From contig NZ_KB849538.1 of NCBI RefSeq assembly GCF_000368565.1, positions 120,001 through 184,000 on the forward strand: DNA of 64,000 bases, read 5' to 3'. Below are positions 1 through 64,000 of this stretch, piece after piece. Both the position numbers and the translations under genes were made by a program. The stretch comes from Acinetobacter gerneri DSM 14967 = CIP 107464 = MTCC 9824. Lineage in GTDB: Bacteria; Pseudomonadota; Gammaproteobacteria; Pseudomonadales; Moraxellaceae. The notes under the pieces are model-generated. The model had not been told where the DNA came from. It saw only the letters and a program-made list of their open reading frames with translations, and did not search any database. How positions within the stretch are numbered: the first letter of the stretch is position 1; each line of letters begins with the position of its first letter.

Positions 1-961
1 GGTGTATCGGAGAATTGACCACACTTGAAGATTTTTCTTTAAATGCAGCACCCCAAATCGCAACGGTTTTTCCTTGAATATCAGAATGATAATAATTCCA
101 AAATTTACGGAATAAAATTTCTTTTTGTTGTTCGTTAATATCCCAAACTTGCTGCAAAAGACGACTGCCATTACCTGAATCAGAAATGGTTTGTGATAAT
201 GTCAAAATATCACGTGAAAAGTGTTCCCCACCAAATCCTGCGCCAGGATAAAGATAACTAGAACCAATCCGATTATCAGCCCCTAAGCCTAGTCGCACAT
301 TTTCAATATCAATATTTAACTTTTCCGCGACCAGCGCCAGATCATTCATATAACTGATCCGAGTAGCCAACATGCCTGAGATACTCAACTTGGTAAATTC
401 TGCATCGAGGATCGGCATAAATAGAATTTGTTCTTGACGATTAAAAATCGGGCGTAGCAATTCCTGCATCTGCGTTTTGGCAAACCCCTGATCATCAATA
501 CCGATGACGATTGATTTAGCTTGCATGATACTTTCTATCGAACGACCATCTTGCGTCATATCTGGCCAGTATACCCATGCATCTTTTGACAAGATCTTTT
601 GAAGTTGTTCAGTTCCGCGTAAGCCAAACGTTGAACCATTGATCATCAATTTAGGATGAATAATCGGCTTTTCACTGAGCTTTTGCACCAATTCCAGAGC
701 AATATCTTGATTGAGTGGATTAAATGCGAAAAAGTACACATCAAATTCTTGATCAATGATCTGCTGATCTAAGATATTGAGAAATTTAGAATTAATTTGT
801 TTTTCAATTAAATGATTGAGTTGACTATCAAAATTTAAACTACTCAATTGAAAATGAGACAAATCCGTTGTTGGGCACCAACTCACAAAATGTCCCATTT
901 CCGCAGATAAGGCACTCATTACCGCTGCTTGTAAAGTCGCACCAAATACTGCAATTTTCAT
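1..961 (-). CDS. ugd: UDP-glucose/nucleotide-sugar 6-dehydrogenase-like protein (Ugd), 3' end outside window
   Basis: First 320 residues of an Ugd-like protein; the end lies beyond base 1. It begins MKIAVFGATLQAAVMSAL (Rossmann fold, degenerate glycine motif), preceded by GAGG five bases upstream. The central segment AEFTKLSISGMLATRISYMNDLA keeps the lysine and asparagine expected in the family active site, but the loop that normally reads GYGGxCxPKD reads GFGGEHFSRD, with His247 in place of the catalytic cysteine. The position after galU matches the Acinetobacter K-locus order galU-ugd, where it is expected to make UDP-glucuronate. Given the missing thiol, activity is uncertain. Family assignment is firm; reaction is inferred. 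Confidence 0.85.
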   Translation of the reverse strand, partial: MKIAVFGATLQAAVMSALSAEMGHFVSWCPTTDLSHFQLSSLNFDSQLNHLIEKQINSKFLNILDQQIIDQEFDVYFFAFNPLNQDIALELVQKLSEKPIIHPKLMINGSTFGLRGTEQLQKILSKDAWVYWPDMTQDGRSIESIMQAKSIVIGIDDQGFAKTQMQELLRPIFNRQEQILFMPILDAEFTKLSISGMLATRISYMNDLALVAEKLNIDIENVRLGLGADNRIGSSYLYPGAGFGGEHFSRDILTLSQTISDSGNGSRLLQQVWDINEQQKEILFRKFWNYYHSDIQGKTVAIWGAAFKEKSSSVVNSPIH

Positions 962-973
962 ACTGACCTCGTT

Positions 974-1849
974 TTAAAGATCTAATTCTTTAATCATTTT
1001 TTTAAATTCTCCACCCAATTTTGGATGTGCTACGCCATAATGCAATACTGCTTTTAAGTAACCAATTTTACTTCCACAATCAAAGGTTTGACCTGCCATG
1101 CGATAAGCTTCGACATTTTCAGTTTGTTGTAATGCTGCGATTGCGTCTGTTAGCTGGATTTCATTGCCTGCACCTTTCGGTGTATTTTGTAAAAGTTGCA
1201 TAATCTTGGCTGGTAAAACATATCGTCCAACCACTGATAAGTTAGATGGTGCAGTACCAATAGCAGGTTTTTCCACAATCCCTTGCATTACTATGCTTTG
1301 CCCCTCTGCTGGGGCTTGTTTTACATCTACAATACCATATTGATCAACTAAATCATCTGGTACAGCTTCAACCATAATCTGCGCAGCATTGCTATCATCA
1401 AAATGTTGAATCATTCGTGCCAAGTCATTTTGTTCAGCATTGGTTTTTACCAAAACATCAGGAAGTAGTACCGCAAATGCTTCGTCACCCACGACATCTT
1501 TTGCACAAAGTACAGCATGCCCAAGACCTAATGGCTGTGGTTGGCGCACACTAACAATTGATACATTCGATGGGATAATTTTGGTTATTTCATCCAATAA
1601 ATCAAATTTCTTTTTATTTTCTAAAGTTGTTTCAAGTTCAAAATTGCGATCAAAATAATTTTCAATAGAAGCTTTAGAGGAATGAGTTACAAGAATAATT
1701 TGTTCAATCCCAGCTTGCACAGCTTCTTTCACAACATATTCTATTGCTGGGCGATCTACAACCGTTACCATTTCTTTTGGAATAGATTTACTTGCAGGCA
1801 AAAACCGTGTACCAAGTCCAGCAACGGGTAAAATAGCTTTTTTGATCAT
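974..1849 (-). CDS. galU: UTP-glucose-1-phosphate uridylyltransferase GalU
   Basis: Makes UDP-glucose from glucose-1-phosphate and UTP, feeding capsule and other surface glycans in the cytoplasm. The 291-residue protein starts MIKKAILPVAGLGTRFLPAS, the classic nucleotidyltransferase loop, followed by the KEMVTVVDRPAIEYVVKEA segment typical of bacterial GalU; length is normal. A longer in-frame start at 1951 would add 34 residues that overlap itrA and do not resemble the family, so the ATG at 1849 is chosen. It lies between itrA and ugd and is probably transcribed with the leftward capsule operon. Confidence 0.96.
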   Translation of the reverse strand: MIKKAILPVAGLGTRFLPASKSIPKEMVTVVDRPAIEYVVKEAVQAGIEQIILVTHSSKASIENYFDRNFELETTLENKKKFDLLDEITKIIPSNVSIVSVRQPQPLGLGHAVLCAKDVVGDEAFAVLLPDVLVKTNAEQNDLARMIQHFDDSNAAQIMVEAVPDDLVDQYGIVDVKQAPAEGQSIVMQGIVEKPAIGTAPSNLSVVGRYVLPAKIMQLLQNTPKGAGNEIQLTDAIAALQQTENVEAYRMAGQTFDCGSKIGYLKAVLHYGVAHPKLGGEFKKMIKELDL

Positions 1850-1868
1850 TACAATTTCTTTCGATAAA

Positions 1869-2495
1869 TTAATGGTGGGTTGATTTTTGATCTGAAGCAG
1901 ACTCTGAACCAGAGAAGCGGCTCGCACCAACAGCCTGATCTGGTGAATCAATCCCTTCTTTTTTCATCATGACTTCTACAGTTTTAAACATTATTTTAAA
2001 ATCTAAACTCACGGAATGAGTATCAACATACTCAACATCAAGATCAAACTTTTCTTCCCAAGATAAATTATTTCTACCACTGACTTGAGCAAGACCAGTC
2101 ATACCAGGTTTGACTTCATGGCGACGCATTTGATGAGGGGTATAATGTTCTACGAAATCAGGAAGCTGCGGACGGGGACCAACGATACTCATATCGCCCT
2201 TGATTACGTTGATCAATTGTGGCATTTCATCAAGACTTGTGGAGCGCAATTTTTTACCAAAAGGTGTAATTCGCTGTTCATCTGGTAATGGATTGCCATC
2301 TTTATCTACTGCATCTTTCATTGAACGGAATTTTATCATTCGAAAGAGCTTGCCATCTTTACCTGGACGATCTTGGTAAAAAAAGATTGGCGAACCTAGG
2401 TTTTTACGAACTTTCAATGCCACTAACAGAAAAATTGGGGATAAAAGAATTAAAGCAAGTAAAGCTATAAAAAAATCAATTATTCTTTTTAACAT
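1869..2495 (-). CDS. itrA: Initiating sugar-phosphate transferase ItrA (polyprenol-phosphate HexNAc-1-P transferase)
   Basis: Transfers the first sugar-1-phosphate of the capsule repeat onto undecaprenyl phosphate at the inner membrane. The 208-residue protein has one N-terminal hydrophobic helix (residues 8-27, IIDFFIALLALILLSPIFLL) and the catalytic bacterial sugar-transferase domain with KFRSM, DEMPQLINVIKGDMSIVGPRP and KPGMTGLAQVSGRN. This short monotopic PglC-like form is the ItrA type of Acinetobacter K loci, where it commonly starts chains with an N-acetylhexosamine; the exact sugar is not readable here. The C-terminal tail is Ser/Asp-rich and probably disordered. Confidence 0.93.
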   Translation of the reverse strand: MLKRIIDFFIALLALILLSPIFLLVALKVRKNLGSPIFFYQDRPGKDGKLFRMIKFRSMKDAVDKDGNPLPDEQRITPFGKKLRSTSLDEMPQLINVIKGDMSIVGPRPQLPDFVEHYTPHQMRRHEVKPGMTGLAQVSGRNNLSWEEKFDLDVEYVDTHSVSLDFKIMFKTVEVMMKKEGIDSPDQAVGASRFSGSESASDQKSTHH

Positions 2496-2524
2496 ACTCC
2501 GATCCCGATATTTATATATACAAT

Positions 2525-3325
2525 TTACTTTTTAGCTAATGCATTTACACATTGGTTATTTAAACGAGTTCGTGAAGAATCATACAACCAACCCCACTTA
2601 TTAAAATAGAGTATAGCACTTTGTAGGTGGGCTTTTAACAATTTTCGATTTTTGTATGATGCTTGCTCATGTACATGTGTTATTGAAAATTGTGGGCAAT
2701 ACAAGTTCCCAAATTTTTCTGCACAGCGTCTCGATATATCAATATCTTCCATATACATAAAAAAAAGTTCATCAAATCCATCTATAGCAATTAATACTTC
2801 TGATTTAAACAACATAAAGCAACCTGAAAGGTATGGTACAAATGTTGGTTTATCAATTATATAATGTTTTAGTAAATATTGTTGATCAAGTTGTAAAGCT
2901 AATTTTTTTGAAAATCTTCGCGCAAATAAGTTCATAGGTGATGGTAATAATCTTGCTCCAAACTGATCTTCCCCATTAGGATAAATGATTTTTGGTAAAA
3001 ATAAACCTTCTGGTCTAGTTTTCACAAAATTAAAAAAATTTTCAAAATCTTCAAAATTGTAAATAATATCAGGATTGCAAATTAAAAAATAATCAGATTG
3101 ACCCGCAAATTCTTTTATCGCTAAATTATGTCCAAAACCAAATCCATTGTTACTAGGCGATTTAATGTATATTATTTTTGGATGTAAAAAATCTTTCGCC
3201 CATGTACTTTTATCATTATCGACTAATATAACTTTAGTAACTGAATCAGATGCGAAGAGGCTATTAAGTGTTGGCTCGAGCTCTTCTAAAGAATGTTTAT
3301 AAATTACAATTGATGCGTAAATCAT
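2525..3325 (-). CDS. Family 2 glycosyltransferase (rhamnosyltransferase-like)
   Basis: A 266-residue GT-A fold transferase that should add one sugar to the lipid-linked capsule repeat. It opens MIYASIVIYKHSLEELEPTLNSL, has ILVDNDKS and a NPDIIY segment that stands for the DxD metal site, and a later SGCFMLFKSEVLIAIDGFDELFFMYMEDIDIS stretch, the gGFDE...ED acceptor/catalytic motif seen in rhamnosyltransferases such as RfbF/WbbL. Since rmlBDAC in the same operon makes dTDP-rhamnose, a rhamnosyl donor is plausible. AGGTGA lies just before the ATG. It is followed closely by itrA. Confidence 0.88.
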   Translation of the reverse strand: MIYASIVIYKHSLEELEPTLNSLFASDSVTKVILVDNDKSTWAKDFLHPKIIYIKSPSNNGFGFGHNLAIKEFAGQSDYFLICNPDIIYNFEDFENFFNFVKTRPEGLFLPKIIYPNGEDQFGARLLPSPMNLFARRFSKKLALQLDQQYLLKHYIIDKPTFVPYLSGCFMLFKSEVLIAIDGFDELFFMYMEDIDISRRCAEKFGNLYCPQFSITHVHEQASYKNRKLLKAHLQSAILYFNKWGWLYDSSRTRLNNQCVNALAKK

Positions 3326-3328
3326 GGC

Positions 3329-4102
3329 TCACCTGAAATAACGTAATGGATATTTTAAATATTCAAAAATAAAAGCAATAATATAAAAGCTTAGGCTAAT
3401 TTTTTTCACTTGTAGTAAATACTTTAAAGCATCTAAGAAACCGCGATGCATTTTATAAATATTACTTGAAAGACCTGCCTCACCAATTGGCTTTTTAAAA
3501 CCATTTGATAATGGCAAATCTACAAAGTAAAAATAATCATTGTGATTATTTAAAATCCAACAGCAATAATCTTCACAATATGATAGATTCTCTGGAAATG
3601 GTACGAATAACTCTTTACACAAAATAACTGTTGGTGTAGCAATATAATTTTTAAACATAAATCGACTCTTTTTTAAACTCTTGATCGATAAGTTACTAAT
3701 GTTATATTTTTCATATTCAGCAATACTAGTACTATCATATTGATGAAAAAGAAAATCTAAATTGTATTCTAGAAGAAAAAAAATAGAAATTTCGAGTTTT
3801 TGAGGATGCCAAACATCATCTGAGTCGAGAAAAGCTAAATATTTGCTTGATGCTAATTTAGCACCATTATTACGTGCGCTTGAAGGTCCTAAATTTGCTT
3901 GCTTCAAGATTTTAAAAGAAATATTTTTATCACAATTTAATCTAATTTTTTCCAGTAAAATCAAAGTAGAGTCTGAAGAACCATCATCAATACAAATAAT
4001 TTCATCAGGTAAGATAGATTGATTGAAAACCGACAGCAAACATCTTTCAATTGTTTTCACAGAATTGAAACACGGTATTATAACAGAAATAGATTTATCC
4101 AT
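3329..4102 (-). CDS. Family 2 glycosyltransferase
   Basis: A 257-residue glycosyltransferase of the GT2/GT-A type beginning SISVIIPCFNSVKTIERCL, followed by IICIDDGSSDST and LAFLDSDDVWHPQKLE, which supply the nucleotide-binding aspartates and the DxD metal motif. It would extend the capsule repeat on its lipid carrier at the cytoplasmic face. Its start is 6 bases after the preceding glycosyltransferase gene and its stop is 3 bases before the next, so it is clearly in the operon. No strong ribosome-binding site is visible. Donor and linkage cannot be read from sequence. Confidence 0.9.
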   Translation of the reverse strand: MDKSISVIIPCFNSVKTIERCLLSVFNQSILPDEIICIDDGSSDSTLILLEKIRLNCDKNISFKILKQANLGPSSARNNGAKLASSKYLAFLDSDDVWHPQKLEISIFFLLEYNLDFLFHQYDSTSIAEYEKYNISNLSIKSLKKSRFMFKNYIATPTVILCKELFVPFPENLSYCEDYCCWILNNHNDYFYFVDLPLSNGFKKPIGEAGLSSNIYKMHRGFLDALKYLLQVKKISLSFYIIAFIFEYLKYPLRYFR

Positions 4103-4108
4103 AACTAA

Positions 4109-5170
4109 CTACATTAAATCTGATAAATATTGTTTTAAATCACTCTGCAATATAGCATCATCATAATTTTTTTTGTACAACTCTCTTGCAGTCTCATTAA
4201 ATGGTGAAATATTAGAATCTAACTGATTAATTGTAGAAATAAATTCATCAGCAGTATTACATTCTATAGTAACCACATTATTTTTTTCATAACCTTCAAA
4301 TGCTTCCTTTGTACCAAGAATAGTCTTTCCATACATAAGTGCCTCAGCAATCTTAGTTTTCATTCCACCCCCAGAAAATATAGGGGCAACTACAATTGAA
4401 GCACAATAATAATATAAAGATAAATCATCAACGAAACCCAAAACTTTAACATTTTTAGAAATTTCAAATTTAGCCTTATAATTATCCATTCCTTTCCCAA
4501 CTATAATTAATTCTGCGTTTACATAAGGCATAACATTTTTAACAAAAAATTCAATACCAGGTAAGTTCCCAAAAAAAGCTGTTCCTACAAATAAAATTTT
4601 TAAACGACTATTTGGCTCTCTTATTATTTTACTTTCATCAAATACATCTTTATATGACACTGGTAAAGTAAAATCACTAGTTTTTTTATAAATATCATGC
4701 ATCAATAATGAATCTCTTTGATTTAAAACAAAATTATAAGTTGAATACATTACTGTTTGTCTTTCATTATAAGTTGCCAATAAGTAAAAAGGGTAATGGG
4801 TTAACCCTGCAACCTTCAAGTATTCTCTTGCATAATGTTTTTCAATATTATGATAAAAAGTGATAATTTTTAGGTTAGGAAAGTATGCTCTTAATTTTTT
4901 ACATAATTTCCCATAGAAACTTTGACTTAAAAAAACACAGGATATATCATTTTTTAAAATTACATGTATGATTTCAGCAATATTACTTTCATTAATCCCG
5001 CCTAAATAACCTTTAAACTTTTGAAAAATAGAATTTTCTGGTTTATCTATATAAAAAGTTAAAAAATCATCTTGGAGAATATTTTTCAATATATTCTCAT
5101 TTCTTTTATTTACTGAATCACCACCAGTCATAACCTTTAAAACTTTTGGTCCAATATATAACATTTTCAT
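4109..5170 (-). CDS. Family 4 glycosyltransferase (GT-B fold)
   Basis: A 353-residue retaining-type glycosyltransferase. The C-terminal half holds the typical GT4 landmarks: KILFVGTAFFGNLPGIEFF (start of the donor domain), AELIIVGKGMD, VKVLGFVDDLSLYY and VVAPIFSGGGMKTKIAEALMYGK, where the later glutamate binds the nucleotide sugar. GGAG lies nine bases before the ATG. It probably adds an internal sugar to the capsule repeat. AT content is very high, as for its neighbours, which fits horizontal exchange of the K-locus core. Confidence 0.88.
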   Translation of the reverse strand: MKMLYIGPKVLKVMTGGDSVNKRNENILKNILQDDFLTFYIDKPENSIFQKFKGYLGGINESNIAEIIHVILKNDISCVFLSQSFYGKLCKKLRAYFPNLKIITFYHNIEKHYAREYLKVAGLTHYPFYLLATYNERQTVMYSTYNFVLNQRDSLLMHDIYKKTSDFTLPVSYKDVFDESKIIREPNSRLKILFVGTAFFGNLPGIEFFVKNVMPYVNAELIIVGKGMDNYKAKFEISKNVKVLGFVDDLSLYYYCASIVVAPIFSGGGMKTKIAEALMYGKTILGTKEAFEGYEKNNVVTIECNTADEFISTINQLDSNISPFNETARELYKKNYDDAILQSDLKQYLSDLM

Positions 5171-5182
5171 TGCATTAAACTC

Positions 5183-6298
5183 CTAATATCTAGTTTTGTG
5201 AAAATCAAAAATTGTAATAAATGGATCATACTCATTCCAAAAGTTAAATAAAGATGTATATAATCTCAAAAAAATCATTATCGAATAAATTAAAATCAAA
5301 ACATATCGAACTTTTTTATTATCAATTCCATATAAAACAGCAGGAATAATTAAAATATCAAAAATATCAAAATATCCACCTAATCGCTTAAAATCAGTAG
5401 CTATAGCTCCAAGTATGAAATATACCATTGAGCCAAATATCGAAAAATTTAACAATCTGTAAATAACAATATTTTCTTTCTTTACAAGAATAATCATTGG
5501 AATAACAAATAATCCTTTTCTTAGATAGCCAAGAATATTTGATAAATTAGAATCAACTTGTCCATAACTAACTTGACCTAATTCACTATAAGCATCAAGT
5601 TTATCTTGATAAGCGGCAAAGGCACTAAATTGAGAAATAATAGGAATATTAAGATTAGAAATCTTAAAATTAAATAAAGCCAAACCAACAAACATACTTG
5701 ATATAAAAATTAACAACATGTTTTTTTTTGAAATATTCAAATTATAAATATAATATAGAAATAAACAAATTATTGATGATCTATGAATCAAGCTAGCTAA
5801 AAAAATGCAAAAAATAAATTTCAGCATTTCTTTTTTAAGAATATATATAAATGAAAATAAAACTAAAGATATTGCTAATGATTGCCGACCAAAAACAATA
5901 TCTCCCATGGAATAACAATAAAAAATATACAGACTAAATAATGCACAACCTATAAATTGAGTCCTATTTATAACTAAAAATTTTAGATATATTGTTATAA
6001 AACCAAAAATAAATAAAAATACTGTATAAGAACCTACTAATTTATTAATTAGTAGGTTTAAGACACTATATCCCCATTCAAAAGAAATTGGAGAATTTAC
6101 AGCATTATCATAAGTTGTTGCAGCAGAAAAACTATAAAGATACGCATCCCAATCAGTGCCAGTATTCCATCTTATTCCACTCAAAATAATAAATAACACA
6201 CAAAATGAAAATATAATAAATTTTTTTGTTTGTGTGTTAAAACCTCTATCTAAAAAAGCAAAAGGAAATAATATTAGTGCTAATGAAAGTAACAACAT
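5183..6298 (-). CDS. wzy: Capsule repeat-unit polymerase Wzy (EpsG family)
   Basis: A 371-residue integral membrane protein with about ten hydrophobic helices and little soluble sequence. It has the EpsG-type signature: GIRWNTGTDWDAY after the second helix, then a mid-protein GRQSLAISLVLFSFIYIL and LIHRSSIICLFLYY. Proteins of this kind polymerise lipid-linked repeat units on the periplasmic face after flipping by Wzx. It is the only polymerase candidate in the locus and sits between a glycosyltransferase and manC. Linkage specificity cannot be predicted. Confidence 0.87.
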   Translation of the reverse strand: MLLLSLALILFPFAFLDRGFNTQTKKFIIFSFCVLFIILSGIRWNTGTDWDAYLYSFSAATTYDNAVNSPISFEWGYSVLNLLINKLVGSYTVFLFIFGFITIYLKFLVINRTQFIGCALFSLYIFYCYSMGDIVFGRQSLAISLVLFSFIYILKKEMLKFIFCIFLASLIHRSSIICLFLYYIYNLNISKKNMLLIFISSMFVGLALFNFKISNLNIPIISQFSAFAAYQDKLDAYSELGQVSYGQVDSNLSNILGYLRKGLFVIPMIILVKKENIVIYRLLNFSIFGSMVYFILGAIATDFKRLGGYFDIFDILIIPAVLYGIDNKKVRYVLILIYSIMIFLRLYTSLFNFWNEYDPFITIFDFHKTRY

Positions 6299-6307
6299 AG
6301 ATTTTTA

Positions 6308-7765
6308 TTACTCTTTAACACGACCATATACATCTTCGAGTCGAACAATATCATCCTCACCCAAATAATTGCCTGATTGTACTTCGATCAACTCTAATGG
6401 AAGTTTACCAGGGTTTTCTAAACGGTGAACTGTTCCAATGGGAATATAAACTGATTGATTTTCATGAAGTAAAAAAGTCTCATTATCTCGAGTAATTTTA
6501 CCGGTACCTTTTACTACTACCCAGTGCTCCGCTCTATGATAGTGCATTTGAAGGCTCAAGGTTTCACCAGAGTTAACAATTATGCGTTTCACTTGAAAAT
6601 TATCACCACTATCAATTGAATCATAATTCCCCCAAGGACGATAGACTTTTCTACCAAGTTGTGTTAGTGGCATATGAGTTTCTCTAATCAAACCAACCAA
6701 CTGTTTAATATTAGAAAGTTTTGATTTATTAGCAACCAACAACGCATCCTGAGTATCAACAACAACAATATCATTTAGATCCAACAACGAAATTAATCTT
6801 TTATTATCAGAGAAAACTAAACTATCTTGACTATTATAAAAAAAAGTGTCTTCTTTTCTATTAGTAACATTACCTTTGTTATCTTTATTACTTTGTTCCC
6901 AAACAGCATCCCAAGAACCTACATCAGACCATCCTACAGACATTGGCACTACATATGCATCTAGATTATATTTGTTGTCTTTACCAATATGCTCCATAAC
7001 ACAATAATCTATTGAATCTTCAGGTGATGCTGAAAATAAATCATTATCCACCCAAATAAAGTCTTTATCTATTGTTGCCAGTTCATATGCCTTCTTACAG
7101 GCTTCATAAATTTTTGGATTAAGTTGAGAAATAGCATTTACCCAAGTACTTGCTTTAAGCATAAAAATTCCACTATTCCAAACATAGTCACCAGACTTTA
7201 AATATCCAAGTGCCGTCTCCAAATTAGGTTTTTCAACGAATGAATCTAAAACTTTTATTCCAGAATCATTTACTGATTCTGTTTTTATATATCCATAACC
7301 TATATCAGCCCTTGTTGGTGGAATCCCAAAACAAACAACCCCTCCTTCTTTTGCCTTTAAAATTCCTAGCTCAATAGCTTTATGAAATGAATTAACATTC
7401 TCAATTAAATGATCAGCAGGCATAACCAACATAATTGCATCTTGATTTTCTTCAAGTGTTTTCAATGCTGCCAACGTTAGTGCAGGTGCCGTATTACGGC
7501 CACACGGTTCAAGTACAATTTTAGAATTTATATTTATTTGCCTTAATTGCTCCGCAATTAAGAATCTATATTCTTTATTTGAAACTACAACTGGATCATT
7601 GACTTTTAATGATAACCTAACTTTACTATCAAATCTTAAAGCAGTATTTTGCAGCATACTGTATTGATTAAAAAGTGTTAATAATTGTTTTGGGTATTTT
7701 TCTCTTGATAGCGGCCATAGACGTGTACCAGAACCGCCAGAAAGAATAATAGGTTGAAAATTCAT
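6308..7765 (-). CDS. manC: Mannose-1-phosphate guanylyltransferase / mannose-6-phosphate isomerase ManC
   Basis: A 485-residue bifunctional enzyme. The N-terminal nucleotidyltransferase domain starts PIILSGGSGTRLWPLSREKYPKQLL and contains FVEKPN; the C-terminal cupin (from about residue 370) has GRKVYRPWGNYDSI and LQMHYHRAEHWVVVKGTG with the metal-binding histidines. It converts fructose-6-P to mannose-6-P and mannose-1-P to GDP-mannose. No phosphomannomutase, Gmd or fucose-synthase gene is in the visible locus, so a mutase elsewhere (perhaps a Pgm/ManB type enzyme beyond the window) is needed, and the expected product is GDP-D-mannose. Confidence 0.95.
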   Translation of the reverse strand: MNFQPIILSGGSGTRLWPLSREKYPKQLLTLFNQYSMLQNTALRFDSKVRLSLKVNDPVVVSNKEYRFLIAEQLRQININSKIVLEPCGRNTAPALTLAALKTLEENQDAIMLVMPADHLIENVNSFHKAIELGILKAKEGGVVCFGIPPTRADIGYGYIKTESVNDSGIKVLDSFVEKPNLETALGYLKSGDYVWNSGIFMLKASTWVNAISQLNPKIYEACKKAYELATIDKDFIWVDNDLFSASPEDSIDYCVMEHIGKDNKYNLDAYVVPMSVGWSDVGSWDAVWEQSNKDNKGNVTNRKEDTFFYNSQDSLVFSDNKRLISLLDLNDIVVVDTQDALLVANKSKLSNIKQLVGLIRETHMPLTQLGRKVYRPWGNYDSIDSGDNFQVKRIIVNSGETLSLQMHYHRAEHWVVVKGTGKITRDNETFLLHENQSVYIPIGTVHRLENPGKLPLELIEVQSGNYLGEDDIVRLEDVYGRVKE

Positions 7766-8321
7766 TCGCTCTATACCATAAATAATTTGTATATTTAATC
7801 ATATTTAATTATACATAATTAAAGTCAATAATCCTCATATTAAAAAAATTAAATGTGTCTTTTTGTATTTAGCTTTTTTAAAAAATTGGAAATCCTAGTT
7901 TCTACAAATTTATAAAATAGACAACCGCATAATATAGAAAACATTAAACACATGATTGCTGCAATATTTCCATTTGTGTAATTAAAATACTTGGAACTAA
8001 CTTTATAAAAAACAGGAATAGAAAAGACTTGGATTAAATAAATACTATATGATGCATCACCAAGGTATTGAAAAAAATTATTCTGAATCTGCCGCACCCA
8101 CAGAATACCCAAAACAATAAAAAAAGATGGGATTCCCCACATTATTAATCTACTTACATCGAAATTCCAAAAAATAGATAAAATCAGCCCAATAGCACCA
8201 ACAATAAAAATATACAATCCAAATTTTCTTTTTACATTTAAAAAAATGAATGCGCACAACATACCTAAAACAAATTCATAAATTAAATAATCTAAATGAG
8301 TAAAAAAAACAAAAAAGCTTA

Positions 8322-9178
8322 GGGTGTGTTGACATTTGCAGTATGGAACTTAACCTACAATGGTAACCAAATAAATATACAAGCAAGAGCGACAGCACTT
8401 TGATAATTACGCTTTAGCTTGTCATATCGAGTTGAAATTCCTCTAAATTGTTTTAACCTACAGAATGAATTCTCAACTAAGTGCCTGATTTTATAGATAT
8501 GCCAATCCATATGATCATTGTTAGACTTAGTGTTTGATTTTCTAGGAATATTTGACTTAGTTTTTGTTTGCTCAATTTGAGTCCTGAAGTTGTCTGAGTC
8601 ATAACCTTTATCAGCACATAATATTTCTGATTCAGTTAAATCTAATTTTGATACCAGATCAGGGGCTATCTTAATATCATGGGAAGTTCCATCTGAAATA
8701 ATAAACTCAATGGGATTACCATTAGAATCAACTGCTAAATGTATTTTTGAACTATTACCACCGATACTTTTGGAAATATCTTGATTATTAATACCTGAAG
8801 AATGCTGGTGTGCCCGTACGTGGCTACCATCAATAAATATCCATTCTTTATCAGCATGTTTACTAAATAATTTAAAAATATTCATAAACTTATCATTTTT
8901 AGACCAACGATTGTATTTCTTAAAGATAGAGTTTGGCTTACCAAATTCTTGAGGTAAATCTCTCCAAGGACAACCTGTTCTGATACGAAATAGAATAGCT
9001 TCGATAAAATTTCTTAAATTTAGTTTGAGATAAATATTAAAGTGACGGAAAATAGAAAGTAACTTAGACCAGTGTTGATCATTCAGCATTGTACGAGGCA
9101 TAGCGGGGGTAAAATTGGGTTTGGCGATTTAATTTTACTATCTCGCTATTTTTTTAGGCAACAAATGTCAACAGACCC
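8322..9178 (-). mobile_element. IS5-family insertion sequence (IS427-like), 857 bp, intact
   Basis: The ends are imperfect inverted repeats: GGGTGTGTTGACATTTGC on the left and, read from the other strand, GGGTCTGTTGACATTTGT on the right (16 of 18 match). The dinucleotide TA flanks both sides (8320-8321 and 9179-9180), the target duplication expected of the IS427 subgroup. It carries one full transposase gene and is oriented like the capsule operon. The near-perfect ends and intact gene suggest a recent arrival. The exact IS name was not assigned. Confidence 0.93.
8355..9101 (-). CDS. IS5-family DDE transposase
   Basis: A 248-residue single-frame transposase. The N-terminal half has the DUF4096-type DNA-binding segment (MLNDQHWSKLLSIF, RTGCPWRDLPQEFG); the catalytic core follows with the first Asp in WIFIDGSHVRAHQHS, the second in ILCADKGYDSDNFR, and the Glu in HLVENSFCRLKQFRGISTRYDKL. 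Many relatives use a frameshift between two frames, but here the frame is continuous, so the protein is likely active. It lies inside the acyltransferase gene of the capsule operon. Confidence 0.94.
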   Translation of the reverse strand: MPRTMLNDQHWSKLLSIFRHFNIYLKLNLRNFIEAILFRIRTGCPWRDLPQEFGKPNSIFKKYNRWSKNDKFMNIFKLFSKHADKEWIFIDGSHVRAHQHSSGINNQDISKSIGGNSSKIHLAVDSNGNPIEFIISDGTSHDIKIAPDLVSKLDLTESEILCADKGYDSDNFRTQIEQTKTKSNIPRKSNTKSNNDHMDWHIYKIRHLVENSFCRLKQFRGISTRYDKLKRNYQSAVALACIFIWLPL

Positions 9179-9694
9179 TAATATAACAACCATCATCATA
9201 TAGCTTACAACTTGTTTACGAATAAACAAACACAATGCAAATATGAAATAAAACAACATCTCATACTCTAATGTCCAGCCTACATACAATACTGGAAGTT
9301 TATTATTCACCAAATTTTCAAGAAATAAAACAGAAAAAAACATTTTATTTAGATTCAGTTCAGTATTTGCAAATGCAGAAGGAAGTATAAAATATAATAC
9401 ACATAATAATGCTGTAAGAATCCAATATATAGGAACAATTCGTTCAACTCTGTTTCTAAAAAAATCTAATGGTGCTTTTCTTTTTTTACTCTGAATATAA
9501 ACCATTATAAAACCTGAGATTACAAAAAAAATATCTACTCCATTTTGCCCCCAATCTTTCATAAATAAAAAATTAGTGGCAGGCATTCCATATTGAACAG
9601 AAATTCCAATAATATGAAAAAAAACAACATTTATAGCAGCAAATGCTCTAAGCAACTGAATATTATTTAACATTTCACACCCAATAACAACGCA

Positions 9695-10801
9695 CTAAAT
9701 AAATAATTTTTCCCATGATTCTAAAATTCTAGTGTTATTAAATTTCTTTAATACAATTGAATTCCCATTTCTTAAATTCGTATTCAAAATATCATTCTCT
9801 ATTAAACTTTCAATTTTTTTAACAAAATCACTATCATTTTCGACAATAAAACCATTAACATTATTTTCAATAATATCTGAGATTCCACCTTTAGAACTTG
9901 ATCCTATTAATACATTCTTACAAATTGAAGCCTCTAACATAGAGGTTGGCAAACCTTCATATAATGAATATAAGAAACTTATTTTTGATCTTGATAAATA
10001 TTCAAAAACATTATCTACACTACCTCTCAAAAAAATATTATTAATATTATTGTCAATTATAAACTTTTCAATTATCTCTCTTTCTGGCCCATCTCCTAAA
10101 ATCTCGACACTCCAATCAGAATTATTTTTTAAAATGGGTTCTAATAATTGAATGGCTTTAAAAACCTGTTTATCATATGCTAGCCTACCTGCATAAACTA
10201 TAATGTTTTCTTTATTAAAATTTACATTATTCTCTTTTTGAATATCTTGAGCATTATATATATAAGAAATTTTATTATGAAATTTTATAGGTAAGATGCT
10301 TTTCAATTCAATTTCAGCCTTTTTACTAACTAATAAAAACTTATCTGATAACTCAACTATTTTCCTAAAGAAATACATACTTCTTTGTTTTGTGACTAAA
10401 ATCATTTTTAAATATTTTAAAAACCCTTTAAGGTTATTTTTTTCATAAAAGTAATTTAAATATGCATAAGGTGTATTGTGTAAGATAGGGAATTTTTTAA
10501 CTTTTAACTCCTTTATTTCTTTTAAAATTTCAACTGTTTCCTTTAAAAGTTGAGTTTGTATTATAACATGTGTAATCTTATTTTCTTGAATAAACTTTTG
10601 TATTTCCTCTATGCTCATTAAAAAAATTGGCATTTCAACAGGATATTGTATTTTAGGTTCATTAAATTCTTGATTTAAAGAAATTATTCCGAACAATTTA
10701 ATATTAGAGCTCATAAAAAGCTTAGACAAATTCGAAGTAACTTTCTCTACTCCACCCATTTTCGTATAGTCATTCATGATAATAACAACATTAGCACTCA
10801 T
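9695..10801 (-). CDS. Family 4 glycosyltransferase (GT-B fold)
   Basis: A 368-residue glycosyltransferase starting VVIIMNDYTKMGGVEKVTSNLSKLF, the glycine-rich acceptor-side loop of GT4 enzymes. The donor domain has NIIVYAGRLAYDKQVFKAIQLL, WSVEILGDGPEREIIEKF, IFLRGSVDNVFEYL and SLYEGLPTSMLEAS with the EGLPxxxLEA nucleotide-sugar motif. AGAGAAATAG precedes the start. It lies between wzx and the broken acyltransferase gene and should add one sugar of the capsule repeat. Donor unknown. Confidence 0.9.
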   Translation of the reverse strand: MSANVVIIMNDYTKMGGVEKVTSNLSKLFMSSNIKLFGIISLNQEFNEPKIQYPVEMPIFLMSIEEIQKFIQENKITHVIIQTQLLKETVEILKEIKELKVKKFPILHNTPYAYLNYFYEKNNLKGFLKYLKMILVTKQRSMYFFRKIVELSDKFLLVSKKAEIELKSILPIKFHNKISYIYNAQDIQKENNVNFNKENIIVYAGRLAYDKQVFKAIQLLEPILKNNSDWSVEILGDGPEREIIEKFIIDNNINNIFLRGSVDNVFEYLSRSKISFLYSLYEGLPTSMLEASICKNVLIGSSSKGGISDIIENNVNGFIVENDSDFVKKIESLIENDILNTNLRNGNSIVLKKFNNTRILESWEKLFI

Positions 10802-10810
10802 CTATTTCTC

Positions 10811-12370
10811 TCAATCTCTTAGAAATTTATTCAATTTTAATACTGTCAAAACTCTAAAAAAAACTTTCCTATACTCAGGACACGCTATATATAATATCAC
10901 AAAACTTATAAAGCCATATGAAACCACTACAATTAGTGAATTCAATATAAATGCCATGATTTTTTTATTATCAATATAAAAACAATCAATTACAAATTTT
11001 GATAAGGCTAATGAAATAGCTATACAAACAATATAAGTCATTAATTTTTTTATATAATGATAAAAACCTGTTTTAAACCCTAAACTATAAATATAGAAAG
11101 GCCTCCATAAGTTCACTATAACTATTAAACTTATGACTACTCCTGCAATTATTCCTGGCAATCCAAAATAGTATCCTAAAATCATTGACAATCCCAAATT
11201 TATAATTGCTTCAAAAATTGGAGCATATATATCTCCGTATAATCCAAATGCATATACAAATGGGTCTATGACTCTCGTTAAAACCAAAAATAAATATATA
11301 TTCAACCAAACAAAAGCAGTTTCATTAATTATAAATTTTTCACCAACCCATAATCTAATAAAATCATGTCCTTGATAAAATAATGCCATACATAAAATAG
11401 AGGCAATCCAATACCTTAGCACAAAATATTCTTCAAAGAATTTTAAAATTGTATTTTTATTACCATTTGTGACCAAATTACCAATTGCTGGCTGAAAACT
11501 TGAAAATACAGCAGTTATCAAACTTGTAATTCCTAAAATTATCATCATATAATTATCATACATAGTCACCATTGTTAGGCTTACATAGGCATAAATAATC
11601 ATTGGAGTTGTTTGTAACAAAACAAATCCAGCAATTTTATGAAAAAAAAGTTGTTTAGTATGCTTAATTATATTCTTATGTTTATCTTTTAAGATTTTCC
11701 CTTTTTTAACATTAATATCGAGCCATGGATATTCTTTATCAATTATTCTTTTCAAAAAGAAACTAGAACTTATTCCATACATAAGCTCCAATAGTAGCCA
11801 ATACGCGAAACCATTTTCAAAATTTATCACCAAAATTATTTGTAAAATTATTTTTATAATTTGTATTGTTTTCATACTTAAAATTATTTTATATTCTTTC
11901 ATTTCTGCTATTAAAAGAACTTGTTTATAATTTATAAAATATGTCAGCAAAGAAGATATTAACAGTACACAAAAAATACTATATACATACCACAAAGACA
12001 AATGAATTTTACTAAATATTATTGGGAAAAAACACATTAATATTGCAGCCATTCCCATTATTAAATATGCAATATTTCTATAAAGCCAACCCTGAATTGT
12101 AATGATCTCGGTTATTTCTTTTTTATTATTTTCAGCAATCGGTTTATATAATGAAGTAGCGATTGCCGAAACTACCCCAAGTTCAGCCAAGTTCAAAAAA
12201 CCAATTAAATTTGTTGCTAATGTATTTAAACCTAATACGTCTGTACCCAAATTCTTAATAAATACACTTCTTGATACAAAATTCAAAAATAATAAAATTA
12301 CAAAAAATAGTAATGAAATTTTTGCATTAGTTAATACTTTTTTCGTTCTATTTGTGTTTTGCATTCGCAT
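10811..12370 (-). CDS. wzx: Wzx-type lipid-linked oligosaccharide flippase
   Basis: A 519-residue polytopic membrane protein with about twelve to fourteen helices, in the MOP superfamily of polysaccharide exporters. The N-terminus (AKISLLFFVILLFLNFVSRSVFIKNLG) followed by LGLNTLATNLIGFLNLAELGVVSAIATSLY is typical of flippases next to Wzy polymerases. It would move the finished undecaprenyl-PP repeat to the periplasm. The gene is strongly AT-rich. It is the only flippase candidate in the locus, 19 bases downstream of rmlC. Confidence 0.9.
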   Translation of the reverse strand: MRMQNTNRTKKVLTNAKISLLFFVILLFLNFVSRSVFIKNLGTDVLGLNTLATNLIGFLNLAELGVVSAIATSLYKPIAENNKKEITEIITIQGWLYRNIAYLIMGMAAILMCFFPIIFSKIHLSLWYVYSIFCVLLISSLLTYFINYKQVLLIAEMKEYKIILSMKTIQIIKIILQIILVINFENGFAYWLLLELMYGISSSFFLKRIIDKEYPWLDINVKKGKILKDKHKNIIKHTKQLFFHKIAGFVLLQTTPMIIYAYVSLTMVTMYDNYMMIILGITSLITAVFSSFQPAIGNLVTNGNKNTILKFFEEYFVLRYWIASILCMALFYQGHDFIRLWVGEKFIINETAFVWLNIYLFLVLTRVIDPFVYAFGLYGDIYAPIFEAIINLGLSMILGYYFGLPGIIAGVVISLIVIVNLWRPFYIYSLGFKTGFYHYIKKLMTYIVCIAISLALSKFVIDCFYIDNKKIMAFILNSLIVVVSYGFISFVILYIACPEYRKVFFRVLTVLKLNKFLRD

Positions 12371-12389
12371 AATACCGTATAGAATTATA

Positions 12390-12941
12390 TTATATATTAA
12401 CTAATAGCTTATTATTTATATCTTTACTAGATAAAAATATTTCATAACCATTTACTGGCCATTCAATCGCAATTGTAGGATCGTTCCAGATAATTGCACC
12501 TTCACTCTCTTTATTATAATAATTCGTAGTTTTATATAGAAACTGAGTATTGTCTTCTAAGGCGAGGAAGCCATGTGCAAATCCTTCAGGTATCCAAAAT
12601 TGCTTATGATTTTCACCTGATAATTCTACTCCGACCCATTGACCATATGTTTCAGAGTCTTTGCGAATATCAACAGCAACATCCCAAGCTTTACCTTGTA
12701 CCACTCGAACGAGTTTACCTTGTGCATATGGAGCATTTTGAAAATGTAGCCCTCTTAATACACCTTTTTGAGATAAAGAATGATTATCTTGAACGAATTG
12801 AGGAATTTCTAGACCTCGTTCGGTTAATGCCGTTTCGAAAGCTTTTTGATTAAAACTTTCCATGAACCATCCACGGTTATCACCAAATACTTTAGGCTCT
12901 AATATCAAAAGACCTTTTATTTTCGTTTCAATTACATTCAT
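12390..12941 (-). CDS. rmlC: dTDP-4-dehydrorhamnose 3,5-epimerase RmlC
   Basis: Third enzyme of dTDP-L-rhamnose synthesis. The 183-residue cupin starts MNVIETKIKGLLILEPKVFGDNRGWF and keeps FVQDNHSLSQKGVLRGLHFQ (catalytic His region), GKAWDVAVDIRKDSETYGQW and FWIPEGFAHGFLAL. An upstream in-frame ATG at 12962 would add seven residues, but GAGGTAAAAG directly precedes the ATG at 12941, so that start is used. It closes the rmlBDAC set. The C-terminus is slightly shorter and more variable than in some relatives. Confidence 0.95.
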   Translation of the reverse strand: MNVIETKIKGLLILEPKVFGDNRGWFMESFNQKAFETALTERGLEIPQFVQDNHSLSQKGVLRGLHFQNAPYAQGKLVRVVQGKAWDVAVDIRKDSETYGQWVGVELSGENHKQFWIPEGFAHGFLALEDNTQFLYKTTNYYNKESEGAIIWNDPTIAIEWPVNGYEIFLSSKDINNKLLVNI

Positions 12942-12999
12942 TCTTTTACCTCTATATCCCAATTATTCTGCATTATCAATGAAAAATCCAATCGGAACA

Positions 13000-13902
13000 T
13001 CAAACTTTTGATTTTTTTTGATGTTCATTGTGTAATTTAAATAAATATTGACCATAACCTGTCTTTTTAAAGAAATTAGCACGTTTAACAAGCTGATCTT
13101 CATCGATCCAACCATTATTAAAAGCAATTTCTTCTAAACACGCAATCTTCAAACCTTGGCGATGTTCAACCGTTTGTACAAATTGACTTGCTTCAAGTAA
13201 AGAGTCATGTGTACCCGTATCTAACCAAGCAAAACCACGGCCTAACAACTCAACATTCAACTGTTGTTGTTGTAAATACACATTATTTACATCGGTAATT
13301 TCAAGCTCACCACGTGGAGATGGTTCAATATTTTTTGCAATTTCAACCACTTTATTATCATAAAAATAAAGCCCTGTTACTGCATAATTTGATTTCGGAT
13401 GTTCTGGTTTTTCCTCAATACTTAAGGCATGACCATTTGCATCAAAATCGACTACGCCAAAACGTTCTGGATCATTTACATAGTAGCCAAATACAGTCGC
13501 TCCATCCGTTTTTTCAGAAGCACGTTTTAACTGTGTACCAAAACTTTGACCATAGAAAATGTTATCACCTAAAATTAAGCAGACGTTATCTTGACCGATA
13601 AACTCTTCACCCAAAATAAATGCTTGAGCAAGACCATCCGGTGATGGTTGAACTTTATATGAAATCTTTAAGCCAATTTCTTCGCCTGTACCTAACATTT
13701 TTTCGAAATTTGGCAGGTCTTCAGGTGTAGAAATGATCAAAATTTCATTAATACCCGCCAACATCAATACTGATAGTGGATAATAAATCATCGGTTTATC
13801 ATAGATCGGTAATAATTGTTTTGATGTACCCATTGTAATTGGATAAAGACGAGTACCTGAACCTCCAGCAAGGATTATCCCTTTACGTTTAACTTGTCTC
13901 AT
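13000..13902 (-). CDS. rmlA: Glucose-1-phosphate thymidylyltransferase RmlA
   Basis: First enzyme of dTDP-L-rhamnose synthesis, joining glucose-1-P and dTTP. The 300-residue protein shows [19 protein letters not shown] (signature loop), [60 protein letters not shown] and [18 protein letters not shown]. Its ATG overlaps the stop of rmlD by four bases (ATGA), implying translational coupling. Length and motifs are normal. Confidence 0.97.
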
Positions 13903-14807
13903 TCAATAATTTCCTCTAATACTTGTGCTACACCGAGTTTCCAATCTGGAAGATGTATTTTAAAATTTGATTGTAATTTACTGGTATTTAAACGTGAATT
14001 CAGCGGACGTTTTGCAGGTGTTGGGTAAGCGATGGTTTCAATTGCATTTATTTTTTGGATTGCTAAGCTTTGCCCATTTTGTTTTGCTAGCTCAAATACG
14101 TACTGTGCATATTCAAACCACGAGCAAGTACCTGATGCAGCGAGATGGTAGTGTCCAGTCAATTGCTTTTGTTGCTCTTCGTTATTCAATAAGTAATATC
14201 TCAAAGCTTGAGCAGTAACATCGGCTATCAAAGCAGCGCCTGTAGGTGCCCCCACCTGATCATTGATAATACTCAATTCTTCACGATTTGAAGCCAACTT
14301 CAGCATCGTTTTTATAAAATTATTACCATGTGAACCATAAACCCAACAAGTTCTAAAGTTTATAAATGTACAACCACTTTGCTCTAATGCAATTTCACCT
14401 AAACGTTTTGTACTACCGTAAAGATTAACAGGATCTGTCTGATCTATTTCAGACCAAGCTTTTTCACCTTCACCATTAAATACGTAATCAGTTGAGTAAT
14501 GAATCAGCAAAGCTTTATTTTTCTGACAAAGTTCAGCTATATTTTTTACCGCCAAATGATTAATCAGATCAGCATTTTCTTGATCAGATTCAGCTTTATC
14601 AACTGCAGTATATGCCGCAGCATTGACAACAATCTCAGGTTGAACTTGTTCAATTGCATATTGAATTTGCTCAAAATTTGCAAGATCACCAGATAAACCA
14701 TGCTCATTTTGATGTCGATCTAATGCAATGACTTCGCCAAGTGGTTGAAGTGCACGTTGCAACTCCCAACCAACTTGTCCATTTTTTCCAAGGAGTAATA
14801 TTTTCAT
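13899..14807 (-). CDS. rmlD: dTDP-4-dehydrorhamnose reductase RmlD
   Basis: Fourth step of dTDP-L-rhamnose synthesis, NAD(P)H-dependent reduction to the finished sugar nucleotide. The 302-residue short-chain dehydrogenase has [20 protein letters not shown] (nucleotide fold), [28 protein letters not shown] and the YGSTKRLGE catalytic Tyr/Lys. It sits between rmlB and rmlA, overlapping rmlA by four bases, and is 15 bases after the rmlB stop. Confidence 0.97.
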
Positions 14808-14822
14808 GATGTAATTTTGAAT

Positions 14823-15899
14823 TTAGGCCTTTTTAGCTTGATATTGTTGTTGAACCCAATTTTTGTATTCACCACTTTGAACGTTTTCAACCCACTCTTG
14901 GTTGTTTAAATACCATTCAACTGTTTTACGTAAACCTGTTTCAAAAGACTCATTTGGAACCCAACCTAAGTCTTTTTTGATTTTGCTTGCATCGATTGCA
15001 TAACGTAAATCATGACCGGGGCGATCTTTTACATAAGTAATCAAATCAATATAATGTGCTACACCTTCTGGTTTATTCGGTGCTAATTCTTCAAGTAATT
15101 GACAAATAGATTTCACAACATCAAGATTTTTTTGTTCATTGTGACCACCAATATTATAAGTTTCACCCACTTTTGCTTCAGTAACAACTTTATAAAGCGC
15201 ACGAGCATGATCTTCAACATAAAGCCAATCACGAATTTGATCACCTTTGCCATAAATAGGTAGAGCTTTACCTTTTAATGCATTTAAGATCACCAATGGA
15301 ATCAATTTCTCTGGGAAATGGTACGGTCCATAGTTATTTGAACAATTTGTTAATACAACTGGTAGACCATATGTACGATTCCAAGCACGCACTAAATGAT
15401 CAGAACTTGCTTTACTTGCAGAATATGGTGAACTTGGAGCATAAGACGTTGTTTCATGGAACAAATCATCTGTACCTTCTAAATCCCCATATACTTCATC
15501 GGTTGAAATATGATGGAAACGGAAGGCTTGTTTTTTATCTTCTGATAAATCATTCCAATAATGACGTGCAGCTTCAAGCAGTTGATATGTACCAATGATA
15601 TTGGTTTCGATAAACGCTGCTGATCCTGTGATTGAACGATCCACATGAGATTCCGCCGCCAAGTGCATAACTAAATCTGGTTTAAACTCTTTAAATAACT
15701 GATCCAGTGCAGAGCGATCACAAATGTCAGTCTGAGAAAATTGATATCTTGAATCTTGGTCAACTTCTTTTAATGACTCTAAGTTGCCTGCATAAGTCAA
15801 TTTATCAACATTGAGTACTTCATTATTAGTATTTTGAATAATATGTCGAACGACAGCAGAACCAATAAAGCCAGCCCCACCAGTAACCAATATTTTCAT
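14823..15899 (-). CDS. rmlB: dTDP-glucose 4,6-dehydratase RmlB
   Basis: Second step of dTDP-L-rhamnose synthesis. The 358-residue extended short-chain dehydrogenase shows [43 protein letters not shown] with the Thr-Asp-Glu catalytic triad, and [15 protein letters not shown] with the Tyr/Lys pair. It follows gna by 22 bases and begins the rmlBDAC block; order B-D-A-C is the common Acinetobacter arrangement. Together the four genes provide the donor for any rhamnosyltransferase in the locus. Confidence 0.97.
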
Positions 15900-15921
15900 A
15901 AAATTCCTGCGTTAGTTTTTT

Positions 15922-17199
15922 CTACAATCTAATATCACTTTGTTGTTTATCTAAAACATATTTTAAATCATATAAAACATGTTTTTCCTTACCTAGGGCA
16001 TCAAACTCTTGTTTAGACATATGCTTAAACTGGTCATGCGCCACGGCAATGACAATCGCATCATATTGCCCTTGTTTTAATTCCATGATTGGAGCCAAGC
16101 CATACTCTGCCTCAACTTCAGCACTATCTACCCAAGGATCATAAATATCAAGATCCAAATCGTATTCCTTTAGTGCTTTGACCATATCAACAATTTTGGT
16201 ATTGCGAATATCAGGACAATTTTCTTTAAAACTTAGGCCCAAAATTAATATACGTGCACCAACAACTTGGATGCGCTGTTTGACCATTTCCTTGATCAAT
16301 TGCGTCGCAACATACTCACCCATACGGTCATTTAAACGACGGGCAGCAAGGATAATTTCAGGATGCAAACCGATTGACTCAGCTTTATGGGTGAGATAAT
16401 ACGGATCAACACCGATACAATGCCCACCAACCAAGCCAGGTCTAAAATTTAAAAAATTCCACTTAGTGCCAGCAGCTTTAAGCACATCTTCTGTATCTAT
16501 ACCCATTTTATTAAAGATAAGAGCTAATTCATTGATCAAAGCAATATTGACATCTCTTTGTGTATTTTCGATGACTTTAGCTGCTTCTGCTACTTTAATA
16601 TTGGGTGCTTTATAGGTTCCAGCGGTAATAATTAAGTTATAAACTTGATCAATATAGTCAGCCACTTCTGTGGTAGAACCTGAAGTGATTTTTAAAATAT
16701 TAGTCACTCTGCGTTGCTTATCACCAGGGTTAATGCGTTCTGGACTATAACCTATAAAAAAATCTTGATTAAATTTCAAACCAGAATAGCGTTCTAACTC
16801 TGGAACACAGACCTCCTCTGTTGCACCAGGATATACCGTCGACTCATAGACGACGATATCGCCCTTTTTTAAAACTTTCGCAATACTTTGTGAAGCTTTA
16901 ACTAAAGGTGTCAAATCTGGTTGTTTAAAATCATCAATTGGAGTAGGTACTGTGACAATAAAAAAATTTGCGTTTTTCAAATCTTCTATTTTAGAAGTGT
17001 AGGTCAAATTTTGAACTTGTTTTAAATCATTTTCAGAGACTTCTAAAGTATGATCATGACCACTTTGTAATTCATTAATACGTTGTTGATTGATATCAAA
17101 TCCTAACGTTGGCTTATATTTACCGAATTCAACAGCCAAAGGCAGACCGACATAGCCTAACCCTATAATCGCTAATTTTAATTGTTCGAGTTGAAACAT
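15922..17199 (-). CDS. gna: UDP-N-acetylhexosamine 6-dehydrogenase Gna (WbpO/TviB type)
   Basis: Oxidises a UDP-HexNAc to the uronic acid, most likely UDP-GalNAcA as for Gna in Acinetobacter K loci. The 425-residue protein has [42 protein letters not shown], the [26 protein letters not shown] segment with catalytic Lys/Asn, and [20 protein letters not shown] with an intact catalytic cysteine, unlike the Ugd-like gene at the other end. A start at 17217 is possible, but TTAGG nine bases before 17199 favours the latter. First gene of the leftward operon. Confidence 0.93.
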
Positions 17200-17404
17200 A
17201 TATAAAAACCTAACCATTTATAATTAAATGGACCAACATCATGGATACGACCTACTACGATAATATAGCAGACTTTAAACAAAAATTTCTTGAAATATAC
17301 ATTCAATCCATTACAAATAAAGTATGATTTGGGTTAATTATAGACTACAATCCAATACACTCATGTAAGCTAACGTTGGATTACAAACAATAAAGGGTTT
17401 GAAT
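17200..17404. promoter_or_regulatory. Divergent intergenic region between gna and wza
   Basis: About 200 bases between two divergent capsule transcripts. It holds an inverted repeat CCATTTA-taat-TAAATGG at 17214-17231, close to the gna start and probably in its leader. AT-rich stretches near 17311-17351 include TTACAA, TTATAG and TACAAT boxes, but none has ideal spacing, so exact promoters are not called. Both halves of the capsule system must be driven from here. GGG at 17395-17397 is the wza ribosome-binding site. Confidence 0.6.
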
Positions 17405-18505
17405 GTGAAGTATAAGAGCACATTATTATTTTTAGCAATTTCATTATCATTTACAGGATGCGCAGTCACTTCGGGTTTACAAACTTATGATTTACCTGAA
17501 AATGGAAGTTTTAAAACAGATCAAGGGGCAGAAGTTTCAGTTATTCAATTAACACAAAATAATATTCCCGAAATTAGTTCAGAAAGTCTCCGTCCTCAAG
17601 CCAATATAAGCTCTCTATTTAATACTCCTTTTTATCAGTATCGTTTAAGTCCAGGTGATGTACTTTCTATTCAACTCTGGGCATATCCTGAAATTACTCC
17701 TCCAATCCAAGGCTCATCTACCGATATTAAAGCATTTGGTTATCCAATAGACTCTGCTGGAAATGTACAGTTGCCTCTCGTAGGGCAAGTACATATCTCA
17801 GGAAAAACACTTGCTGAATCAAACCGTTATTTACGTAGTCAATTTGCTAAATACCTAAAAACACCTGATGTCGTTGTACGGGTTTTGTCTTATGAGGCAA
17901 AACGATATTTCGTCAATGGTCAAGTGATGAAAAGTGGGCAATATACTTTAGATGACCAACCAATCAGCATTTACACAGCCTTAAGTATGGCTGGTGGTGT
18001 AAATCAAGAGTCTGGTGATAATACAGATATTCAACTGATTCGAAATGGCGAAGTCTATAATCTAAATGTCGTTGCACTAGAAAAGCAAGGTTATTCTTTG
18101 CATAAACTTTTGGTTCAACCGAATGACACAATCTATGTCAATACCAAACAAAATCAAAAACTTTATGTCATGGGCGAGTCTAATAAAAGTTCAGCAATCC
18201 CTCTTCGTGACCAAGGGATGACTTTGAGTGATGTATTAGGTGAGAGTGAGGGTGTAAATCCTTATTCTGCAAGTGCAGCACGAATTTATGTGATGCGTAC
18301 AAACTTACAAAACCGAAAATCAACAATCTATCAATTAAATTTGAGTACGATTGGTAATCTTGCACTATCCAATCAATTCCAAATGCAAAAAAATGACATT
18401 GTCTATATCGATGCTACAGGTTTAACACGCTGGCAACGTATCATGAATCAGATTGTACCATTCTCTAGTGCTCTTTATACTTTTGATCAATTGGGTAAAA
18501 ACTAA
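17405..18505 (+). CDS. wza: Outer-membrane capsule export lipoprotein Wza
   Basis: Forms the octameric outer-membrane channel for capsule export. The 366-residue precursor starts KYKSTLLFLAISLSFTGCAV, with a lipobox LSFTGC for lipidation. It then has the poly-export domain (YRLSPGDVLSIQLWAYPEI, GNVQLPLVGQVHISGKTLAE) and SLBB-type repeats (YFVNGQVMKSGQYTL, VNPYSASAARIYVMR). A GTG at 17405 lies seven bases after AAAGGG; the TTG at 17399 is too close to that site, so GTG is chosen. One base separates its stop from wzb. Confidence 0.95.
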   Translation: MKYKSTLLFLAISLSFTGCAVTSGLQTYDLPENGSFKTDQGAEVSVIQLTQNNIPEISSESLRPQANISSLFNTPFYQYRLSPGDVLSIQLWAYPEITPPIQGSSTDIKAFGYPIDSAGNVQLPLVGQVHISGKTLAESNRYLRSQFAKYLKTPDVVVRVLSYEAKRYFVNGQVMKSGQYTLDDQPISIYTALSMAGGVNQESGDNTDIQLIRNGEVYNLNVVALEKQGYSLHKLLVQPNDTIYVNTKQNQKLYVMGESNKSSAIPLRDQGMTLSDVLGESEGVNPYSASAARIYVMRTNLQNRKSTIYQLNLSTIGNLALSNQFQMQKNDIVYIDATGLTRWQRIMNQIVPFSSALYTFDQLGKN

Positions 18506-18506
18506 A

Positions 18507-18935
18507 ATGCAATTTAAAAATATTTTAGTTGTGTGTGTTGGAAATATCTGCCGAAGTCCAATGGCTGAGTATTTTTTAAAAACTCAGCATCCAACATTAA
18601 ATATTTCTTCAGCAGGTATTTCTGCATTGGTTGGACATTCTGCAGATGACAAAGCCATTTATTGCATGGATCAACTTAATATTGATCTTAGAACGCATAT
18701 TGCGCGTCAACTGAATGCTGAATTGATTAAACAAAATGACCTTATTTTAGTCATGAGTCAAAATCAACAAAAACATATTGAACAAACTTGGCCTTTTGCT
18801 AAAGGTAAAGTTTTTCGATTAGGACATTGGCAAGGACAGAATATCCCAGATCCATATCAGCATGACCAAGCTTTTTTTGATCAGACTTGTCACAATATCA
18901 AAAGTTATGTGCAAGATTGGCGCACTCAATTATAA
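18507..18935 (+). CDS. wzb: Low-molecular-weight protein tyrosine phosphatase Wzb
   Basis: Dephosphorylates the tyrosine kinase Wzc to allow cycling of capsule assembly. The 142-residue protein starts MQFKNILVVCVGNICRSPMA with the P-loop CVGNICRS (Cys nucleophile, Arg), and ends with the acid loop NIPDPYQHDQAFFDQT. Its ATG lies one base after the wza stop. A longer upstream frame overlapping wza is not needed. Cytoplasmic, part of the wza-wzb-wzc operon. Confidence 0.96.
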   Translation: MQFKNILVVCVGNICRSPMAEYFLKTQHPTLNISSAGISALVGHSADDKAIYCMDQLNIDLRTHIARQLNAELIKQNDLILVMSQNQQKHIEQTWPFAKGKVFRLGHWQGQNIPDPYQHDQAFFDQTCHNIKSYVQDWRTQL

Positions 18936-18956
18936 TTCAGTATTAGTTGTAAATTT

Positions 18957-21155
18957 ATGAACGAAAATTCAAAAACTAGCGAAGATAGCATTGATTTAAA
19001 AGAGTTATTCTTTTCTTTAATCGCACAGTGGAAAGTCATTGCGCTCTGCGTTGTATTAAGTTTGATTTGTGCATTACTTTATCTACGTGTAACACCAGAT
19101 ACATATTCTGTTGATGCCATGGTACAAGTTGAAGATAGTAAGGGAGCCGCTTCTGCAGCCCTATTGGGTGACCTATCTAAAGTAGCTGGTGGTCTACCAC
19201 AAAAATCTCCTGCCGACGCAGAAATGGAGATTTTGAGATCACGCTTAGTGCTTGGCCAAGTCATTGATAACTTAAATTTGAATATCGTCATTCGTGACAA
19301 TAAAGACGGATTATTTAATCGCCTTGTAACACATGACACAAATCAGCTAGATTATCGTCACGATTCTGTTTTATATCGTAATAAGCAAAGTTCGATACTC
19401 ATCAAAAAATTTATTGTTCCTGATTATTATTTGGATAAACCATTTAAAATTGAATTTAAAGATGGCAATACATTCAATTTGACGAATAAAGATCAAGTAA
19501 TATTCAGTGGCAAACTTGGTCAGGAAAATAAATTAAATTCTGATAAAGGCTTATTTCAAATTCAGATAAATGGTCAAGGTAATTTAATAGATCAATCATT
19601 TACCGTAACTAAACTTGCTTTGCCTACTGCAGTCAAAAACTTTAATGATATATATGCTGTAGCTGAGCGAGGGAAAATGACAGGGGTTGTTGGGCTAAGT
19701 TATTTAGGTAAAGACCCTGAGCTTATTACGCGTACCCTCAACAATGTTCTAACAGTTTATCATCAGCAAAATATTGAACGTAAATCTTTAGAATCTAAAC
19801 AAACCTTAGCATTCTTAGATAAACAGCTTCCTGAGCTTCGTAAGCAACTTGAAGATTCTGAAATCAAATTTAACCAGTTCCGTGAAAAATATAAAACAGT
19901 CGATGTAAATGCGGAATCTGAACTGTTATTGAAACAAAATATTGACCTAGAAAAACTGAAAATTGAGCTTCAACAAAAACAAGCTGAATTATCTGCTAAA
20001 TATACCAATGATCATCCTTTGATCCGTCAAATCGATGCTCAAATCGCTGAAATCAATAAAAAGATTGCTGAACTCAACAATCGTTTGACTCAGTTACCTG
20101 AAACTCAACGTCTATATTTACAACTTTATCGTGATGTAAAAGTTAATACTGAACTTTATACAACCTTATTGAACAGTTATCAGCAACTTAAGATTGCTAA
20201 TGCTGGTGAAATTGGTAATGTTCGTATTATTGACACAGCTGTAGAACCTGTTAAACCAATTAAACCAAGAAAGCTCATCGTATTAATCCTTTCAATATTT
20301 GTCGGTGGTTTTATTGGTGTATTAATTGCTTTATTACGCAATATGATGCGCACAGGGATCAAAGATTCTACTCAAATTGAAAATGAGCTTGACCTCCCAG
20401 TGTATGCCACAGTACCGCGCTCTCCTGTTCAAGAAACACGTATCCAAATCTTGAAGAAGAAGAAAAGTATTCCTGTGCTGGCGGTTAAAAACAGTGATGA
20501 TATTGCAATCGAAAGTTTACGTAGTATCCGTACCACGATTCATTTTGCTTTAGCAAATGCCAAAAATAACATCATTGCCATTGCAGGACCTGCGCCTGAA
20601 GTTGGTAAATCATTTATTTCAACCAACTTAGCTACGATTTTTGCTCAAAGCGATAAACGTATTTTACTGATTGATGCTGACTTACGTCGTGGTTATTTAC
20701 ATAAGTATTTCAATCAAGAAACTGCACCTGGTTTAGCAGAATATTTGAATGGTTTAAATGATTTGCCTCAAGCGATTCATAGCTCTCAAGTGCCAAATCT
20801 AGATATCATGACTCGTGGTAAGAGTCCTGCAAATCCTGCTGAATTACTTGGCTCAAGCAAATTCAAGGAAATGCTCGAGAAACTTTCAGACATGTACGAT
20901 TACATCTTGATTGATACGCCTCCTGTACTCGCGGTGACTGACGGGATTATTGTTTCTCAATACGCGGGCGTAAACTTGATCGTTGCCCGTTATGCAAAAA
21001 CCCAAATCAAAGAATTAGAGTTAACTGTCAATCGCTTTGAACAAGCAGGTAGTAAAGTCAATGGCTTTATCCTGAATGATATTCAACGTGGTAGTAACAG
21101 TTACGGCTATGGTTATAATTATGCTTATGCATATAAAGCCAACAAAGATGACTAA
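18957..21155 (+). CDS. wzc: Polysaccharide co-polymerase and tyrosine autokinase Wzc
   Basis: Inner-membrane regulator of capsule polymerisation and export. The 732-residue protein has a Wzz domain bounded by two membrane helices (about residues 30-50 and 440-462), a periplasmic coiled-coil stretch around residues 280-385, and a C-terminal BY-kinase domain with Walker A GPAPEVGKSF, Walker A' ILLIDADLRRG and Walker B YILIDTPPV. It ends in a tyrosine cluster (SYGYGYNYAYAYK) that is autophosphorylated and acted on by Wzb. It is followed by a strong terminator. Confidence 0.97.
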   Translation: MNENSKTSEDSIDLKELFFSLIAQWKVIALCVVLSLICALLYLRVTPDTYSVDAMVQVEDSKGAASAALLGDLSKVAGGLPQKSPADAEMEILRSRLVLGQVIDNLNLNIVIRDNKDGLFNRLVTHDTNQLDYRHDSVLYRNKQSSILIKKFIVPDYYLDKPFKIEFKDGNTFNLTNKDQVIFSGKLGQENKLNSDKGLFQIQINGQGNLIDQSFTVTKLALPTAVKNFNDIYAVAERGKMTGVVGLSYLGKDPELITRTLNNVLTVYHQQNIERKSLESKQTLAFLDKQLPELRKQLEDSEIKFNQFREKYKTVDVNAESELLLKQNIDLEKLKIELQQKQAELSAKYTNDHPLIRQIDAQIAEINKKIAELNNRLTQLPETQRLYLQLYRDVKVNTELYTTLLNSYQQLKIANAGEIGNVRIIDTAVEPVKPIKPRKLIVLILSIFVGGFIGVLIALLRNMMRTGIKDSTQIENELDLPVYATVPRSPVQETRIQILKKKKSIPVLAVKNSDDIAIESLRSIRTTIHFALANAKNNIIAIAGPAPEVGKSFISTNLATIFAQSDKRILLIDADLRRGYLHKYFNQETAPGLAEYLNGLNDLPQAIHSSQVPNLDIMTRGKSPANPAELLGSSKFKEMLEKLSDMYDYILIDTPPVLAVTDGIIVSQYAGVNLIVARYAKTQIKELELTVNRFEQAGSKVNGFILNDIQRGSNSYGYGYNYAYAYKANKDD

Positions 21156-21162
21156 TTCGATT

Positions 21163-21194
21163 AAAAAGCTAGATCAATGATCTAGCTTTTTTTT
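21163..21194 (+). terminator. Rho-independent terminator after wzc
   Basis: Hairpin AAAGCTAGATCA-atg-(A)TCTAGCTTT followed by a run of eight T, starting 8 bases after the wzc stop. It separates the wza-wzb-wzc transcript from the FKBP genes. Confidence 0.92.
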
Positions 21195-21306
21195 ACGTGA
21201 TCACTATAAAGTTATATCGTTTATTACACAGAAGTTATATGCTTCTATGAATATATTGCTATGATCTAAAGCAAATTTTTTTAGATAAAATTATTTGAGA
21301 TTTCTT

Positions 21307-22014
21307 ATGAGTAAAGCCTTACCCATTGCAGTTGCGGTCATTTTAGGCGGTGCTGCACTTGTTCCTGTATATTATGCAACCAAGCACCCTGCTCCAGCAC
21401 AAGCATCTAGTACTGTTGATAAAAATGCGACCCCTGTTCAAAAAATCAGTTATATCCTAGGTTATGATTTTGCTAATCAAATTCCACCAGACATGGATAT
21501 CAACGCATTTAATGCAGGTACACGTGATGGCCATGCTCATAAACCAAGTGCTTATAGTCAAGAAGAACTCAAAGCTGCTGTAACCGCTTACCAAGGTGAA
21601 GTTCAAAAGAAACAGCTTGAACAATCGAAACAAAGCCAATCTTTGAATGATACATTCTTAACGAATAATGCCAAAAAGCCCGGGGTTAAAACCACTGCTT
21701 CAGGCTTACAGTATAAAATTACCCGTGAAGGGCAAGGCAAACAACCAAATGCTGACTCTGTTGTAAAAGTCAATTATAAAGGTATGTTGGCTGATGGAAC
21801 GGTCTTTGATAGCTCTTACCAACGTGGGCAACCTGTGGAATTTTCTCTTAAACAAGTGATTCCTGGCTGGGCTGAAGGTTTACAATTGTTAAAAGCTGGT
21901 GGTGCTGCGACATTATATATCCCAGCCAAATTGGCTTATGGTGAGCAAAGCATGCAAGGAATTCCACCAAATAGCACACTTGTATTTGATGTTGAACTTC
22001 TTGATGTGAAGTAA
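21307..22014 (+). CDS. fkpA: FKBP-type peptidyl-prolyl isomerase, FkpA-like, copy 1
   Basis: Periplasmic folding catalyst; marks the conserved edge of the Acinetobacter K locus. The 235-residue protein starts MSKALPIAVAVILGGAALVP, a hydrophobic leader that may remain as an anchor. An FkpA-type helical dimerisation domain follows (QKISYILGYDFANQIP, residues about 45-120), then the FKBP domain with VKVNYKGMLADGTVFDSSYQ, VIPGWAEGLQLLKAGG and IPAKLAYGEQSMQGIPPNS. The ATG at 21307 is preferred over an upstream TTG. First of three tandem paralogues. Confidence 0.92.
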   Translation: MSKALPIAVAVILGGAALVPVYYATKHPAPAQASSTVDKNATPVQKISYILGYDFANQIPPDMDINAFNAGTRDGHAHKPSAYSQEELKAAVTAYQGEVQKKQLEQSKQSQSLNDTFLTNNAKKPGVKTTASGLQYKITREGQGKQPNADSVVKVNYKGMLADGTVFDSSYQRGQPVEFSLKQVIPGWAEGLQLLKAGGAATLYIPAKLAYGEQSMQGIPPNSTLVFDVELLDVK

Positions 22015-22026
22015 AACAAAAAATCA

Positions 22027-22049
22027 GGAGAGCTTTTGCTCTCCTTTTT
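22027..22049 (+). terminator. Terminator between FKBP copies 1 and 2
   Basis: GGAGAGC-tttt-GCTCTCC hairpin followed by TTTTT. It lies just after copy 1 and 16 bases before the start of copy 2, so it may attenuate rather than fully end transcription. Confidence 0.85.
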
Positions 22050-22064
22050 AATCAGGACTTGAAT

Positions 22065-22757
22065 ATGATGAAAAAAACGCTTTTATTTACCTCACTATTT
22101 ATCTTGAGCTCTAGCAGTTTTGCAGCGGTGATCACCAATAAGAGTTCCGTAAAAGATCAATTCGGTTATAGTTATGGCTATACGATTGGACGTAGCAATA
22201 TCGAAGCGATCAAAGATATCAATTTAGATGCTTTTTTTCAGGGCATTAAAGAAGGATCTTCAGGTCAACAATCAGCACTGACAGAAGAAGAAATGGCTAA
22301 GGCGCTGGTTTTATATAAAAAAGAATTAGAATCAAAGCAATTACAAGATTTTAAACAAGAAGCAACTGTCAATGCTCAGCAAGGCAGTGCTTTTTTGGCT
22401 GAAAATGCGAAAAAATCTGGAGTGATCACCACTAAATCTGGCTTGCAATATCAAGTATTGCAAACTGGTACTGGGAAAAAACCGAAAGCCTCTTCAAAAG
22501 TTTCTGTCAATTATGAAGGTCGTTTATTGGACGGTACTGTTTTCGACAGCTCAATCGCACGTAATGAGCCTGTAGAATTTCAAGTTAGCCAAGTCATTCA
22601 AGGTTGGACTGAAGGTCTGCAATTGATGAAAGAAGGCTCAAAATATCGTTTCTTTATTCCTGCAAATCTGGCTTATGGTGAAGTCGGTTCAGGTGATGCG
22701 ATCGGACCCAATAGTGTCCTCATTTTTGATGTAGAACTGTTAAAAATACTGCCTTAA
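22065..22757 (+). CDS. FKBP-type peptidyl-prolyl isomerase, FkpA-like, copy 2
   Basis: A 230-residue exported isomerase. A cleavable signal peptide (MMKKTLLFTSLFILSSSSFA) precedes the N-terminal helical domain (KDQFGYSYGYTIGRSNIEAI) and an FKBP domain with VSVNYEGRLLDGTVFDSSIA, VIQGWTEGLQLMKEGSKYRFFIPANLAYGE. The ATG at 22065 is seven bases after AGGA; 22068 is an alternative one codon later. It is related to copies 1 and 3 throughout, so the three arose by duplication. Role presumed periplasmic chaperone and isomerase; specific clients unknown. Confidence 0.92.
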   Translation: MMKKTLLFTSLFILSSSSFAAVITNKSSVKDQFGYSYGYTIGRSNIEAIKDINLDAFFQGIKEGSSGQQSALTEEEMAKALVLYKKELESKQLQDFKQEATVNAQQGSAFLAENAKKSGVITTKSGLQYQVLQTGTGKKPKASSKVSVNYEGRLLDGTVFDSSIARNEPVEFQVSQVIQGWTEGLQLMKEGSKYRFFIPANLAYGEVGSGDAIGPNSVLIFDVELLKILP

Positions 22758-22805
22758 ATTGGCTATACTAAGAGGGCAATCATGCTCTCTTAGGTATTCC
22801 AATTA

Positions 22806-23477
22806 ATGATAAATAAAATATTTTCCTACAGCTTACTCACCTCTACACTCTTACTTAGTCATTCAGTGGTATTTGCCGACAGTAATATCGATAAAATAAG
22901 CTATGCCTTAGGCTATGAGGTTTCTAAACAAACCCCTGACAGTACCAATATCGACCAATTTATTGCGGGCATTAAAGATGCATCCCAAAAAAAACCCTCT
23001 AAATATACCGATCAGGAATTGCAACAAGCGTATTTAGAGTACCAAAAAATTGAAAGCAAAAATCAAGAAATAGAAGCGAAAAAAAATCTGGCGCTAAGTG
23101 AAGATTTTCTAAAAAAGAATGCGCTTAAATCGGGAGTTAAAACCACAAAATCGGGCTTACAATATAAAATCACTCAACAAGGTACAGGTAAATCTCCAAG
23201 CAAATCAGATATTGTGAGAGTTCAATATAAAGGTCAGCTCACTGACGGAACTGTATTTGATAGCTCATACGATCGTGAAGGTCCGATTGAATTTCCACTG
23301 GATCAAGTGATTACTGGTTGGACTGAAGGCTTACAATTGCTGAAAGAAGGTGGAAAAATGGTGCTTTATATTCCACCAAAATTGGCTTATGGCGAAGAAG
23401 GTGTATCTGGAACTATTCCAGCAAATAGCGTACTAATTTTTGACGTTGAATTATTAAAAATTCTTCCAAATAAATAA
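22806..23477 (+). CDS. FKBP-type peptidyl-prolyl isomerase, FkpA-like, copy 3
   Basis: A 223-residue exported isomerase: signal peptide (IFSYSLLTSTLLLSHSVVFA), helical domain (IDKISYALGYEVSKQTPD) and an FKBP domain with VRVQYKGQLTDGTVFDSSYD, VITGWTEGLQLLKEGGKMVLYIPPKLAYGE. The middle is lysine-rich (KKNLALSEDFLKKNALKSG). Its ATG is 48 bases after copy 2, with an imperfect inverted repeat TAAGAG...CTCTTA (22769-22792) lacking a T run between them. Confidence 0.92.
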   Translation: MINKIFSYSLLTSTLLLSHSVVFADSNIDKISYALGYEVSKQTPDSTNIDQFIAGIKDASQKKPSKYTDQELQQAYLEYQKIESKNQEIEAKKNLALSEDFLKKNALKSGVKTTKSGLQYKITQQGTGKSPSKSDIVRVQYKGQLTDGTVFDSSYDREGPIEFPLDQVITGWTEGLQLLKEGGKMVLYIPPKLAYGEEGVSGTIPANSVLIFDVELLKILPNK

Positions 23478-23483
23478 AATTCC

Positions 23484-23527
23484 AAAAAAAAACACCGAAT
23501 TTAAACTCAGTTCAATTCGGTGTTTTT
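23484..23527. terminator. Bidirectional terminator between FKBP copy 3 and murJ
   Basis: AAAAACACCGAAT ... ATTCGGTGTTTTT forms a long stem with A and T runs on both sides, suited to ending the rightward FKBP transcript and the leftward murJ transcript. Confidence 0.9.
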
Positions 23528-23542
23528 GAAAATTTTTCAATT

Positions 23543-25084
23543 TTAATGTTTTAAATGGCGTGGTCTAAAACCTGAAGCCAATAGGCCAATTGCATAAGCA
23601 ATCACACCCACGATACAAAGCCCTGCCACTTCTGCAACTCGGATCCACTGAGAAAGTTCACCGTTATACCAGTGTAAGCACGTGCCGAGTGCCGTAATCA
23701 TGACAATATTGGCAATGCCGTATTGTAAAAATATTTTCTTCCAATGCGGACCGAAACGGAAAATATTGCGCTTATGCAGATAATAATAAAGCATTCCCGC
23801 ATTGACCAATGCCGAACCAGAAGATGCGATACCAAGCGCCATATGCGGTGCATTCCAATCAATGATTTTAAAGAAACCAATAAAGATCACGTTTAAAATG
23901 GCATTGGCAGCAACAGCCATTAAACCCACACGTACAGGGGTTTTAGTATCCTGAATCGCATAAAAGCCCGGTGCGAAAACTTTGATTAACATAAATGCCA
24001 AAACACCAGCACTCATACATTGCAAAGCCAAAGCCGTCATTTGCGTATCACGCACATCGAACTCACCGCGTTGAAATAAAGCTTGGATAATCGGCGTTGA
24101 CAGCATAAATAAAGCAATACTCGCAGGTACACCAACCAAGAAAATTACACGGGTTGCCCAGTCGATCATTCTCTTAAATTTTTCTTGGTTTTGTTCGGCT
24201 TTTGAAGCAGACAATGAAGGTAAAATGACCGTACCAATTGCCACACCAATCAAGCCCAAAGGCAATTCAGTCATACGTTCAGCACTATATAGCCAAGACA
24301 CTGAACCATCTTGCATAAACGATGCCCAAATCGTATTTAACAATAAGTTGATTTGAGTCACTGACACACCAAATAAAGCAGGCAACATCAGTTTTAAAAT
24401 TCGATCCACACCTTCATGTTTAAAATCAATTTTAGGTGGAATCAGCAACTTTTTACGCCAAAGTTCCGGTATTTGAATCGCCAGTTGCAAAAAGCCTGCG
24501 GCAATAACTGCCCAACCCAATGCCATAATGGCAGGATTCATATGTGGTGCGACCCACCAAGCCCCAGCAATCATTGCAACATTGAGTAGTACTGGTGCAA
24601 AAGCTGGAGTAGAAAATGATCCATAACTATTTAAAATACTGCTCGCAAAAGCCGTCAATGACATAAAGAGCAAATAAGGAATGGTCAATCTAAACATCGA
24701 CACAGCCATATCAAACTTGGCTGGATCATTATGAAAGCCGGGTGCATAAACATATAACACCACGGGTGCAAGGATCATCATGATCAGGGTCAAGGTGCTC
24801 ATGACCATCAATAAACAGCCAAAAACGCGGCTAATCAAAATCTGCACTTCGGCATGCAATTTCTGAGTTTTATATTCAGTTAAAATCGGAATAAAAGCTT
24901 GAGAAAATGCCCCCTCGGCAAATAAGCGCCGAAAAAAATTGGGAATACGGAACGCGACTACAAAAGTATCGAAATCCTTACCAGCACCAAAAACATTGAG
25001 AAGCACCATATCACGTACCAAACCGAGTACGCGTGACAGCATTGTCATTGCACTTACAATAAAGGTGGATCGCCAAAGCGCCAT
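23543..25084 (-). CDS. murJ: Lipid II flippase MurJ (MviN)
   Basis: Moves lipid II across the inner membrane for cell-wall synthesis. The 513-residue protein has about fourteen hydrophobic helices and the MurJ hallmarks: STFIVSAMTMLSRVLGLVRDMV, FRIPNFFRRLFAEGAFSQAFIP and the later SAERMTELPLGLIGVAIGTVILPSLS. A GTG at 25093 is in frame, but AGG lies eight bases before the ATG at 25084, which matches the usual MALWRST start. It is a conserved neighbour of the K locus in Acinetobacter. Confidence 0.96.
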   Translation of the reverse strand: MALWRSTFIVSAMTMLSRVLGLVRDMVLLNVFGAGKDFDTFVVAFRIPNFFRRLFAEGAFSQAFIPILTEYKTQKLHAEVQILISRVFGCLLMVMSTLTLIMMILAPVVLYVYAPGFHNDPAKFDMAVSMFRLTIPYLLFMSLTAFASSILNSYGSFSTPAFAPVLLNVAMIAGAWWVAPHMNPAIMALGWAVIAAGFLQLAIQIPELWRKKLLIPPKIDFKHEGVDRILKLMLPALFGVSVTQINLLLNTIWASFMQDGSVSWLYSAERMTELPLGLIGVAIGTVILPSLSASKAEQNQEKFKRMIDWATRVIFLVGVPASIALFMLSTPIIQALFQRGEFDVRDTQMTALALQCMSAGVLAFMLIKVFAPGFYAIQDTKTPVRVGLMAVAANAILNVIFIGFFKIIDWNAPHMALGIASSGSALVNAGMLYYYLHKRNIFRFGPHWKKIFLQYGIANIVMITALGTCLHWYNGELSQWIRVAEVAGLCIVGVIAYAIGLLASGFRPRHLKH

Positions 25085-25152
25085 CGTATTCACCTAGTTA
25101 AAATAAAGTCGCTATTGTAATAAAACTCAAAATAATTTTCGTTGTTTATTCA

Positions 25153-25731
25153 TTAAAGAGTTTCGTTTTTTTGGTTTTTTAGCATTTCCCTAAAATACTG
25201 CCATTGAAAATGTGGTCCAGGATCCGTTTTTCTGCCCGGTGCAATATCCGAATGACCTGCCAAATGAGGACCAATCTTAGGATAAGCCTCTTGCAATGTC
25301 GCTACAACATTTGACAATGCCTGATATTGAACTTCTTCAAAATCAGTATCATCACTCCCCTCAAGTTCAATTCCAATTGAATAATCATTGCATTCAACTT
25401 TCGCCAAATAACTTGAACGTCCCGCATGCCAAGCTCGATTTTTAAAATTGACAAATTGTAGCACTTCACCTGTACGAAGAATCAGTAAATGTGCTGAAAC
25501 CTGCATACCTTCAATGGTTTTAAAATAAGGATGAACTGACCAGTCCAATTGATTTTGAAAAAATTGTTCAATATAACCACCACCAAACTGTGATGGAGGC
25601 AAACTAATATTGTGGATCACAAGCAATTGAATTTCAGTATTTTCAGGGCGTTGATTAAAGTTTGTAGATGCAATTTGTCGTGCCCCGATCAACTCACCAT
25701 CTACCACTTGGAACTTTGTCTGCAGAGACAT
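25153..25731 (-). CDS. ampD: N-acetyl-anhydromuramyl-L-alanine amidase AmpD
   Basis: Cytoplasmic zinc amidase that removes the stem peptide from anhydromuropeptides in peptidoglycan recycling, and so tunes AmpR-type signalling where present. The 192-residue protein has no signal peptide. Metal and catalytic sites are visible in IQLLVIHNISLPPSQFGGGY, CNDYSIGIELEGSDDTDF and LAGHSDIAPGRKTDPGPHFQW (His and Lys-Thr-Asp-Pro-Gly-Pro motif). It is divergent from nadC, an ampD-nadC neighbourhood also seen in other gammaproteobacteria. Confidence 0.96.
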   Translation of the reverse strand: MSLQTKFQVVDGELIGARQIASTNFNQRPENTEIQLLVIHNISLPPSQFGGGYIEQFFQNQLDWSVHPYFKTIEGMQVSAHLLILRTGEVLQFVNFKNRAWHAGRSSYLAKVECNDYSIGIELEGSDDTDFEEVQYQALSNVVATLQEAYPKIGPHLAGHSDIAPGRKTDPGPHFQWQYFREMLKNQKNETL

Positions 25732-25864
25732 TGGATTTTCCTATTTTGTTTAATCAACATTTTCTAGTTTAATCCGATTTGAAATAAATAAAAACTTCTC
25801 AATTTATATTGTGACAATGCTAAGATATTGCACAATTTTTAGGATAAATATAGGGACTTAGGTT

Positions 25865-26710
25865 ATGAGCATTCCTCAATCTTTGCTTGAACAATCCATT
25901 CAAATCAATATTCAACAAGCATTACAAGAAGATATTGGTGATGGCGACATTACAGCCCTATTGACTCCAGAAAATGAGCAAGCCACTGCGACCATTATCA
26001 CACGTGAAGATATGGTTCTTGCAGGACAGCCTTGGGTCGATGCTTTAATTCAACAATATGACCCAACAGTTACGATCACTTGGCTGAAAAAAGATGGCGA
26101 TCATGTCAAAGCCAATGAAGCCTTTTTAAAATTGGCAGGTTCGGCACGTAGTTTGTTAACCGTTGAACGCCCTGCGCTTAATTTTGTGCAAACACTTTCA
26201 GCGGTAGCAACCAAAGCTGCTTTTTATGTTGAACAATTGCAAGGGCTTAACACTCAATTACTCGATACCCGCAAAACTTTACCCGGCTTACGTATCGCAC
26301 AAAAATATGCCGTTACTGTTGGCGGTGGGCATAATCATCGCTTAGGCTTGTTTGATGCATTTTTAATCAAAGAAAATCACATCATGGCGGCAGGCGGTAT
26401 CCAGCAAGCAATTGAAAAAGCACACCAAATTGCGCCAAATAAACCTGTTGAAGTCGAAGTTGAAACATGGAATGAACTAGATCAAGCCTTGGCTGCAAAG
26501 GCTGATATCGTAATGCTAGACAATTTTTCACAGCAAGACATGATCAAAGCAGTCGAATATGTTGCTGGACGCTGTAAATTGGAAGCTTCGGGCAATATTA
26601 CAATGGACAATTTACGTGAAGTTGCAAGCACTGGTGTTGACTATATTTCTATGGGTGTTTTGACCAAAGATATAAAATCTATCGATTTATCAATGCGTTT
26701 CAATGGCTAA
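25865..26710 (+). CDS. nadC: Nicotinate-nucleotide pyrophosphorylase NadC
   Basis: Makes nicotinate mononucleotide from quinolinate and PRPP in NAD synthesis. The 281-residue protein carries ALQEDIGDGDITALLTP, ERPALNFVQTLSAVAT, LDTRKTLPGLRIAQKYAVTVGGGHNHRLGLFDAFLIKENH (substrate-binding Arg, Lys and His residues) and the C-terminal EASGNITMDNLREVASTGVDYISMG. All signature segments are present and length is normal. It is transcribed alone from the ampD-nadC intergenic region. Confidence 0.97.
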   Translation: MSIPQSLLEQSIQINIQQALQEDIGDGDITALLTPENEQATATIITREDMVLAGQPWVDALIQQYDPTVTITWLKKDGDHVKANEAFLKLAGSARSLLTVERPALNFVQTLSAVATKAAFYVEQLQGLNTQLLDTRKTLPGLRIAQKYAVTVGGGHNHRLGLFDAFLIKENHIMAAGGIQQAIEKAHQIAPNKPVEVEVETWNELDQALAAKADIVMLDNFSQQDMIKAVEYVAGRCKLEASGNITMDNLREVASTGVDYISMGVLTKDIKSIDLSMRFNG

Positions 26711-26727
26711 AATATTTTAGAATTCGA

Positions 26728-26764
26728 TTCAGCAAGTATTTTTGATATGAAAATGCTTGCTGAA
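26728..26764 (+). terminator. Inverted repeat after nadC, possible terminator
   Basis: TTCAGCAAGTATTTT and AAAATGCTTGCTGAA pair over 15 bases with one wobble. No T run follows, so it may be a transcript-end structure rather than a classical terminator. Confidence 0.5.
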
Positions 26765-26897
26765 ATTAGAAACAAACAGATCGTTATAAAATTATAAATT
26801 TCAAGCAGGTAAACAATTCGACACTCAATATTGATTGAAAAAAGTACAATTACTCGTTATTATTTAAGTCGTTTTTGATTTCCTCTCCTCAAACCAA

Positions 26898-28757
26898 ATG
26901 ACCTTTTTAAAACAGCAAGTTCTATTTGTACTTGTCGCGATTTTATCTGTCGTCTTCTTTTTTGTATATCAGAATGACATACCATCTCTCATGGCTTTAC
27001 CTGAAAGCTATGTGCGTATGCGCGTGTATAAACTTATTTTTGCTGCTTTTATCAATTATGGTTTGATTAGTCTTTTCTATTTACTACTTAGAAAAACCTT
27101 TATCACGATATTATTCAGCCAATTTTTATTTTTCCTTTTAGGTTTTATCAATATCCAAAAGGAGCAGTATCTCTCAGCGAGTCTTACCCCTAGTGATTTT
27201 TTACTGGTCAAAGAAACCTTTATTTCTGCACCTATGTTGCTAAAATCATTGGTTTTAATCAGCGTTTTTGTATTTCTTAGCTTTCTCATTTGGGGATACC
27301 GTAAAGAAAAAGCTGAGTTCAAAATGCTGTTATTGCCCAATTTTGTCTTGGCCACAGGTATTTTAGGCTTCTTTATTTCAGCCAATTTTACCAATAATTT
27401 TGGTCAGTTTTGTGACACGAAAAAAAATGCATTAATTTGTCAATATCGTAATGCTTTACCCAATACTAATGGTGATTGGGTCGGTGATCACTTAAATATC
27501 AAACAGCTAGGATATACTGCTTTTTTCTTTTCCAAATCAATGGATGGAATAAATAATAAAGTTTTTAATACTGAAAATATTCCTGAAGATAAAATTCAAG
27601 CGTTGTTTTCTGAGCAAAACCAAGCTCTTAATGCTTCTGAATCAGCAGAAAAAGATCAAGATAAAGTATTACCTAACATCGTATTTATCATGAGTGAGTC
27701 ACATTGGAATGCCAATCAGCTCGATAAATCTTTGCCACAAAATATTACACCGACCATCAATAAAAATCAGGTGTCTACATTGCTCTCACCAAGTTTCGGT
27801 GGTGGTACAGCCAATGTTGAATTTGAAGTATTAACGAGTTTAAATGTATTTTTAAATCATAATGAATTGTTATACGTATCGAAATTAAAACGCCCGACCT
27901 ATTCACTCCCAATGTATTTAAACACATTAGGTTATGACACCACAGCAATGCACAATAATGGTAAATATTTCTACAATCGTAGTGCTGTTTATCAAAATAT
28001 GGGCTTTAACCGTTTTATCTCGATTGAAAATATGGCGAACGGACAAAATCGTAGCCAATATATCAATCAAGCAGGTTGGGCAAATGATGATTTGATTTAT
28101 AAGAGCATCAGCGATCAGTTACAACATACTGATCAGCCTCAATTTATCTATGCGACTACTGTAGAAAATCATCCGATGTACAATGATGATCGTTTTGGCG
28201 CAGATCATTTTAAAATTACCAAAGATGTTAGTGCGGGTACAAAACGTGCTCTCAATACCTATATGTCAGGTATGCAACGTGCTGATCAGCACTATGCGGC
28301 CTTGCTCAAGGATATTGCAGCCTCTAAACGACCAACCATTGTCATTTTCTTTGGTGATCATTTACCAAACTTGCAAAATGTCTATGATGATTTTGGTTTT
28401 TATAAAAATGAACAAGAAAAAACCGATAAAAAAGATGTGCGTTTCTTTGAAACACCACTTGCCGTTTGGAGTAATTTCCCGATTGATCGTTCAGGTTTAA
28501 AATCTGCATATATTCCTTCACATTTCTTAGCACCTAAGATTTTACAAGCGGCACATATTCCTCTTTCGCCTTATTATCAATTTATCGGTCGTGTTAATCA
28601 TTGTTATAGTTCGATTCATCAAGTCGGTATTCAAACACAAAAATCATGTGAAAATGATAAAGCACAATTATTTGATCAATATAAAGAATTAAATATGGAT
28701 GTCATTAATGGTAAAAACTATACCTATCAGATTTTGCATCAAACTACTGAAAACTAA
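26898..28757 (+). CDS. LTA-synthase-like membrane sulfatase-fold phosphotransferase
   Basis: A 619-residue inner-membrane protein. Five hydrophobic helices occupy roughly residues 1-165, followed by a periplasmic alkaline-phosphatase-superfamily domain. The domain starts LPNIVFIMSESHWNANQLD (metal-binding Glu) and has SPSFGGGTANVEFEVLTSLN, where the Thr is the likely nucleophile, then ATTVENHPMY and PTIVIFFGDHLPNLQ with metal-binding Asp/His. Such proteins transfer phosphoglycerol (LtaS, OpgB) or related groups to surface glycans. A relation to the nearby capsule locus is possible but unsupported. Acceptor unknown. Confidence 0.85.
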   Translation: MTFLKQQVLFVLVAILSVVFFFVYQNDIPSLMALPESYVRMRVYKLIFAAFINYGLISLFYLLLRKTFITILFSQFLFFLLGFINIQKEQYLSASLTPSDFLLVKETFISAPMLLKSLVLISVFVFLSFLIWGYRKEKAEFKMLLLPNFVLATGILGFFISANFTNNFGQFCDTKKNALICQYRNALPNTNGDWVGDHLNIKQLGYTAFFFSKSMDGINNKVFNTENIPEDKIQALFSEQNQALNASESAEKDQDKVLPNIVFIMSESHWNANQLDKSLPQNITPTINKNQVSTLLSPSFGGGTANVEFEVLTSLNVFLNHNELLYVSKLKRPTYSLPMYLNTLGYDTTAMHNNGKYFYNRSAVYQNMGFNRFISIENMANGQNRSQYINQAGWANDDLIYKSISDQLQHTDQPQFIYATTVENHPMYNDDRFGADHFKITKDVSAGTKRALNTYMSGMQRADQHYAALLKDIAASKRPTIVIFFGDHLPNLQNVYDDFGFYKNEQEKTDKKDVRFFETPLAVWSNFPIDRSGLKSAYIPSHFLAPKILQAAHIPLSPYYQFIGRVNHCYSSIHQVGIQTQKSCENDKAQLFDQYKELNMDVINGKNYTYQILHQTTEN

Positions 28758-28770
28758 TCACTTCAACATA

Positions 28771-28801
28771 AAAAAGAGGATTCAATTGAATCCTCTTTTT
28801 T
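28771..28801 (+). terminator. Terminator after the LTA-synthase-like gene
   Basis: Perfect stem AAAAAGAGGATTCAA/TTGAATCCTCTTTTT. It is symmetric and could also stop leftward transcripts of the small frame at 28805-28924. Confidence 0.93.
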
Positions 28802-28804
28802 GAT

Positions 28805-28924
28805 CTAAGATCGGTGTTGTTTTGACTGAGACACTGTTTTTTGTGTTGCTGAAAGTTCTGGTCTTGGGTCACTCGCCATAAGTGTAAAAGTAATCATTGC
28901 AAATAATAGGGTGAGTATTTCCAT
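28805..28924 (-). CDS. Possible small membrane protein, 39 residues
   Basis: A short frame starting ATGGAAATACTCACC, with AAGAGGAGCT directly upstream as a good if close ribosome-binding site. The product begins MEILTLLFAMITFTLMASDP, one hydrophobic helix, followed by a polar tail (RPELSATQKTVSQSKQHRS). A terminator lies immediately after its stop. It occupies the otherwise empty 364-base gap at 28758-29121. I do not recognise it. The signal plus helix plus terminator favour a real gene, but length is too short to be sure. Confidence 0.45.
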   Translation of the reverse strand: MEILTLLFAMITFTLMASDPRPELSATQKTVSQSKQHRS

Positions 28925-29121
28925 AGCTCCTCTTCATGACATCAATTTGGAGAAGCACACAGTCTAACTTGTAGATTGGGACTCTTTCTGAAGCACATGT
29001 ATAAAAAAGATAAGCATTTTTATGGAAATGTTTTTTCTTGCAATTTTCTTTAACACAACCCATGTATTCCAAGCATAAAAATAGAGCGACTATGCGCTCT
29101 ATTTTCAAAATGATGCTTCAA

Positions 29122-31302
29122 TCAAGACTCGATATAACCCATAAATGGATCAGAAATAGAGTCTTTTCCTGTTTCTATACGCCCAGCAAATCGACGTTTA
29201 AAACTGTTATCACCATCAATGCTGACTGTGAAATCGTACCAACCACCAAATTCTGACATATCCCAATACAACTCTTGTTCAGTCGCAGAAGTTTCGATAT
29301 TCCATGTCTTTTGCCCCAAATAAGCATTGGCTTTGACCAGTAGCTTGGCTGTTTTCGCAGCATCATTACGTACTTTCAAATACAGATGGGCGCTACATTC
29401 TTCGACACAAACACGGATTTCAGGCAAAGCTTCTGTCTGTGTTGCTTGAGCTATATTTCCGACAAAAGTTCTGTGAAAACCATTCGGTCCCAATACCCAA
29501 AAGTCATAATGGCTACTCGCGATTTTAATCTCATCATCAATTTCTTTGCCTGCTTCAACCATATAACGGCGTGGCATTGCATCAAGATTTAAACGATCAT
29601 AAACATGAAAAACCGCAGCTTGTTTACCTGTGTTAGCAAATTTCAAAGTGATGCTACGTGCTTTGACATCAACTTTCGCACTGCTATGTAAAATATAAGG
29701 AAGCGCACGTGATGGGCGTATGCCTATTTCTTGAACAGGATAAGCTTGGCTGATGGGGCGAATCACTTGTGGCAAAAGGCCTTGTGCAACACGGATTGCA
29801 TCTGCCTGAGCTTTACTACGGTTGCCATCCAATGCAGGTAAAGTGGTCGTATTCGGTGTTTTAAAATCAAATGCTGAAGTTAAGTCGCCACAAACTGCAC
29901 GGCGGTATGGACTAATATTCGGCTCTTCAACACCAAAACATTGTTCTAAAAAGAGAATAATAGAAGAATGGTCAAAGACTTGTGAATTTACCCACCCACC
30001 ACGGCTCCACGGGGAAATAATATACATCGGTACACGGATGCCCGGACCATAAACCCCAACACCATTACTGACTTTTGCATCGGTAAAATTGGGCTGTCCA
30101 GCAGATGCTTTTGCATGCGTCGCATATTCATAAGACATCTGTTGATCTGTTAAGGTTGATTTTCCATATACCTGCCCCGTCACATCTTTCGATGGTGCAC
30201 TTGGTGATGGCACATGGTCAAAAAAGCCATCATTTTCATCAAAATTGATCAAGAAAACGGTTTGACTCCAGATTTCTGGGTTTTGAGTCAAAGCATTTAA
30301 AACTTCTTGAATATACCAAGCACCTTGTACTGGACTCGATGGTCCCGGATGCTCACTATAGGTTGCTGGTGCAACTAGCCAGCTAACCTTAGGCAATTCA
30401 CCCTTAGCAATATCGTCTTTAAATGAGCCTAAAAAACCACCATCAGGCATTGTATTGGCAATGCCTTTATACAAAGGCTGAGTTGCATCAATCGCAGCAT
30501 CATAAGCTGGACAATCAGTATCGTTATTGACTGGTTTTCCAGATAATTCATTGGCTAAACGATATTGCTTAAAACCTGCCAACGGATTGTCGGTAAAATT
30601 GTCAGGCATATTTTGATAAACTTTCCAGCTCACACCTGCTTTTTGCAAACGCTCAGGATAAGTCGTCCAGTTATAACCTGTCGATGATGCACCGATCGAA
30701 TCTAAATCATTGACCACACTTGCAACATTTGCCCCAGTCGGACCGTTCGTTCCTGTCCAAATGAACATACGGTTTGAATTTGTTCCAGTATGCATAGCGC
30801 AGTGATAAGCATCACAAAGGGTAAATGCATTTGCCAGCGCGAACTGAAATTCGACTTCTTGTTGTTTGTAATAACCCATCGATTGTGGCTGCTTATACTG
30901 CACCCAATTGCCCATGCGACCATGATCCCAAGCAAATTGACCATCTGTCCATGAATGTGGTGTTCCACTTACCCGCTGAGCATTTCCGCGGCTACTATCT
31001 AAATGATAAGGATAAATTTTGTTTTTGGATGCATCGTATTGTTCCCAAACTTTACGACCACCTGATAATGGAATGGTAAAACGATCACCAAAACCACGAA
31101 CCCCTTTTAAAGTCCCAAAATAGTTGTCAAATGAACGATTTTCTTGGGTCAAAATCACCACATGCTTCACGTCTTTGATTGTCCCTGTTTCAACTTTGGC
31201 ATCTATTGCTAAAGCTTTTTGGATACTCAATGGGAAACTGGCAATCGCTGCTGTGCCAAACATGGTTTTAGTACTATTCAATAAAAAATCACGACGATTC
31301 AT
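29122..31302 (-). CDS. plc: Tat-exported phospholipase C, phosphocholine-specific type
   Basis: Hydrolyses phosphatidylcholine or sphingomyelin outside the cytoplasm; Acinetobacter species typically carry one or two. The 726-residue precursor starts MNRRDFLLNSTKTMFGTAAIASFPL, a twin-arginine signal peptide. The phosphoesterase domain has VVILTQENRSFDNYFGTLKGVRGFGDR, LINFDENDGFFDHVPSPS and RVPMYIISPWSRGGWVNSQVFDHSSI. The C-terminal 200 residues hold two small beta domains (PLC_C type). A small lipoprotein gene lies just upstream on the same strand. Confidence 0.94.
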   Translation of the reverse strand: MNRRDFLLNSTKTMFGTAAIASFPLSIQKALAIDAKVETGTIKDVKHVVILTQENRSFDNYFGTLKGVRGFGDRFTIPLSGGRKVWEQYDASKNKIYPYHLDSSRGNAQRVSGTPHSWTDGQFAWDHGRMGNWVQYKQPQSMGYYKQQEVEFQFALANAFTLCDAYHCAMHTGTNSNRMFIWTGTNGPTGANVASVVNDLDSIGASSTGYNWTTYPERLQKAGVSWKVYQNMPDNFTDNPLAGFKQYRLANELSGKPVNNDTDCPAYDAAIDATQPLYKGIANTMPDGGFLGSFKDDIAKGELPKVSWLVAPATYSEHPGPSSPVQGAWYIQEVLNALTQNPEIWSQTVFLINFDENDGFFDHVPSPSAPSKDVTGQVYGKSTLTDQQMSYEYATHAKASAGQPNFTDAKVSNGVGVYGPGIRVPMYIISPWSRGGWVNSQVFDHSSIILFLEQCFGVEEPNISPYRRAVCGDLTSAFDFKTPNTTTLPALDGNRSKAQADAIRVAQGLLPQVIRPISQAYPVQEIGIRPSRALPYILHSSAKVDVKARSITLKFANTGKQAAVFHVYDRLNLDAMPRRYMVEAGKEIDDEIKIASSHYDFWVLGPNGFHRTFVGNIAQATQTEALPEIRVCVEECSAHLYLKVRNDAAKTAKLLVKANAYLGQKTWNIETSATEQELYWDMSEFGGWYDFTVSIDGDNSFKRRFAGRIETGKDSISDPFMGYIES

Positions 31303-31322
31303 CTTATCTTCCTATCTTATTA

Positions 31323-31457
31323 TTATGGTGCGCAGTGGATTTTGCAGTTGGGTTGTGGCTTGGTTGGCTGAGTTGTAACTGATGAATCCTTATCATCATT
31401 ACAAGCACTCAATAAAAAACTACTCCCGAGGAGTAAACTTAAAATTAAAATTCGCAT
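31323..31457 (-). CDS. Small lipoprotein upstream of plc
   Basis: A 44-residue product starting MRILILSLLLGSSFLLSACN, a clear lipoprotein signal with lipobox LLSAC; the mature part is about 26 residues, polar, with two further cysteines (PNCKIHCAP). An in-frame upstream ATG exists one codon earlier, and a longer frame back to 31532 adds sequence without signal character. It ends 20 bases before the plc start, so the pair is probably co-transcribed. Function unknown; it might assist the exported phospholipase. Confidence 0.7.
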   Translation of the reverse strand: MRILILSLLLGSSFLLSACNDDKDSSVTTQPTKPQPNCKIHCAP

Positions 31458-31570
31458 CATGCTAACTACGTGGTGAGAGATGCGAATAGTCAACACAATG
31501 CCAATGACATTTTCGTGATACTTTAATGGCAATTTAATTAAAGATTTTATATATTCAAATACTTAAAATA

Positions 31571-31596
31571 ATAAACGCACCCGAAGGTGCGTTTAT
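31571..31596 (-). terminator. Terminator after rph
   Basis: Symmetric hairpin ATAAACGCACC-cgaa-GGTGCGTTTAT located 27 bases past the rph stop on the minus strand, with a loop of the stable tetraloop kind. Confidence 0.85.
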
Positions 31597-31622
31597 AAAC
31601 TATTGAATTAACTGGTAAATGA

Positions 31623-32339
31623 TTACCAACCCAATACTTCTTGTTGTTTTTTAACTAATTCTTGAATACCTTTCTCAGCAAGTTCAAGCATGGCATTACA
31701 TTGTTCACGATTAAATGGTTTATCTTCTGCAGTACCTTGAATTTCGATAAATTCACCTGCTTGAGTCATCACAACATTTAAGTCAGTTTGGCAGTTTGAA
31801 TCTTCTTCATAGCAAAGATCGAGTAGTACTTCGTCTTTATACATACCCACAGAAATTGCAGCAACCAAACCTTTTAATGGATCGTGCTTAATTTTCTTTT
31901 GTTCAAGCAATACATTCATCGCATCAATCAATGCAACTGCCGCACCAGTAATAGATGCTGTACGAGTACCACCATCTGCTTGGATGACATCGCAGTCGAT
32001 GGTAATGGTATTTTCGCCCAATTTTTTCAAATCAACCATGGCACGTAAGCTACGACCAATCAAACGTTGAATTTCTTGAGTACGACCACTTTGTTTACCA
32101 CGAGCAGCTTCACGATCACTACGTGTATGAGTTGAACGAGGTAACATACCGTATTCTGCAGTCACCCAGCCTTGACCTTGACCTTTAAGGAAACGAGGTA
32201 CGCTATTATCAATACTTGCAGTACAAAGCACTTTTGTATGACCAAATTCAACCAATACAGAACCTTCCGCGTATCGCGTATAGTTACGAGTAATTTTTAC
32301 TTCACGTAATTGATCTAAAGCACGTTGGTCGATACGCAT
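31623..32339 (-). CDS. rph: Ribonuclease PH
   Basis: Phosphorolytic 3' exoribonuclease that trims tRNA precursors. The 238-residue protein begins [39 protein letters not shown] and has [46 protein letters not shown] with the phosphate-binding arginines, [23 protein letters not shown], and [19 protein letters not shown]. Length and every motif are normal, so the enzyme should be active. It is divergent from the FabR-like regulator. Confidence 0.97.
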
Positions 32340-32618
32340 AATTTATCCTTATGGAGTCTAAATTGAATTGCGCATGATTATAGCAGATGCGATGCTTTGT
32401 CGCTTTAGCCATACGAGAGTACTTTGTGAATGAATGTTTTAACTGCTTTATCAAAATGTTTTGCTGATTATTTTGGATTTTTGCAATAAAGTTTTATAAT
32501 TCAACCAATAAAAGCAATCTTACTGATCGGCGCTCTATTGATCTTTTAGAATAAAATTGATAATACTGAGGCGGCTCGATTTTTGTGATCGGTATTGTCT
32601 AAATTTTGAGGCTATTCA

Positions 32619-33260
32619 ATGTCTATACGGGATGAACGCAAACAACAAAGTCGCCAAGCACTTTTGACAGCCGCTTTAGGTTTAAGTACATCAGGTCGTT
32701 CATTTTCAAATCTCAGTTTACGTGAACTCAGCCGTGAAGTTGGCTTGGTGCCAACCGCATTTTATCGACATTTTCAAGATCTCAACGCACTGGGAATCGA
32801 ACTGGTTGACCAAGTCGCTTTAAACATCAAAACAGTATTATATCAACTCGGACAAGGCTATTTGGCTGAACCCCAAGACAATACTCGCCAAAGCATTGAG
32901 CGCTTTTTTAATGCGGTCAGTCATGATCCCCTACCTTGGAAATTTATGATCGCGGAACGCTGGGGCGGTTCTAGTGTAATTCGTCAAGCAATCGCACGTG
33001 AAGTGGACTTTCTCATCGCTGATCTTGGCAATGCGCTCACCAAAATGGCAAGCATGAAACATATACAACAAGAACAAGATCTCAAAGTTTTAGCGACGAT
33101 TTTGATCAATATTTCACTCACTTGGGCTATGTCTTGGATCAATTTGCAAGACCAATATCAAGATGATGAACTAGAAAGACAACAACAAGTATTTATTGAA
33201 CAAGCACTGACTCAACTGCGCCTGATGTTTAGAGGTATTTTAAATTGGCAACGGAAATAA
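32619..33260 (+). CDS. TetR-family regulator, FabR-like
   Basis: A 213-residue DNA-binding protein closely resembling E. coli FabR in design. The N-terminal helix-turn-helix reads FSNLSLRELSREVGLVPTAFYRHFQDLNALG, and the later AERWGGSSVIRQAIAREVDFLIADL matches the conserved FabR RERSG...FRAAVAREI segment. FabR represses unsaturated fatty acid synthesis genes in response to acyl chains. Its targets are not next to it here, so the role is inferred from the family. GAGG precedes the ATG. Confidence 0.85.
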   Translation: MSIRDERKQQSRQALLTAALGLSTSGRSFSNLSLRELSREVGLVPTAFYRHFQDLNALGIELVDQVALNIKTVLYQLGQGYLAEPQDNTRQSIERFFNAVSHDPLPWKFMIAERWGGSSVIRQAIAREVDFLIADLGNALTKMASMKHIQQEQDLKVLATILINISLTWAMSWINLQDQYQDDELERQQQVFIEQALTQLRLMFRGILNWQRK

Positions 33261-33311
33261 AAGATTAAGCTCTAATCACTTTTTAATTGACCATTTTAAA
33301 ATGTTATGCAA

Positions 33312-33341
33312 TATTATCTGGAATGATCATTCCAGATAATA
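33312..33341. promoter_or_regulatory. 30-base perfect palindrome, operator of the TetR gene at 33345
   Basis: The half site TATTATCTGGAATGA is followed directly by its exact reverse complement, giving 30 bases of perfect dyad symmetry around TGGAATGATCATTCCA. It ends three bases before the regulator's ATG. The same 16-base core recurs at 33979-33994 before the MFS gene, which supports autoregulation plus control of the transporter. Confidence 0.85.
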
Positions 33342-33344
33342 ATT

Positions 33345-33929
33345 ATGCGCAATAAAGAATTTGAACCGAAACAAATTGCCGATGCTGCTATGCAAGTCTT
33401 CTGGGAAAAAGGCTATGCTGCCACGTCAGTACAGGATTTGGTGGATGGTACTGGTCTTTCCCGAAGCAGTTTGTACAATACTTTTGACAATAAGCAAAAC
33501 CTATACTGCGAAGCCCTGAAAAGCTATAAGCAAGTCACAATGGCAAATATCGAAATATTAGAAGGCATAGGATCTGTCAAATCACGTATTGAAACACTGT
33601 ATTTAAATATACTTGAAAATGAATTACATGATCCAAAACGCAAGGGTTGTTTTGCTGCAAATGCAGCCTTGGAGTTGGCAGATGCTGAGCAGGATATTGC
33701 GCTACTGATTCAAGACAATTTTGCACGTTTACATCAAGCGTTTGAGCGTCTAATCCTTGAAGGACAAAAAAATGGTGAAATTGCCTTAAACAAAGATGCG
33801 CAAGCCCTCGCTTATTTTTTTGTTAATACAATGCAAGGAATGCGCATCATGGGCAAAAGTAGCAACAAAGAATCACGTAGAGAATGTTTGCAAAGCATTA
33901 TCGATATTGCATTGCAAAGTTTAGAGTAA
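33345..33929 (+). CDS. TetR/AcrR-family repressor of the adjacent MFS transporter
   Basis: A 194-residue regulator. The DNA-binding domain has QIADAAMQVFWEKGYAATSVQDLVDGTGLSRSSLYNTFDNKQNLY, typical of the AcrR/TetR_C_6-like group; the ligand-binding part has KGCFAANAALELADAEQDIA. The operator palindrome occupies the bases where a ribosome-binding site should be, so the transcript may be leaderless or weakly translated. The shared operator core before the following MFS gene implies it represses both itself and the pump until an unknown compound binds. Confidence 0.88.
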   Translation: MRNKEFEPKQIADAAMQVFWEKGYAATSVQDLVDGTGLSRSSLYNTFDNKQNLYCEALKSYKQVTMANIEILEGIGSVKSRIETLYLNILENELHDPKRKGCFAANAALELADAEQDIALLIQDNFARLHQAFERLILEGQKNGEIALNKDAQALAYFFVNTMQGMRIMGKSSNKESRRECLQSIIDIALQSLE

Positions 33930-33931
33930 GC

Positions 33932-33966
33932 AAACCGATACTTTTCAAATAAAGTATCGGTTTTTA
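33932..33966 (+). terminator. Terminator after the TetR gene
   Basis: AACCGATACTTT...AAAGTATCGGTT followed by TTT. It lies directly before the second operator, so the MFS gene needs its own promoter. Confidence 0.92.
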
Positions 33967-33978
33967 TTTATTTTATTT

Positions 33979-33994
33979 TGGAATGATCATTCCA
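33979..33994. promoter_or_regulatory. 16-base operator core upstream of the MFS gene
   Basis: TGGAATGATCATTCCA, identical to the centre of the palindrome at 33312-33341 and followed by GATA as there. It lies about 127 bases before the MFS start codon, just past the terminator of the regulator gene, where the MFS promoter must be. Confidence 0.85.
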
Positions 33995-34120
33995 GATATT
34001 TAAAAATAGTTATCTTCTTAAGGCCTGCCTTGCTATGAGTAAAACGCACTTTAAATCCAATATTGTTCCAACAATCCAGAAAATAGTTCTATTTTCCTTA
34101 CATTTAGGGGAATATTGATC

Positions 34121-35338
34121 ATGGATAAACAACAATATTCCTCATCACCTTGCTCATCTGAATCTGTTGATCACATGCCTTTATTTAAACTTTTGGCATT
34201 TACTATGGCTGGTTTTTTAACCATTATGACAGAAACCATGCCTGCTGGATTATTGCCACAAATTAGCCAAGGTTTACAGATTAGCCAAGCTCAGGCAGGA
34301 CAACTGATCAGTATTTTTGCATTCGGTTCTGCAGTAGCGGCAATCCCAATTATTTACTTGACCCAGAGTTGGAACAGACGACCTTTGTTTCTCATGGCAA
34401 TTTCAGGATTGTTTATTTTCAATAGCTTAACGGCTTTATCTGATCATTATTTGTTGACTCTTTTTGTCCGTTTTATCGGTGGAATGTGTGCAGGTATTAT
34501 TTGGGGTTTACTTGCAGGTTATGCTCGGCGCTTAGTACCTACGCATTTACAAGGTCGTGCACTTGCTATTGCAGGTGTAGGACAACCTATTGCCCTATCT
34601 TTAGGTGTTCCTTTAGGAGCTTGGTTAGGACAATATTTTGCTTGGCAAAATATATTTTGGATCATCTCAGTTTTATCATTTATTTTATTATTTTGGATTC
34701 AATTCAGTGTACCAGATTTTGCTGGTCAAGCACGCCAGAAACAAATACCGATTCATCGCGTCTTTTTAATTGCAGGTATTCCTTCTATTTTGATCACACT
34801 TTTTTGTTGGATTTTAGCCCACAATATTTTATATACCTATATTGCTGCATTTCTCAATACGGTCGGTTTAGCACATCAGCTCGATCTAGCACTGATGATC
34901 TTTGGTATTTCATCCTTTATTGGTATTTGGTTTATCGGTATAAATATTGACAAAAAATTAAGAAATTTAACATTATTCAGTTTGGTCTTATTTGCACTCT
35001 CATTATTCATCTTGGCATTTGCAAAAAGCTCACCCTTTTTAATTTTTGCCAGCATTGCATTTTGGGGAATGAGTTTTGGTGGTGCACCAACGCTTTTACA
35101 GACAGCTTTAGCTGATACCGCAGGTGAAAATGCTGATATTGCCCAATCAATGCTCGTGACCGTATTTAATTTTGCAATTGCCTGTGGAGGATTTATCGGT
35201 GGATATTTACTTCAACATTATGGTGCAAAAATTTTCCCATCAAGTATGCTGATATTCATACTCTTTAGTTTAGTGATCGTTTGCTTAGGCAAAAAGCATG
35301 GTTTTAAAATTGGACATCGCCCCAGTGGACAGCATTAA
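34121..35338 (+). CDS. MFS efflux transporter (DHA1 / AraJ-like)
   Basis: A 405-residue major-facilitator protein with twelve predicted helices. Motif A-like NRRPLFLMAISGLFIF follows helix 2, and AGIIWGLLAGYARRLVPTHLQGRALAIAGVGQPIALSLGVPLGAWLGQ carries the motif-C style glycines of drug/proton antiporters; the mid loop is short and the end basic. GGGG lies before a TTG at 34115 and the ATG at 34121; the ATG is used. It resembles sugar-efflux or drug-efflux proteins. Substrate unknown; expression is likely induced through the TetR repressor. Confidence 0.9.
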   Translation: MDKQQYSSSPCSSESVDHMPLFKLLAFTMAGFLTIMTETMPAGLLPQISQGLQISQAQAGQLISIFAFGSAVAAIPIIYLTQSWNRRPLFLMAISGLFIFNSLTALSDHYLLTLFVRFIGGMCAGIIWGLLAGYARRLVPTHLQGRALAIAGVGQPIALSLGVPLGAWLGQYFAWQNIFWIISVLSFILLFWIQFSVPDFAGQARQKQIPIHRVFLIAGIPSILITLFCWILAHNILYTYIAAFLNTVGLAHQLDLALMIFGISSFIGIWFIGINIDKKLRNLTLFSLVLFALSLFILAFAKSSPFLIFASIAFWGMSFGGAPTLLQTALADTAGENADIAQSMLVTVFNFAIACGGFIGGYLLQHYGAKIFPSSMLIFILFSLVIVCLGKKHGFKIGHRPSGQH

Positions 35339-35386
35339 AAAATATTTGCCTGCATTTGAACAATAAATAAAAACTGATGCTCATAT

Positions 35387-35432
35387 AAATTAACCCCCTA
35401 ATAAGTAGTTCAACTTAATAGGGGGTAATTTA
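35387..35432. terminator. Terminator between the convergent MFS and dsbA genes
   Basis: AATTAACCCCCTA ... TAGGGGGTAATT, with A/T-rich flanks on both sides, between two genes that point at each other. Confidence 0.85.
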
Positions 35433-35461
35433 ATTACACGATTTGATCAACAACAAAGCGA

Positions 35462-36079
35462 TTATTTTGCTTTACGTTCTTTTTCAATCAAATAATTTAC
35501 AACTTGAGTGACTTTACCATCTTCACCTTGAACCACATACTTACCATTTACAACAACTGCTGGTACGCCAGTCAATTGATATTGTTGAGCAAGTTGATTT
35601 GATTTGGCAATTTTAGAAGACACGCTAAATGAGTTATAAAGTGAATTAAATTTTGCTTCAGGTACACCAAATTTAGTAAAGAATTTCGCTTGAGAAGCTT
35701 GATCAAACAATTGTTTATTTTCAACTTGAATAGCATGGAATAAAGGCAAATGGGTTTTCTTACGAATGCCTAATTCTTCAGAAACATAATAGGCACGTGC
35801 ACCTTGTTCCCACATTTTATTCATCGCGGCAGGCGTACGTACAAAATGCACATCTTTAGGCAACGCTTTCAGCCAAGTTTGCATATATGGCTCAAGTTTG
35901 AAACAGTGAGGACATCCGTACCAGAAAAATTCACGTACCTCGATTTTACCAGGAACATCAACTTTTCCAGGGTTTTTAATCACGGTATAGTCTTTTCCAG
36001 CAACATAGTCTGCTGCCATTGCATTTGCTGAAAATGCCATGACCATCGCAGTCATGCCGCCAAAAATAAATTTTTTCAT
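35462..36079 (-). CDS. dsbA: Periplasmic thiol:disulfide oxidoreductase DsbA
   Basis: Introduces disulfides into exported proteins. The 205-residue precursor starts MKKFIFGGMTAMVMAFSANAMA (cleavable signal peptide). The mature part shows the thioredoxin-fold active site EFFWYGCPHCFKLEP with CPHC, the inserted helical domain, and the cis-proline loop QLTGVPAVVVNGKYV. Size is normal for DsbA. Transcribed alone, divergent from ubiG. Confidence 0.96.
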   Translation of the reverse strand: MKKFIFGGMTAMVMAFSANAMAADYVAGKDYTVIKNPGKVDVPGKIEVREFFWYGCPHCFKLEPYMQTWLKALPKDVHFVRTPAAMNKMWEQGARAYYVSEELGIRKKTHLPLFHAIQVENKQLFDQASQAKFFTKFGVPEAKFNSLYNSFSVSSKIAKSNQLAQQYQLTGVPAVVVNGKYVVQGEDGKVTQVVNYLIEKERKAK

Positions 36080-36255
36080 TGACTTTATAGTCCTCTAAAA
36101 TTGTTCTGTATAGCTTATGCCCTAACTATAAAAGAAATATGGGAAAATCGTGTTTCTTCTGTGAACTTTTTTACACGATTTATCGCTTTTTTCTTAATTA
36201 ACGCTACACTAGCAATAATCGTTTATTAAAACAAATGAAAATTGAGGCACTCACT

Positions 36256-36966
36256 ATGACACAGTTGAATGTTGATCCGCAAGAAATTGCAAAATTTGAA
36301 GCGCTTGCGGCACTTTGGTGGGATCAAAACTCGGAGTTTCGACCACTACATCAAATTAATCCTTTACGACTCAACTGGATTGATGAGCATGCAGGTGGCT
36401 TAAAGGGGAAGAAAATTTTAGATGTTGGCTGTGGTGGCGGCATCTTGGCAGAAAGCATGGCACGTCGTGGCGCTGATGTTTTAGGCATTGATATGGGTGA
36501 AGCACCACTCAATGTTGCTCGCTTACATGCAGAACAAGAAAATGTTGAAAATATTCAATATCGCCAAATTCCAGTCGAACAACTCGCGGAAGAACAAGCA
36601 GGTCAATACGACATCGTGACGTGTATGGAAATGCTAGAACATGTTCCAGACCCAGCGTCAATTATTCAAGCTTGTCAAAAACTGGTAAAACCGAATGGTC
36701 ATGTGTTCTTCTCGACCATTAACCGCAATCCAAAATCTTATCTTTTTGCGATTATCGGTGCGGAATATGTATTGCGCCTACTGAAAAAGGGCACACACGA
36801 TTATCATAAATTTATTAAGCCTTCAGAACTTGCAACTGACATTCGTAATGCGGGCTTAAAAATGAAAGATATGACCGGCTTACATTACAATCCATTGACC
36901 AAACATTACTGGTTAGCGCCAAATGTCGATGTAAACTATATGGTTTACACTCACAATGAAGGATAA
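36256..36966 (+). CDS. ubiG: Ubiquinone O-methyltransferase UbiG
   Basis: Performs both O-methylations in ubiquinone synthesis using S-adenosylmethionine. The 236-residue protein begins [23 protein letters not shown] and has motif [48 protein letters not shown] and [42 protein letters not shown], all typical. GAGG eight bases before 36256 supports this ATG rather than the one at 36235. It leads the ubiG-mupP-yciK operon. Confidence 0.96.
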
Positions 36967-36969
36967 AAA

Positions 36970-37656
36970 ATGAAAGCGGTCTTATTCGATCTGGATGGAA
37001 CTTTGATTGATACTGCGGCTGATTTCATTCGTATTATCCAAGATATGTGCAAAGAAGAAGGTCGAGCAGTCGTTGCTGCTGATCTAATTCGAACTCAGGT
37101 TTCTGAAGGTGCACGTGCCATGGTCAAGTTGGTTTATCCAGAACTTGATGTCAATGATCCTGTATTTTTGGCGCATCGCCAGAGATTTTTAGATCTATAT
37201 GGTGCGGATATTGCGGTGGATACAGATCTATTTGAAGGGATGTATCCTCTACTGGCAGAGTTAGAAGCTCACCAAATTCCGTGGGGAATCGTGACAAACA
37301 AACCTCGTTGGTTGAGTGAAGCACTGCTAAAAGCGCTCAACTTAACTGAACGATGCGCAGTGTTGGTCTGCCCTGAAGATGTCAGTAAAACCAAACCTGA
37401 TCCAGAGCCAATGTATTTGGCTGCCAAGCAGATCCAGATTGCAGCCGAAGATTGTATCTATGTTGGTGATCATCCACGCGATATTGATGCTGGACGAGCT
37501 GCCAATATGTATACTATTTTAGCAGCATACGGTTATCTGCCTTTAGAGTACAAAGATGATTTGAATGCTTGGAAAGCAGATTGTATCGTACAAAATGTCA
37601 AAGAATTACAGCAAATTATCCGTAATTTGCTGCAAATAAAACAAAGTATTGCATAA
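36970..37656 (+). CDS. mupP: HAD-family phosphatase, probable N-acetylmuramate-6-phosphate phosphatase MupP
   Basis: A 228-residue haloacid dehalogenase phosphatase. It has KAVLFDLDGTLIDTAADF (nucleophile and general-acid Asp), a small cap domain, WGIVTNKP, VSKTKPDPEPMY and CIYVGDHPRDIDAGRAAN. Such genes are often annotated as phosphoglycolate phosphatase (gph), but the setting between ubiG and the yciK-like dehydrogenase matches the Pseudomonas mupP locus, whose product acts in the MurU-dependent cell-wall recycling route. That route is also found in Acinetobacter. Function is inferred from family and context. Confidence 0.82.
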   Translation: MKAVLFDLDGTLIDTAADFIRIIQDMCKEEGRAVVAADLIRTQVSEGARAMVKLVYPELDVNDPVFLAHRQRFLDLYGADIAVDTDLFEGMYPLLAELEAHQIPWGIVTNKPRWLSEALLKALNLTERCAVLVCPEDVSKTKPDPEPMYLAAKQIQIAAEDCIYVGDHPRDIDAGRAANMYTILAAYGYLPLEYKDDLNAWKADCIVQNVKELQQIIRNLLQIKQSIA

Positions 37657-37688
37657 CGCTTCATCATAAAAACTATAGGAGGTTTTCC

Positions 37689-38435
37689 ATGAAATACTCA
37701 GAATATCAACCTCGTGCAGACTTACTTAAAGATAAGATTATTCTGATCACAGGTGCTGGTGACGGTATTGGACGTGCTGCTGCGATCAGCTATGCCCTAC
37801 ACGGGGCGACGGTGGTGTTACATGGACGAACACTCAATAAACTAGAAGTCATTTATGATGAAATCGAAAGCTTAGGCGCACCTCAACCAGCGATCTTACC
37901 GTTACAGCTTTCTACAGCATCACAGCATGATTACGAATTGCTATACGATACCCTCGAAAAACAATTTGGTCATCTTGACGGCATCTTGCACAACGCAGGC
38001 ATTTTAGGTGATCGCGTCGAATTGGCGCACTACCCTATAGATGTTTGGGATGATGTGATGGCTGTCAATCTTCGAGCACCATTTTTATTGACTCAAGAAT
38101 TGATGCCATTGCTGCAAAAATCAGACAATGCTTCAGTCGTCTTTGCTAGCTCTGGCGTAGGACGCGAAGTACGAGAAAAATGGGGCGCATATTCGGTTTC
38201 AAAAATTGCGATCGAAGCGGTCAGCAAATTATTTGCAGCAGAAAATGTCTATCCAAATATTCGTTTTAACTGTATCAATCCGGGCGGTACACGCACAGCG
38301 ATGCGTGCCAAAGCTTATCCAGATGAAGATCCATTAAGCTTGCCTACACCTGAGTCGATTATGCCAGCCTACCTCTACCTCATGGGTGAAGATAGCTTGC
38401 AAATGAATGGTCAGAGTATCGATGCCCAAGATTAA
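37689..38435 (+). CDS. yciK: Short-chain dehydrogenase YciK-like
   Basis: A 248-residue oxidoreductase with the NAD(P)-binding motif KIILITGAGDGIGRAAAISYALHGATVVLHGR, the structural LHNAG, and the catalytic VFASSGVGREVREKWGAYSVSKIAIEA (Ser, Tyr, Lys). It matches the YciK family rather than the FabG type. AGGAGG lies seven bases before the ATG, a very strong site. It ends the ubiG-mupP operon; the substrate of YciK proteins is not established. Confidence 0.9.
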   Translation: MKYSEYQPRADLLKDKIILITGAGDGIGRAAAISYALHGATVVLHGRTLNKLEVIYDEIESLGAPQPAILPLQLSTASQHDYELLYDTLEKQFGHLDGILHNAGILGDRVELAHYPIDVWDDVMAVNLRAPFLLTQELMPLLQKSDNASVVFASSGVGREVREKWGAYSVSKIAIEAVSKLFAAENVYPNIRFNCINPGGTRTAMRAKAYPDEDPLSLPTPESIMPAYLYLMGEDSLQMNGQSIDAQD

Positions 38436-38447
38436 TCGGTTATAAAA

Positions 38448-38483
38448 TCCAAATATCCTCTTTTTTATAAAGGGGATTTTTTT
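38448..38483 (+). terminator. Terminator after yciK
   Basis: ATATCCTCTTT-tttat-AAAGGGGATTT stem (one wobble) with a T-rich 3' arm, 13 bases after the yciK stop. Confidence 0.8.
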
Positions 38484-38594
38484 ATAGTCATAAATCGTTT
38501 TTACAAATTAATTTCATATAAATATTCGGTTTTTCAAATTAAAACATTCAGCATAGACTTTAGTCATTGAAATAAACCATGCTAGAGAATATTG

Positions 38595-38750
38595 ATGAAA
38601 GACCAAAAACATAAAAGTGAAATGATTCGCTCAATCGAAAACTTACAATTGCCACAACACTTAATTACTGCGCTTGATGATGCACAACAAGCCAAGACCG
38701 TGATTCAAGCCATTTCCCAATTACAAGTTATGACTGAAAAATGGCATTAA
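38595..38750 (+). CDS. Small hypothetical protein, 51 residues
   Basis: A short frame with GAGAATATTG before its ATG. The product is hydrophilic and helical: MKDQKHKSEMIRSIENLQLP, then QHLITALDDAQQAKTVIQAISQLQVMTEKWH. No signal peptide or known motif is seen. Heptad-like spacing of Ile, Leu and Val suggests a short helical bundle or coiled coil. Codon use looks like the neighbouring genes. It is flanked by the yciK terminator and about 280 bases without another gene. Function unknown. Confidence 0.6.
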   Translation: MKDQKHKSEMIRSIENLQLPQHLITALDDAQQAKTVIQAISQLQVMTEKWH

Positions 38751-39034
38751 AATACATGAATTGTGCAAAATAATACGCTAATCGCGACAGATTACCTTTA
38801 TTGATGCTTTGAATTATATTAAATTATGCTCAAGCATTTAAAACACAATTTTGACGTCGCACATAAAACTTATTCGGGGATAAAAAAGACTGATTTCCAT
38901 GAAAATGGCTGATTTTTTTAAAATATGTGCTGAATATTTGATGATCTTAAATGAACTTATATTTTTTCTTCACAGTTTCTCTGCATTTAAATAGTACATT
39001 AGAAATGTGAAAAATGATGTCAAAGAGAGTAAAC
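38751..39034. other. Non-coding gap before the RcnB-like gene row
   Basis: Strongly AT-rich, with no frame worth calling. It must contain the promoter for the first RcnB-like gene; GAGAG at 39021-39026 is that gene's ribosome-binding site. Confidence 0.5.
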
Positions 39035-39439
39035 ATGAAAAAGATTTTGACTGCATTAGCATTATCTTTCAGTGCTTTGATAGCAACAAGTATGACTTTT
39101 GCAGATCCTCCGCACAATGATCGTGGTTATCAAAACCGCGGTAATGGTAATGCTTATGGTCATGATAAAAAGAAATTTCGCGACTTTAATCAAGATGAAG
39201 ACATGATGCAAGAACAACGACGCGAGCGTGAAGAACGTGGTGTTCGACGTTTACAGCAACATCGTTGGCAACCTGGATATATTATGCCTCAGCATTATCG
39301 TGGTGACGGTTATAAAGTAGCTTATAAAGATAAAAACCTGCCTAAACCCGGTAAAAATCAGCAATGGTACAAGATCAATAATGACTATATTTTAGTGGAT
39401 TCTGACAGTAATAGTATTTTGAGAATTTTAGGTTTTTAA
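39035..39439 (+). CDS. RcnB-like exported protein 1
   Basis: A 134-residue protein with a signal peptide (MKKILTALALSFSALIATSMTFA), a charged, Gly/Asn/Arg-rich middle, and a C-terminal RcnB-type module: HRWQPGYIMPQHYRGDGYKVAYKDKNLPKPGKNQQWYKINNDYILVD. RcnB in E. coli is a periplasmic protein tied to nickel and cobalt homeostasis; in Acinetobacter the role is unknown. GAGAG seven bases before 39035 favours this ATG over 39014. First of five similar genes, each with its own terminator. Confidence 0.85.
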   Translation: MKKILTALALSFSALIATSMTFADPPHNDRGYQNRGNGNAYGHDKKKFRDFNQDEDMMQEQRREREERGVRRLQQHRWQPGYIMPQHYRGDGYKVAYKDKNLPKPGKNQQWYKINNDYILVDSDSNSILRILGF

Positions 39440-39459
39440 AATACCTTCCAATCCTCACT

Positions 39460-39487
39460 TGCCCGAATTGATTTTGGGCATTTTTTT
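39460..39487 (+). terminator. Terminator after RcnB-like gene 1
   Basis: TGCCCGAA...TTTGGGCA hairpin followed by seven T. Confidence 0.85.
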
Positions 39488-39634
39488 AAGAATTTTTTAA
39501 GCTATTTACATGAATTTATATTTCGTCACTTAAACCTAGAAAACTTCACATTTCAACTAAATTTCTTCATTTTTTATCTGAACTTTTTTTGTATTTTTGA
39601 TCTATCGAAAAACCAACACCATTCGGTGAATGTG

Positions 39635-39946
39635 ATGAAAAAACTACTTACAACCGTCGCTTTATCTTTATCTACATTGGTCGCAGCTTCTGCTGCTATG
39701 GCCGATCCTTATGATTATCATCATGACGATCGACGTCACGATCGTGTCGTTATGACTGAGCATACTGTATGGAAAGAAGGCGCGCGTTTCCCCGATCATT
39801 ATCATGATCAACGATATTATGTAGATGACTATCGTCATTATAATCAACTATATAAACCTAACCGTTTCGAACGCTGGTATAAAGTTGATGGGCGTTATGT
39901 ACTGGTCAATGAACGCACGCATAACGTAATTCGCGTGGTACGTTAA
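39635..39946 (+). CDS. RcnB-like exported protein 2
   Basis: A 103-residue protein: signal peptide MKKLLTTVALSLSTLVAASAAMA, a short His/Asp-rich segment (DPYDYHHDDRRHDR) that could bind metal, and the RcnB-type C-terminus WKEGARFPDHYHDQRYYVDDY...YKPNRFERWYKVDGRYVLVNERTHNVIRVVR. GGTG lies six bases before the ATG at 39635; upstream in-frame GTGs are less likely starts. The 12-mer ACATTTCAACTA is found about 87 bases before the start, as for copies 3 and 4. Confidence 0.85.
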   Translation: MKKLLTTVALSLSTLVAASAAMADPYDYHHDDRRHDRVVMTEHTVWKEGARFPDHYHDQRYYVDDYRHYNQLYKPNRFERWYKVDGRYVLVNERTHNVIRVVR

Positions 39947-40015
39947 ACCGCTATTTTGATATGAAAAAACTGAGCTGCATCAAGTTTTTATCGTATTGAA
40001 TGACATCATTGAAAT

Positions 40016-40101
40016 GCCCTCTCTATTTAAATAAGAGGGCAAAAAAAGGGAATTTATAGACCACTTTCCTCATAGCCCAAATCCATATTTGGGCTTTTTT
40101 T
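40016..40101 (+). terminator. Two successive terminators after RcnB-like gene 2
   Basis: GCCCTCT...AGAGGGC followed by seven A on the plus strand (40016-40047), then AGCCCAAAT...ATTTGGGCT followed by T7 (40074-40101). The second is the classical plus-strand terminator. Confidence 0.8.
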
Positions 40102-40219
40102 ATCCCTACATACAATCTTCACAAAGTACACATTTCAACTATTTCTCTTCATTATTAATCTAATTTTAAACGTTAATCTGAGCTCATCAAGACAAAATCT
40201 AATATTCAGGGTGAAGCAG

Positions 40220-40588
40220 ATGAACAAGATTTTTACAGCTATCGTTTTATCATTAAGTACTTTTGCAGCGACGTCAGCAATGGCTGATTCTCGCTATAAC
40301 AACCATGATAATCACCGTTATCACAGCTCTAACAACAGTTATAACAATCATGATCGTTGGGATCGTTCTAATCGCTATGATCAACGCTATAACAATCGTT
40401 GGAACAATAATTCTTGGCGTTCAGGACATAATTTCCCAAGCCAATATCACTCATCAAGATATGCCGTAAATTATAAAAATTATCGTCATCTTTCAAAACC
40501 ATCACGCTATCAACAATGGTATAAGGTGAATGGTGATTATGTATTGGTCAATCAACGTGATCATCGCATCATTCGCGTAGTCCGTTAA
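40220..40588 (+). CDS. RcnB-like exported protein 3
   Basis: A 122-residue protein with signal peptide (MNKIFTAIVLSLSTFAATSAMA), a low-complexity middle of Asn, Tyr, His, Ser and Arg (residues about 25-70), then the RcnB-type module WRSGHNFPSQYHSSRYAVNYKNYRHLSKPSRYQQWYKVNGDYVLVNQRDHRIIRVVR. AGGGTGA precedes the ATG by eight bases; the GTG at 40211 is an alternative. The middle may have expanded by slippage. Confidence 0.85.
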   Translation: MNKIFTAIVLSLSTFAATSAMADSRYNNHDNHRYHSSNNSYNNHDRWDRSNRYDQRYNNRWNNNSWRSGHNFPSQYHSSRYAVNYKNYRHLSKPSRYQQWYKVNGDYVLVNQRDHRIIRVVR

Positions 40589-40610
40589 TATTTAAAGTTT
40601 TTATTTTTAT

Positions 40611-40638
40611 AAACCCAAATTTCGATTTGGGTTTTTTT
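40611..40638 (+). terminator. Terminator after RcnB-like gene 3
   Basis: AAACCCAAAT-ttcg-ATTTGGGTTT hairpin, ending in a run of T. Confidence 0.9.
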
Positions 40639-40789
40639 GTTTTATATCGCTATGTTATAAAAATTCACAATCTATTCATGTTCCATTAAATAATTTACAT
40701 TTCAACTATTTTTGATCCATGCTTTTTCTATTTTTCAGGCTTAAATTGAAAATATCAAATGACAATGGTCAAAACCTAAAGGTGTTAAA

Positions 40790-41119
40790 ATGAAAAAAAT
40801 AATCTCAGCAATTGCTTTTACCGTAAGTACTGCTTTGGCTGCATCTAGTGCAATGGCTGCACCGAATGATCATCATTATCCTCAACATCAAAACTCACAT
40901 CAGCAAGTTGTGAAACACAATACTCACCACGTAACCAAAGACCAATGGAAAGCTGGACATACTTATCCAAGTCAATACCGTGGCGCAGGCTATAAAGTCG
41001 ATCACAAACAGTACAAAAAATTGAGCCGTCCAGGACACAACCAACAATGGTATAAAGTGAATGGTCAATATGTCTTAGTCAATACGCAAAACCATCACAT
41101 TATCAAAACGGTCCGTTAA
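40790..41119 (+). CDS. RcnB-like exported protein 4
   Basis: A 109-residue protein: signal peptide MKKIISAIAFTVSTALAASSAMA, a His-rich spacer (NDHHYPQHQNSHQQVVKHNTHH), and the RcnB-type module WKAGHTYPSQYRGAGYKVDHKQYKKLSRPGHNQQWYKVNGQYVLVNTQNHHIIKTVR. The ten or so histidines of the spacer suit metal binding, which is inference. AAAGGTG precedes the start. ACATTTCAACTA lies 93 bases upstream. Confidence 0.86.
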   Translation: MKKIISAIAFTVSTALAASSAMAAPNDHHYPQHQNSHQQVVKHNTHHVTKDQWKAGHTYPSQYRGAGYKVDHKQYKKLSRPGHNQQWYKVNGQYVLVNTQNHHIIKTVR

Positions 41120-41154
41120 ATAGCTCAGACATTCTCAGTCCATTTGAACTGATC

Positions 41155-41187
41155 AAAAAAGCTCAAACTTCGGTTTGAGCTTTTTTT
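41155..41187 (+). terminator. Terminator after RcnB-like gene 4
   Basis: AAAAGCTCAAAC-ttcg-GTTTGAGCTTTTTTT, a strong rho-independent site. Confidence 0.93.
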
Positions 41188-41305
41188 GGATGCAATTTAA
41201 ACAAATATCTCGAAATTTGATAATTTATATGAAAATTTCCATAATTTCTCTACAATTTTCAGTTAGTTTTATCATTATAAAATCATTCCCCAAGGAATAA
41301 AGTTC

Positions 41306-41557
41306 ATGAAAAAAATCCTTTCTGCAATCGCTTTAACAGTATCTGCTGCAATCACTGCTTCTACAGCTTTCGCTGCGGCTCCTGTACAACATGATCAAAA
41401 AGTTCCGCCAAAACATGTTGTTGATAAAAAACCAGCGCCTAAACACCAAGCTGCTCCTCAACCTAAAAAAGTTGTAAAACATAAAGCAGATAAAAAACAT
41501 GAACCTGCTAAAAAAGTGCAAAAACAACATGCACCTAGCCAACACGACCACAAATAA
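41306..41557 (+). CDS. Short Lys/His/Pro-rich exported protein, related signal peptide but no RcnB module
   Basis: An 83-residue product. The signal peptide MKKILSAIALTVSAAITASTAFA is nearly the same as in RcnB-like proteins 1 and 4, but the mature part is only lysine, histidine, proline and alanine rich (KKPAPKHQAAPQPKKVVKHK, KKHEPAKKVQKQHAPSQHDHK) and the WxxGxxxPxxY...WYKVxxxY module is absent. GGAA about ten bases before the ATG. It looks like a paralogue that lost its C-terminal domain, or an acid-stress/Asr-like cationic protein. Function unknown. Confidence 0.78.
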   Translation: MKKILSAIALTVSAAITASTAFAAAPVQHDQKVPPKHVVDKKPAPKHQAAPQPKKVVKHKADKKHEPAKKVQKQHAPSQHDHK

Positions 41558-41591
41558 TCTGCTTTGAGCCCAAGCTCAGTAGAATAAAAGC

Positions 41592-41623
41592 CAACACCCA
41601 AACTTAGCTTTGGGTGTTTTTTT
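41592..41623 (+). terminator. Terminator after the Lys/His-rich gene
   Basis: AACACCCAAA-cttagc-TTTGGGTGTT followed by TTTTT. Confidence 0.92.
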
Positions 41624-41695
41624 ATTTGTACTCAACTAATGCGATGATTATATTAGGAAGAGAAATCGCAGATTGTGAATGACATTGGATTGAGT

Positions 41696-43048
41696 ATGCA
41701 AACACCGAATATTGAAACAGCACAGGCCACAACCCACCAATATGTGCAATGGTTTCGAAATACTGCACCTTATATCAATGCGCATCGAGGTAAAACCTTT
41801 GTATTGATGTTTGGCGGTGAAGCAGTTCGTCATGCCAATTTCCAACATATTATTCATGATATCGCTTTGCTACATTCGCTCGGCATTAAACTGATTTTAG
41901 TGCATGGCGCACGTCCTCAGATCAATGACAATTTACAAGAAAAAGCGTTGATCAGCCCGATTCATATCAATCGACGTGTCACGACACGTGAGTCTTTGGG
42001 CTGCGTGATGAATGCAGTAGGGTCGATTCGTTTACAAATCGAAGCGCTACTCTCTATGGGACTCGCCAACTCCCCTATGTATGGCGCACGCATTGATGTT
42101 GTTTCAGGCAACTTTGTAACTGCGAAACCTTATGGAATCCGTGATGGGGTCGATTTTCAGCTCACAGGTGAAGTTCGGAGTATCGACACGGATGCAATTC
42201 AAAGACATCTTGAAAATCATAATATTGTACTTCTTGGACCTACTGGATATTCGACTACAGGTGAAGTGTTCAACTTGCTCGCTGAAGAAGTTGCAACCAA
42301 AACGGCGACATCATTAAAAGCCGATAAGCTTATTTTCTTGGGATCACAGCAGGGCTTATTTGACGAACATGGGCATTTACTGCGAGAAATTACGCCACAT
42401 CAACTCGATCAGCATATTGAAAAATATCGAGATTCAAACTTTGAAATAGCACTTCATTTAGAAAATGCCAAACGAGCATCTTTAAATGGGGTCAATCGCG
42501 TACATTTGCTGTCCTATGCTTATGATGGTGCATTGATCGAAGAATTATTTACCCGTGATGGTACTGGGACGATGATCACCGATGCGCATTATGAAGAAGT
42601 CCGTACCGCAAATATTCATGATGTCGGTGGCTTGATTACCCTGTTAAGACCTTTGGAAGAAGAAGGTATTTTGGTATATCGTTCACGTGAACGCTTAGAG
42701 AATGAAATCGATAAATTTGCAGTGATTGAGCGTGATGGTACGGTCTTGGCTTGTGCTGCTTTATACCCAATTCCTCAAGCGGAAAATGAAATTTCTTCGG
42801 CTGAAATCGCCTGCGTTGCTGTTCACCCTGAATATCGTAAATCCAATCGCGGTGGACAAATCATGCATTTCCTTGAAGAAAAAGCCAGATCTTTGGGCAT
42901 TGAACAACTATTTGTGCTCACAACAAGAACAGCACATTGGTTTTTGGAAAATGGTTTTAGCCATGCCAGTGTGGATGATTTACCTGAAGCTCGCCAAGCA
43001 CTCTACAATTATCAACGTAATTCATTGGTGTTTAAGAAAACAATCTAA
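41696..43048 (+). CDS. argA: Amino-acid N-acetyltransferase ArgA
   Basis: First step of arginine synthesis, acetylating glutamate. The 450-residue protein joins an amino-acid kinase-like domain (YINAHRGKTFVLMFGGEAVRH, ILVHGARPQIND) to a C-terminal GNAT acetyltransferase (about residues 305-445; IACVAVHPEYRKSNRGGQIMHFLEEKARS, LTTRTAHWFLENGF). This is the classical ArgA layout and length. An upstream GTG at 41675 has AGGAAGAG 13 bases before it; the ATG at 41696 matches the E. coli start better and is used. Confidence 0.94.
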   Translation: MQTPNIETAQATTHQYVQWFRNTAPYINAHRGKTFVLMFGGEAVRHANFQHIIHDIALLHSLGIKLILVHGARPQINDNLQEKALISPIHINRRVTTRESLGCVMNAVGSIRLQIEALLSMGLANSPMYGARIDVVSGNFVTAKPYGIRDGVDFQLTGEVRSIDTDAIQRHLENHNIVLLGPTGYSTTGEVFNLLAEEVATKTATSLKADKLIFLGSQQGLFDEHGHLLREITPHQLDQHIEKYRDSNFEIALHLENAKRASLNGVNRVHLLSYAYDGALIEELFTRDGTGTMITDAHYEEVRTANIHDVGGLITLLRPLEEEGILVYRSRERLENEIDKFAVIERDGTVLACAALYPIPQAENEISSAEIACVAVHPEYRKSNRGGQIMHFLEEKARSLGIEQLFVLTTRTAHWFLENGFSHASVDDLPEARQALYNYQRNSLVFKKTI

Positions 43049-43386
43049 ATACTTTTGTATCATTTCAGGCTACAAATCTTAGCTGATTTTCTGCTATAGA
43101 TATTCTACAAATACTGCAAAAAAAAACGTATTCTCTTTTGCGCTTTTTTTGCAGTATTTATCGCCTGAACAGATAAGTAAATTATTTATATATATTTCAA
43201 TATTTTAAAATAAAATATCATTCCCCTTTTACACTTGGCTTTAGCAGTTTTTCTGCTTAGTTTTTCGCTAATTTATTTATCTTTTTTTATGATTTGTTTT
43301 GCCTGATTTTTTATTTTTTTGAAAATAGAAAGCTCCGTAGTCTGATGTTCTCTTTCAAGCATCTCGATACAGGAGTTCAGATCATC
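43049..43386. other. Intergenic region between argA and the sulfonate cluster
   Basis: 338 bases without a gene. It holds a perfect 16-base inverted repeat (AAATACTGCAAAAAAA at 43109-43124 and its complement at 43144-43159) with a 19-base spacer, then AT-rich sequence that must contain the promoter of the sulfonate operon. AGGAG at 43371-43375 precedes the first gene. No CysB site can be called with confidence. Confidence 0.7.
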
Positions 43387-44364
43387 ATGGCAAGTTTTCA
43401 GCATTTCCCTTGGGCGAAATTCAGTATTTTAACTGCTAGCCTTGCCAGTTTTATGATGTTGTCTGCCTGTGCTAAAAAGCAAGAAACAGTCACTTTAAAT
43501 ATTGGTTTTCAAAAATATGGTTTATTGCCGATCGTCAAAGAACGTGGCGATTTGGACAAAGCCCTAAAAGCCAAAGGCATCGAGATCAAATGGGTTGAGT
43601 TTCCAGCCGGTCCTCAACTGCTCGAAGGCTTAAATGTGGGTAGCGTTTCTTTTGGTGAAGCAGGTGAAGCAGGTGAAGCACCGCCTATTTTTGCCCAAGC
43701 TGCAAATTCAAATTTGGTCTATGTGGCAAACCAGCCCGCAGCACCTAAAGCGGAAGCATTAATTGTTCCCAAAAATTCTAAAATCCAGTCTGTTCAAGAC
43801 TTAAAAGGCAAACGTGTCGTACTCAACAAAGGCTCTAATGTTCACTATTTATTATTGAAAGTTTTAGAAGCCAATCATCTTAAGCTGGATGACATTCAAG
43901 TGGTCTATCTACCTCCTGCTGACGCACGTGCCGCTTTTGAAAAAGGTGCAGTGGATGCTTGGGTCATTTGGGATCCTTTCTTTGCCGCAGCTGAGCAACA
44001 ACTCGGTGCCAAAGTGTTAGCCACTGGGGAAAACTTGGTGAGCAATCACCAATTTTATTTGGCTGATCGAAAGTTTGCCCAATCTCATCCTGATGTTTTA
44101 AAAGCTGTCGTCAATGAACTGAATACCACAACACAGTGGGTGTCTAGTCATCAAAATGAAGCAGCCAAACTTTTAGAAAAACCAACAGGCTTACCACTAA
44201 ACATCCTTGAAACTTCGATTTCACGTATGGGCTTTGGGGTTAAACCAATTTCCAATGAAGTTGCTAAAGAACAGCAATATGTTGCCGATGCTTTTTATCA
44301 GCAAAAACTCATTCCAAATCAAATCAATATTCAAGCCGCGATTTTGGTCAATCAAGACAAATAA
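43387..44364 (+). CDS. ssuA: Sulfonate ABC transporter substrate-binding lipoprotein (SsuA-like, copy 1)
   Basis: A 325-residue binding protein. The leader ends MMLSACAKK, a lipobox, so it is probably membrane-anchored. Family landmarks follow: LNIGFQKYGLLPIVKERGDL, WVEFPAGPQLLEGLNVGSV, PKAEALIVPKNSKIQSVQDLKGKRVVLNKGSNVHYLL and PADARAAFEKGAVDAWVIWDPFFAAA. These match SsuA-type aliphatic-sulfonate receptors. A 9-base unit (GGTGAAGCA) is repeated three times at 43654-43680, giving GEAGEAGEAPP. Operon with ssuA2-ssuD-ssuC-ssuB. Confidence 0.88.
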   Translation: MASFQHFPWAKFSILTASLASFMMLSACAKKQETVTLNIGFQKYGLLPIVKERGDLDKALKAKGIEIKWVEFPAGPQLLEGLNVGSVSFGEAGEAGEAPPIFAQAANSNLVYVANQPAAPKAEALIVPKNSKIQSVQDLKGKRVVLNKGSNVHYLLLKVLEANHLKLDDIQVVYLPPADARAAFEKGAVDAWVIWDPFFAAAEQQLGAKVLATGENLVSNHQFYLADRKFAQSHPDVLKAVVNELNTTTQWVSSHQNEAAKLLEKPTGLPLNILETSISRMGFGVKPISNEVAKEQQYVADAFYQQKLIPNQINIQAAILVNQDK

Positions 44365-44388
44365 TAGCTCAAATAAGAGGAATCTCTC

Positions 44389-45381
44389 ATGTCTCAACAT
44401 CTTACACAGTCACAAACACAGACTAGGTTTAAATCCAAACATCTTGGTCTAACAACAGCCATGATTGCGATGTGTACGATGTTGAGCAGTGCCAGTTGGG
44501 CGGTTGATGTCAATGTCAAACAATTACGCATTGGTCATCAAAAAAGTGCCATCAATTTGGCAGTAGCCAAACAGCAAAAATTGCTCGAAAAAGAATTTCC
44601 AAATGCCAAAATTACTTGGAATGAATTTCCAGCAGGTCCGCAGATTTTAGAGGCTTTAGCAGTTGGTTCTTTGGATATTGGTGTCACAGGTGATACCCCG
44701 CCTGTTTATGCGCAAGCGGCAAATAAACCGTTGTATTACTTTGCCTATGAGGCTGCCAAACCTGCTGCATCTGCAATTTTAGTTGCTAAAAATTCGAATC
44801 TTCGCAGTTTAAAAGAATTGCGTGGTAAGCGTATCGCCTTACAACGAGGTTCGAGTGCCCACTATTTATTGGTACAAGCTGTGCGTAAAGCAGGCCTGCA
44901 ATGGTCAGATATTCAACCGATTTGGCTTGCTCCTGCCGAAGCGCGCGCGGCATTTCAAAAAGGTGCTGTCGATGCTTGGGCAATTTGGGACCCTTATTAT
45001 TCCTCTGCTCTGCTTGAAGATCAGGCACGTGTTTTAACTACAGGGCAAGGGCTAAGTCCAAACTATACATTCTATTTAGCAGCGCCAAATTTTCTGAAAC
45101 AGAATCCTCAGGCGGCTAAAGGCATTATTCAGCAAATCAACCAAGCTGATAAATGGGTACAAAGCCACAAATCTGAAACCATTCAACTGATCTCGCAATC
45201 GACTGGATTAAAAAGCAATGTCAGTCAGGCATTTTTAACTCATCGCCCTGTTCCGTCCTATGCAGCACCACTGACTGCAAAAGTTATTGCAGATCAACAA
45301 CAACTCGCAAATCGTTTTTCTGAACTCAAAATCATACCGAGAGCCATTTCTATTCAGCAAGCTGTCTGGACTGGCAAGTAG
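44389..45381 (+). CDS. ssuA: Sulfonate ABC transporter substrate-binding protein (SsuA-like, copy 2)
   Basis: A 330-residue periplasmic binding protein with a cleavable signal (about residues 20-38, ending SSASWAVDV). It has [81 protein letters not shown] and [29 protein letters not shown]. It parallels copy 1 along the whole length, so the pair is a tandem duplication that probably widened the range of sulfonates bound. AGAGG lies before the start. Confidence 0.93.
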
Positions 45382-45401
45382 TTTTATTTAAGGATATCAA
45401 A

Positions 45402-46577
45402 ATGAAAATTTTCTGGTTTATTCCCACTCACGGTGATAGTCGCTATTTAGGTACGAGCAAAGGTGCACGTCAGGTCGATCATGCCTATATGAAGCAGATT
45501 GCCGTTGCTGTCGATAATCTAGGATATGAAGGCGTGCTGATTCCTACAGGACGTTCATGTGAAGATCCATGGCTCACGGCTGCAAGTTTGATTGATGCAA
45601 CTAAAAACCTAAAATTTTTGGTGGCATTACGTCCTGGAGTAACGACTCCTGCCTTGGCTGCACGTATGGCTTCAACTTTTGATCGTCTTTCAAATGGGCG
45701 TGTATTGCTCAACTTGGTCACAGGTGGCGACGAACAAGAGCTTAAAGGTGATGGCGTATATGAAGATCACGCAACACGTTATAAAACCGCTGCAGAATAT
45801 GTCAAAATTTGGCGTGAAATCCTGACTCGTTCACATACAGGCGAATCATTTACTTTTCACGGCGAACGCTTACATGTCGATGATGCAAAATTACTCTACC
45901 CACCGATTCAAAAACCATATCCACCGCTTTGGTTTGGTGGCTCATCAGACGATGCTGTAGAACTTGCCACAGATCAAGTGGATACCTATTTAACATGGGG
46001 CGAACCACCGGCTGCTGTCAAAGAAAAACTAGAAAATGTCAAAGCCAAAGCAGCTGCAAAAGGTCGCAAACTCAACTACGGTATCCGCTTACATGTCATC
46101 GTTCGTGAAACAAATCAAGAAGCATGGGCAGCGGCTGACGAACTGATCAAATATGTCGATGATGCCACTATTGCCGCAGCTCAAAAGAAATTTGCACAAA
46201 TGGATTCGGTGGGTCAGCGTCGCATGGCTGAACTACACAATGGTGATCGTTCAAAACTTGAAGTTTCACCAAACCTATGGGCAGGCGTAGGCTTAGTTCG
46301 AGGTGGTGCAGGTACTGCATTGGTCGGCGATCCTCAGACTGTTGCTGATCGTATCCAAGAATATGCTGATCTCGGTATCGATACCTTTATCTTCTCTGGT
46401 TATCCGCATCTAGAAGAATCAATCCGTTTTGCTGAATTGGTGTTCCCTCTCTTACCTCTTGCAACACGTGAAAAACTTACGCAACCCAACCTCACAGGTC
46501 CTTTCGGTGAAATTGTGGCAAACAATTATAGCGCTGATGAAAATAAGCAAACTAAACTTGCTAAGGAGCCTGCATGA
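45402..46577 (+). CDS. ssuD: FMNH2-dependent alkanesulfonate monooxygenase SsuD
   Basis: Splits alkanesulfonates to aldehyde and sulfite with reduced flavin, releasing sulfur. The 391-residue protein begins [57 protein letters not shown], with the active-site Cys in GRSCEDPW and HGDSRYLG typical of Ssu[24 protein letters not shown] and [24 protein letters not shown] complete the luciferase-like fold. No flavin reductase gene (ssuE) is present in the cluster, so reduced flavin must come from elsewhere. It overlaps ssuC by four bases. Confidence 0.97.
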
Positions 46578-47383
46578 GTGTGACATCAACGGCGAAGGGT
46601 TCCAGCGTTTCACGTGGAACTCGGCAGCTTGGGCAGCGCTTGCTGCCTTGGCTAGTGCCCATTCTATTGATCGCGATCTGGCAAATTGCCTCAAGCACAG
46701 GATTATTGGAAAGCCGCATACTCCCTGCGCCTACAGCAGTAGTGAGCGCATTCTGGAGTTTATTGGTAAGCGGTGAACTCTGGCAACATGTCAGAGTCAG
46801 TGCAGGACGTGCGCTTTTAGGCTTACTGATCGGTGGCGGGCTTGGATTGATTTTAGGGCTATTGAATGGCTCATCCAAAACAGCGTCCACTTTGCTAGAT
46901 ACCACCTTGCAAATGATCCGAAATATCCCTGCTTTAGCATTGATTCCATTGGTTATTTTATGGTTCGGCATAGATGAATCTGCCAAATTATTTTTGGTGG
47001 CAATCGGGGTGTTTTTCCCGATTTATATCAATACCTATCATGGTATCCGCGCTGTCGATCCACAATTGATCGAAATGGGCAAAAGCTACGGACTGACACG
47101 TTGGCAACTCTACAAAGAGATTATTTTACCGGGTGCTATGCCCTCTATTTTAGTCGGTCTGCGTTTTGCACTTGGTCTGGTTTGGGTACTCCTGATCGTA
47201 GCTGAAACCATCTCAGCACAGTCAGGCATTGGCTACATGACCATGAATGCTCGTGAATTTTTACAAACAGACATCGTACTGGTCGGTATCTTACTTTATG
47301 CCCTGCTAGGCAAGCTTGCAGATGTATTGGCTCAGGCTTTAGAAAAATACCTCCTGCGCTGGCATTCAGGTTATCAAAAATAA
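46574..47383 (+). CDS. ssuC: Sulfonate ABC transporter permease SsuC
   Basis: A 269-residue inner-membrane permease with about six helices. It has the binding-protein-dependent transport signature around [25 protein letters not shown] and the EAA-like loop [55 protein letters not shown]. The start overlaps the ssuD stop as ATGA, so the two are translationally coupled. Together with SsuB and the two binding proteins it imports sulfonates. Confidence 0.95.
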
Positions 47384-47395
47384 AAGGAAGCTAAA

Positions 47396-48193
47396 ATGAC
47401 AGATTTAAGCGTAAGCCAATTTGTAAATGATCTTGCTCCTGTAGAGTCACAGAACACGGCGGATAATCGCAAAGTTGGCGCAGAAATATTCATTGAAAAA
47501 TTACATAAATTTTACGGTGATGTAAAAGTTCTAGAAGATTTGGATCTCAATATCCAAGCTGGAGAGTTTATCGCGATCGTGGGGCGTAGTGGTTGCGGTA
47601 AAAGTACCCTACTTCGTCTCATTGCAGACCTTGAACAAGCCAGCTATGGTGAAATCAAATTTAGATCAACTGAAAACTTTCGTGAAGGCATCACTTCAGA
47701 CGATATACGCGTCATGTTCCAAGATCCACGCCTACTCCCTTGGAAAAATATTCTGGAAAATGTGCAGCTTGGATTAAAAAAACAGCAACATGAAAAAGCA
47801 GCACAACTTTTAGAAAAAGTAGGTTTGCAAGAAAAATCAAAACTTTGGCCATCACAGCTTTCGGGTGGACAACGTCAGCGCTCAGCTTTGGCACGGGCAC
47901 TTTCGCACACACCGCGTATTTTGCTTTTGGATGAGCCATTGGGTGCTTTAGATGCACTGACCCGTCTGGAGATGCAAAACCTGATTGAGAAATTGTGGCT
48001 AGAACAAGGTTTTACAACGATCTTAGTGACCCATGATGTAAGTGAAGCAGTGCAGTTGGCAGACCGTATTATCTTGTTAGATAAAGGGCACATTCGCCAG
48101 CAGTTTAAAGTTGAGTTAAATAGACCTCGTAAGAAAAATGCCCAATTTGCCGAGCTAGAACAGCAAGTTCTTGATGCCGTTCTTGCAACATAA
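47396..48193 (+). CDS. ssuB: Sulfonate ABC transporter ATPase SsuB
   Basis: A 265-residue ATP-binding subunit: Walker [18 protein letters not shown]-loop [18 protein letters not shown], signature [17 protein letters not shown], Walker [18 protein letters not shown] and the H-loop [15 protein letters not shown]. About 30 residues precede the first beta strand ([20 protein letters not shown]), a longer N-terminus than usual but typical of SsuB variants. Last gene of the operon, followed by a terminator-like hairpin. Confidence 0.95.
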
Positions 48194-48217
48194 TGCCAAT
48201 TATTTACGAGAAAAGGC

Positions 48218-48252
48218 AACGGTATTTTGATTTTTTACAAAATGCCGTTTTT
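48218..48252 (+). terminator. Terminator after ssuB
   Basis: AACGGTATTTTG and CAAAATGCCGTT pair around a T-rich loop, followed by TTT, 25 bases after the ssuB stop. Confidence 0.85.
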
Positions 48253-48551
48253 AACAAAAAATAATAGATTTTTCATATTATTAATTTCACCATACACACA
48301 CGAAACTTGCTATATAAATTTAAAAAATGGTTATAGAAAATTTATTTATTTTTCAAATATATGTGCAACATAAATTGAGTTTTCACAGAATGTAATCACC
48401 TACAAAAAATAGTGTTTTTCGGTTGCACATATAATGGACAAATTTCATAATAAATACGTAAAATAAATAAAAAATACGACATTCACTGTGCACAAATCAA
48501 ACAATTTACCGTACAATTTAGGCTTCAACTTTTTATTTTTTTATTTTTGAA
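48253..48551. promoter_or_regulatory. Control region of the RutR-like regulator, with a 12-base inverted repeat
   Basis: Extremely AT-rich gap. TATATGTGCAAC (48358-48369) and its exact complement GTTGCACATATA (48422-48433) face each other across 52 bases, and GTGCAC recurs near 48488. These could be binding sites of the regulator that follows. No other frame is supported. Confidence 0.55.
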
Positions 48552-49163
48552 ATGGAACAAAAAAAGAGTACTCAAAAACGTCAGCAACTTTTAAACGCTG
48601 CTTTAGATGTTTTCTCCCAATATGGCTTTTCTGGTGCAAGCCTTGATGAAATTGCCCAGCTAGCTGAAATGCACAAGTCGAATATTTTCTATTACTATGA
48701 AAATAAGGAGGCTTTGTATGTTGAGGTGTTAACAACGATGATGCAAAAGTGGCTTGCGCCACTACAAATGCTCGAAGCAGATATGGAACCTGTCCAAGCC
48801 TTGGGACAATATTTAGCGCAAAAGATTGAGGTTTCTCGTACTCAACCTAAAGCGTCTAAATTGTTTGCACTTGAAGTCATTCAGGGTGCGCCACATATCT
48901 TGAACATTTTAAAAGGTCCTTTGAAAAAATTGTTTAAACGCAAAGCAAAGGTCATTTCAAATTGGCAAGAACAAGGCAAAATTACCGATCAGATTGATGC
49001 TGAATTGTTAATTATCAATTTATGGGCTTTAACGCAAAACTATGCGGATTTCGGCACACAAATTGAAATGGTCACAGGTAAAACATTACGTAATAAAAGT
49101 ATGTATCAGCGCACGATCGAACATACTGTACATCTCGTTTTGTACGGCGTCGTTCCACGTTAA
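48552..49163 (+). CDS. TetR-family regulator, RutR-like
   Basis: A 203-residue regulator with the helix-turn-helix LLNAALDVFSQYGFSGASLDEIAQLAEMHKSNIFYYYENKEALY and a C-terminal half like the YcdC/RutR group (SKLFALEVIQGAPHILNILKGPLKKL, INLWALTQNYADFGTQIEMVTGK). E. coli RutR responds to pyrimidines; here proximity to the sulfonate operon or its own palindromic upstream repeat may indicate other targets. There is no clear ribosome-binding site before the ATG. Ligand unknown. Confidence 0.86.
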   Translation: MEQKKSTQKRQQLLNAALDVFSQYGFSGASLDEIAQLAEMHKSNIFYYYENKEALYVEVLTTMMQKWLAPLQMLEADMEPVQALGQYLAQKIEVSRTQPKASKLFALEVIQGAPHILNILKGPLKKLFKRKAKVISNWQEQGKITDQIDAELLIINLWALTQNYADFGTQIEMVTGKTLRNKSMYQRTIEHTVHLVLYGVVPR

Positions 49164-49202
49164 TTTTATTTTTAATGTAAATAAATAATCCAGTATTGTT
49201 TA

Positions 49203-49245
49203 TTTTGGCATACGACCATAGACTTCTATGGTCGCCAAACTTTTT
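49203..49245. terminator. Terminator between convergent tetR and nucleosidase genes
   Basis: TTTGG(cata)CGACCATAGA-ct-TCTATGGTCGCCAAA, a 10-base perfect stem with an outer five-base extension, followed by TTTTTATTTT. Confidence 0.9.
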
Positions 49246-49260
49246 ATTTTACAGCTCGAT

Positions 49261-49827
49261 TTATTTTAAATTTAAATATAATCCCAATAATTTATGCGCA
49301 CCAAGTAGCAAATTCTCTTCCCAATCTAAATGCGCAGTATCATCCGCACCATCCGTAATGTATTTCACCGAAATCAAACGTACATCCAGTTTTTTACACA
49401 CTTTTGCGATCGCATACCCCTCCATGTCTACCAAATTGCAGGCAACTTTGGGCTGTGATGTTTCAAAACTATCACCAGTACCGCAAATCCCTTGGTTTAG
49501 CTCTAAAAAATACGGCTCAAGATCAATCGCAGCAGGATAATGCTCATCCATCGGCGTGACACCAACCTCAAAGCCAAGCGGAGAAACATCCATATCACGT
49601 TGCACAAATTGGCTGACTTCAACCAGTTCGTGTGCTTTAAAGGTAGAGCTTCCGGCACTACCCAAATTGATAAGCGTCTTACATCCCGTTTTTTGGATCA
49701 CTTCAAATGCTTTAAATGCAGCATTGACCTTGCCCACACCACTATAGTGAACATCAATATTTTGTTGCTCAAATAAACCTTTAGATTCACTCGGCAAAGC
49801 CATAATTAAAGCAGAAGAATTTTTCAT
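49261..49827 (-). CDS. 5'-methylthioadenosine/S-adenosylhomocysteine nucleosidase-like protein
   Basis: A 188-residue nucleoside-phosphorylase-fold protein. It starts MKNSSALIMALPSESKGLF and has VHYSGVGKVNAAFKAFEVI, LINLGSAGSSTFKAHELVEV, GICGTGDSFET, VDMEGYAIAKVC (ribose-binding Met-Glu) and SVKYITDGADDTAHLDW, whose Asp would protonate the purine. At 188 residues it is shorter than typical MTAN (about 230), so whether the substrate is MTA, SAH or another nucleoside is not certain. The start at 49827 removes 16 hydrophobic residues of a longer frame. Confidence 0.82.
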   Translation of the reverse strand: MKNSSALIMALPSESKGLFEQQNIDVHYSGVGKVNAAFKAFEVIQKTGCKTLINLGSAGSSTFKAHELVEVSQFVQRDMDVSPLGFEVGVTPMDEHYPAAIDLEPYFLELNQGICGTGDSFETSQPKVACNLVDMEGYAIAKVCKKLDVRLISVKYITDGADDTAHLDWEENLLLGAHKLLGLYLNLK

Positions 49828-50033
49828 GAAATATGCCAATAGAAAAGTCAGGATATTTAAGGGGAAAATAACCAAAGGTGCAAATGTTTAAGGTGATTAT
49901 TCCCCAAAGCTAAATTTTTGCCTACAGCGAGATTCAACGACGCAATAACAACCTAAATCTTAGCCCATTAAAAAAGCCACCTTCCCCATGCCCAGAAAAG
50001 ATCGCTTTTTTAACTTTGTAGGCTTAACAGACC

Positions 50034-51170
50034 CTAACCTTGTTGTTTCTCCAAAAACGTTTTTAAACATGGAGAGAAAAATAAATTACCACGATACAAC
50101 GCTTTCAATGTTTTCGTCATCACAATGATCCAGAGCAACATCAACACAGCCGCACAAAGCAAACCAAAGACATGAATAAACTGAACTTGAGTTTGATGAG
50201 CCAAATTAAAAATAGCCAAGGTAAAGACACCGAGTGGGAAGGTTAAGCCCCACCAACCGAGATTGAAAGGCAAGCCATTTTTCGCCAATTTCAAAGTAAT
50301 CAAAATCGCGATACTAAACCACCAACACCCAAAACCCAGCAAAATCAAGCTTGCCATGATGCCACCAAGATGGAAAAACTCACCGATCTGCATCATATTG
50401 AAGTGGATTAAGATTCGTGTCGCTTGCTCACCCAACACCAACAGTGCCAACGCGCCAGTCCCGATTGGACCAAGTGCTAACCAACCTGTAATCGCCAAAT
50501 CCTGACTTGGAATTTTATGCAGTGCCAAACGCAACATTAAAATGCTCAATACAGCAAAAGCAGGCAGAACAGATACACCCCAGAGCATATAGCTTGCAAA
50601 TAAAATCCATAGACTTTCAGCATTTGCAGGTAAATGCGCCAACAATAAACCCGCTGAAGTTGCAGTGACCTCACAAGCGACGATCGGCAATAACCACATC
50701 GCAGTCATCGTATGCAAAGCATGATCTTGTTTGGTGTACATAAAAAATGGAACAAATACCCCAATCAATATCGCCAAGATAAAGTCGATATACCAAAGAC
50801 TGTGTGCGATTTGAATCGCTACATCACCGAAAATGCCGATACCAAACTTTAAAAAGCCATTAATGACCGTTGCTAAGCCCATTGGGATTGCGCCTAAAAA
50901 CAAAGCCATACTTGGATGCGAGAAAATTTGTTTTGCTTCTTGAGGATAAATGAACCAACGCAACAAATACAGAATGCTAAATGCGATAAATAAAAAACTA
51001 TTTAATTGCCATAATAATGTCGCGATTTCCCATAAAGCCCCCTGAGCAAATGGAAATTCTGGTAAAATCAGTGCGACAACCCCTGTACCCATCGTCACTG
51101 TAAACCAGTTTGGGGTAAATTGGCGGATCACATCACGGCTATCTTCAAGTTGGTAAAATGGCATTTTCAT
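50034..51170 (-). CDS. TDT/SLAC1-family membrane transporter (tellurite-resistance / dicarboxylate type)
   Basis: A 378-residue membrane protein with about ten helices. The start reads FTPNWFTVTMGTGVVALILPEFPF, a TehA/Mae1/SLAC1 hallmark, and WLALGPIGTGALALLVLGEQA and GWWGLTFPLGVFTLAIFNL are typical of helices later in the fold. Family members are anion channels or exporters (malate, tellurite-related, fungal sulfite export by SSU1). The substrate is unknown; sulfite export beside a sulfonate-desulfonation operon is possible but not supported further. AGGA precedes the ATG. Confidence 0.87.
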   Translation of the reverse strand: MKMPFYQLEDSRDVIRQFTPNWFTVTMGTGVVALILPEFPFAQGALWEIATLLWQLNSFLFIAFSILYLLRWFIYPQEAKQIFSHPSMALFLGAIPMGLATVINGFLKFGIGIFGDVAIQIAHSLWYIDFILAILIGVFVPFFMYTKQDHALHTMTAMWLLPIVACEVTATSAGLLLAHLPANAESLWILFASYMLWGVSVLPAFAVLSILMLRLALHKIPSQDLAITGWLALGPIGTGALALLVLGEQATRILIHFNMMQIGEFFHLGGIMASLILLGFGCWWFSIAILITLKLAKNGLPFNLGWWGLTFPLGVFTLAIFNLAHQTQVQFIHVFGLLCAAVLMLLWIIVMTKTLKALYRGNLFFSPCLKTFLEKQQG

Positions 51171-51375
51171 CGCTTAAATCCTCATAGAAGCTGATGAATT
51201 GATTTTAACCAGTATTAATTATAAGAAAAATTGATTTATTTTTATAAAATGTATCAGTAAAATTGATTTACATTAAATTCTTTCTAATTTTTTTGAGTAA
51301 AAACACAACAACAAGACGAAATTGTGAGATTATGGCAATATATATCCTTTCAAATTTATAGCCTATTTTGAAATC

Positions 51376-52377
51376 ATGAAGCTGTTACGTCTAAATGCGT
51401 TATCTCCCGAATTAAAATTGCCGAAAACCGCGATCACGATTGGTAATTTTGACGGCGTCCATTTGGGACATCAAGCCATGATTTCTCAACTTAAAGAAAT
51501 TGCGGCTGCACAAAATCTAAAAACATTGGTGATGGTCTTTGAACCTCAACCTCTCGAATTTTTTAAAGGCTATGAAGCACCACCTCGTATCTCATCTTTG
51601 CGTGAAAAAGTTGAATATTTAACTGAGCTTGGTGTGGATTACATTGTCATTGCCAAATTTAATAATCAATTTCGTAGTCTAAGCGCAGAAGACTTTGCCA
51701 ATATTTTAAAAAATAAACTGAATGCTCAAAGTCTAGTTTTGGGTGATGATTTTCATTTTGGTAAAGACCGTCAAGGCAATAGCGAATTTTTAAAACAATA
51801 TGGCTTTGCTGTGACCAACCTCAACACGGTTGAGTTTGATGGTGAACGTGTTAGTTCAACCCGTGTCCGTCAAGTTTTACAAGCAGGCAATTTATCACTT
51901 GCTGCAAAATTATTGGGCCGTCCTTATAGCATGATTGGTCGTGTGCAATACGGCGATCAAATCGGACGTACCCTCAATTTTCCAACGATTAATGTGCGTT
52001 TAAACCGTCATAAACCGTGTTTAAGCGGCATTTATGGTGTCGAAGTGGTATGCGAAACTAGCGCATTAACCGCTAAAGTTGTAGCAGATTGTCCAGAAAA
52101 ATCGGGCATTGCTGGTTACCACCCTGAAAGTCTGTATGGTGCAGGACATGTTGGAACTCGCCCTGCGATCAAACAAGTACATCCTGAGTGGCGATTGGAA
52201 GTACATTTTCCTGAAGTTTCTGCTAATCTGTATGGCTTGTTAATGCGGGTGACGTTCCTTGACTATTTACATGGTGAACTGAACTATCCTTCGCTAGAAG
52301 CACTGCAAAAAGGGATTGATGATGATGTTGAGAAACTCCTTGAGTTTCGTCAAAACACCCCCCATTTCCCTTTTTAA
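51376..52377 (+). CDS. ribF: Bifunctional riboflavin kinase / FAD synthetase RibF
   Basis: Makes FMN and FAD from riboflavin. The 333-residue protein has an N-terminal nucleotidyltransferase domain (TAITIGNFDGVHLGHQAMI, PPRISSLREKVEYL, DDFHFGKDRQGN, VSSTRVRQVLQAGNL) and a C-terminal kinase domain (GRPYSMIGRVQYGDQIGRTLNFPTINVRL, GTRPAIKQVHPEWRLEVHF). It lies 63 bases before ileS, the usual gammaproteobacterial order ribF-ileS-lspA. Reading and length are normal. Confidence 0.97.
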   Translation: MKLLRLNALSPELKLPKTAITIGNFDGVHLGHQAMISQLKEIAAAQNLKTLVMVFEPQPLEFFKGYEAPPRISSLREKVEYLTELGVDYIVIAKFNNQFRSLSAEDFANILKNKLNAQSLVLGDDFHFGKDRQGNSEFLKQYGFAVTNLNTVEFDGERVSSTRVRQVLQAGNLSLAAKLLGRPYSMIGRVQYGDQIGRTLNFPTINVRLNRHKPCLSGIYGVEVVCETSALTAKVVADCPEKSGIAGYHPESLYGAGHVGTRPAIKQVHPEWRLEVHFPEVSANLYGLLMRVTFLDYLHGELNYPSLEALQKGIDDDVEKLLEFRQNTPHFPF

Positions 52378-52440
52378 ACCTTAATTTTTTATTGTAGAAC
52401 GTGTCAGCCTATATGCTGATTAAATTGGATGACAACTTGC

Positions 52441-55278
52441 ATGAGCGATAAGCAAACTCCTGAAAATGCAGTGGATTATAAAGCCACGCTGAACCTCCCA
52501 GGTACTGAATTTGCAATGAAAGCAAATCTAGCAGTACGTGAAGTGAAATGGTTAGAAGAGTGGTATGCCGACAACATTTATCAAGAGATTCGTGCTTCGC
52601 GTATTGGCAAGAAAAAATATGTGCTTCATGACGGTCCTCCATATGCAAATGGTCAGATCCATTTAGGTCATGCGGTAAACAAAGTCTTAAAAGATATTAT
52701 CGTTAAAAGTCGTACTATGGACGGCTTTGATGCACCGTATGTTCCGGGTTGGGACTGTCACGGTTTGCCGATTGAACTTAAAGTCGAAGAAAAAGTCGGT
52801 AAAGTCGGTGTTAAAGTTGATGCTTCAACCTTCCGTAAAGCTTGCCGTGAATATGCGATGAGTCAGGTTGAATTACAACGTAAAGACTTTATTCGTATGG
52901 GTGTTTTCGGTGATTGGCAACAACCCTACCTCACTATGAATTTCAAACAAGAAGCTGACATCGTTCGTGCTTTGGGTGAAATCGAAAAAGCGGGACATAT
53001 CCAACCGGGTCTCAAACCAGTGAACTGGTGTATGGACTGTGGTTCAGCACTTGCTGAAGCTGAAGTCGAATATGAAGACAAAAAATCTGATGCAATCGAC
53101 GTTGGTTTTGGTGTTGTAGATTTGGCTGATCTATCTGCGCGCGTAGGTGTAAGCGTTAGCGATCCTACCGACATCGTGATTTGGACCACAACACCTTGGA
53201 CGCTTCCTGCGAACCAAGCTGTGGCTTTGCATGCTGAAATTGATTATCAATTGGTTCAAGTACAAAGTGAACGTGGTCAACAAAACCTGATCTTGGCAAA
53301 AGATTTGGTTGAGTCAGCATGTGAACGTTACAAGCTTGAAAATCCAAAAGTATTGGCTGATTTTACAGGTAGCAAACTTGAAAATCTTCAACTTCAACAT
53401 CCACTGCTAGCTGAGCGCCAAGTACCTGTAATTTTGGGCGAACATGTCATCGCAACAAGTGGTACAGGTGCAGTACATACTGCGCCTGGACACGGTGTGG
53501 ACGATTATAAAGTTGGCTTAATCTATAACTTAAAAGTGGACAATCCAGTGGGCGGAAATGGTGTGTATTTACCTACAGCACCAATTTTTGCAGGCGAACA
53601 CATTTATAAAGCCAATCCAAAAATCATCGAAGCATTGAGCGTTGCTGGAAAACTTTGGGCACATAACCCAATCAAACACAGCTATCCACATTGCTGGCGT
53701 CATAAAACACCAATTATCTTCCGTGCTACACCACAATGGTTCATTAGCATGGATGAAAAAGGCTTACGTCAAGATGCTTTAAATGCGATTGAAAATGACA
53801 TCGGTTTTGTACCTGATTGGGGTAAAAACCGTATCGAATCAATGATCGAAGGTCGTCCAGATTGGTGTATCTCTCGTCAACGTACTTGGGGCGTGCCAAT
53901 TCCATTCTTCGTGCATAAAGACACCAATGAATTGCATCCTCGTACACCAGAATTGATCGAAGAAGTTGCTAAACTCATCGAGCAAGAAGGCATCGATGGT
54001 TGGTTCAATCGTGAAGCGAAAGACTTTATCGGTGCAGATGCTGAGCAGTATAACGCTGTTCGTGACACGCTCGACGTATGGTTTGACTCTGGAACAACGC
54101 ATTATGCAGTGCTTCGTCAACGTCCAGAATTGACCGATCCTGCTGATTTATATCTTGAAGGTTCTGACCAACACCGTGGTTGGTTCCAGTCTTCATTGTT
54201 GACTTCTATCGCGATTAACAAACGTGCGCCATATAAAGGTCTACTCACTCACGGTTTCGTTGTGGATGAGAAAGGTCGTAAGATGTCTAAATCATTGGGT
54301 AATATCATTACTCCTCAAGACATCATCAAAGATATGGGTGCTGATGGTTTACGTTTCTGGATTGCATCATCTGACTATCGTTATGAAATGACTGCAGGTA
54401 AAGAAATCTTTAGCCGTGCATCAGATGGTTATCGTCGTATCCGTAATACGCTGCGCTTCTTGCTTGCAAACTTAAATGGTTTCAAACCTTCAACTGATGC
54501 ATTGCCTGTAGATCAATTGATTGCACTCGATCAATACATCTTGCAACGTGCAGCTGAAGTACAAAAAACCATTCAGCAAGCCTACGAAGAAATGAATTTC
54601 CATATCGTATGTAGCGCATTGACCAATTTCTGTATCAATGATTTGGGTGGTTTCTACTTAGACATCATCAAAGATCGTCAATACACCACTAAAGCAGATT
54701 CTGTTGCGCGTCATTCTGCACAAACTGCGCTTTATCATATCGTTCAAGCTTTCGTGCGTTGGATGAGCCCGATCTTGAGCTTTACTGCACAAGAAGCGTG
54801 GCCATTGATCCCTGAACAAACTGAAAAATATGTATTTACTGCCGAATGGTATGACATTCCTGTTTCATCAAATGCAAACTTGGTTTCAGAAGCAGATTGG
54901 CAAACATTAATTCAAGTCAAATCAGCAGTAAATAAACAAATCGAAGCAGCACGTAATGCTAAACTGATCGGTAGTAATCTGTCTGCCAAAGTTGAACTTT
55001 GGGCAAATGCAGATTTACAAAAAGTATTAAACCAATTGGGTGATGAATTACGTTTTGTATTGATTACCTCACAAGCACTGGTACATGATTTTGCTGAACA
55101 AGGCGAAGCAACTGACATTGAAGGCTTACGTGTTCAAGTCTCTGCGGCTGATGGTGAAAAATGTGTACGCTGCTGGCATGTGCTTCCTGATGTAAATACA
55201 CATGTGGATCATCCTGGTTTATGTGGTCGTTGTATTATTAACGTCACGGGTCGTGGCGAAGAGAGAAAATATGCCTAA
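52441..55278 (+). CDS. ileS: Isoleucyl-tRNA synthetase IleS
   Basis: Charges tRNA-Ile. The 945-residue class I enzyme has the HIGH motif as HLGH in [24 protein letters not shown], the editing domain with [17 protein letters not shown] and [17 protein letters not shown] in [13 protein letters not shown], and a C-terminal zinc finger ([11 protein letters not shown], then CGRC). It is the bacterial type, not the mupirocin-resistant one. An earlier ATG at 52429 would add four residues; MSDKQTPEN at 52441 is taken. Its stop overlaps the lspA start by eight bases. Confidence 0.97.
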
Positions 55279-55819
55279 CCCTCAAAATAAAAAGGGCTTA
55301 TTTCAATTTTATCCGCACAATCTCATTTGGTTAGGGCTTGCTGTCCTAACGCTTGTGATTGATCAGTGGACTAAATATATTGCGAGTACGCATTTGGTTT
55401 ATGCAATATCTGAACCTGTGCTGCCCTTTTTAAATTGGACATTACTGCACAATACAGGTGCTGCATTTAGCTTTTTGTCCGATGCTGGAGGATGGCAAAG
55501 ATACTTATTTACAGGCTTGGCTGGTTTAGTATCCATTGTATTTATATTTTGGCTGATGCGTATGCCAAAACGCTCTGTCGTTTTAGCAGCAGCCATTGCA
55601 CTGATTTTAGGTGGTGCACTCGGCAATTTAATCGACCGCATTTACTTAGGTTATGTGGTTGATTTCATCCATGTGTTCTACCAAGATCATCATTTTCCTG
55701 CATTTAATATTGCAGATAGTGCGATCACACTTGGAACAATTTTATTGCTGATTGATACGTTCTTTTTAGAAAAGCAACGTATTCAACGTGCAGGCAATGC
55801 GGAAAGTAAAAATGACTGA
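55271..55819 (+). CDS. lspA: Lipoprotein signal peptidase LspA
   Basis: Removes signal peptides from prolipoproteins in the inner membrane. The 182-residue protein has four helices and the catalytic aspartates in [18 protein letters not shown] and [28 protein letters not shown] is also typical. The ATG lies inside the end of ileS (AAATATGCCTAA), and its own end overlaps fkpB, so all three genes are translationally coupled. The N-terminus is about fifteen residues longer than in E. coli. Confidence 0.97.
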
Positions 55820-56294
55820 AATAATCAATCCCAATGATGAAACACGTGTAGCGGAAGGCTCTAAAGTTGATTTACATTTTTCAGTTGCGATTGAAAATGG
55901 TGTAGAAATCGACAATACCCGTGGCCGTGAAGAACCTGTGAGCTTAGTCATGGGCGATGGAAGTCTACTTCCTGGATTTGAAAAAGCATTATTTGGTTTA
56001 CGTGCAGGCGACCGTCGTACTGTTAGCTTGCCACCAGAAGAAGCGTTCGGTCCTTGGAATGCTGAAAATATCCAAACATTTGACACGGTTAAATTTGAAC
56101 AGCGTCCTATTATCGGGCACATGATCGAATTTGAAGACAAAGCTAAATCAAGTCTATTTGGCGTAGTGAAGTCGGTGAATGATGACATCACAGAGATTGA
56201 TTTCAATCACCCATTGGCAGGTAAAAATATTACTTTTGAAGTAGAAATTTTCAAAGTTACACCTGCTGGTCAGCAAGGCGTCAAATTGATGTAA
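55812..56294 (+). CDS. fkpB: FKBP-type peptidyl-prolyl isomerase FkpB (SlpA-like)
   Basis: Cytoplasmic isomerase of the SlyD/SlpA type. The 160-residue protein lacks a signal peptide and shows VDLHFSVAIENGVEIDNTRGREEPVSLVMGDGSLLPGFEKALFGLRAGDRRTVSLPPEEAFG, with the IF-domain insertion after it. It is the usual partner of ileS-lspA and overlaps lspA by eight bases. In many relatives ispH follows; here a strong terminator and a different gene follow instead. Confidence 0.94.
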   Translation: MTEIINPNDETRVAEGSKVDLHFSVAIENGVEIDNTRGREEPVSLVMGDGSLLPGFEKALFGLRAGDRRTVSLPPEEAFGPWNAENIQTFDTVKFEQRPIIGHMIEFEDKAKSSLFGVVKSVNDDITEIDFNHPLAGKNITFEVEIFKVTPAGQQGVKLM

Positions 56295-56352
56295 ATATTT
56301 AAAATACGTTCCAAGATCAGTTTTCAATATCAGATTGCTGATCCTAGAACAT

Positions 56353-56385
56353 AAAAAAGAGCCTGAATTCAGGCTCTTTTTTTAT
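56353..56385 (+). terminator. Terminator after fkpB
   Basis: AAAAAAGAGCCTGAATTCAGGCTCTTTTTTT, a perfect symmetric stem that can also end the leftward metP-metS transcript. Confidence 0.94.
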
Positions 56386-56409
56386 TTTAAAATGATGATT
56401 TTTTCAATA

Positions 56410-56526
56410 TTAATCATCTACATCGGTCGCTTCTGGATGACGAATCAAATGTATAACCGACCACAATAATCCTCCCCACAATAAAACCATGGATAAAATC
56501 ATCATATATAATGCTGAATTATTCAT
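56410..56526 (-). CDS. metS: MetS-type small subunit of an NSS amino-acid transporter, 38 residues
   Basis: Too short for most gene finders but well supported. The product reads MNNSALYMMILSMVLLWGGL, then LWSVIHLIRHPEATDVDD: a single helix plus the RHPE tail typical of methionine/alanine importer small subunits. AGGAG lies eight bases before its ATG, and it starts 12 bases after the stop of the transporter gene, matching the metP-metS pairing known from Corynebacterium and seen in other bacteria. A terminator follows. It likely stabilises or activates the symporter. Confidence 0.85.
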   Translation of the reverse strand: MNNSALYMMILSMVLLWGGLLWSVIHLIRHPEATDVDD

Positions 56527-56538
56527 ATTGTTTTGCTC

Positions 56539-58017
56539 CTAGCGATCGTGAACTTTAGACATTAACAATGCACCTAGTGCACAGAAAATTACACTGCCCC
56601 AGCCAAACCAACCGAGCAATTGACCTGAATAGGTGTCATAACCATTTTGGATCAAGGCAAATAACGCAAGCAAAAGCGTAGAAAGCAATACCACAGGTGT
56701 CACGATAGTTAAGGTAAACTCCCAAGCGCGACCAAGTTTGATGGTAGAAATGTGATTAACATGCGCCTCAAGTTCACGCATCAAGCCACGTTTAAACCAT
56801 GACACCATGATGATTGAAACTAAAGCACCAGAAACAATACCCAAGTTATTGATAAAGTGATCAATAATATCAACAAGTTTAATCGCATTTGTACTCGAAA
56901 ATAAGAAGATCGAAACAACTGCACTACCACCACCGATGACGCTCACCGCTTTCTTACGGCTCCATTTCATCTTGTCTTGCATCGCTGCGATTGGTACTTC
57001 AAGGATACTCACCATTGAAGTAATCCCCGCAACAAAAAGCGAAGTGAAGAACAAAATACCGAATAACTCAGCACCCGCACCTAAGCTTGAAATGATTTTT
57101 GGGAAAGCAATAAAGGCTAAACCAATACCACCACTCACCACTTCTTGAACAGGTTTACCCGCACTAAAAGCCATAAAACCAAGCGCTGCAAATACACCAA
57201 TACCTGCAAGTAACTCAAATGAAGAGTTGGCAAAACCAACAATCAAACCAGATCCAGTCAAATCGGTTTTTGGTTTGAGATAAGATGAATACGTCACCAT
57301 GATCCCAAAACCAACAGATAATGAGAAGAAAATATGACCATAAGCTGCAAGCCATACTTTATAGTTCATCATTTTTGACCAATCAGGTGTAAAGAAAGCA
57401 TTTAAACCTTCAACCGCACCTGGTAAACGGACCGCTTGAATAACCAAAATGGTAAATAACACCATCAACAACGGTAAGAAAATTCGGTTAGATAACTCCA
57501 CACCTTTTTTAACACCGCCATATAAAATGACTAAAGTCAAAATCCAAATCGCAACAATCGGCCAGAACAAATGTCCAATGAAGCTAAAATCAAATCCTGC
57601 TGCACTCGATGTTTGTAAATACGTCTTAAAGAAGAAAGCTTCAGGATCAGCCCCCCAAGATTGACCTAGTGAGAAGAAAATATAACTTCCTGCCCATGTC
57701 AACACGCCCGCATAGTACAAACCGATGATGATACACACACAAACCTGCCACCAACCCAGAGTTTCAGCAGGTTTAAAAAGTTGCTTATAGGCTTTAGGAG
57801 GTGAACCGATACTGCGGTGACCTACCGCATAGTCTAAAAATAAAAGGGGTAAGCCGGCTGTTAAGAGAGCAATCAAATAAGGGACTAAGAATGCGCCCCC
57901 ACCATTTTCATAAGCGACATAAGGAAATCTCCAAATGTTTCCCAAGCCGACAGCTGAACCGACTGCTGCAATAATAAAACCAGATCTTGCAGACCAATTT
58001 TCTCGTTTTTCTGTCAT
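56539..58017 (-). CDS. metP: Sodium-dependent NSS-family amino-acid transporter (MetP-like)
   Basis: A 492-residue neurotransmitter:sodium symporter family protein with twelve helices. The start WSARSGFIIAAVGSAVGLGNIWRFPYVAYENGGGAFLVPYLIALL is the family signature, with unwound-helix residues for sodium and substrate. Later WLAAYGHIFFSLSVGFGIMVTYSSYL and FTSLFVAGITSMVSILEVPIAA match. The metS gene directly downstream suggests a methionine/alanine-type importer. Exact substrate not known from sequence. The 266 bases upstream (58018-58283) hold only AT-rich promoter sequence. Confidence 0.92.
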   Translation of the reverse strand: MTEKRENWSARSGFIIAAVGSAVGLGNIWRFPYVAYENGGGAFLVPYLIALLTAGLPLLFLDYAVGHRSIGSPPKAYKQLFKPAETLGWWQVCVCIIIGLYYAGVLTWAGSYIFFSLGQSWGADPEAFFFKTYLQTSSAAGFDFSFIGHLFWPIVAIWILTLVILYGGVKKGVELSNRIFLPLLMVLFTILVIQAVRLPGAVEGLNAFFTPDWSKMMNYKVWLAAYGHIFFSLSVGFGIMVTYSSYLKPKTDLTGSGLIVGFANSSFELLAGIGVFAALGFMAFSAGKPVQEVVSGGIGLAFIAFPKIISSLGAGAELFGILFFTSLFVAGITSMVSILEVPIAAMQDKMKWSRKKAVSVIGGGSAVVSIFLFSSTNAIKLVDIIDHFINNLGIVSGALVSIIMVSWFKRGLMRELEAHVNHISTIKLGRAWEFTLTIVTPVVLLSTLLLALFALIQNGYDTYSGQLLGWFGWGSVIFCALGALLMSKVHDR

Positions 58018-58283
58018 ATAACACCTAAAATCATAATGCCCTTTGATTACTTTTGCTTTTTTTTAAAATTCAAAGAAATACAAGAGCGATGTTCAATTTC
58101 CTTATTGTTTGAATAATAGATGATGTACTGTGACATCTTATACTGATTTCAAACAAGCAAAGCTCGTAACAATTCTGACGAGTTTGCTTTTATGACACCA
58201 CAATACCTGTTTTTTAAGATATTTTCCCCAATTAATCACGACTTTTAATATTCTTTTAAGTCATTTTTTTATAAAAATGAATT

Positions 58284-58865
58284 TTAATGCCATGAAGTAG
58301 GTAAACGATAATGTCCGATAATTTTATATTCATGCAAAATGTCATTTTCACGCGTTCCATAACCAATATTATGAATCACCAAAGGTCGATTTGAAAAAGT
58401 GGTTTTTTTATCTGAAATAATACCAATATGTACCAAGCCCTTACCCAAATCCCAAGTCACGATATCTCCAGCGAGGTATTGATCATCTTTAGTGCTAAAA
58501 CCTTGGCGTTGAAAATAAGTCATAATATTGGGCACACGTCTGTGATCAATATTTTTATCAGTTGACTTCAGTCCCCATTTTTGTGGATATTGTTTAAAAT
58601 TCTTTTGCATATCCTCATGAATACGCTGTTGTAAATCAATATGTTGCTTCCGTAATGCACGGATCACTACATCCGTACACACGCCTTTGATTATAGCGAC
58701 ATCTCCGTTCGGATAACTTAGTTTGGTATAGGCTGGATCATAAAGTAAGGTTTTGCCGATTTGAGAGCGGGCATCATTGACCAGCTGATTGGGTTGAAAA
58801 GCAAAACTTAAAATAGAAATACTGAGGCAAATCAAGCCAAGAAATAGTTTTTTTATCATCATCAT
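58284..58865 (-). CDS. DUF1287-family exported protein
   Basis: A 193-residue exported protein: short leader MMMIKKLFLGLICLSISILSFA, then YDPAYTKLSYPNGDVAIIKGVCTDVVIRALR, with a conserved Cys-Thr-Asp, HRRVPNIMTYFQRQG, LAGDIVTWDLGKGLVHIGIISDKK and VIHNIGYGTRENDIL. Family DUF1287 resembles NlpC/P60-type cysteine hydrolases (Cys near the start, His in HIGI), so a cell-wall role is possible but undemonstrated. Start chosen at the first ATG of a cluster (58865). Confidence 0.85.
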   Translation of the reverse strand: MMMIKKLFLGLICLSISILSFAFQPNQLVNDARSQIGKTLLYDPAYTKLSYPNGDVAIIKGVCTDVVIRALRKQHIDLQQRIHEDMQKNFKQYPQKWGLKSTDKNIDHRRVPNIMTYFQRQGFSTKDDQYLAGDIVTWDLGKGLVHIGIISDKKTTFSNRPLVIHNIGYGTRENDILHEYKIIGHYRLPTSWH

Positions 58866-59094
58866 GATCACTTTGTCGGATTATTTGGATGTCTATCTAT
58901 AAAATAAAAAATGAATAAATATCAGTATTGATTAAATTTAATACCAATGCAAATCACAGCATTATTTTAAAATATGCAGAACCATATTTTATTCAATAAA
59001 AACTCAGATCATTGATTTATTTAAAATAAATAACGCGACATAACAGCTTTAAATGTTAACCAGACCCAAGTTTCTATTGATCAAATCATCGTGT

Positions 59095-60540
59095 TTATTG
59101 TTTTATTGCCAATAAACGTTCTTCTTGCATATCCCGAATCGCAGAGTGAATCCCCTCGCGACCAATTCCCGAATCTTTAACGCCACCATAAGGCATATTG
59201 TCCACTCGGAATGTAGGAATATCATTGATAATGACACCACCGACTTGTAAATGATCCCATGCATACAGCATTTTATTGAGATTTTGCGTATAAATACCTG
59301 CTTGAAGCCCATAACGACTATCATTGATACGAGCGATGCCCTGCTCAAAATCTTTATACTTTTCAATCATTGCCACTGGACCAAAAGCTTCATTTTGATA
59401 AATTTCCAATTTATCATCGACATTTTCCAGTAAAGTCGGCTCAAACATTACACCATTTAATGCACCACCCACTAAAATTTTTGCACCCTTTTTCTCTGCT
59501 TTATCTAGCCATTTTTTTAAACGAATTGCTTCTGCTTCCTTGATCATCGGACCCACCAAGGTCGTATCTAAACTTGGATCATCTGCTTTGATTTTTTTAA
59601 GTTTTGCCAATAGTTTTTTCTTAAATTCACTATAAATATCAGCATGGATTAACATTCGTTGGATACTAATACACACCTGACCTGCCTGATTGTATGCACC
59701 CGAGATGATACGATCGAAAAATGCATCCGAAAGTTCCGTATCAGGTTCAATCAATACAGCCGCATTTCCACCCAACTCCAAAGTCACTTTTTTCTTGCCT
59801 GCACGATTTTTCATGTCCCAACCCACTTGATCAGAACCGGTAAAACTCAGTAATTTAAACCGTTCATCTGTAACCAAAATATCAGCATGCTCTCGCTGAC
59901 AAGGCAATACAGAAAATGCTCCTTTAGGTAAATCCGTTTCTGCTAAAACCTCAGCAATTTTCAAAGCTGAAATTGGCGTTAAACTCGCTGGCTTCAAAAC
60001 AAAAGGACAACCTGCTGCAATCGCAGGTGCAATTTTATGCGCAGTTAAATTAAGAGGAAAATTAAATGGGCTAATTAAAGACACTGCCCCAATCGGAACA
60101 TGTTGCACCATGCCACGGAATGCTCCCGCTGCAGGCGTGATCGCAAGTGGGATCAGTCGACCATTTTCAATCTGGGTCACTGCATCAGCTGCTGTTTGAA
60201 AAGTGTTAATCAAACGCTCAACTTCAGCTGTAGCAGCAGCTTTGGGCTTACCCCCTTCAATGATCAACAATTCAACTAATTCTTCACGTAATTCATTAAA
60301 TCGTCGTACGCAGTGCAACAGTATTTTTTGCTTTTGAAATGGTTTAAGTGCTGCCATTTCTTTTTCTGCTTTGACTGCCGAACTAATGGCTTTTTCCAGT
60401 GTTTTCGCATCTGCTAAAGCCACTTTTGCATATAATTTCCCAGTATATTTATGAAATACTTCAAGCCATTGACCAGTTTTGGCCGTTTTATTGGCAACAT
60501 AAAGAGGGAATTCGATCACTGTATCTACTTGTTTATTCAT
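59095..60540 (-). CDS. NAD(P)-dependent aldehyde dehydrogenase
   Basis: A 481-residue aldehyde dehydrogenase superfamily member. It carries SPFNFPLNLTAHKIAPAIAAGCPFVLKPASLTPISAL (cofactor loop and Lys), LLSFTGSDQVGWDM, the glutamate in VTLELGGNAAVLIEPD, the catalytic cysteine in AYNQAGQVCISIQRMLI, and NEAFGPVAMIEKYKD. The relatives I recognise include broad-range and glyceraldehyde-3-phosphate-type enzymes; the substrate is not determined. It stands alone, without a pathway neighbour. Confidence 0.9.
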   Translation of the reverse strand: MNKQVDTVIEFPLYVANKTAKTGQWLEVFHKYTGKLYAKVALADAKTLEKAISSAVKAEKEMAALKPFQKQKILLHCVRRFNELREELVELLIIEGGKPKAAATAEVERLINTFQTAADAVTQIENGRLIPLAITPAAGAFRGMVQHVPIGAVSLISPFNFPLNLTAHKIAPAIAAGCPFVLKPASLTPISALKIAEVLAETDLPKGAFSVLPCQREHADILVTDERFKLLSFTGSDQVGWDMKNRAGKKKVTLELGGNAAVLIEPDTELSDAFFDRIISGAYNQAGQVCISIQRMLIHADIYSEFKKKLLAKLKKIKADDPSLDTTLVGPMIKEAEAIRLKKWLDKAEKKGAKILVGGALNGVMFEPTLLENVDDKLEIYQNEAFGPVAMIEKYKDFEQGIARINDSRYGLQAGIYTQNLNKMLYAWDHLQVGGVIINDIPTFRVDNMPYGGVKDSGIGREGIHSAIRDMQEERLLAIKQ

Positions 60541-60670
60541 TTTGTCCTCAAATTTTCAATTTTAATAATGCAAAATCAAATCAACCTCTATATCATGCGC
60601 TCAAATGTTCACCAATTAAATATTTTTAAGTAACAAGACCATGCCTTAGTGGATTGGGTTAGAGGGAATG

Positions 60671-61420
60671 ATGAAAATTTCAAAATGTACATTACTTACG
60701 ACAACTTTTTTGTTGAGTTGCTTTACTCATGCAGACTTTATAGGCTTAAAAGGCGATGTAAATTATTGGTATTTTAATGGTTCTATTGATAACAAAAATA
60801 ATTCTAGCCTGTCCAACTCTACGGGAAACGATAATTTATTGCTCGATCCCTATGCAGGACTATCAAATAAAAATGACATAAAACATGATGGTGCAATACA
60901 AGCCTCTATCGCATTTGAACATCCAATTCCGCTCTTGCCCAATATAAAAATCAAATATACCGATCTAAATACAAGCACTAACAATGGTCAATATGCCTCA
61001 AATAAAGTTGATCTAACCAATACCGACTATATTTTATATTATGAAATACTCGACAATATTGTTAGTGCTGATATTGGTTTAGGTATGGCAAATATTGATG
61101 GAAAAATCAAACAATATAATGCCCTACAATCATTCAATTCATCACTTTCTGACAATGCACCTATTGCATATGCATCTGTAGGAGCTAAATTACCATTTAC
61201 AGGTTTAAGTGCCAAAGGTGAAGTGGTTGTTGGAGCAAATAGTGATGTGACATTAACTGATGTCCAAGCTGAGCTACAATACGATTTTGTTCAAAGTATG
61301 CTGTTGGATGTTGGAGCAAAAGTCGGCTATCGCTACATGTATATTGATGTTGATGAAAATAAAACCAAATATAAGCTGGACTTTAATGGGCCTTATATCG
61401 GTTTAAATGCGCATTTTTAA
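60671..61420 (+). CDS. Outer-membrane beta-barrel protein (TIGR04219-type)
   Basis: A 249-residue protein with a signal peptide (KISKCTLLTTTFLLSCFTHA) and alternating beta-strand sequence to the end: FIGLKGDVNYWYFNGSI, PILPNIKIKYTDL-like strands, DNIVSADIGLGMANIDGKIKQY, and a terminal DFNGPYIGLNAHF ending in phenylalanine, the usual signal for barrel insertion. It fits the TIGR04219 outer-membrane family. GAGGGA precedes two adjacent ATGs (60668, 60671); the second has better spacing. Function unknown; the next element downstream is the candidate Rsm-type RNA. Confidence 0.8.
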   Translation: MKISKCTLLTTTFLLSCFTHADFIGLKGDVNYWYFNGSIDNKNNSSLSNSTGNDNLLLDPYAGLSNKNDIKHDGAIQASIAFEHPIPLLPNIKIKYTDLNTSTNNGQYASNKVDLTNTDYILYYEILDNIVSADIGLGMANIDGKIKQYNALQSFNSSLSDNAPIAYASVGAKLPFTGLSAKGEVVVGANSDVTLTDVQAELQYDFVQSMLLDVGAKVGYRYMYIDVDENKTKYKLDFNGPYIGLNAHF

Positions 61421-61459
61421 TGATATACAGCATTCAATATGATGCAAATTTTGTGATGA

Positions 61460-61477
61460 TGTAAGCAATTTCTTACA
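61460..61477 (+). promoter_or_regulatory. GacA-type upstream activating sequence
   Basis: TGTAAGCAATTTCTTACA matches the published GacA/UvrY box consensus TGTAAG-N6-CTTACA exactly. Its centre lies about 65 bases before the estimated RNA start near 61534, the same offset as before rsmX/Y/Z in Pseudomonas. A -10-like TATTAT is at 61522-61527. Confidence 0.85.
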
Positions 61478-61533
61478 AGTTATGCCGAATTTTGCGTATA
61501 GTCAGAATAGCTCGATTTTTATATTATGAACTC

Positions 61534-61662
61534 ATCAGGGAACAGGAAGTTTCCAGTAAAAATAAGAATAAATATGACAATAACGCAGGATGCGAAAGGT
61601 AGGACAGGAGTTATACCTTATAACCAATACGAAAACCCCTCGACAGGATGTCGGGGGTTTTT
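61534..61662 (+). ncRNA. Candidate Rsm/CsrB-class small RNA (CsrA-sequestering), about 130 nt
   Basis: No protein-coding role fits this gap. The expected RNA has six GGA triplets, all in or beside hairpin loops. Hairpin 1 (61538-61554): GGGAA/TTTCC around CAGGAAG. Hairpin 2 (61584-61594): CGCA-GGA-TGCG. Hairpin 3 (61596-61619): AAGGTA/TACCTT around a loop with two GGA. Hairpin 4 (61632-61661): terminator stem whose loop displays ACAGGATGT, close to the CsrA SELEX site. The GacA box lies upstream. Size and design equal RsmY/Z. The 5' end is estimated; not confirmed by homology search. Confidence 0.85.
61632..61662 (+). terminator. Terminator of the candidate Rsm-class RNA
   Basis: AAAACCCC(T)CGACA-gga-TGTCGGGGGTTTTT, a 13-base stem with one bulged T, ending in T5. 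Its loop is a CsrA-type GGA site. Confidence 0.93.
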
Positions 61663-61794
61663 CATTTATATGCTTCAATTTATTTGAACATCTATATTTT
61701 TATAAAATTCACTCTCTAAAATGAATAGAGTCTATTGGCATATCACAACTGAATTGCATTAATAAAAGCTACTTTATTTGCAAATTTACAGCTT

Positions 61795-63390
61795 TCATTC
61801 TGTTTTAATTTGATACTTTTCACTTAATACTTTTGCTAAACGCTGACTATGTTCAATTAAACGATCTAACCATCTCTGAGCAGCAAACAACTCCAAGCTA
61901 TAAGCTGCATTTAACTGATGCTTTTGTGAATAATGAACAATATCATTCCTAATTTCAGATCTATGAGCTTCATTCCATTGTTTTAAGTTATTTAAATCAA
62001 AGTCTAAATCTTGCATGTTTTTTGCAGATATAAGATCTTGTGCTTCTTTTAAATGATTATCCAAAATTTGTACATAATCCAACGCTAAATGATAAAGCGA
62101 AGGTTCTGTACTCATTTCTGCATAACTTGTCATCGAGCCTAAATCACTTCTTAGCACACGCAAATAGACCATAATCCGAAGCAGATATATTAGATTCTTC
62201 TGCTCTTTTTCATTTTCTAAAATCGGGATTTCACTCAAATAAAACTGTAATGCCAAAATATATTCATCAATTTTAGCGAGCTGATCGTTTGAAGGCCGAA
62301 TACTTTCTTGGATCATTTTTTTGATCATGGAAAGTACGTCAAAAATACAGTAATTCATCACTTTAGAAGCTGCATTTATTGCTAAAGCAGGAACAGACAA
62401 ACTGGATCGATCCAACATTTGCAGCACTGATGGGGAATGGTCTGGAATCAATCGTGTAATCAAACTTTCAATTTGCTTTAAAAATGGAATAAAAATAAAG
62501 ATTCCCATCAAGCTAAAACAAGTATGAAAGGCAGCAACCAAAATAATATTATCCCAATTCGATACATAAGCATTATTTTTATAAAGCCATAAAAATGCAG
62601 GCATCAATATAAATACGGCAAATACTGCAGAAATTATTTTAAATATCACATGAACTGCTGCTGTTCTTTTGGCATCAACAGTTGCACTTAGTGCAGCTAA
62701 AACTGATGTAAAAACTGTTCCTATATTTAGCCCAATGACTAGACAAAAAGCCTGCTGTAAATCGATCGCATTACTTGCCAAAGCAGCAATTGTTGCCGTT
62801 ACGGCTGCACTTGAAGATTGCATCAATATTGTCATCACAATACCAATCACAATAATCAGACATTGACTGAGCAAAGTATCACTAGGATATTGAGCAAGAT
62901 TTACTTTTGAAGCAAAGTCAGACATCGCTATTTGCAAAATATCGATACCAAAAAAGATCAGCCCAAATCCAGCAATCGTCAATCCCAACAAAGCCAAACG
63001 GCCTTTGGCAAATAACTTTAAAATCGCTCCGATTGCAATTAAAGGTAAAGCAATCTGAGCAATAGAAAACTTAACCCCAAGAAATGCCACCATCCAGCCT
63101 GTGCTGGTGCTTCCTAAACTTGCCCCAATCACAACACCTATGGCATGTACAAAACTTAAAACACCGGCACTAACAAACCCAATCGTTGCCAAAGTCGTCG
63201 CTGTCGATGATTGAACAATGAGTGTAAGTACTGCACCAGTCAAGATTGCCTTAAAAGTTGAACCTGTAAATTTTGAAAGCCAAACACGAATAGTTTCCCC
63301 TGCCATTTCTTTGAGACTATCGGTCATCAAAGTCATGCCTAGTAGAAACAGCCCTATGCCTCCGCATAACTGAGTTATTGTTATAAACAT
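61795..63390 (-). CDS. Na/Pi-cotransporter family protein with PhoU-like C-terminal domain
   Basis: A 531-residue membrane protein. The N-terminal 310 residues hold two inverted repeats of the Na_Pi_cotrans domain (LTLIVQSSTATTLATIGFVSAG, and later TILMQSSSAAVTATIAALAS; the QSSS motifs form the substrate site) and about nine helices. The C-terminal 200 residues are helical and PhoU-like (YCIFDVLSMIKKMIQESI, YLLRIMVYLRVLRSDLGSM). It probably moves phosphate or an anion with sodium. GGGGA six bases upstream supports the ATG at 63390. Confidence 0.9.
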   Translation of the reverse strand: MFITITQLCGGIGLFLLGMTLMTDSLKEMAGETIRVWLSKFTGSTFKAILTGAVLTLIVQSSTATTLATIGFVSAGVLSFVHAIGVVIGASLGSTSTGWMVAFLGVKFSIAQIALPLIAIGAILKLFAKGRLALLGLTIAGFGLIFFGIDILQIAMSDFASKVNLAQYPSDTLLSQCLIIVIGIVMTILMQSSSAAVTATIAALASNAIDLQQAFCLVIGLNIGTVFTSVLAALSATVDAKRTAAVHVIFKIISAVFAVFILMPAFLWLYKNNAYVSNWDNIILVAAFHTCFSLMGIFIFIPFLKQIESLITRLIPDHSPSVLQMLDRSSLSVPALAINAASKVMNYCIFDVLSMIKKMIQESIRPSNDQLAKIDEYILALQFYLSEIPILENEKEQKNLIYLLRIMVYLRVLRSDLGSMTSYAEMSTEPSLYHLALDYVQILDNHLKEAQDLISAKNMQDLDFDLNNLKQWNEAHRSEIRNDIVHYSQKHQLNAAYSLELFAAQRWLDRLIEHSQRLAKVLSEKYQIKTE

Positions 63391-63542
63391 CACATCCCCG
63401 TAAAAGTTTTTATTTTAGTTATAACAATATATAAATCATGAAAATAATCTAGTTTAGAAAATGCACAACACAACCATGTTTTAAAAATAAAGATAATATG
63501 AATCACATTATTTACAAAAAAATATAATCGTTATTTTCAGGC

Positions 63543-63580
63543 AAAAAAAATCCCCCAACCATAAGATTGAGGGATTTTAG
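63543..63580 (-). terminator. Terminator of the rRNA operon
   Basis: On the minus strand, AAAATCCCTCAA...TTGGGGGATTTTTTTT, just after the 5S gene. Confidence 0.9.
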
Positions 63581-63587
63581 AATAATG

Positions 63588-63702
63588 AGCTGGCGATGAC
63601 TTACTCTCACATGGGTAACCCCACACTACCATCAGCGCGAAGAGGTTTCACTTCTGAGTTCGGGAAGGGATCAGGTGGTTCACTCTTGCTATTGTCGCCA
63701 GC
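63588..63702 (-). rRNA. rrf: 5S ribosomal RNA
   Basis: A 115-nt minus-strand sequence beginning GCTGGCGACAATAGCAAGAG and ending CGCCAGCT, whose ends pair to form helix I. It contains the invariant CCCGAACTCAGAAGTGAAAC and the GCGCTGATGGTAGTGTGGGG segments, and is very like Acinetobacter 5S RNA. It follows the 23S gene after a spacer of about 170 bases, in the standard operon order. Confidence 0.97.
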
Positions 63703-63872
63703 ACAACTGTTATGGTGATTTCGGGTTTTACGTAGTCTTGCTACTTCCTTACTCTCTATCCAAATGAGTTATTAACAGAAGGCTGTTTAAGTCTGAATTT
63801 TAAGTTTTAGCATTAACTAAATCAAGCATTTTGCATTGAATTTATTGAAACATACAACTGTTTGGGTGTTGT

Positions 63873-64000
63873 ATAGTCAAGCCTCACGATCAATTAGTAT
63901 TGGTCAGCTTCACACGTCACCGTGCTTCCACATCCAACCTATCAACGTCCTAGTCTCGAACGGATCTTTAGAGGACATAAAGTCCTAGGGAAATCTTATC
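63873..64000 (-). rRNA. rrl: 23S ribosomal RNA, 3' end (continues beyond the window)
   Basis: Minus-strand sequence ending ...CTAATTGATCGTGAGGCTTGAC, matching the 3' terminal region of gammaproteobacterial 23S RNA. The last 128 bases are inside the window; the rest lies to the right. The exact 3' end was estimated from the conserved GTGAGGCTT and could be off by a few bases. Confidence 0.95.

Follow-up and report, generated by a model that had tools for sequence, protein, structure and literature searches.

What does a gap of about 130 nt in Acinetobacter gerneri DSM 14967 encode, if it encodes anything? We analysed the 64,000-nt stretch of contig NZ_KB849538.1 that contains the gap (positions 120,001 to 184,000; hereafter the window). 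A sequence-only reading had proposed a regulatory RNA of the Rsm/CsrB class at this place. We now consider it highly probable that the stretch is an sRNA of about 130 nt from a multi-copy Acinetobacter family, likely driven by GacA and titrating CsrA; GacA binding, transcription of the window copy, CsrA binding and titration are what we infer from the features described below.

Fold, GGA motifs and predicted promoter elements of the window locus

The sRNA stretch lies on the forward strand between an upstream ORF (60668–61420) and a convergent ORF (61795–63393). Its predicted features are collected in Table 1. The minimum free energy of positions 61534–61675 was −37.2 kcal/mol in RNAfold (z −3.74), and none of 200 dinucleotide shuffles was as stable. 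The fold and a loop test bore out the coordinates, the strand and the four GGA-loop hairpins of the sequence-only reading; the strong terminator that it placed at the 3′ end was likewise recovered, as hairpin 4. Beyond the sRNA locus, the minus strand of the window carries a 5S rRNA (63588–63702) and the 3′ end of a 23S rRNA (63873–64000).

Table 1. Predicted features of the sRNA locus in the window.
Feature	Position	Strand	Basis
GacA/UvrY-type box TGTAAGCAATTTCTTACA	61460..61477	+	0 mismatches to TGTAAG-N6-CTTACA
−10-like element TATATTAT, two overlapping hexamers, each 5/6 to TATAAT	61520..61527	+	sequence
Rsm/CsrB-class sRNA, ~130 nt	61534..61662	+	R1 covariance match
Hairpin 1, loop AGGAA, GGA 61545–61547	61538..61554	+	RNAfold
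Hairpin 2, CGCA-GGA-TGCG	61584..61594	+	RNAfold
Hairpin 3, loop AGGA, GGA 61607–61609	61596..61619	+	RNAfold
Hairpin 4, CGACA-GGA-TGTCG at tip of intrinsic terminator, with T run	61632..61663	+	RNAfold

Six GGA triplets are indeed present (at 61539, 61545, 61588, 61602, 61607 and 61646), but the claim that this number far exceeds chance did not hold: at least six were reached by 3.2% of 5000 mononucleotide shuffles and by 19.7% of 5000 dinucleotide shuffles. A density of six GGA per 129 nt occurs on the forward strand of the window at the sRNA alone, and on the minus strand in five runs of positions. The longer motif CAGGA is found four times in the 129 nt, each time in a hairpin loop, and no shuffle among 5000 of either kind contained as many. 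The bare GGA count is weak evidence; the CAGGA motif in its hairpin context is rare.

The box, which the sequence-only reading had overlooked, starts 74 bases 5′ of the predicted sRNA start and 39 nt after the stop codon of the upstream ORF. PMC4950607 and PMC4682653 set out the consensus TGTAAG-N6-CTTACA together with its function at rsmY and rsmZ and in control by UvrY in E. coli. This exact 18-bp match is the only one in the window at up to two mismatches. Because about three matches would be expected there by chance at two mismatches, the weight of the box lies in its exactness, its position and its conservation among the copies described below. Of 90 aligned copies, 84 have their best TATAAT-like hexamer 60–62 nt downstream of where the box starts.

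A covarying multi-copy family in Acinetobacter

A DNA query that included the box matched 163 of the 175 genomes of the genus, and paralogues of the sRNA are present in the A. gerneri genome itself. We used 59 of 74 matches for an alignment (A1), in which one of the 59 rows duplicates another; left out were seven repeats from the same place, a full copy (L024) close to another (L023), two matches below 30 bits and five short antisense matches. From the 59 aligned copies, with the box excluded, we built a covariance model (R1). It matched the window at 61529–61665 with 118.5 bits (E 6.4e-19), the window copy being one of the 59 rows from which it was built.

The RNAalifold consensus of the 59 copies has 24 pairs, of which 16 show two-sided changes (4 of 5 pairs in hairpin 1, 2 of 6 in hairpin 3 and 10 of 13 in hairpin 4). 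In a separate count, 98.8% of cells were paired, as against 34–54% when partners were slid. Four measures exceeded every one of 500 shuffles: paired cells, the covariation score, and two-sided change counted by pair and by cell. The fifth, further pair types, was equalled or exceeded in 3 of the 500. Hairpins 3 and 4 carry GGA in the loop in every one of the 59 copies, and hairpin 1 does so in all but one (58). The middle region contains GGA in 58 copies and presents it in a hairpin loop in 47; hairpin 2 is absent from the RNAalifold consensus fold of these copies. The conservation that the sequence-only reading had named as a check is found in the aligned Acinetobacter copies, with GGA loops kept and compensatory changes in the stems.

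These results make a base-pairing sRNA of the Hfq type, whose GGA loops would be incidental or would serve as seed loops, an improbable alternative. A stand-alone RNA of about 130 nt with an intrinsic terminator would suit that class, and A. baumannii is described in PMC12802169, as far as consulted, as making more than 100 sRNAs, with Hfq likely essential in many strains. However, the most constant part of the RNA is its GGA loops rather than a linear seed, the linker joining hairpins 1 and 2 differs among the copies in both length and sequence, and the promoter bears a Gac-type box.

At an E value of 0.01, R1 found matches in 172 of the 175 Acinetobacter genomes, with a median of 6 and a maximum of 15 per genome and at least ten in 20 genomes; these counts may run too high at that threshold, and strict filters and a ceiling of 18 scored candidates for each genome limit them. 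The A. gerneri genome holds nine strong copies, two of them near-identical on a 20-kb contig. This number was lowered from ten because one candidate (L103) was rejected; it and a candidate in another genome (L087 in G086) were weak R1 matches with 0 and 1 GGA, respectively, and lacked a box at the place. At E 0.001 R1 found none in 173 genomes of Moraxellaceae outside Acinetobacter. A search of 293 genomes from the order at E 0.01 yielded five matches, all weak (E 9e-4 to 7e-3). G271, which belongs to Moraxellaceae, accounts for one; three from other genomes were inspected and rejected, having 0–2 GGA and no box. In several places at least three family copies lie within 2–5 kb of one another (L051, L058, L117 and G006:C1:1466146-1468131), which suggests growth of the family by local duplication.

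The box is shared by the copies at a nearly fixed distance. Three genomes searched with R1 held 19 strong copies, of which 18 had a box of at least 9/12 at 68–70 nt before the R1 start, the 19th being masked there. Among fetched loci, the same was true of 91 of 93 distinct copies, at 66–70 nt; the box was perfect in 14 and at least 10/12 in 82, and a control stretch reached a maximum of 8/12. The latter set came from 122 matches, of which 94 were kept after repeats and those with less than 100 nt upstream had been dropped, and 93 scored above 40 bits. The three-genome test, in which R1 does not contain the box, is the cleaner one because some of the fetched loci came from the box-containing query. 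At position 5 of the box C is commoner than A (52 versus 28 of the 93 copies), and most copies deviate from the TGTAAG half-site.

The left half-site of the family is TGTACG more often than TGTAAG, and differs both from the Pseudomonas and E. coli consensus and from the box proposed in PMC12609611, where a MEME search in A. baumannii led to a different putative GacA box, CAAAWWAAAGTTGCA. Gel shifts with purified GacA of A. baumannii are reported in PMC10746170 for promoters of protein genes. GacA may act by both routes, at protein-gene promoters and via sRNAs.

The stretch could also be nothing more than a 3′ UTR or terminator belonging to ORF 60668–61420, or a terminator that this ORF has in common with the convergent gene. 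This would fit the position of the stretch between the two ORFs and the terminator at its end, but is very improbable given a box of its own beyond the stop codon and the other copies, which adjoin unrelated genes yet retain box and spacing.

Published data, taken with synteny, probably link the family to transcription. By RNA-seq of A. baumannii AB5075, Weiss et al. detected four similar sRNAs of 128–147 nt, art5, art56, art75 and art77, which form their Group 3 and have no function assigned in the consulted text (PMC5320573). According to Table 1 of that paper, art56 and tmRNA are on one strand, with art56 15,926 nt to the 5′ side. We found a family copy 5′ of tmRNA, in the same strand and order, at 15,978 nt in one genome (G006; box perfect) and at about 15,964 nt in another (G068). 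By this synteny, art56 is very likely a member of the family, and print and synteny together support that one orthologous member is transcribed in AB5075. The loci of art5 and art75 agree with copies in G068 by rough position only. A literature search with the four locus names returned PMC5320573 alone.

Plasmid-borne copies and further Rsm-like candidates

Sequence searches of plasmid records returned many matches. With the A. gerneri copy as query, 238 records were matched, all from Acinetobacter, 41 of them covering more than 80% of the query at a single place. A chromosomal copy of the A. baumannii type matched 440 records (419 Acinetobacter; 90 above 80%), and the copy of plasmid pMAC matched 284 (283 Acinetobacter; 254 above 80%). 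Records of Klebsiella, Raoultella or Enterobacter made up 21 of the 440 and 1 of the 284. These counts are upper figures, since some records are chromosome-sized and others exceed 280 kb. In one of the latter (NZ_CP043459), pilT genes adjoin the match. Three records of 3.66–4.09 Mb filed as plasmids (NZ_CP077849.1, NZ_CP104448.1 and NZ_CP064203.1) look misfiled. Among the matches listed for the three queries (130, with some records recurring), 128 had no annotated feature and two fell on a hypothetical protein; none of the 30 listed for the pMAC query had an annotated feature at the match.

From the listed matches we chose 13 plasmid copies, not at random, and excluded two loci (L114 and L117) as chromosomal. 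R1 matched all 13 (L112, L113, L115, L116, L120–L127 and L152), including the copy on pAB1 of A. baumannii ATCC 17978 (L152; 106 bits), and each had a box of at least 9/12 at 68–71 nt upstream. Five of them (L115, L123, L124, L125 and L152) retain a GGA loop in each of hairpins 1, 3 and 4, and in the pAB1 copy all four hairpins passed the test. In the other eight, one or more of these three hairpins have lost their GGA; the pMAC copy has one clean loop left. Judged by their loops, the plasmid copies are mixed, some apparently working and others not.

A decayed plasmid-borne member with a box is common to pMAC (L095, a 9,540-bp contig of the pMAC type) and to the 20-kb contig of A. gerneri with its two near-identical copies (C34:8714-8847 and 10999-11132), and genome G006 has a 9,540-bp contig with a copy identical to that of pMAC. 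In a phage collection, six contigs of 'Acinetobacter phage MD-2021a' (including CAKLQF020000013.1) gave matches in up to four places each; we took these as bacterial chromosome and did not count them as phage copies. As phage entries, these sRNA-bearing contigs look misfiled.

Such abundance would also suit an element with no regulatory function, be it a mobile RNA cassette or a dispersed repeat, and the up to 15 matches per genome, the tandem clusters, the hundreds of plasmid records and the lost loops of the eight plasmid copies are in keeping with it. We nevertheless regard this as very unlikely, because compensatory changes preserve the stems and the GGA loops while the linkers drift, and the art56 copy holds its position relative to tmRNA in AB5075, G006 and G068. 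The CsrA-titrating sRNA family remains our preferred reading. Starting from it, we raise as a tentative idea, to which we give somewhat less than even chances, that a plasmid such as pAB1, with its GacA-boxed sponge RNA, adds predicted CsrA sites to the cell it enters and shifts the CsrA balance of the host by means of RNA, and that genomes came to hold as many as 15 Rsm RNAs through repeated gain of such copies plus local duplication. If true, this would be plasmid-to-host control through RNA, without a regulator protein; that plasmids supply a CsrA sponge of their own is an idea that can be tested.

Searching the A. gerneri genome for the box alone gave three places with zero mismatches, each 5′ of a GGA-rich, RNA-like stretch, and ten more with one mismatch. 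Among the latter, one heads a family copy (L011) and one a decayed plasmid copy (L009); at seven others nothing Rsm-like was seen, inspection covering those with at least four GGA downstream. One of the perfect boxes belongs to a second Rsm-like RNA, unrelated to the family, on the minus strand (L001, 1265–1525; C20:254489-254749), with eight GGA and a strong terminator. It matched 35 of 41 sampled genomes of the genus with one full copy in each; in 20 of 20 inspected loci the box was at least 10/12, and there were 6–9 GGA. No Rfam family scored above its cut-off on this RNA, and R1 did not pick it up in the A. gerneri genome. The tenth of the one-mismatch boxes (11/12) lies at another minus-strand locus (L010, from 1501; C36:149911-149928), where four GGA and a hairpin resembling a terminator come after it. 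This locus does not belong to the R1 family; from these features it is possibly a third Rsm-like RNA.

Predicted CsrA titration and known Rsm systems

The A. gerneri genome encodes CsrA and a candidate GacA. CsrA (PF02599, 91.8 bits) has a single match, an intact gene for 85 aa. A GacA-like response regulator of 211 aa is also intact and scored 267.2 bits with NF007018, slightly below the cut-off of 280 and well ahead of the next best protein (79.3). Elsewhere in the genus, the literature describes A. baumannii as needing csrA to grow on rich medium (PMC12802169) and GacS/GacA as a global regulator in that species (PMC5295007). In A. baylyi, a growth phenotype caused by loss of gacA depends on csrA; noncoding RNAs that act by sequestration are proposed in that study (PMC12455638). 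In the portions consulted, the GacA studies PMC12609611 and PMC10746170 never mention CsrA, and the former discusses the Rsm pathway of Pseudomonas.

Judged by sequence, the locus has much of what is expected of an Rsm/CsrB-class gene: GGA hairpin loops, covarying stems, a box at a fixed upstream distance, a stand-alone gene with its intrinsic terminator, and a genome that encodes CsrA. A gacA-like gene, of which the product scores slightly under the NF007018 cut-off, is in keeping with this. At the level of sequence, this supports the original assignment to the CsrA-titrating RNAs of the RsmX/Y/Z kind, with titration itself a prediction. The Rfam models proposed for confirming it did not do so. 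At the gathering threshold no Rsm or Csr family matched the window sRNA, and in a listing to E 10, from which the program omitted one lower-scoring match of a shared clan, RsmY (RF00195) stood at 13.5 bits (cut-off 57), with RsmZ, CsrB and CsrC absent.

The simplest reading is a Gac/Rsm cascade. GacS/GacA signalling would likely switch the sRNA on through GacA at the box; the GGA hairpin loops would bind CsrA dimers, and CsrA would be pulled off its mRNA targets, which would thereby be released. Many copies would be additive and act as a dosage-tunable sponge, to which intact plasmid copies would contribute. Deletion of a single copy is then predicted to have little effect. An RNA link between csrA and GacS/GacA in A. 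baumannii is, in the parts consulted of PMC12455638, PMC7366521 and PMC5568370, proposed or predicted only; the family offers concrete loci for it, and a likely function for an expressed but unassigned group of sRNAs.

RNAs of this kind are already known, also from this genus. Table 1 of PMC7366521 gives RsmX, RsmY and RsmZ for A. baumannii in brackets, which denote uncharacterised finds from genome inspection, citing Kulkarni 2006, and Table 2 of PMC5568370 adds two predicted loci in A. baylyi ADP1. These earlier predictions share class, function and genus with the family and are likened to it by description, not by place; in the tables as consulted they comprise three names and two added loci, with plasmid copies unlisted. 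The tentative remark in the sequence-only reading that Acinetobacter has no well-described RNA of the class stands only in part, as Rsm-type RNAs had been predicted before and art56 is very likely a member detected by RNA-seq. Our literature search, with few subscription papers within reach, found no paper naming plasmid-borne Rsm RNAs or the ~130-nt family. Part of the family findings may perhaps already be contained in a 2025 mBio paper on A. baumannii CsrA, in the 2018 primary transcriptome of ATCC 17978 or in the review PMC9810633, in which 'Rsm sRNA' occurs once. Within the literature searched, the genus-wide multi-copy family, the link to Group 3 and the plasmid copies look new.

The RsmX, RsmY and RsmZ RNAs of Pseudomonas are similar to the Acinetobacter sRNA in length and terminator. 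They too are small RNAs with several GGA loops, and TGTAAG-N6-CTTACA lies upstream of rsmY and rsmZ. RsmX is present in several copies in a number of pseudomonads (PMC4950607, in part). The Acinetobacter family differs from them in sequence, in its median of six and maximum of 15 matches per genome and in having plasmid copies. The Group 3 sRNAs resemble the family in length and in combining a short hairpin that has a conserved loop with an extended hairpin; as published they carry no function and no CsrA or Gac link ('csr' and 'rsm' have 0 occurrences in the consulted text of PMC5320573), and we liken art56 to the family by place, not by sequence.

An expanded set is known from Azotobacter vinelandii, where RsmZ1–7 and RsmY1–2 give nine Rsm RNAs in one genome (PMC7366521, Table 1), compared with up to 15 per genome in the Acinetobacter family. 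The likeness is one of copy number, not of sequence, and concerns another genus, for which plasmid copies are unmentioned in the part consulted. RsmQ, finally, is a plasmid-encoded part that taps the Rsm/Csr system of the host (PMC9928087, consulted in part), as the Acinetobacter plasmids may do; RsmQ is a protein, a CsrA homologue, whereas the Acinetobacter plasmids carry a predicted sponge RNA.
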